In this document: positions 1 through 25,303 of the stretch, one piece after another
How the letters are laid out: every line of letters begins with the position of its first letter
Position numbering within the stretch: position 1 is the stretch's first letter
NCBI GenBank assembly: GCA_030017475.1
Contig: JASEIO010000017.1
Span: forward strand, 1 to 25,303
Direction of reading: 5' to 3'
DNA: 25,303 nucleotides
Source of the DNA: a bacterium
GTDB lineage: Bacteria > UBA9089 > JASEIO01
The notes under the pieces: generated by a model
Seen by the model: the letters and a program-made list of their open reading frames with translations, nothing else
The model's database searches: none
Told to the model about the DNA's origin: nothing
Made by a program: the position numbers and the translations under genes

Positions 1-141
1 TTATGACTCTTTTTAAAGGCACAGCAGTTGTAGAAAAACACAGCAATTCTAAAGAAGGGAATATCGACTATCAAACTGCTCGATAACAAGTTTTACTGGG
101 TTAGTCGTCTTTGGTGTAATCCAGGATGTTAATTGAATACC

Positions 142-354
142 TTATCTATTCGGGTTGCCCACACTCTCCACAATACTACTTGTACTATTTTTCAAACAAA
201 AATACAAAGAACAGCTAACAAAAATGCCTGCAATGATCTGTGCAAGACCACCATAGAAGATGCCCATAGCAAGAATCATAGTGCTTAAACTGAATAGTCC
301 TGCATTTAAACCTAATGGTGCTGGGTTTGCAAGTTTTTCAACTTTTTCTACCAT
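142..354 (-). pseudogene. Remnant of a SatP/GPR1-FUN34-YaaH acetate transporter
   Basis: This 70-codon frame starts with the family hallmark [10 protein letters not shown] (residues 7-16). It resumes at NAGLF and continues with the conserved [10 protein letters not shown] (28-37) and AQIIAGI. Compared with E. coli SatP as I remember it, about 13 residues of the first membrane helix, normally between the PLGL and the N-x-G motif, are missing in frame. After AQIIAGI the similarity stops, and the frame ends after 25 unrelated residues. The intact family is about 190-200 residues with six helices, so this cannot be a working channel of the known type. A strong ribosome site (AGGAGGTGA) precedes the ATG, and the frame lies 22 bp behind acetyl-CoA synthetase 1, a partner expected for an acetate importer. 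It could still be translated as a small membrane protein. The family assignment is firm; the pseudogene call is an inference. Confidence 0.72.
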
Positions 355-376
355 CTTAAAATCACCTCCTCAATTA

Positions 377-2377
377 CTAAATAGCCTTATCTATCTCTTC
401 CACAGCCTCAGGATTAGAAAGCGTAGCAATATCACCCACCGGTAGTCCTAATACCTTAGCTCGTATCACCCTGCGCATGATTTTGCCACTTCTAGTCTTA
501 GGTACATCAGTAACAAATTTAATCTTATCAGGTCGTGCTATTTTCCCTATTTCTTTTCCTACATGCTCTCTTAACTCCGAGCGTAACTCATCATTTGGTT
601 CAACACCCTTTTTTAGCACTACAAATGCTAATATTGACTCACCTTTTACTTCATGTGGCTCTCCAATCACTGCTGCCTCAGCTACCTTTTCATGACTAAC
701 GAGTGCAGATTCTACCTCTGAATTTCCTATTCTATGTCCAGCCGTATTAAGAACACCATCTGCCCTTCCTTGTATCCAGAAATAATTATCATCATCTTTT
801 CTTGCTACGTCACCCGCTAAATATATATTTGGATACTTGCTCCAATATATTTCCTTAAATCTCTCAGGTGCTTTGTAAAGACCTCTTAACATTCCAGGCC
901 AGGGTGTAGGTTGAACTAAATTACCACCTCTATTTTGAATAGGATTACCATCTTCATCATATACGTCTGCAGTAAAACCTGGTAATGGTTTAGTAGCTGA
1001 ACCAGGCTTTAATGGTGTGATGGGTAATGGTGATATGCAGAATGTGCCACTCTCAGTTTGCCACCAAGTATCCATGATTTGGCAACGCTTTCCACCAATA
1101 TGTGTATAGTACCATATCCAAGCCTCTGGGTTTATTGGTTCACCAACTGAGCCTAGTAGCCTCAAAGAGCTTAAATCATGTTTTTTCACCCATTCTTCAC
1201 CAAACCTCATGGCCAATCTAATACTAGTAGGTGATGTATAGAAAACTGTTACACCATACCTTTCTATAATCGACCACCATCTCTCTGGATTAGGATAATC
1301 TGGTGCACCTTCATATATTATGGATGTTACACCTAAGATTAATGGACCATATACAATATAGCTATGACCAGTTACCCATCCTATATCTGCTGCACACCAC
1401 CAAATATCTTCGGGCTTTAGATCGAATACCCATCTGAGTGTATGAGCAGTTCCAACAGCATAACCTCCATGTGCATGTATTACTCCTTTCGGTTTACCTG
1501 TAGTGCCTGATGTATATAAAATATCATTGGCATCTAATATCTCGGTTTCACATGTTCGCGGCTGATCCTTTGTAATCTCATGCCACCAATGATCACGTTC
1601 TTCATTCCAGGGTACTAATTCACTACCAGCAGTCATCCGTTTGTACACTATCATATGCTTTACAGTAGGAGCTTCCCTTAAGGCATCATCAGCCATACTT
1701 TTCAGAGGTATTACTTTTCCACGCCTATAAAAGCCATCACAAGTGATAGCTACTTTTGCTTCACAATCATTTAACCTCTCTCTAAAGGCTGTTGCACTAA
1801 ACCCAGAGAACACAACACTATGTATCGCTCCAATCTTTGCACAGGCAAGCATAGCTATAGGGAGCTCAGGAATCATTGGTAAATATATCCCTACTCTATC
1901 TCCCTTACAAACTCCAAAACTTTTCAGTGCATTAGCAAGTTTGTTAACCTCAACATAAAGATCCCAATAGGTTAATTTTCTTACATCACCGGGTTCTCCT
2001 TCAAATATGTAGGCAACCTTGTTCTTTCGCCATGTTTTCACATGTTTGTCTAACGCATCATGGACAATATTATACTTTGCACCAATATACCATTTTACCC
2101 AAGGTGGATTCCAATCCAAGACCTTATTATACGGTTCAAACCACTCTACTACCTCATTTGCTACAGTTCCCCAGAACCACTCCAAGTCTTTAGCCTTCTC
2201 TAAGAGCTCATCGTAACTCTTGATTCCATGTTTATCCATCCATTTCTTCACATTCGTTTGCTCCGTGAACTCTTCCGATGGCTTGAATACCCTTTTCTCA
2301 TCTAACAATACCTTTAAATCTTTTGTTTTCTCAACATCTTTTTCTGTTTTTGTCTTCATATTTTCTTTTATTCTCAT
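377..2377 (-). CDS. acsA: Acetyl-CoA synthetase (AMP-forming), copy 1
   Basis: Activates acetate with ATP and CoA to acetyl-CoA, AMP and PPi in the cytoplasm. The 666 residues match the usual family length. Visible motifs are the phosphate-binding loop [10 protein letters not shown] (289-298), WWQTES (438-443, including the Trp that limits the acyl pocket to acetate or propionate), the hinge GRADG (537-541), AGHR (546-549) and the C-terminal KTRSGK, whose Lys632 is the usual catalytic and acetylation site. The start at 2377 is supported by AAGGGGGT just upstream; an in-frame ATG at 2359 has a weaker site. Three residues (PLY in copy 2) are missing just before the phosphate loop. The segment around [14 protein letters not shown] reminds me of archaeal-type Acs. 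A SatP remnant follows in the same direction, and a dispersed repeat lies about 115 bp upstream. Confidence 0.95.
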
Positions 2378-2490
2378 AATACCCCCTTAAATAAGATTTT
2401 GATTTTAGGAAATTCGAAGAAATACTCTTTTTTATAATATGCGGCAGGGAGGCGATTTGGAGGCATTTTTAAGAAGACAAGATTCACAAA

Positions 2491-2542
2491 TGGCATAAAA
2501 AGAGTTCCTCATCAAAATTGGGAGTGAACATTTGAGGGATTA
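2491..2542 (-). repeat. Dispersed intergenic repeat 1, copy upstream of acsA copy 1
   Basis: Read on the minus strand, this begins TAATCCCTCAAATGTT and ends GAGGAACTCTTTTTATGCCA. It matches 17425-17480 over its whole length with a few substitutions and short gaps. It contains CCTCA and TGAGG arms able to pair, then a T-rich stretch. It lies between the pilin terminator and the acetyl-CoA synthetase 1 start, in the same orientation to the downstream gene as the other copy. No function is known to me. Confidence 0.7.
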
Positions 2543-2610
2543 AGAAGAATAAGAAATCGTACGTTATTTATGACCATCTGTAGGTGTCGCTTCCTCTGTT
2601 CATCTCTTAA

Positions 2611-2648
2611 TAATAAAAAGCCCCACCCGGTTTTATCCGAGCAGGGCT
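2611..2648 (-). terminator. Rho-independent terminator of the pilin gene
   Basis: On the minus strand AGCCCTGCTCGG (2648-2637) pairs over 12 positions, three of them wobbles, with CCGGGTGGGGCT (2630-2619). The loop is ATAAAA, and TTTTTATTA follows. It sits about 20 bp behind the pilin stop codon. The tract is only on the minus-strand side, so it serves the pilin gene and not a plus-strand transcript. Confidence 0.88.
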
Positions 2649-2668
2649 CGATCTAGGTCAAGGATTCT

Positions 2669-2881
2669 TTATTGTGCAGCTTCAGTAGCCGTTTTCACAT
2701 CACTCATACCTGTCTCTACAGCTTTGTCACCAGCACCCTTCACAAATATTCTTTTAATTGTTGGTCCAAGGAATATAAAAACTGCTATTATAACTACAGC
2801 GATTAAAGCTATTATTAACCCATATTCCACCATTCCTTGACCTTTTTCGTCAAAGAGAAATCTCGAAAGTAATCTTCTCAA
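2669..2881 (-). CDS. Flp-family type IVb pilin
   Basis: A 70-residue prepilin. A short charged leader ending DEKG is followed by QGMVEYG and a hydrophobic helix at about 21-39. In Flp pilins the prepilin peptidase cuts after the Gly five residues before Glu, which here is Gly14 with Glu19 at +5 and Tyr20 beside it; the mature pilin would be 56 residues. The start is TTG, chosen because AAGGAGGTG sits nine bases upstream and no ATG fits. The gene is monocistronic, with its own promoter (2995-3023) and terminator (2611-2648). No tad assembly genes are visible in the window, so the secretion ATPase and peptidase must be elsewhere. The expected role is a Tad/Flp fibre for attachment, or a pseudopilin; which of the two cannot be decided here. 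Confidence 0.88.
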   Translation of the reverse strand: MRRLLSRFLFDEKGQGMVEYGLIIALIAVVIIAVFIFLGPTIKRIFVKGAGDKAVETGMSDVKTATEAAQ

Positions 2882-2994
2882 AGCTTATTCACCTCCTTCC
2901 TAGGAATTGCCCACGACCGTATCTCATCCCTAGCAAATCTAAACCTATCAAGATAATCTTGCCTCACAAAATTATTTATTTTCTTCCTACTTAC

Positions 2995-3023
2995 AGTATA
3001 CCACATTTTCCTACATTTGTCAA
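2995..3023 (-). promoter_or_regulatory. Sigma-70-type promoter of the pilin gene
   Basis: On the minus strand TTGACA (3023-3018) and TATACT (3000-2995) are separated by exactly 17 bases. This predicts a transcript start near 2988 and a leader of roughly 105 nt before the TTG start. It is close to consensus, as expected for an abundantly made pilin. It stands back-to-back with the RNase Z promoter about 20 bp away. Confidence 0.75.
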
Positions 3024-3042
3024 TTCTATAAAATGAAAAAAA

Positions 3043-3071
3043 TTGCCTTTTTCGGAATATCCTGCTATAAT
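3043..3071 (+). promoter_or_regulatory. Promoter of the RNase Z gene
   Basis: TTGCCT (3043-3048), a 17-base spacer and TATAAT (3066-3071) lie 23 bases ahead of the ATG at 3095. The predicted leader is short and contains the ribosome site AGAAGGGA. Confidence 0.68.
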
Positions 3072-3094
3072 ATGTCTGGAAGAAGGGAATTATT

Positions 3095-4018
3095 ATGAAG
3101 GTGATTACCTTGGGAACCAGTGGGACAATACCTACACTTTTTAGAAACCTACCTTCTGTTGTCTTGCAAAGGGAAGGCGAAATCTTCTTGTTTGACTGTG
3201 GTGAAGGGACACAGATCCAAATAGTAAAATCTGGATTGGGATTTGGTAGGATAAAAGGAATCTTTATCTCCCATTTGCACGGGGATCATGTAACTGGATT
3301 ACCAGGACTCCTTATGACCTTGGCTCAATCTGGAAGGAAAGAACCTTTACAAATCTTGGGTCCAAAAGGTTTAAAAAGATTTATTGAAACAATAAAAAGT
3401 TGCTTAGGTTTTTTTGGTGAATATGAAATCTTGGTTAATGAAATAGAAGAAGGAATAGTTTATAAAGGAGATGGATACTGGATAGAGTCATCTCGTGTAG
3501 ACCATAATACATTTACCTTAGGTTATGCATTGATTGAGGAAGAAAGATCGGGTAAATTTATGTTAAAAAAGGTCTTAAGTTTAGGGGTACAGGAAGGACC
3601 TTTATTTAGAGAATTACAACTTGGGAGGGACATAACATTGAAAGATGGAAGAGTGGTCAGATCAAAGGATGTATTAGGTCCTAAAAGGCCTGGTAGAAAA
3701 GTTGCCTATGCGATTGATACAAGACCCTGCCAAAAGGTAATAGATTTAGCAAAAGATGCCGATCTCCTCATCCATGATGGTATGTTTTCGGATGAGTTAG
3801 AGGAAGATGCCCACTTAAAGGGTCATTCAACCCATTCACAAGCCGCTCGAATTGCAAAGGAGGCTTCGGTAAAGAAACTTGTTTTGACCCATATAAGTTC
3901 CCGTTATCGAAATATAGCAAATGCCGATTTATTAAAAAATGCTAAGGAAATTTTTCCAAACATTGTCATAGCTCATGATTTGATGAAATTTGAAATCCCA
4001 GTTCACAAATCTGTTTAA
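3095..4018 (+). CDS. rnz: Ribonuclease Z
   Basis: Metallo-beta-lactamase-fold endonuclease that removes 3' trailers from tRNA precursors. The 307 residues match the short bacterial form. The metal-binding motif SHLHGDH (59-65) supplies His60, His62, Asp64 and His65. Further ligand positions are His137 (DHNTFTLGYAL), Asp208 (AIDTRPC) and His266 (LTHISSRY). The segment GHSTHSQAARIA (243-254) is also typical of the family. The usual HEATF motif reads HDGMF here (227-231), a variation near the proposed catalytic region. The ATG is preceded by AGAAGGGA and a good promoter. It converges on era with only 32 bp between the stops and no clear terminator. Confidence 0.93.
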   Translation: MKVITLGTSGTIPTLFRNLPSVVLQREGEIFLFDCGEGTQIQIVKSGLGFGRIKGIFISHLHGDHVTGLPGLLMTLAQSGRKEPLQILGPKGLKRFIETIKSCLGFFGEYEILVNEIEEGIVYKGDGYWIESSRVDHNTFTLGYALIEEERSGKFMLKKVLSLGVQEGPLFRELQLGRDITLKDGRVVRSKDVLGPKRPGRKVAYAIDTRPCQKVIDLAKDADLLIHDGMFSDELEEDAHLKGHSTHSQAARIAKEASVKKLVLTHISSRYRNIANADLLKNAKEIFPNIVIAHDLMKFEIPVHKSV

Positions 4019-4050
4019 GATTTCAACTACTCCCTGCTAATTTGGACTTA

Positions 4051-4944
4051 TCATACATAACCAAATTCCTTCAAACACTTCATAGATTCTCGCCAAGCCT
4101 TTCTATCCTTTACCCAAAGCTCTAAATATACCTCTTTGCCAAGGATAGATTCGATATCCATCCTGGCAAGCTGTCCTATCCTTTTTAATGCCTGTCCTTT
4201 TTCACCAATCAATATCCTCTTTTGCGATTCCTTTTCCACATAGATTATTGCTTTAATATAATCTTTCTTTCCTTCTCTTTCCTTGAATTCATCAATCACT
4301 ACCTCGGTAGAATAAGGAATCTCTTCACTATAATGCTCAAAAATCTTTTCCCTAATTATCTCAGAGGCAAAAAACCGGTGAGTTTTATCAGTCAAATAAT
4401 CAAGGGGATAGAAAGGTTCACCCTTAGGAAGCAATCCTATAATTATCTTAAGTAGCTCGTCTGTTCCTTCTCCCCTTAACGCAGAAATGGGAACTATCTC
4501 CAGGAATTTATGTAATTTACTATATTCATCTATTAAAGGAAGAAGACTCTCTTTTTTAATCAGGTCAATTTTATTTATAATTAATAAGACCTCTTTCTTC
4601 AAGCCTTTTAGCTTATTTATAATTGTAAGTTCACTTTCTCCAGGTTCTTTGAATGGTTCAACCATAAATAATATTAAATCAGCATCATTTATCACCCTAT
4701 ATGCTGTTTTAATCATCACTTCTTGAAGCTTGCATTTTGGTTGGAGAATTCCAGGCGTATCTAAGAATATAATTTGATAATTTTTATTGTTTAATATCCC
4801 AAGAATCCTATGTCTTGTTGTTTGTGGTTTTTCAGTAACAATTGACAATCTCTCATGAAGAAGATTATTCATAAGGGTAGATTTACCAACATTTGGTCTT
4901 CCGATTATACCTACGTACCCACTCCGAAAAGCCTTTTTTGCCAT
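4051..4944 (-). CDS. era: GTPase Era
   Basis: Ribosome-assembly GTPase that binds the 3' end of 16S rRNA. The 297 residues match the family. The GTPase motifs are complete: G1 GRPNVGKS (15-22), G2 near QTTRHR (41-46), G3 DTPG (62-65), G4 NKID (124-127) and G5 SA (154-155). The C-terminal KH domain carries IGEKGQALKRIG (247-258). No clear ribosome site precedes the ATG. A possible -10 (TATAAC, 4958-4953) lies only 8 bases ahead of it, which would make the mRNA nearly leaderless. Acetyl-CoA synthetase 2 lies 80 bp upstream in the same direction, so co-transcription is also possible. Confidence 0.95.
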   Translation of the reverse strand: MAKKAFRSGYVGIIGRPNVGKSTLMNNLLHERLSIVTEKPQTTRHRILGILNNKNYQIIFLDTPGILQPKCKLQEVMIKTAYRVINDADLILFMVEPFKEPGESELTIINKLKGLKKEVLLIINKIDLIKKESLLPLIDEYSKLHKFLEIVPISALRGEGTDELLKIIIGLLPKGEPFYPLDYLTDKTHRFFASEIIREKIFEHYSEEIPYSTEVVIDEFKEREGKKDYIKAIIYVEKESQKRILIGEKGQALKRIGQLARMDIESILGKEVYLELWVKDRKAWRESMKCLKEFGYV

Positions 4945-5024
4945 ATTTGGAAGTTATAAATCCTTTTTCGTTAACAGGAATTACTTGCGGGAAGGATGAT
5001 TCCTTAATTTTATGACATTGTAGC

Positions 5025-7016
5025 TTATACCCTCCCTTGAATCAAGGAATCCACTACCGATGGATCAGCCAAGGTGCTTGTGTCGCCAAGGGCCTCGATC
5101 TCTCCTTCGGCTATCTTGCGTAGTATCCGGCGCATTATCTTGCCCGAACGGGTCTTAGGCAATGCCGGGACAAATTGTATCTTCTCTGGTGTGGCAATAG
5201 GGCTTATCTCCTTTCGAACATGGCCGATCAGGGTCTTTTTAAGGGTATCCGATGGCTCGTATCCCTCTTTTAAGATGACATAGCAGTAGATACCCTGTCC
5301 CTTGATCTCGTGAGGAAAACCAACTACGGCTGCCTCAGCCACAGATGGATGGGAAACCAGAGCGCTTTCTATCTCAGCAGTGGCAAACCTGTGAGCAGAG
5401 ACATTGATGACGTCATCGATTCGTCCCATCAACCAGTAGAATCCATCCTCATCTATCCGGCACCCGTCCCCAGTAAAGTATTTGCCAGGGAACATAGAGA
5501 AATAGAACTTTTTTATAGTCTCATTATTCTTCTCTCCATATACTCCACGAATCATGCCAGGCCAGGGCTTGGTGATAACCAACATGCCACCTTCGTTTAT
5601 ATCTGCCTTTGTGCCATCCTTCCTCAGGACCTCAGGGGCAACACCGAAGAATGGTTTTGAGGCTGAAGCCGGTTTTGTGGGAGTAGCTCCGGCAAGAGGG
5701 GTAATGAGGATTCCACCGGTCTCGGTCTGCCACCAGGTATCTACGATTGGACATTTCCCTTTGCCAATTACATTGTAATACCACATCCAGGCCTCTGGAT
5801 TGATGGGTTCACCAACTGTCCCCAACACTCGAAGGCTTGAGAGGTCATGTTTATTAGGCCATTCCTCCCCTAGCCTCATCAAGGCCCGAATGGCCGTTGG
5901 GGCAGTATAAAAGATGTTTACCTTGTAATCTGCAACTATCTTCCAGAACCTATCTGGCTCAGGGTACGTAGGGACGCCTTCAAACATAAGGGACGTTGCT
6001 CCATTTGATAATGGACCATACACAATATATGAATGTCCTGTTACCCAGCCGATATCTGCTGTACACCAGAAGATATCCTCATCCTTTACATCAAATATCC
6101 ACTTGAAGCTAAGATGTACATGAAGTAGATACCCTGCTGTGGTGTGAAGCACCCCCTTTGGCTTACCAGTTGAACCACTGGTATAAAGGATGTAAAGCGG
6201 ATCTTCGGCATCCATCTCTTCCGGTTCACACTTATCTGTAATATCCTCGGCCTCCATCTCTTCGTGCCACCAGAAATCCCGTCCCGGCTTCATATCCACA
6301 GGGCTGTTGCCCCGGTTATAGACGATGACCTTCTCTACCCCTCCGCAATCATGGAGCGCCTCATCCGTCTTGCTCTTTAGGTCAATCACCCGTCCCCCAT
6401 GAAAGCCAATATCTGAGGTGATGACCATCTTAGATTCACAGTCAAGTATCCTGCCTTTTAAGGCCTCGGCGCTAAAGGCTGAAAAGACAACCGAGTGTAT
6501 AGCCCCAATTCTTGCACAGGCAAGCATGGCAATGGATAACTCAGGGATCATAGGTAAAAAGATAGTCACCACATCCCCTTTCTTTACTCCATGCTTCTTT
6601 AAAACATTGGCAAACTTGCAGACCTCAGTGTGTAACTGCTGATAGGTAATGGTACGCCTTTCCTCTTCTTTCTCGCCCTGCCAGATAAAGGCGGCCTTAT
6701 TTCTTCTTGGGGAATTAAGGTGCCTGTCCAGGCAGTTATAAGAGACATTGAGCCTTGCGCCCTGGAAGAATTTGAGATACGGCCCTTCAACCTCTCCAAT
6801 ATTTGAGAAGTCATATTCCAGGACACTGTCCCACTTCTTGAACCAGTCGATATTCTCTTCGGCCATTCTTCCCCAGAAACCCTCCGGGTCTTCTATTGAC
6901 TCCTTGTAAAGCCGTTCATACTCCTCCATGCTTTTGATGTAAGCCTTCTCGCTCAACTCTTTAGGAGGATAAAATATCCTTTCTTCCTTCATCATAGATT
7001 CCATTTCCTTTTGCAT
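5025..7016 (-). CDS. acsA: Acetyl-CoA synthetase (AMP-forming), copy 2
   Basis: A second full-length Acs (663 residues). It has [10 protein letters not shown] (279-288), WWQTET with the acetate-pocket Trp (428-433), the hinge GRIDD (531-535) and KTRSGK with catalytic Lys626. The C-terminal ending [12 protein letters not shown] is typical of bacterial Acs. The start is well supported by AGAGGTG four bases ahead of the ATG. In the A8 region the usual SGHRxGTAE reads SAHRFATAE (540-548), with both glycines replaced by alanine. Sample counts give about 50% GC here against about 43% in copy 1, so the two have different histories and are not a recent duplication. Repeat 2 covers its presumed promoter, shared with the glutamate dehydrogenase gene. 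Confidence 0.95.
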
Positions 7017-7051
7017 TTTTCACCTCTATTTTTGATTCTTATTCATATAAG

Positions 7052-7076
7052 CACAGATTGAACAAACCAATCCGTG
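7052..7076 (-). promoter_or_regulatory. Hairpin in the acetyl-CoA synthetase 2 leader
   Basis: As RNA, CACGGAUUG (7076-7068) pairs with CAAUCUGUG (7060-7052) over nine base pairs, one of them G-U, around a seven-base loop. It lies about 36 bases ahead of the start codon and leaves the ribosome site free. No T-run follows on the minus strand, so it is not a terminator. A role in mRNA stability or as a regulator target is only a guess. Confidence 0.45.
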
Positions 7077-7118
7077 AAATTGCTGTGCCATGTCTTTGAT
7101 TCAGCTTTTTATATTATG

Positions 7119-7147
7119 TATATATTTATATCGGCTATTTCTTTCAA
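7119..7147 (-). promoter_or_regulatory. Putative promoter of acetyl-CoA synthetase 2
   Basis: On the minus strand TTGAAA (7147-7142), a 17-base spacer and TATATA (7124-7119). The -35 hexamer lies in the best conserved part of repeat 2. In the glutamate dehydrogenase copy the -35 is identical, but the -10 must be TATGAA (17-base spacer) or TATATG (15-base spacer). Confidence 0.55.
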
Positions 7148-7179
7148 AAACATTAGCACTTTTGCTTAATAACTGCTAT
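7120..7179 (-). repeat. Dispersed intergenic repeat 2, copy upstream of acetyl-CoA synthetase 2
   Basis: Sixty bases that match 11459-11516 with one two-base gap and about four substitutions. A 39-base stretch differs at only three positions. On the minus strand it reads ATAGCAGTTATTAAGCAAAA and onward through TTGAAAGAAATAGCC. It lies between the sbcC stop and the next gene's start, just as the other copy lies between the sbcD stop and the glutamate dehydrogenase start. Confidence 0.85.
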
Positions 7180-7209
7180 ATAGGATCTCATTATAATTTC
7201 GATATCGGA

Positions 7210-10155
7210 TTACTCCACCTGTCTACTTCCTCTAACCGGGTCCTTTACCAGCCTTATCTCATTTTCAACTGAAGAGGCAAAGGTTCCATCATGGCTGATT
7301 ACAAATAGTTGGTCAAAGCCATATTCATTGCGTACATTGTGTATGGCCTGGCCCAATCGGTCACATCTAACATCATCAAGGTTAGTAGTAGGCTCGTCAA
7401 AGATGCAGAAAGATATCTTTGTAAAATCCTTTACCATGGCCAATTGGATCGAAAGGGCAGCGGACATCTGCTCTCCACCAGATAACTGACGAAAGGTCCT
7501 AACCCCAGCCTTGGTCTTTACCTTTACCTCATAACCTTCAGCCCACTCAAGTTGAGATGGTTCTCGGGACATCCAATTGTAAATCTCATTGGCCCTTATA
7601 GAGATATTCTCTAAGAGCCTTTTGGATATAAATGGAGCAACTTGCCGAAGCACAGTCCAGATCTCTGACGTAACCTCTTTAGTAAACTCAAACCTCTCTT
7701 TCTCTCTCTCGAGGGACTTTTTCTTTTCCTTCCTCTCCTTTATCCCCTGGACCACGTTGCGGAGTTTATCTATCTCCTCTTTCGACCTTTTTACACCTTC
7801 TGTAACCTGGCCTATCTCCTTTTCCTTTTCCCTGATATCCTGTTCCAGTTCTTTATACCTTTCCGAATCGTATTCTACCTCTAACCTCTCTACCTCCTGT
7901 TTAAGCTTCAGGAAGACCTTTTTCTTCTCAGAAAGGCAAGATATAGTCTCTGAAAGTTTTTTTTGATATTCTCGTAAGTTCTTCCCTTCTTTCTCGTTAG
8001 ATATGTATAATCTATACGCCTCTTGACTGTCCTGCCTTTTCTTATTACACTTATCAATCTCCTCCGAAAGACCTTTATACGCCTTCAATTGCTCTACCAG
8101 AATCTTCTGTCTCTCTCGATTCTCTTTTAGGTCAGTCTTAAGCCCTTCGATCTGTTTCTTGAGTTCAATCGCTTGCTCCTTTTCCTTCTCAAGTTCTTTC
8201 AATTCCCTATTTAGGTTCTTCCTTCTCTCTTCAAATGCCTTTCTTTTTCCCGTAATCTGGCCTTCTTTTTCTACGGTTTTTAGCAGGGCCTGATCAACCA
8301 ACCTCCGATATTCTGTTATCTTGCATTTGGCATCTTCCTTGAAGGCAGATAATTCATCCTTTAGCTCCTCAAGTTTAGTCAAATTCTTAAATACAGGCTT
8401 ATCTCTCAGGAATCTTTCTCTCAAGAAATGGATAGAGAGTTCGTCTATTCCTTTTATCAAGGAAGGGTAGTCTATCTCCTGAACAGTGGTTAGGCAAGTC
8501 TTGAATCTTTCCTCTATCTCTTTTTTAAGAGACTCTACCATTGTCTTTCTCTTATCGTATTCAGTCAAAACCTCTTTGGCACGTTTTGTCTCTTTATATT
8601 TAGCCTCTGCCTTTTTGAATGATTCTTCATATCCTTGTAACTCCACACACCTTCTCTCAATCTCTTTATTGAAGACTTCAGGGTCTATTCGCTCGCATCT
8701 TTCTTTAAGAATGGGACAAAGTCCTCCCTTAGCCCTCTTTTTTTCTTCCCTTTTGGCTTTAATCTGTGTCTTTAAGATGGTGATTTTCTCCTGGAGTGCA
8801 GTCTTCTCTCCCTCAATGGAAATAAGCCTCGAAGCCTCTTGTAGATATCTCTCTTCATCTACTATGGAATTCAATATCTCTTTTATATCACGCTCCTTTT
8901 TCTCCATATCCAAAATAGATGCCTCAAGATTGGATTCTACGTTCTTTAGATGCTCAATCTGGAGTTCCATTCCCCTGACCTTCTTTTCTAATTCCTTAAT
9001 AGCTAAAGACGTATCTTTTGCATCCCTCTCTTCCTGCTTGATTAAAGAATCCTCTTTATCTAACACGCGAGATTCTTCTTGTAAAAATTCCTGCATCTCT
9101 TTCATCTTGGTCTCTTTCTCCATTAGATTACCTAAGTTTGCCTTGATGATACTTGAAAGTCTCTCTTCCTGTCTTCCCAAATTCGTTCTTTCATGCTCAA
9201 GCCTTTCCTTCCTTTTCCTATCCTTTTCAAGTTTTTTTAGCAGCGATTCACTCTCTTTAAAGGTATTGTATCCCTCCAGGTTATCATCAAGGATCTTTTT
9301 AGCCACTAAGGCCCTTTTTAATTGCCCTTCTTCATTCTCCTTCCTCTCTTCCAGACCTTTAATCTCGGCTTCTATAATACCTTTATCCTTCTTCCCTTTT
9401 TCGTAATCTGTACGTATTCTATCCAAATTAGACCTTTCTTCTATTAATGTAGAAAGGGTATCCTTCAAATCCCGAAGCCTCTTTTCTTCTTTCTTGATAG
9501 CCCTTTCCTTCTTTTTCAGTTGATCTTGATCATCCTTGTGGTCCTTTAAATAGGCATCAATCTCCGAGATGAGATTAGAAAGTTCATGGATTCGGTCTGG
9601 AATGAGTTGGTTTTTTATAGGTGAAAGGTAATCAGAGGATTGTTTGTAAACCTCTACATTTATTATTGGGTCGAAATGGTTGGACTTTTCCCGACCTGGT
9701 CGTAGCTTGAACCATGTAGTAAACTCTCCCTGACTGACACCAAGGATATTACTAAAGATATCTGGAAGATACCTTCTGTGTTCAATCGAGAATGCCTTAG
9801 CCAGCCATTCTGTTACGGACTCATCCCCCACAGCTATATCAAGTCCATCTTCCTCATCGTAAACTACCCATGAAGGATTATTTCCAATCCTACGTTCAAT
9901 CCTATAGACACGTTCATCTTCTAATTCTATCCAAACCTTAATCACACCAAATCCTTTTCCATGTCTGACTATCGATTTTAATTCAAGGGGATAAGGGTTA
10001 TGGTTGAAAAGTGAAAGTCCAATACTCTCCACAATGGTACTTTTCCCTGAACCATTACGACCAGAGATGAAATTTACCCCTTTCTGAAATTCGATACCAG
10101 GCGAGCCTTTGTGGAATGACTTGATGTCATGGAGCATAATCTTAAGAATCTGCAT
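7210..10155 (-). CDS. sbcC: SbcC/Rad50-type ATPase of the SbcCD DNA-repair nuclease
   Basis: ATPase subunit that, with SbcD, binds and trims DNA ends and hairpins. The 981 residues show an N-terminal ATPase lobe with Walker [10 protein letters not shown] (32-40), long charged coiled-coil arms at about 190-475 and 490-820, and a C-terminal lobe. That lobe has signature LSGGEQ (891-896), Walker B FCIFDEP (916-922) and switch His955. At the apex, where Rad50 and SbcC carry a CxxC zinc hook, this protein has CPILKERC (480-487), a wider Cys spacing. The ATG has AGGAAGG four bases upstream and overlaps the end of the glutamate dehydrogenase gene by 14 bp, which implies co-translation. Its partner sbcD is the first gene of the same run. 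Confidence 0.9.
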
Positions 10156-11413
10156 AAAGCCTTCCTCTCACCCAACCACGAAGTACCATTGCCTCAACCA
10201 CACGTCTAACAGCAGTCACATAGGCAGCTTGTCGCATGTTTATGTTGTACTTCTTTGAAGTATTTAGTACTGAGTGATAAGCAAATGTCATTTTCTTATC
10301 TAAACGCTCATGAACCTCTTTTTCATCCCAATAGTACATATAGAAGTTCTGCACCATCTCAAAATATGAAACTGTCACTCCGCCAGCGTTGCATAAGAAA
10401 TCAGGTATCACATGGACACCGTTTTTATACAGAATATCATCTGCCTCTGGTGTAGTTGGGCCGTTAGACAATTCAGCGAGAATCTTAGCCTTAATGTTCG
10501 GAGCATTATTTTTGGTAATAACATTTTCCAAAGCCGCAGGGATAAGTATATCCACCTCAAGTTCCAAGAGTTCTTCATTGGAGATAGATTTAGTATTTGG
10601 AAAATTGATTACCGAGGTGGTGTTAGCCTTATGTTCACGTACTGCCTCTGGAACAAGACCTTCCTTGCTAAATATACCCCCTTTGCTATCACTAACAGCC
10701 ACTACTTTACAGCCGAGAAGAGATTTAGTAAGATATGCTGCATAATATCCAGCATTCCCATAGCCCTGCACGGCAACAGTTGCTTTTTTTACGTCTATAC
10801 CACATTCTTTGGCAGCCTCACGAATGGTATATACCCCTCCCCGAGCTGTTGCGTCACCACGTCCAGCAGAACCACCAACGCTAAGCGGCTTACCAGTAAT
10901 AACACCAAACTGATTCTTCCCAGCAATCTTTGAGTACTCGTCCATCATCCAAGCCATTATTTGAGGGTTTGTGTAGACATCAGGTGCTGGAATATCTTTG
11001 TCTTGCCCAATGAACTGATATATTGCCTGTATATAGGCACGACTCAATCGCTCCAACTCACTCTGAGACATCTCCTTAGGATTGCAAATAACCCCGCCTT
11101 TTGCTCCTCCAAGGGGTAGATCAAGAAGGGCACACTTCCATGTCATCCAAGCTGCAAGTGCCCGTACAGTATCAATTGTTTCATCAGGATGAAATCGAAT
11201 TCCTCCCTTTGTTGGACCTTTCACATCATTGTATTGAACCCTGAATCCTTGAAACACTTTGATAGAGCCATCATCCATACGGACCGGCAACGATACGTGA
11301 AGTTCCCTCGCTGGAACTCGAAGGATTGCGTGTACATCAGGATCTAACTTTAGAATCCTTGCACACTCATCCAACTGCCTTTGTGTAACCTCAAATGGGT
11401 TAAGTTTTTCCAT
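10142..11413 (-). CDS. gdhA: Glutamate dehydrogenase (hexameric, Glu/Leu/Phe/Val family)
   Basis: Interconverts glutamate and 2-oxoglutarate plus ammonia using NAD(P). It has 423 residues from the chosen start, a normal hexameric length. Visible are the substrate region [10 protein letters not shown] (66-75, Lys69), catalytic Lys105 in PLGGAKGG, catalytic Asp145 in PAPDVYT, and the nucleotide-binding VQGYGNAG further on. An ATG fifteen bases upstream (11428) also opens the frame, but its first bases are part of GGAGGTG, which is correctly spaced for the ATG at 11413; I therefore choose 11413. The cofactor preference cannot be read reliably. The gene is placed between sbcD and sbcC, and repeat 2 covers its presumed promoter. 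This suggests transcription both from its own promoter and by readthrough from sbcD. Confidence 0.93.
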
Positions 11414-11458
11414 TTCTTTCACCTCCATTTCTGATTTTTACATATATCCTTCTTCTTC

Positions 11459-11516
11459 ATATATTTATTGGCTATTTCTTTCAAAAACATGAGCGCTTTT
11501 GGTTAATAACTGCTAT
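11459..11516 (-). repeat. Dispersed intergenic repeat 2, copy upstream of glutamate dehydrogenase
   Basis: Partner of 7120-7179. It begins at the sbcD stop codon and runs to about 45 bp before the glutamate dehydrogenase start. On the minus strand it contains CAAAAGCGCTCATGTTTTTG, an imperfect palindrome-like centre, directly followed by the -35-like TTGAAA. The short leaders behind both copies also look alike (an AT-rich run, then GAGGTGAAA). That suggests a duplicated control region, or one held similar by selection. Confidence 0.85.
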
Positions 11517-12772
11517 GGCACAAAAGAATGGATCACATCTAAGATAGTTTCATTATCCTCTTTTGCTAAAGCCATCTTCTTCACCCGCAGTACTATCTCT
11601 GTTATCTGTTCTTCAAAACCAGGAAACTTACCCCTTTCTTGAATAATCCTCTTTATCTCCTCTTTTTCGATCTGCTCCCTGGATATGGAGCCTTTATCTC
11701 TTGATGAAGAGACACCAGGCAAGGATTCATTTAACTTGTTAACTACATTCACCATAATAGGCGAAAACCTTTTGTATAATATATCCTTTATCTCTTCTAT
11801 CTCAATCACAAACGGTGAGAATTGTACATAGCCTATCAAGGTCAATTGGATTATAGAGGATTTGCCTATTTCCCAACTTTCTATCTCGTTTAAGATATAT
11901 TCTGTTGCCTGTTTCGGGGCGTTAAAATTTGGAAGAAGGATAGTCTTTAGATGAGTCTCCCTTCTTTTACTCTGATAGAAGTGAGGTTCGATCCTACCAG
12001 TAATTGGATCTATCACCACATGAAAGAACCCCTTTTCTTTATACCCAGCCTCCTCTATCCTCCAATTCTCAAGAGAACCAGGGTTGAATATCCAATTTTC
12101 CAACACATACCTTTGGTGGATATGACCAAGAGCCATGTAATCTATAACATCCTTAACAACCTCTATCTCCTCTTTGGTAGCACCACCAAACTCAGGTAGG
12201 ACTCCAGTGAGTCCTGAGTGAAGGATAAATATGTTGAACCGATCCTTCTCAATATATGGCTTAATGAGCTCTAATCTTCTACCTGTTGTTGCACCAAGGT
12301 ATCCAGCACCATATATCCTGATCCCATTTATATCTACATAGGCACCTATAGAATCCACATCATCCCAGGGTTTAAGGATAGGTATCTGACCATTGAACCT
12401 AATCTTAAGAAGCTTCAGATACTGTTTGGTGGAAAGATAAGAAAGCCACGATTCTCTTTCGATGTAGGATGGAGAATTATCATGGTTTCCTTCGATGGCT
12501 ATGACCGGTATCCCGTGCCTTTTTAGAATCCCCAGTCCCTCCTCAGCATCGCTTAGGTGGAGAGGTGTGATACGAGATTTGTTGAAAAGGTCTCCTGCTA
12601 TTAGAAAGAAATCGACCTTTTGTTGGATGGCAAACTCTACCACATGATTAAATGAATCCGTAAAATCACGTTCAGTAACTCCTTCCCCGAATCGGTCAGT
12701 GCCGATATGGATATCAGCACAATGTACAAAATGGACCTTCGAGCATCTACACCTATCAATCTTTTTGTCCAT
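11513..12772 (-). CDS. sbcD: SbcD/Mre11-type DNA-repair exonuclease
   Basis: Manganese-dependent nuclease subunit that works with SbcC. It has 419 residues from the chosen start. The phosphoesterase motifs are present: CADIHIG (18-24, Asp20 and His22), GDLF (60-63), GNHD (95-98), then LHSG and ALGHIH with FNPGS behind it. The frame is open back to a TTG at 12826. I choose the ATG at 12772 because a near-consensus promoter overlaps the upstream part and the phosphoesterase domain begins a few residues later. The predicted transcript start is then only a few bases before the ATG, and no ribosome site is visible, so the mRNA may be leaderless. It heads the sbcD-gdhA-sbcC run. Confidence 0.9.
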   Translation of the reverse strand: MDKKIDRCRCSKVHFVHCADIHIGTDRFGEGVTERDFTDSFNHVVEFAIQQKVDFFLIAGDLFNKSRITPLHLSDAEEGLGILKRHGIPVIAIEGNHDNSPSYIERESWLSYLSTKQYLKLLKIRFNGQIPILKPWDDVDSIGAYVDINGIRIYGAGYLGATTGRRLELIKPYIEKDRFNIFILHSGLTGVLPEFGGATKEEIEVVKDVIDYMALGHIHQRYVLENWIFNPGSLENWRIEEAGYKEKGFFHVVIDPITGRIEPHFYQSKRRETHLKTILLPNFNAPKQATEYILNEIESWEIGKSSIIQLTLIGYVQFSPFVIEIEEIKDILYKRFSPIMVNVVNKLNESLPGVSSSRDKGSISREQIEKEEIKRIIQERGKFPGFEEQITEIVLRVKKMALAKEDNETILDVIHSFVP

Positions 12773-12781
12773 ACTTGATGA

Positions 12782-12810
12782 ATTATAACTGAGATCTGTA
12801 AGGATTGCAA
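12782..12810 (-). promoter_or_regulatory. Promoter of sbcD
   Basis: On the minus strand TTGCAA (12810-12805), a 17-base spacer and a perfect TATAAT (12787-12782). The -10 ends nine bases before the ATG at 12772, which predicts a transcript with a leader of about three bases. Confidence 0.7.
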
Positions 12811-12826
12811 GAAAAATTACTTGCAA
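12805..12826. promoter_or_regulatory. Operator-like palindrome over the sbcD -35
   Basis: TTGCAAG (12805-12811), an eight-base AT spacer and CTTGCAA (12820-12826) form a perfect 7-8-7 inverted repeat. One arm coincides with the -35 of sbcD. A repressor dimer bound here would block sbcD and could also affect the divergent por operon. The binding protein is unknown. Confidence 0.45.
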
Positions 12827-12901
12827 ATTGTAAAGATATGTGTTAGTATAGATAGCAATTTTACATAAGAAGCTATGAATTAGTCAATAAAAAAATAGAA
12901 A

Positions 12902-12968
12902 ATTCCGTTTTATCGGATTCGGAATACCTTCCTGTAATCCGTACCTTAAGAACGGAAAATCTTACAGG
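12902..12968 (+). promoter_or_regulatory. Cluster of competing inverted repeats upstream of porG
   Basis: Several arms can pair: TTCCGTT (12903-12909) with AACGGAA (12951-12957); CGGATT (12914-12919) with AATCCG (12936-12941); ATTCCG (12902-12907) with CGGAAT (12920-12925); and CCTGTAA (12931-12937) with TTACAGG (12962-12968). Some are mutually exclusive. The block ends about 47 bases before the porG start. It may be a folded mRNA leader; no known riboswitch class is recognised, and I found no convincing promoter for the operon. Confidence 0.35.
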
Positions 12969-13015
12969 GGGTAGGATTTGGGTTCAAGAAGAAAAAGGAC
13001 AAGAGAGGGAAAAGA

Positions 13016-13594
13016 ATGAAGGAACTTGTAGAAATTCGTTGGCATGGAAGAGGAGGGCAGGGAGCAAAGACCGCAGCTTTGTTATTCGCTGATGCTGCAT
13101 TAGGTGAAGGTAAGTATGTTCAGGCCTTTCCTGAATATGGACCGGAGAGAATGGGTGCACCTGTACAGTCATTTAATAGATTGAGTGATCGCCCGATAAC
13201 CCTCCATTGTGGGGTGGAAGAACCTTCGGTAGTAGTAGTTCTCGACGAAACCTTGCTTGAGATAGTGGATGTCGTAAGAGGTCTGGTAGAAGATGGGATC
13301 CTTTTGGTGAATACAAGCGAAATCCCGCAGGCAATACGAAGGAAGGTGAGATTGGAAGGTAGAAAGGTGTTTACTGTTGATGCATCTACTATTTCAAGGG
13401 AGACTATTGGTCAGGATATTCCAAATACCCCGATGTTAGGTGCATTGATAAAGGTTACAGGGTTTATAAACCTTGAAAGAATGCTTGATGATACAAGAAG
13501 AAGGCTTGAGAAGAAGTTTAAATCCAAACCTGAGTTAATCGATGGAAATATCAACGCTATAAAAAGGGCATATCAGGAGGTGAAAGGAGAATGA
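13016..13594 (+). CDS. porG: Pyruvate:ferredoxin oxidoreductase, gamma subunit
   Basis: One subunit of the four-part enzyme that interconverts pyruvate + CoA and acetyl-CoA + CO2 with ferredoxin, in the cytoplasm. The 192 residues are the family length. The opening EIRWHGRGGQGAKTAA (6-21) is the gamma-domain hallmark, followed by EYGPERMGAPVQSF (40-53) and, further on, IPNTPMLGALIK. A GAGAGGGA ribosome site precedes the ATG. The stop overlaps the porD start by four bases (ATGA), so the two are translationally coupled. It is the first gene of the run porG-porD-porA-porB-purE-larB. Confidence 0.93.
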   Translation: MKELVEIRWHGRGGQGAKTAALLFADAALGEGKYVQAFPEYGPERMGAPVQSFNRLSDRPITLHCGVEEPSVVVVLDETLLEIVDVVRGLVEDGILLVNTSEIPQAIRRKVRLEGRKVFTVDASTISRETIGQDIPNTPMLGALIKVTGFINLERMLDDTRRRLEKKFKSKPELIDGNINAIKRAYQEVKGE

Positions 13595-13881
13595 GTCTAA
13601 AGACTAAGGGATGGAGAGAACTTCCGATAGGTGGATTGATCTTAGAAGGAGGTACATCTGAAATGTACAAGACAGGTGGATGGAGAAGTCTAAAACCTAT
13701 TTGGTCAGAAGAAAAGTGTACACACTGTTTGACCTGTTGGATCTATTGCCCAGATTCGGCAATCCTTCTATCGGATGAAAAGGTTCAGGGTATAAATTAT
13801 GATTATTGTAAGGGTTGCGGAATTTGTGCCAAGGAATGTCCTACGAAGGTAAAAGCCATTGAGATGGTGGAAGAAAGATAA
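13591..13881 (+). CDS. porD: Pyruvate:ferredoxin oxidoreductase, delta subunit (2[4Fe-4S] ferredoxin-like)
   Basis: Electron-transfer subunit of 96 residues. Two complete cluster motifs are visible: Cys43, 46, 49, 53 (CTHCLTCWIYCP) and Cys73, 76, 79, 83 (CKGCGICAKECP), giving two [4Fe-4S] centres that carry electrons from the PorB cluster to ferredoxin. The N-terminal 40 residues are the usual PorD extension. Its ATG overlaps the porG stop, with AGGTGAAAGGAG just upstream, and porA starts 12 bp behind it. Confidence 0.93.
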   Translation: MSLKTKGWRELPIGGLILEGGTSEMYKTGGWRSLKPIWSEEKCTHCLTCWIYCPDSAILLSDEKVQGINYDYCKGCGICAKECPTKVKAIEMVEER

Positions 13882-13893
13882 GGAGGAGAAGGT

Positions 13894-15069
13894 ATGGGAA
13901 AGATTTCGGCAAAGACTGGAAATGAGGCCATGGCAGAGGCAATGCGTCAAATCAATCCTGATGTTGTAGCTGCTTATCCAATTACCCCAGCAACAGAGAT
14001 AGTTCAAATATTTGCAGGTTTTAAATCAGATGGGCTTGTAGACACTGAATTTATAGCTACGGAGTCAGAGCATTCAGCCCTTTCAGCCTGTATTGGTTCA
14101 GCGGCATCTGGAGCAAGGACAATGACAGCAACTGCATCCCAAGGTCTTGTCTTGATGCAGGAGATGCTTTACATTGCATCAGGATTAAGATTACCAATTG
14201 TTATAGCAGAGGTAAATAGGGCCTTGTCTTCACCAATCAATATACACTGCGATCATTCTGATACTATGGGTGCAAGGGATTCGGGTTGGATTCAAATCTA
14301 TTCAGAGAATGCTCAAGAGGCATATGATAATTTGATCCAAGCAGTTAGGATTGCAGAGAGTGCATTGCTTCCGGTTATGGTAACGATTGATGGTTTCATT
14401 ATTAGCCATGGAATGGAAAGGATAGAGATTATTCCGGACGAAGAGGTAAAAGGATTCATTGGTGAATACAGACCAAGGTATACATTATTAGATGAGGAGC
14501 GCTCAATTACTATGGGTGCTATAGACTTTACTGATTACTTTTTTGAACACAAACGTCAGCAGATAGAGGCGATGAAAGAGGCAAAGGAAAAGATAATTGA
14601 GGTTTCGAAGGAATTTAATTCAAGATTTAAAAGAGATTATGGACTTTTTGAATGCTATAGATTAGAGGATGCAAGATACGCCTTGGTAGTTCTTGGCTCA
14701 ACCGGAGGAACTGTAAAGGTGGTTGTAGATGAGTTAAGAGAAGATGGTGTAAAGGCAGGGTTACTTAAGGTAAGAGTATTCCGTCCTTTTCCTTGGCAGG
14801 AGATAAAGGATACCTTAGCCTATATACCTTTTATTGCAGTAATGGACCGAAGTGATGGCTTGAGTTCTTTAGGTGGTCCAGTATTTCAAGAGATAAGGTC
14901 AGCCTTATACGATATAGATTCAAGACCAAAGGTTATCAATTATATCTATGGTCTTGGAGGTCGAGATACGAAACTTCACCATATAAAGCAAGTTTTTCAA
15001 GATTTACAAGGAATTGATAGAACTGGAAGGATTGATGGTTTAATAAACTACCTTGGGGTTAGAGAATAA
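13894..15069 (+). CDS. porA: Pyruvate:ferredoxin oxidoreductase, alpha subunit
   Basis: Subunit of 391 residues that forms the active site with PorB. The hallmark AAYPITPATEI (26-36) is followed by ESEHSALSACIGSAASGAR (57-75) and the segment TATASQGL; VNRALSSPINIHCDHSD and GFIISHGMER are further typical stretches. These favour pyruvate over 2-oxoglutarate or branched-chain 2-oxoacids. GGAGGAGAAGGT precedes the ATG. In an acetate-activating anaerobe the enzyme could run as pyruvate synthase, feeding acetyl-CoA from the two Acs enzymes into biosynthesis, or oxidise pyruvate; the sequence does not tell which. Confidence 0.94.
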   Translation: MGKISAKTGNEAMAEAMRQINPDVVAAYPITPATEIVQIFAGFKSDGLVDTEFIATESEHSALSACIGSAASGARTMTATASQGLVLMQEMLYIASGLRLPIVIAEVNRALSSPINIHCDHSDTMGARDSGWIQIYSENAQEAYDNLIQAVRIAESALLPVMVTIDGFIISHGMERIEIIPDEEVKGFIGEYRPRYTLLDEERSITMGAIDFTDYFFEHKRQQIEAMKEAKEKIIEVSKEFNSRFKRDYGLFECYRLEDARYALVVLGSTGGTVKVVVDELREDGVKAGLLKVRVFRPFPWQEIKDTLAYIPFIAVMDRSDGLSSLGGPVFQEIRSALYDIDSRPKVINYIYGLGGRDTKLHHIKQVFQDLQGIDRTGRIDGLINYLGVRE

Positions 15070-15079
15070 GGAGGTTAAG

Positions 15080-16003
15080 ATGGCGGTTAGGCTTAAAGAT
15101 TTAGCTAAGAAACCCGAGGGGTTGGCAAGTGGACATCGAGGCTGTGCTGGTTGCATGGAACCAATAGCTGTTAGACAGATATTATTGGCCATAGATAATC
15201 CATGTGTTGTTTGTTGTACTACAGGATGTCTTGAGGTAGTTACTACAATCTTCCCCTTCACTGCATGGAAGGTTCCATTTATCCATTCTGCCTTTGAAAG
15301 TGCAGCTGCAACCATTAGTGGGGTTGAGACAGCCTACAAAGTCCTTAAAAAAAGAGGTAAGATAAAAGACAGGGGTACCAAATTTATAGCCATAGGAGGG
15401 GATGGTGGAACATACGATATTGGATTTCAGGCCTTATCTGGTGCAATAGAACGGGGTCATGATATAGTATATATATGTTTAGATAATGAGGCATATATGA
15501 ATACAGGGATTCAAAGATCAAGTGCTACACCAATGGGGGCACATACTACAACCAGTCCTGCAGGAAAGGTTATTCCTGGAAAAAGGGAATTCAGGAAGGA
15601 TCTAACCCGTTGTATAGCATCTCATAACATCCCTTATGTTGCCCAGGCAGTTCCAAGTAAATGGAGGGATCTTATAACTAAAGTGAAGAAGGCCGTAGAA
15701 GTCAAAGGTCCAGCCTTTATAAATATTCTATCTCCTTGTAGGTTAGGCTGGGGATATCCACCAGAAGATACTATTGAGATTGGAAATGAGGCTGTGGAGA
15801 CATGTTTTTGGCCCATTTATGAAGTAGAGGATGGGAAATGGAGATTGACCTATAAGCCAAAAGAAAAGAAACCAGTTTCAGAATGGCTAAAAAAACAGGG
15901 AAGATTCAAACATCTATTTAAACCTGGTAATGAATCTATCTTGGAAGAGATTCAAGACCATATTGATCAAGAGTGGGAAAGGCTTCAAAGACTATGCAGT
16001 TGA
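15080..16003 (+). CDS. porB: Pyruvate:ferredoxin oxidoreductase, beta subunit (TPP-binding)
   Basis: Thiamine-diphosphate subunit of 307 residues carrying one [4Fe-4S] cluster. Candidate ligands are Cys22 and Cys25 (CAGC), Cys50 (TTGC) and Cys220 (LSPC). The TPP motif runs from GGDGG (106-110) to Asn141 in YMNTG. YMNTGIQRSSATPMGA (139-154) is characteristic of the pyruvate-specific branch. The frame is open to an ATG at 15053, but GGAGG stands seven bases ahead of the ATG at 15080, which I choose. That leaves a 10 bp gap behind porA. purE starts 43 bp downstream. Confidence 0.94.
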   Translation: MAVRLKDLAKKPEGLASGHRGCAGCMEPIAVRQILLAIDNPCVVCCTTGCLEVVTTIFPFTAWKVPFIHSAFESAAATISGVETAYKVLKKRGKIKDRGTKFIAIGGDGGTYDIGFQALSGAIERGHDIVYICLDNEAYMNTGIQRSSATPMGAHTTTSPAGKVIPGKREFRKDLTRCIASHNIPYVAQAVPSKWRDLITKVKKAVEVKGPAFINILSPCRLGWGYPPEDTIEIGNEAVETCFWPIYEVEDGKWRLTYKPKEKKPVSEWLKKQGRFKHLFKPGNESILEEIQDHIDQEWERLQRLCS

Positions 16004-16046
16004 AGGTTTTCGGATCCGAGAGGCTATATGTCCAGTAGGGGTGGAA

Positions 16047-16535
16047 ATGGCAAAGGTCTTAATTATTGTGGGGAGTAAGAATGACTTAGAATTGACCAAG
16101 GATTCAAAGGAGATATTTGATAGAATAGGGATAGATTACGAAGTAAAGATAGCCTCATCTCATCGCAATCCTGAGAGATTGCGAAAAATAGTTGAAAATT
16201 CAGATGCATCAGTCTTCATTGGGGGTGCAGGATTAGCAGCTCACCTACCAGGTGCGATTGCCTCCTTAACCGAAAAACCTGTTATTGGTATTCCTATAAG
16301 TGCTGCCCTACTGGGTTTAGATTCCCTTTTTTCAATCGTTCAGATGCCAAAAGGTGTACCAGTTGCTTGCGTAGGTATAAATAGATTTGATAATGCCGCT
16401 ATATTAGCCGCAGAGATAATTGGTATAGAGGATGAAAAGGTAAGAGATAAGATAAAGGAATTGAGGGAAGAGCTAAGAATGGAAAGTGAAGGAGAAAGCT
16501 CCTTCAAAAAGGTAGGGTTTAAGACAAAGGGATAA
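16047..16535 (+). CDS. purE: N5-carboxyaminoimidazole ribonucleotide mutase (class I PurE)
   Basis: Purine synthesis: converts N5-CAIR to CAIR. It has 162 residues. Visible are GSKND (9-13), SSHRNP (37-42, with the catalytic His39), GGAGLAAHLPG (59-69) and LDSLFSIVQMP (91-101). The Arg after His39 and the HLPG motif place it in class I and not class II. Two positions in the usual SAHRTP are changed (Ala to Ser, Thr to Asn). The frame extends upstream, but GGGGTGG just ahead of the ATG at 16047 and the family's N-terminus support this start. No purK is in the window. It probably belongs to the por transcript (43 bp behind porB) and is followed by larB, which shares its fold. Confidence 0.88.
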   Translation: MAKVLIIVGSKNDLELTKDSKEIFDRIGIDYEVKIASSHRNPERLRKIVENSDASVFIGGAGLAAHLPGAIASLTEKPVIGIPISAALLGLDSLFSIVQMPKGVPVACVGINRFDNAAILAAEIIGIEDEKVRDKIKELREELRMESEGESSFKKVGFKTKG

Positions 16536-16580
16536 GAGAGAAGTTGTTAATTGTTAGAAAAGTAGTAGGATAGGAGCGCA

Positions 16581-17372
16581 ATGGAGATTATAGATATATT
16601 ATCTAAGCTTGAAGATGGTGAAATTACTAAAGAAAAGGCTGAGGGGATGATTAAAGATATATGTTTCAATACCACAAGGCTAAAGATGATAGATAACTTG
16701 GCTCGTATTGATTTGTGTCGAGAAAGTAGGTCCAGTATTCCAGAGGTAGTTTATGTAGAGGGCAAGAAACCAGAGATTGCAGCTAATGCGTTATTTGAAT
16801 TGGCGAAGGAACGCGGAAGGGCTATGGGTACAAGGATAAATAGTAATTTTATAGAGCACGTAAAGAAGACAGTTCCTTTAGGGTATTCTGTTAAGATATA
16901 CGATGATGCACGTATAGCTATTGTTTGGAAAGAGGGACATGAGATGAATGAAACCGGTGGCAGAATAGGTATTATAGCTGCTGGAACCTCTGATACCCCT
17001 ATAGCAGAGGAGGCAAAGGTTACAGCAATGGAAATGGGTTGTCGAGTTTTTACTGCCTATGATGTAGGGGTAGCCGGAATCCACAGATTGTTCAACCCTT
17101 TAGAGAAGATGTTAAAGCAGGATGTGCATATACTGATTGTTGTAGCAGGAATGGAAGGGACCCTACCCACTATTGTAAAGAGTTTGGTAAACTTACCTGT
17201 TGTGGCTGTTCCAACCTCGGTTGGCTATGGAGTAGGTAAGGATGGATTTGCGGCCATGTGTACTATGCTCCAATCTTGTTCCCCAGGCATCGCAGTAGTC
17301 AATATAGATAACGGTTTTGGGGCAGGTGTCTTTTCGTCCCTCATAGCCCGAAAGATTGCCAAAAATGAATAA
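16581..17372 (+). CDS. larB: LarB-type nickel-pincer cofactor biosynthesis protein
   Basis: LarB carboxylates the pyridinium ring of nicotinic acid adenine dinucleotide and releases AMP, the first step to the nickel-pincer cofactor of lactate racemase-type enzymes. The 263 residues consist of an N-terminal domain and a PurE-like C-terminal domain with IIAAGTSDTPIAEEA (131-145), YDVGVAGIHRL (160-170), VVAGMEGTLP (187-196), VPTSVGYG (210-217) and NIDNGFGAG (241-249). Cys233 in MLQSCSPG fits the reported catalytic Cys. TAGGAG lies five bases ahead of the ATG. No larA, larC or larE is visible here, so the end use is open. It lies 45 bp behind purE. Confidence 0.88.
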   Translation: MEIIDILSKLEDGEITKEKAEGMIKDICFNTTRLKMIDNLARIDLCRESRSSIPEVVYVEGKKPEIAANALFELAKERGRAMGTRINSNFIEHVKKTVPLGYSVKIYDDARIAIVWKEGHEMNETGGRIGIIAAGTSDTPIAEEAKVTAMEMGCRVFTAYDVGVAGIHRLFNPLEKMLKQDVHILIVVAGMEGTLPTIVKSLVNLPVVAVPTSVGYGVGKDGFAAMCTMLQSCSPGIAVVNIDNGFGAGVFSSLIARKIAKNE

Positions 17373-17424
17373 AACAGAAACCACACCCCCTAAATAAAAC
17401 CTTCAAAGAGATTTACCCTGTTCC

Positions 17425-17480
17425 TAATCCCTCAAATGTTTTCAATCCCAATTTCGATTGAGGAACCCTTTTCTATACCA
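17425..17480 (+). repeat. Dispersed intergenic repeat 1, copy upstream of the SprA-like gene
   Basis: Matches the minus strand of 2542-2491. Here the arms are CCTCAA (17430-17435) and TTGAGG (17458-17463), a six-base inverted repeat around a 22-base loop, followed by AACCCTTTTCTATACCA. It lies 52 bp behind the larB stop and ends about 30 bp before the -35 of the next gene. A weak terminator, a regulator site or a small mobile repeat are all possible. Confidence 0.7.
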
Positions 17481-17511
17481 TCCTTATATCGGAGTTATAA
17501 ATAACTTTTAC

Positions 17512-17540
17512 TTGTAATCTTTTGCATTTCTAGGTATAAT
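17512..17540 (+). promoter_or_regulatory. Promoter of the SprA-like gene
   Basis: TTGTAA (17512-17517), a 17-base spacer and TATAAT (17535-17540) predict a start near 17547. The leader of about 29 nt contains TTGAGGAT before the ATG. The large gene therefore has its own promoter and need not depend on the por operon. Confidence 0.7.
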
Positions 17541-17575
17541 ATAAAAGTAAGGCTGAAATATCTTGAGGATAGATT

Positions 17576-20500
17576 ATGAGGGAAAATGTCATCTATAAAA
17601 AGAGGAGTACTTTCCTCAAGTTTTCTTTAATTATCTTATTGTGTTTATTTATACCTTCAATTTTGTCATCTTCTGAAATAAAACTACCTGAAAGATATGA
17701 AAAAGAGGTTTTGCATCTGATCCCTGATATAGAAAAGAAGGTCTCCTTTTCTTTCCAAGAGGAAGCCTTTCCAAAGAAAGAAACTCTGCTTCCCATAGAA
17801 GTTGAAGAAGTAGATCTAACGAAGAGGGAGAAAAAAGAGGTAATTTCAGAGATAGATCCAATTGAAGTAGAAGAAGGAGAAATTGTGGAAACAAAAGAGG
17901 ATGAGGTTCCGGTGGGATATGAAATTGTATCTCTTCAATTGAAGAAACCACAATATAATGAGGATACGTGGCAAAAGATAAGGTATAAAAAAGAAGGGGG
18001 GGCGCAGGCAATTGATCTTTCTCCAGGAAAACTTTTGGATTTTGAACTTCCATTATATACCCATTTAAATATTCAAGGAAGAAAGATGGTTGATATAAGA
18101 TTTGGTGGCTCCCATTATATCAACCCCAAAGATGATAAAGATCCACCAAGTGATTTAGCCAAGGGTCCGAAGATTAACCAGGAGTTGCAAGTAAGACTAA
18201 ATGGAAGGGTTAGAGAAAAGATCCATGTTAATATTGATCATGATAGTACAAAAGAGATAGAATCAGAAAGAAATGAAATCTCTGTACTTTACAAGGGTGA
18301 AGAAAAGGAGATAGTCAAAGAGATTGCCTTTGGTGATCTAAATCTATCCTTACCAAATACAGAATATGTTTCATATTCAAAAAGTCTTTTTGGGGTAAAG
18401 GGGTCCGCAGAATTGGGAAGGTTCAAGGTAATGGGCATTGGATCAACGATTAAAGGAATTCCAAAAAAGAAGACATTCAAAGGGAAAAAAGTGCAGCAAG
18501 CACCTGTTGATATTAATGATACAAATTTTATAGATAGAAAGTACTACCAGGTTTTGCAAAAGAATGATGATATAAGTAAATATCTTCCAATTGTTTATGG
18601 TTCAGAAAAGGTCTATATTGATGACCGGGATGGAACCAACAATCAAACCTCTGAATCCATTGTGGCATGGAGTTATGATCATTGGACTGATAAGAAGGAG
18701 GACGAATCTTATAATAAGGAGAAGATGAATCTGTTTGACCTGCAGTATTCAGGGGTAGACTATATCATTAATTATCAAACCGGCATTATTATCTTTAAAA
18801 AAGCCATCCCAGAGAATTGGATTATCATAATAGCCTTTAAATATAAAGGAGGGTCATATGGATATACTGGAGAGAATTTGGATAAGGATAACTTTTTAAT
18901 TATAAAGCATGATAAGTCAATTTGTGGTGAGGATAGATATAAAAGGTTATATAGTTTTTATGAACTTAAAAATTATTATACCTTGGGAAATGTAGATATT
19001 GATATTAAAGACAAGGACTTTGTTTTGGAGATACGGGATAAAAATAATAGATGTTATTATGATAGAAACCAAAATGGTGAAAGGGATAAAGGGGAATACA
19101 CATATTTACAGATCTTTGGTTTAGATAAAGATGGAAATGATAAGATCGACTATGAATATATAAATACGGACTGGGGCATCTTAAATTTTCCTGACCCAAC
19201 ACCTTTCGAATTGATAAGAGATGGTAAAAGGGATAAAAACCCTGTCTTGGCTAAATTTAGTGATTCGGAATTGGAAGAGATTTCTAATCTAAGGTTATAT
19301 GATGTCTCATATAAGGAGAATAAATATAGCATACATCTGGAATACAAAACAGAGGTAAAGGAATATACCATCGGTGAACAGATAGCTGAAAAGGGGGTAA
19401 AGGTCTATATTAATGGAGAAAAGGTTTCCGAAGATAAATATACAGTCTTTCATGAAATTGGAAAGATAACCTTTTCCGAAGATGTGAGAATCGATGAGGA
19501 TTCAGAGATAGAGGTCTATTATGAATCTTTACCGTGGATAGGTGGAAAAGAGAAGACCATGTACGGAGGAAGAATTGAATTCGCCCCAAGCAAAAATCTA
19601 TCAATTGGTTCTACCTATATCTATGAAGGTTTGCCTAAAGCACGTGAAGTGCCTCAAGTAGACTCCACCTCAGAAGATTTAAAATTACTGGATGTTAATG
19701 CACGCCTTGAGGTAACCCCTTATATTGAAGGCCTGTTTAAACGAGATATCCCTATAGATCTCAGTGTATCAGGGGAGATAGCTCAATCTTATCATAATCC
19801 AAACACATTCGATAAGGCATTGATTGACTCCATGGATGGGATAGAGGATGTAAGGAGTGTGACATTGGATAAGAAGGACTGGTATATAGCCTCTAATCCA
19901 GGACCGGAAGCCCCTGAAGATAAAAGAGGAAAATTTTATCTAAAAAATGAGGATATAAAAGAGAAGGACATCAATCCAAATTCAATCTCTACGGGAAAAA
20001 GGAATGTCTTGGTTTTGGAATACGATAAGGATTGGATAGCCATTTGTACCTTAATATCAAAAAGGGGGGAAGATTATTCTAAACATAAATTTTTGCAGGT
20101 TTGGGTTTATGGAGAGGAGGATAATCCTACATTATGGATTGATTTGGGTAAGATTTCAGAGGATGTAGACATGGATGGAGCGATGGATACAGAGGATAAA
20201 AATGGAGACGGACTATTAAATAAAGGGGAAGATATAGGATGGCATTTTGAAGGTAAATCGGATTTTCAAGATCAAACAGGTAAGGATAATAACAGGTTAG
20301 ATACAGAGGATTTAGATGGGGATGGGATACTTGATGAGACCGTAGAAAAACCAGTTGGTAGGTATAGGATTCTTGTTCAAAAAGGATGGCATAAATATTT
20401 TCTAAGACTTAAAGAGGACAATGAAGGAGGTAAGGGTGGGGAAGATTGGAAGTATGTGAAACACGTAAGATTGTGGCTGCAGAGTAAAGGTAAAGGAATG

Positions 20501-22819
20501 ATAAAGATTTCAGAAATTATGATTATTGGCAACAAGTGGGAAGAGGAGAATATAATCATAAGTGCTGTAGATAATGAAGATGAGGAATATAAGGATAAGC
20601 ACCTATTGGATAACACAGATTATAAGGAATTATATAAATCAGAGGAGAAAAAGAAGGAAGGGGCATTAAAATTGGAATATGATTTAAGAGAAGGGGAAGA
20701 GGGTTATGCCTTAAAAAGGTTTACTAAGGCGCAGGATTATTCAAAATATGATTCCCTAAAATCTTGGATATATGGTGATGGAAAGGGAGAGACATTCTTC
20801 TTTATGTTTGGGGCAGATGCCAATAATTACATTAGATATAACATCCCTATTGATTTTACTGGATGGAAGTTAATCACAATTTCGCTCAAAAAGGTAAGGG
20901 ATATAATGACAAAAATGCTTGATGAGAAATCTAATAAAGGATATAAGGAGGGGAATTATGAACTTAAAGGGAGTCCTTCCTTATCCAATATTAGAGAGAT
21001 CCGTCTCGGAGTGATTGGAGAAGGAAGTGGAGAGATTTTGGTTAACGAGATCCATTTAGCCAATATATCAAAAGTCGTTACAAAACCCGCAGAGGCAAAA
21101 AGATTGGATGTCTCACTTAAATCGAAATGGCTAAATGTCTATGGAGGCTATAAAGAGATGGACGGCAATTTCCGCTCAATTGGTAGAACCCCTTCATTAA
21201 AGCAGGAGCTTTCTAAGAGATTAAAAGGTGAATTAAATCTGATAAGATTCCTTCCTTTATCATACTCTATAGAAAGAAATGAGTCATATGCTCCGCCCGA
21301 TATAGCAAAGGATGTATTACGAGCTGATCTATGGGTAAGGGATGAGGAAAGGGAGGAATGGACCGCGAGGTTTAATATGAAAGGCTTACCTAAACTAACT
21401 GGAACCTACGAAAAGAGGTTAGTGAAGAAGAAACCCAATAAAATGTATAAGGGATATAGAGAGATAGAGGATGAGAATAATACCTCTTCGATAGCCACTT
21501 ATAATTATAATTTCCCAAAAAGAGTCCTTTGGATTATCCCAACAGGCTACAGACTTTCTCTAAATACAAATTATGGATATAAATATAAAGAAAGGATTAC
21601 CCGGAATCTGGAAGAGGATAAAGAAGAAAAGGTAGATGAAAGGATTCAATCAGCTGGATTAGGATTTGATTTCTCACCTATAAAGGTTCTTACCTTTTCA
21701 CCAACACTTGCGGCAAATCAAAAAGAGGAGAAGAAAAAAGGATGTAGTTTCTCTCTTAAGACAAGGGAGATTGATTTAGGTTCTAAGATAGAACTTACGG
21801 AGGTTATAGGGATAAAACCAAGATTTGACTTTAAGGGCAAATACAATGAAACCTTTAAAGAAAAGGCTGAGCATGAGGCAAGGGATGCAAGAACAGGGGT
21901 AAATCTTACCTTAAATGTTAAGATTAGACCTGAAAAGTGGTGGCGCTTACTTAGATTTGTAGAATTAACCCCTGAATATAGAATTGATTTGACCGCCAAT
22001 TATTACGATTTAGAAGGCTCGGATCACCTTGATACATTAAAGGCTGTGGAGAAAATATATCGCGATTTTTATTCAGATCAAATTAGTTTTGAAGACAAGC
22101 CAATAGATATAAACACAGGACTTTTTACCCTTAGAAGGCAGGCTACTACTGAAAGAACAAGGTCATTAAATACAAGATGGTTCGTTTGGCGCCCCTTACA
22201 AACAACCATAGATTATAAAATGAGTAAAGAGAAGAGGCAAACAGAGGGCTCAATAACTTACCGAAATTCCACTGATTATGATTCCTCTTTCCGCCTTTCT
22301 CTTTTTGAAAGAGATGTATCTTCCTATTTGCTATTGAAATATAGGTGGTCAGGAATTGAACAACCCGCTTTAATTACAATCACCCAGAGCCCCGGAATTG
22401 TCTTACAAATAAAATGGTCAGAGATATTCAGAACAAAATTTGAAACAAGATACACCCATAAAAAGGAGGAGATGAAAGGGGTTAATATCGATGAAACACT
22501 CGCCCCAAGTATAAACCTCCATTATACCCTCAAAAAACCAGGGGCTATTAAGATCCCTTTTACAAAAAGACAGATTTCCTTGAGGAATAAAGTAGAAATG
22601 GATTTTGATATAGAGTCTATCTTCAATAGAAGGAGAGAGCTGCGGGTTCCCAAAAAGGATACAGATAAATATAGCTTAGGATTACGCTTTGGCTACGATC
22701 TAAAAGAAGGTATTACTGGAACCTTAGGGGCAAAAACCAATTATCTTATCGATCATATAGAGGAAGGAAAAGATTATTGGGCATACGAAGGCTCTTTTAG
22801 GGTAGAGATAAGGTTCTAA
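17576..22819 (+). CDS. SprA-like giant outer-membrane protein (putative T9SS translocon homologue)
   Basis: A 1747-residue exported protein. Residues 1-33 form a Sec signal (KKR, then a hydrophobic run to about 31), and 35-115 a Glu/Lys-rich linker. From about 150 to 700 the sequence resembles the SprA family: NGRVREKIHVNIDHDS (209-224), then GDLNLSLPNTEYVSYSKSLF (253-272), GVKGSAELGRFKV, YGSEKVYIDDRDGTNN (341-356) and SGVDYIINYQTGIIIF. Asp-rich calcium-type loops occur at about 496-527 and 863-921. The region after 1180 alternates like beta-barrel strands and ends in FRVEIRF with a terminal Phe. Bacteroidota SprA is about 2300-2500 residues, so this form is shorter. No other T9SS gene is visible. 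The family link is from motif memory; secretion function is an inference. Confidence 0.75.
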   Translation: MRENVIYKKRSTFLKFSLIILLCLFIPSILSSSEIKLPERYEKEVLHLIPDIEKKVSFSFQEEAFPKKETLLPIEVEEVDLTKREKKEVISEIDPIEVEEGEIVETKEDEVPVGYEIVSLQLKKPQYNEDTWQKIRYKKEGGAQAIDLSPGKLLDFELPLYTHLNIQGRKMVDIRFGGSHYINPKDDKDPPSDLAKGPKINQELQVRLNGRVREKIHVNIDHDSTKEIESERNEISVLYKGEEKEIVKEIAFGDLNLSLPNTEYVSYSKSLFGVKGSAELGRFKVMGIGSTIKGIPKKKTFKGKKVQQAPVDINDTNFIDRKYYQVLQKNDDISKYLPIVYGSEKVYIDDRDGTNNQTSESIVAWSYDHWTDKKEDESYNKEKMNLFDLQYSGVDYIINYQTGIIIFKKAIPENWIIIIAFKYKGGSYGYTGENLDKDNFLIIKHDKSICGEDRYKRLYSFYELKNYYTLGNVDIDIKDKDFVLEIRDKNNRCYYDRNQNGERDKGEYTYLQIFGLDKDGNDKIDYEYINTDWGILNFPDPTPFELIRDGKRDKNPVLAKFSDSELEEISNLRLYDVSYKENKYSIHLEYKTEVKEYTIGEQIAEKGVKVYINGEKVSEDKYTVFHEIGKITFSEDVRIDEDSEIEVYYESLPWIGGKEKTMYGGRIEFAPSKNLSIGSTYIYEGLPKAREVPQVDSTSEDLKLLDVNARLEVTPYIEGLFKRDIPIDLSVSGEIAQSYHNPNTFDKALIDSMDGIEDVRSVTLDKKDWYIASNPGPEAPEDKRGKFYLKNEDIKEKDINPNSISTGKRNVLVLEYDKDWIAICTLISKRGEDYSKHKFLQVWVYGEEDNPTLWIDLGKISEDVDMDGAMDTEDKNGDGLLNKGEDIGWHFEGKSDFQDQTGKDNNRLDTEDLDGDGILDETVEKPVGRYRILVQKGWHKYFLRLKEDNEGGKGGEDWKYVKHVRLWLQSKGKGMIKISEIMIIGNKWEEENIIISAVDNEDEEYKDKHLLDNTDYKELYKSEEKKKEGALKLEYDLREGEEGYALKRFTKAQDYSKYDSLKSWIYGDGKGETFFFMFGADANNYIRYNIPIDFTGWKLITISLKKVRDIMTKMLDEKSNKGYKEGNYELKGSPSLSNIREIRLGVIGEGSGEILVNEIHLANISKVVTKPAEAKRLDVSLKSKWLNVYGGYKEMDGNFRSIGRTPSLKQELSKRLKGELNLIRFLPLSYSIERNESYAPPDIAKDVLRADLWVRDEEREEWTARFNMKGLPKLTGTYEKRLVKKKPNKMYKGYREIEDENNTSSIATYNYNFPKRVLWIIPTGYRLSLNTNYGYKYKERITRNLEEDKEEKVDERIQSAGLGFDFSPIKVLTFSPTLAANQKEEKKKGCSFSLKTREIDLGSKIELTEVIGIKPRFDFKGKYNETFKEKAEHEARDARTGVNLTLNVKIRPEKWWRLLRFVELTPEYRIDLTANYYDLEGSDHLDTLKAVEKIYRDFYSDQISFEDKPIDINTGLFTLRRQATTERTRSLNTRWFVWRPLQTTIDYKMSKEKRQTEGSITYRNSTDYDSSFRLSLFERDVSSYLLLKYRWSGIEQPALITITQSPGIVLQIKWSEIFRTKFETRYTHKKEEMKGVNIDETLAPSINLHYTLKKPGAIKIPFTKRQISLRNKVEMDFDIESIFNRRRELRVPKKDTDKYSLGLRFGYDLKEGITGTLGAKTNYLIDHIEEGKDYWAYEGSFRVEIRF

Positions 22820-22856
22820 CATTCTAGTCTATTTAGGGTTCATTTTTGATTCCACA

Positions 22857-24245
22857 TTATGTATCTTTTAACCTCTCTTCCCAGAGATCTATAATCTTTT
22901 TTACCTTTTTAGGAGCTATTCCAATGTATCTTGAGGGATCTAAAATTATCCCTTTTTGTAAATCGGTAAATTTCTCTAAATAGGGTTTAAGGGCTTCTTC
23001 TTCCATTACAATCTCAGACAAAGGTTTCCTTTTCTTAAAAGACTCAAAAACTAACCTTCTTACATACTCATGGGCATTGGGGTAACCCAAAGAAGCTAAC
23101 AGGATATAAAGGGGTTCAGCGGCTATCTTATCTTTGCTCATCTTAAAATTCCTCTGCATATTACTCTCTTCTACCTTTATTCTTTTAGACACCTTAATCA
23201 TTCTTCTCATACTTGAAGTAAACGCTACTAAAAGCTCTGGCAGATACCTTTGAGAACAAGAATTGGTTAGATCCCTTTGGTGTTCAGAAATTTGATCCAT
23301 ATAAATTGTCACCATCTTAGGCATAAAGGTCTTCCACATACTTTTTATATTCTCAAAGTTTATGGGATTCCTTTTATGGGGCATAGTGGAACTTCCTACC
23401 TGCTCGTCTTTAAATTCCTCACCAATCTCAGCTATCTCTGAACGTTGCAAGTGCCTCATATCGTCAGCAAAGTTTGCTAACACTCCAAAGCTACTTATAA
23501 TTGTATGAAAAAAATCTACCATTGGTTCAGGAGGAAGTATCTGCGTGGAAATATTTGCTGGCTCAAGCCCCAATTCTGAAAGGACTTCTCTTTCAAATTC
23601 TTCAGGATCAGCGAAAAAACCCAAAGAAGAGGCATTATAAGCACCAACAGCTCCTGAAAATTTGCCTACTAAGTTGTGAGTTACCTCTTTTAATCTTAGG
23701 ATTCTATTACCCCATCTATCTACATATAAGACAATAGCAAATCCAAAAGTTATTGGCTCTGCGTGCTGTCCATGGGTTCTGCCAATTTGTAGGGTATCTT
23801 TATGCCTTAAAGCAAGCTCCATCCAAGTTTTCTCTAACTCTATCATATCAGGTAAAATTACATTATGTATTGCATCTTTATATCTTAAACAATTAGCAGT
23901 ATCTACAATATCACAAGAGGTGGCAAATAGATGGACATAAGGCTTTGCCCGCTCTGAGACCTTATTTCTAATACAATTGACCAAGGCACGGATATCGTGT
24001 CTGACTCTCCTTTCCTCTTCATAGACCTCTTCTGCAGTTATTCTTTCTGCGGCTTGAATTATCTCTTCAGCAACCTCCCAAGATATAAAACCTTGCTTAG
24101 CCAATACCTTTACCAATGCAGCCTCTACTTTTGTCTTATATTTAATAAATGCCTCCTCTGTTAGATACGACTTTAAATCTTCCACAGAATACCTATAATC
24201 AGTAGGCGAGAAAGAACAAAATTTTTCTTTCAAATCTTTTGCCAT
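22857..24245 (-). CDS. purB: Adenylosuccinate lyase
   Basis: Cleaves SAICAR to AICAR and adenylosuccinate to AMP, each releasing fumarate. It has 462 residues. The superfamily signature SSTMPHKRNP (285-294) carries the catalytic Ser loop, and GRTHGQHAEP (155-164) the active-site histidines. RHDIRALV (82-89) and FATSCDIVDTA (107-117) are further typical segments. The ATG overlaps the end of purC by 16 bp, so the two genes are translated together and cover consecutive steps. It converges on the SprA-like gene with 37 bp between stops and no clear terminator. Confidence 0.94.
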   Translation of the reverse strand: MAKDLKEKFCSFSPTDYRYSVEDLKSYLTEEAFIKYKTKVEAALVKVLAKQGFISWEVAEEIIQAAERITAEEVYEEERRVRHDIRALVNCIRNKVSERAKPYVHLFATSCDIVDTANCLRYKDAIHNVILPDMIELEKTWMELALRHKDTLQIGRTHGQHAEPITFGFAIVLYVDRWGNRILRLKEVTHNLVGKFSGAVGAYNASSLGFFADPEEFEREVLSELGLEPANISTQILPPEPMVDFFHTIISSFGVLANFADDMRHLQRSEIAEIGEEFKDEQVGSSTMPHKRNPINFENIKSMWKTFMPKMVTIYMDQISEHQRDLTNSCSQRYLPELLVAFTSSMRRMIKVSKRIKVEESNMQRNFKMSKDKIAAEPLYILLASLGYPNAHEYVRRLVFESFKKRKPLSEIVMEEEALKPYLEKFTDLQKGIILDPSRYIGIAPKKVKKIIDLWEERLKDT

Positions 24246-25303
24246 CTTTCCTCCCTGTCTAAGTAATCCTTATATTCCTCTATTATATAGGAAAGGGGTG
24301 GTGCCTTAAAAAGATGAAGACTTGTGCATTCAATTGTAGTTGCTTTATACATATTAGAGATGATCTCCTTAAGCCGAGGATCAAGTTTTGGAGGGGAAGA
24401 TTTACATAGTGACTTCCAATCCTTTATCCCTTTTGCCTTTGCCTCATCTTTTGCCACTAAAAGATGAGTATACCACTCTGTTTTCTTATAGTATTGTCTT
24501 GCAACTTCTTTACTAACATGTAGATCCTTGAAAGTAAACCTGCATTCATCAAGCGTTCCGATAACATCCACAACCATCAATTCCCTTTTTGGATCAAATG
24601 CTATTTCAATCTTGCCATCTTCATTTTTCAGACAGGCTTTTGCTGCAATCTCTGTAATTAAATCATTTACAAGATTTAACCTTTCTTTTATCTCTCGAAG
24701 CTCAGAATCATTTAGACAAATTAGCTTTTTTGCCTCTTGCCATGAGAGATATCGATCTTGTGGTTCAAGTTTAGTTGATATATCAAAGATTGGCTCTTCT
24801 AAATCTTCTCCTTCTTTAGGTATGCGATCTAATCCTAAACCGGAAAGGCTTATCTCTTCATTTTTCAATCTTTTGAATATACTTGAACCTTGTGGTAAGC
24901 TATTTCTATAAATGATCTCCAAAGGTATCAAGAAATTTGTTAGGTGAGCCTTATATACACTATAATAATCATACCTCACTCCATCAGGCCTTTGGAAGAC
25001 TTTTGGATGGATTACTCTTACTAAATCTATCTCCATTATATTGGTTGGTTCTTGAAGTTCATCTGTCTTAACGAGACGACCGTCTTGGGTTACAACTCCC
25101 CTATAATGGGTCCGAACTCCTCTCCTTTCCAGTTCTTCAAAACAATAGGCACCCATTATACAGAGGCATGCACCTTTCCATTCAATATGATCTGGCATCT
25201 CCCCCCAGTCAAAGACAGAATAACGGTCTGAGAAGTGGAACCTACCAATCCCCATCTTTTCTTTGGTTGGTGGCTCTGTGACCTCCAAATCCTTTACACT
25301 CCC
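24230..25303 (-). CDS. purC: SAICAR synthetase (phosphoribosylaminoimidazole-succinocarboxamide synthase), 5' end cut by window
   Basis: Joins aspartate to CAIR with ATP, the step between PurE and PurB. 357 residues are visible. The frame begins at the window edge with GSVKDLEV, the usual N-terminus after the initiator Met, so the ATG probably lies in the next three bases outside. A TTG at 25288 opens a shorter frame but would cut this conserved start. Motifs are FSDRYSVFDWGEMPD (the ATP/CAIR-side segment, SDRxSxFD in the short form), PLEIIYRNSLPQGSS and VIGTLDECRF (equivalent to the E-x-x-TPDSSRF region). It is longer than the E. coli enzyme (about 237 residues) and resembles the long form I associate with archaea and some bacteria. 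It overlaps purB. Confidence 0.9.
   Translation of the reverse strand, partial: GSVKDLEVTEPPTKEKMGIGRFHFSDRYSVFDWGEMPDHIEWKGACLCIMGAYCFEELERRGVRTHYRGVVTQDGRLVKTDELQEPTNIMEIDLVRVIHPKVFQRPDGVRYDYYSVYKAHLTNFLIPLEIIYRNSLPQGSSIFKRLKNEEISLSGLGLDRIPKEGEDLEEPIFDISTKLEPQDRYLSWQEAKKLICLNDSELREIKERLNLVNDLITEIAAKACLKNEDGKIEIAFDPKRELMVVDVIGTLDECRFTFKDLHVSKEVARQYYKKTEWYTHLLVAKDEAKAKGIKDWKSLCKSSPPKLDPRLKEIISNMYKATTIECTSLHLFKAPPLSYIIEEYKDYLDREERWQKI

What the first reader, a model, noticed from the sequence alone, without database searches (positions are those of the whole stretch)
17576..22819. SprA-like giant exported protein without other T9SS genes nearby
The N-terminal half carries recognisable SprA/Sov-type segments, and the C-terminus looks like an outer-membrane barrel with a final Phe. 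The neighbours (Por, PurE, LarB, Acs) do not suggest Bacteroidota. At 1747 residues it is much shorter than gliding-motility SprA, so it may be a minimal translocon or a related channel with another job.
Basis: partly seen in the sequence, partly recalled or inferred. Interest (0 to 1): 0.75.

Follow-up and report, generated by a model that had tools for sequence, protein, structure and literature searches.

The report
SprA-type secretion pore outside Bacteroidota
This gene encodes a complete outer-membrane protein-export pore of the type IX (SprA/Sov) kind in a candidate phylum outside the groups that reviews list; the same genome carries export-tagged cargo genes, each beside its own PorV-type carrier gene, but the known motor genes were not found.

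Summary
The ORF at 17576-22819 (+, 1747 aa) is a real SprA/Sov-family translocon. TIGR04189 E = 6.6e-51 (172.8 bits, under the curated 200). A family profile finds SprA (6h3i) at 2.5e-70. Two overlapping AlphaFold fragments (pLDDT 83 and 86) both have SprA as top PDB match and align colinearly with SprA residues 121-2399, down to the last Phe. So it is short but not truncated.

The host belongs to the candidate phylum of Ca. Desantisbacteria CG2_30_40_21 (NCBI Ca. Desantisiibacteriota); all 19 genomes held have a homologue. All 15 cargo genes lie directly beside a PorV-family gene on the same strand. GldM and GldN models find nothing in the phylum but ring strongly in two control genomes; GldL and PorU-type peptidase were not found in this genome.

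Best reading: a SprA-PorV-CTD export system with dedicated carriers and without the recognisable Gld motor. Distribution and pairing are shown; secretion itself and its energy source are inferred.

The parts
17576..22819 (+). sprA/sov-like gene, 1747 aa outer-membrane translocon
17512..17540 (+). promoter-like site TTGTAA-17-TATAAT 35 bp before the start codon (number of such sites in the region is not above chance)
17565..17568 (+). GAGG, possible ribosome-binding site
   Evidence: sequence read; inference
17576..17671 (+). signal-peptide-like N-terminus, residues about 1-32 (charged start, hydrophobic core)
   Evidence: sequence; no signal-peptide predictor was available
17672..18049 (+). 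charged, poorly conserved linker, residues about 33-158
   Evidence: alignment A2
18050..19798 (+). conserved N-terminal SprA segments, residues about 159-741
19799..21097 (+). jelly-roll (CBM11-like) region inside the SprA fold, residues about 742-1174; Pfam CBM_11 at residues 1018-1109; probably the counterpart of the SprA cap (inference)
21098..22816 (+). C-terminal barrel part, residues about 1175-1747, more than 20 long strands, terminal Phe at 22814-22816

Best explanation
The gene encodes a full-length SprA/Sov-type outer-membrane translocon. Proposed working: cargo crosses the inner membrane by Sec; its C-terminal Ig-like signal (CTD) is bound inside the SprA pore by the loops of a PorV-family barrel docked at the pore's lateral opening; the PorV-cargo complex leaves sideways to the cell surface. 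In this genome each detected cargo gene lies next to a PorV-family gene, so each cargo probably has its own carrier, much as type B cargo pairs with PorP/SprF in Flavobacterium. No recognisable GldL/M/N motor and no PorU-type sortase were found, so cargo is probably left uncleaved or carrier-bound, and energy comes from an unidentified or strongly diverged module. Shown: homology, fold, presence of the three core parts in the genome, pairing, lack of GldM/GldN matches. Inferred: export itself, carrier specificity, lateral exit, energy source, fate of cargo.
For: SprA; present in 19 of 19 genomes of the phylum and grouping with them in the tree, so not a stray contig. Cargo: 15 proteins with TIGR04183 matches in this genome, tails shown. 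Carriers: 21 NF033709 matches; all 16 aligned members match PorV_fam and 15 match the PorV equivalog model; their profile finds PDB PorV at 5.6e-34, FadL only at 3e-5. Pairing: 15 of 15 cargo genes next to a PorV gene, same strand, -7 to 128 bp apart, 14 as cargo then PorV, 1 the other way. Missing parts: GldM none in the phylum, 3.4e-108 and 4.8e-118 in G080 and G221; GldN likewise; GldL none in G000; Peptidase_C25 none in G000. Mechanism of pore, PorV and CTD in Flavobacterium: PMC10994853.
Against: No experiment; the genomes are fragmented assemblies. TIGR04189 score is under the curated cut-off. PorV_fam is distantly related to FadL-like porins and the weakest members (C11, C75, C83, C18) are under its cut-off. 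CTD models overlap FlgD_ig, a general Ig-like fold; 2 of the 15 cargo hits are under the cut-off. In sister genomes pairing is partial: 2 of 29 top CTD loci have a PorV within 1.5 kb, 10 of 19 top PorV loci have a CTD neighbour. A diverged motor could escape the Gld models.
Confidence: 0.8

Rival explanations
1. A canonical T9SS with a strongly diverged GldL/M/N motor that the profile models miss, or that lies in the missing 1.5% of the genome.
For: SprA itself scores under its curated cut-off, so other parts may have drifted further. GldL models gave only noise-level hits and had no positive control in that search.
Against: GldM and GldN are absent from all 19 genomes of the phylum, not just one, while both models ring at E 1e-30 or better in G080 and G221; SprA, PorV and CTD are all easily found in the same genomes.
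Confidence: 0.3
2. A SprA-family channel that has lost protein export and does another job, such as lipid or polysaccharide passage; the CTD and PorV genes belong to a different pathway.
For: In 36 of 90 homologous loci, mostly Elusimicrobia, the LPS permease genes lptF/lptG lie beside sprA; no Gld motor found.
Against: In the window's own genome and its whole phylum SprA co-occurs with CTD cargo and PorV; the window gene has no lpt neighbour; PorV-CTD pairs also lie near sprA in several of the lpt-linked loci.
Confidence: 0.08
3. Assembly or binning artefact: a Bacteroidota contig in the wrong bin.
For: Some MAG labels among the homologues are plainly wrong (Nitrospira, Marinifilum, Clostridia).
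Against: Contamination 0.18%; all 19 genomes of the phylum have it; the sequence groups with two genomes of the same phylum in the tree; neighbours are housekeeping genes on the same contig.
Confidence: 0.01

Closest known systems
SprA of Flavobacterium johnsoniae (PDB 6h3i, 6h3j, 8gl6, 8gl8; PMC10994853)
   Same: Colinear over SprA residues 121-2399; top hit by sequence profile and by fold; PorV-family partners and CTD cargo in the genome
   Different: 1747 against 2403 aa, about 14-21% identity in structural alignment; no GldL/M/N found; no T9SS gene beside it
Sov of Porphyromonas gingivalis with PorV and PorU (PMC10202324)
   Same: Same family (TIGR04189), type-A-like CTD cargo, PorV-type carrier
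   Different: There PorV serves type A cargo and PorU cleaves the CTD; here many PorV-family genes, one beside each cargo gene, and no C25 peptidase found in this genome
Type B cargo with cognate PorP/SprF in F. johnsoniae (PMC12618676)
   Same: Cargo gene next to the gene of its own carrier
   Different: Here the carriers are PorV/PorQ family, not PorP/SprF, and the tails match the type A model TIGR04183 (several also match CHU_C weakly)
SprA homologues of Elusimicrobia and Aerophobetes found here
   Same: Short-form SprA of 1500-1850 aa, PorV-CTD pairs near some of them
   Different: About 26-35% identity; often beside lptF/lptG, which the window gene is not
CTD-tagged proteins of Poribacteria (PMC3909097)
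   Same: T9SS C-terminal tags outside Bacteroidota with no known structural genes reported at the time
   Different: There no pore was found; here a full SprA pore and PorV carriers are present

Membership tests
SprA/Sov translocon family | Sequence homology to SprA along the chain | tested here: met
   E 6.6e-51; profile against 6h3i E 2.5e-70
SprA/Sov, as NCBI equivalog TIGR04189 | Score over the curated naming cut-off (a naming threshold, not a biological feature) | tested here: not met
   172.8 against 200 bits
SprA/Sov translocon family | SprA fold over the full length, including the C-terminal barrel part | tested here: met
   Fragments 150-1215 and 640-1747: SprA first in Foldseek; aligned to SprA 121-1565 and 745-2399, Z 16.5-18.9
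SprA/Sov translocon family | Closed 36-strand barrel with lateral opening and cap | tested here: inconclusive
   Protein exceeds the 1200-residue limit, so only fragments were folded; strands are compatible but no closed barrel was modelled
SprA/Sov translocon family | PorV docking at the lateral opening and CTD binding in the pore | not testable with these tools
   No complex prediction available
Type IX secretion system | Cargo with T9SS CTD encoded in the genome | tested here: met
   13 matches at E <= 0.001 and 15 proteins at E <= 0.1, 13 of them over the cut-off
Type IX secretion system | PorV-type carrier | tested here: met
   21 NF033709 matches; profile to PDB PorV 5.6e-34
Type IX secretion system, complete Bacteroidota type | GldM of the motor | tested here: not met
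   None in 19 genomes, with working positive controls
Type IX secretion system, complete Bacteroidota type | GldL of the motor | tested here: inconclusive
   None in G000, noise-level hits elsewhere, no positive control in that search
Type IX secretion system, complete Bacteroidota type | GldN/PorN ring protein | tested here: not met
   None in 19 genomes, found in G080 and G221
Type IX secretion system, complete Bacteroidota type | PorU sortase (C25 peptidase) | tested here: not met
   None in G000; C25 peptidases in 9 of 19 genomes of the phylum
Type IX secretion system, complete Bacteroidota type | GldK, SprE/PorW, SkpA, Plug, PorT, PorP/SprF | not tested

The most novel reading that the evidence does not exclude
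A SprA-based export system that works without the GldL/M/N rotary motor and in which every cargo has its own dedicated PorV carrier; energy would come from another source, for example a TonB/Tol-type motor, cargo folding, or (most speculative) coupling to LptFG.
Probability: 0.5. Interest if true: 0.8.

Novelty: new variant of a known kind. Interest (0 to 1): 0.6.

Why it matters
Reviews place T9SS in Bacteroidota and related FCB phyla and say it is absent elsewhere (PMC11285876, PMC4793230). A full SprA with CTD cargo and PorV carriers throughout another candidate phylum, and SprA relatives in Elusimicrobia and Aerophobetes, would push the origin of the SprA-PorV-CTD core well before the rotary motor and gliding, or show wide transfer. 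It also offers an answer to the puzzle raised for Poribacteria in 2014, where CTD-tagged proteins were seen without a known export machine (PMC3909097): the sought machine may be a lone, diverged sprA rather than a gene cluster. One cargo, one PorV would be a natural test set for carrier specificity.

Tried and rejected
Pfam for SprA_N: no hit at E <= 0.1, so Pfam alone would have missed this. phmmer of the single protein against PDB: nothing; the alignment profile was needed. First genome-contig scan with the single protein found no relative. 16S rRNA search in the genome: none, so no 16S placement. Idea that pairing is universal in the phylum: rejected, sister genomes are mixed. Idea that sprA has a conserved accessory gene beside it in this phylum: none found. 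LptF/LptG as part of the system: seen in 36 of 90 loci but not at the window gene, so kept only as a side observation. Papers joining T9SS with Aerophobetes: none in the held library; with Elusimicrobia: three, and those opened (two of three) do not report a T9SS there. The papers held are open-access only, so earlier reports cannot be excluded. Tools annotating genomes (NCBI) already name single proteins of such MAGs as PorV family or T9SS CTD, from my own knowledge.

Full report
The observation. The ORF at 17576-22819 (+) is intact, 1747 aa, with an ATG start and a signal-peptide-like N-terminus. It matches the T9SS translocon model TIGR04189 at E 6.6e-51 in four stretches, 172.8 bits, under the curated cut-off of 200. 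Pfam reports only a CBM_11 stretch and no SprA_N. A profile from 20 homologues finds the solved SprA sequence (6h3i) at E 2.5e-70.

Fold. The protein exceeds the folding limit, so two overlapping fragments were predicted from alignments of 65-66 homologues: residues 150-1215 (mean pLDDT 83.4) and 640-1747 (86.1). In both, the four SprA entries head the Foldseek list by about 30 orders of magnitude or more. By VIA-align, residues 150-1215 align to SprA 121-1565 and residues 649-1747 to SprA 745-2399, Z 16.5-18.9. Global rmsd is large (8-18 A), as expected for cut barrel fragments with pTM 0.60; the claim rests on colinearity, Z above unrelated rows, and sequence profile together. A jelly-roll region (residues about 742-1174) resembles CBM11 and sits inside the SprA alignment. 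The protein is therefore a shortened but complete SprA, not a truncated one. Closed barrel and strand number were not modelled.

Host. The genome is 1.64 Mb, 98.5% complete, 0.18% contaminated. Genomes of the same phylum coincide with named records of Ca. Desantisbacteria CG2_30_40_21, UBA9089, UBA9088 and others (contig lengths and positions agree); NCBI places the first in Ca. Desantisiibacteriota; I recall GTDB's name as UBA9089 but did not check it. All 19 genomes of the phylum have a homologue, of about 1700-2500 aa where complete. In a quick tree the window protein groups with two members of the phylum. A scan of GTDB genomes returned 262 relatives, most of the 80 kept being Elusimicrobia and Aerophobetes. 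Record labels such as Nitrospira, Marinifilum or Clostridia on some of them look wrong given their place in the tree.

Partners. No T9SS gene lies in the window. In the genome at large TIGR04183 finds 15 CTD proteins at E <= 0.1 (13 over the cut-off). All other genomes of the phylum have 1-46 matches. PorV_fam NF033709 gives 21 matches in this genome and 4-35 in the sisters. Sixteen of these aligned all match PorV_fam, and 15 match the PorV equivalog model; their profile picks out PDB PorV at 5.6e-34 and FadL only at 3e-5.

Pairing. In this genome every one of the 15 CTD genes is immediately next to a PorV-family gene on the same strand with no gene between; distances run from a 7-base overlap to 128 bases; 14 are cargo then PorV, one is PorV then cargo. 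By my rough estimate (21 PorV among about 1600 genes) fewer than one such pair is expected by chance. Two further PorV genes (C11, C75) lie beside exported proteins with FlgD_ig-like tails. Cargo domains include an M23 peptidase, VWA, metallophosphoesterases, NHL and PD40 propellers and fn3 repeats. In sister genomes the picture is mixed: 2 of 29 top CTD loci have a PorV within 1.5 kb, and 10 of 19 top PorV loci have a CTD neighbour. So strict pairing is a property of this genome, not of the phylum.

What is missing. GldM is found in none of the 19 genomes but at 3.4e-108 and 4.8e-118 in two control genomes met in the same search; GldN gives the same pattern. GldL gave no match in this genome and noise elsewhere, without positive control. 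Peptidase_C25, the PorU fold, is absent here and present in 9 of 19. GldK, SprE/PorW, SkpA, Plug, PorT and PorP/SprF were not tested.

Mechanism. In Flavobacterium the CTD binds PorV loops inside the SprA pore and the pair leaves through the lateral opening, with energy from the proton-driven motor (PMC10994853). The three core parts are here, so the same path is the most likely one. One PorV beside each cargo suggests dedicated carriers, as shown for type B cargo with PorP/SprF (PMC12618676), but with PorV-family carriers and type-A-like tails. What replaces the motor is unknown.

Known or new. Reviews restrict T9SS to Bacteroidota or the FCB group and state absence elsewhere (PMC11285876, PMC11205867, PMC4793230). 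CTD tags without known machinery were noted in Poribacteria (PMC3909097). The protein is a member of the SprA family by homology and fold; the system as a whole is not a complete Bacteroidota-type T9SS, since GldM and GldN were tested and not found. I rate it a new variant of a known kind.

Noticed in passing
36 of 90 sprA loci, e.g. L127, L147, L152, L187; also G000 C16 (L266:8836-11031): LPS permease genes lptF/lptG lie beside sprA, mostly head to head, in Elusimicrobia and some others; in the window's genome an lptF/lptG pair lies upstream of a cargo-PorV pair.
   Followed up: partly
L048:3695-7132 (+), L049:3774-7232 (-): Short SprA paralogues of about 1150 aa in sister genomes, matching TIGR04189 at 5e-23 and 1.5e-16, beside the full-length gene elsewhere in the same genomes.
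   Followed up: partly
window 5001-7000: The second acetyl-CoA synthetase gene (5025-7016, -) stands out in G+C (0.46-0.49 against 0.34-0.43 around it), as if recently acquired.
   Followed up: no
window 7210-12826: Rad50-like and Mre11-like genes flank a glutamate dehydrogenase whose best NCBIfam model is the archaeal GdhA.
   Followed up: no
L123, L141, L129, L167: MAG records titled Nitrospira, Marinifilum and Clostridia carry SprA genes that group with Desantisbacteria, Aerophobetes or Elusimicrobia relatives; the labels are probably wrong.
   Followed up: partly
L127, L130, L131, L147, L152, L180, L187: PorV-family and CTD genes lie side by side near sprA in Elusimicrobia and Aerophobetes too.
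   Followed up: partly
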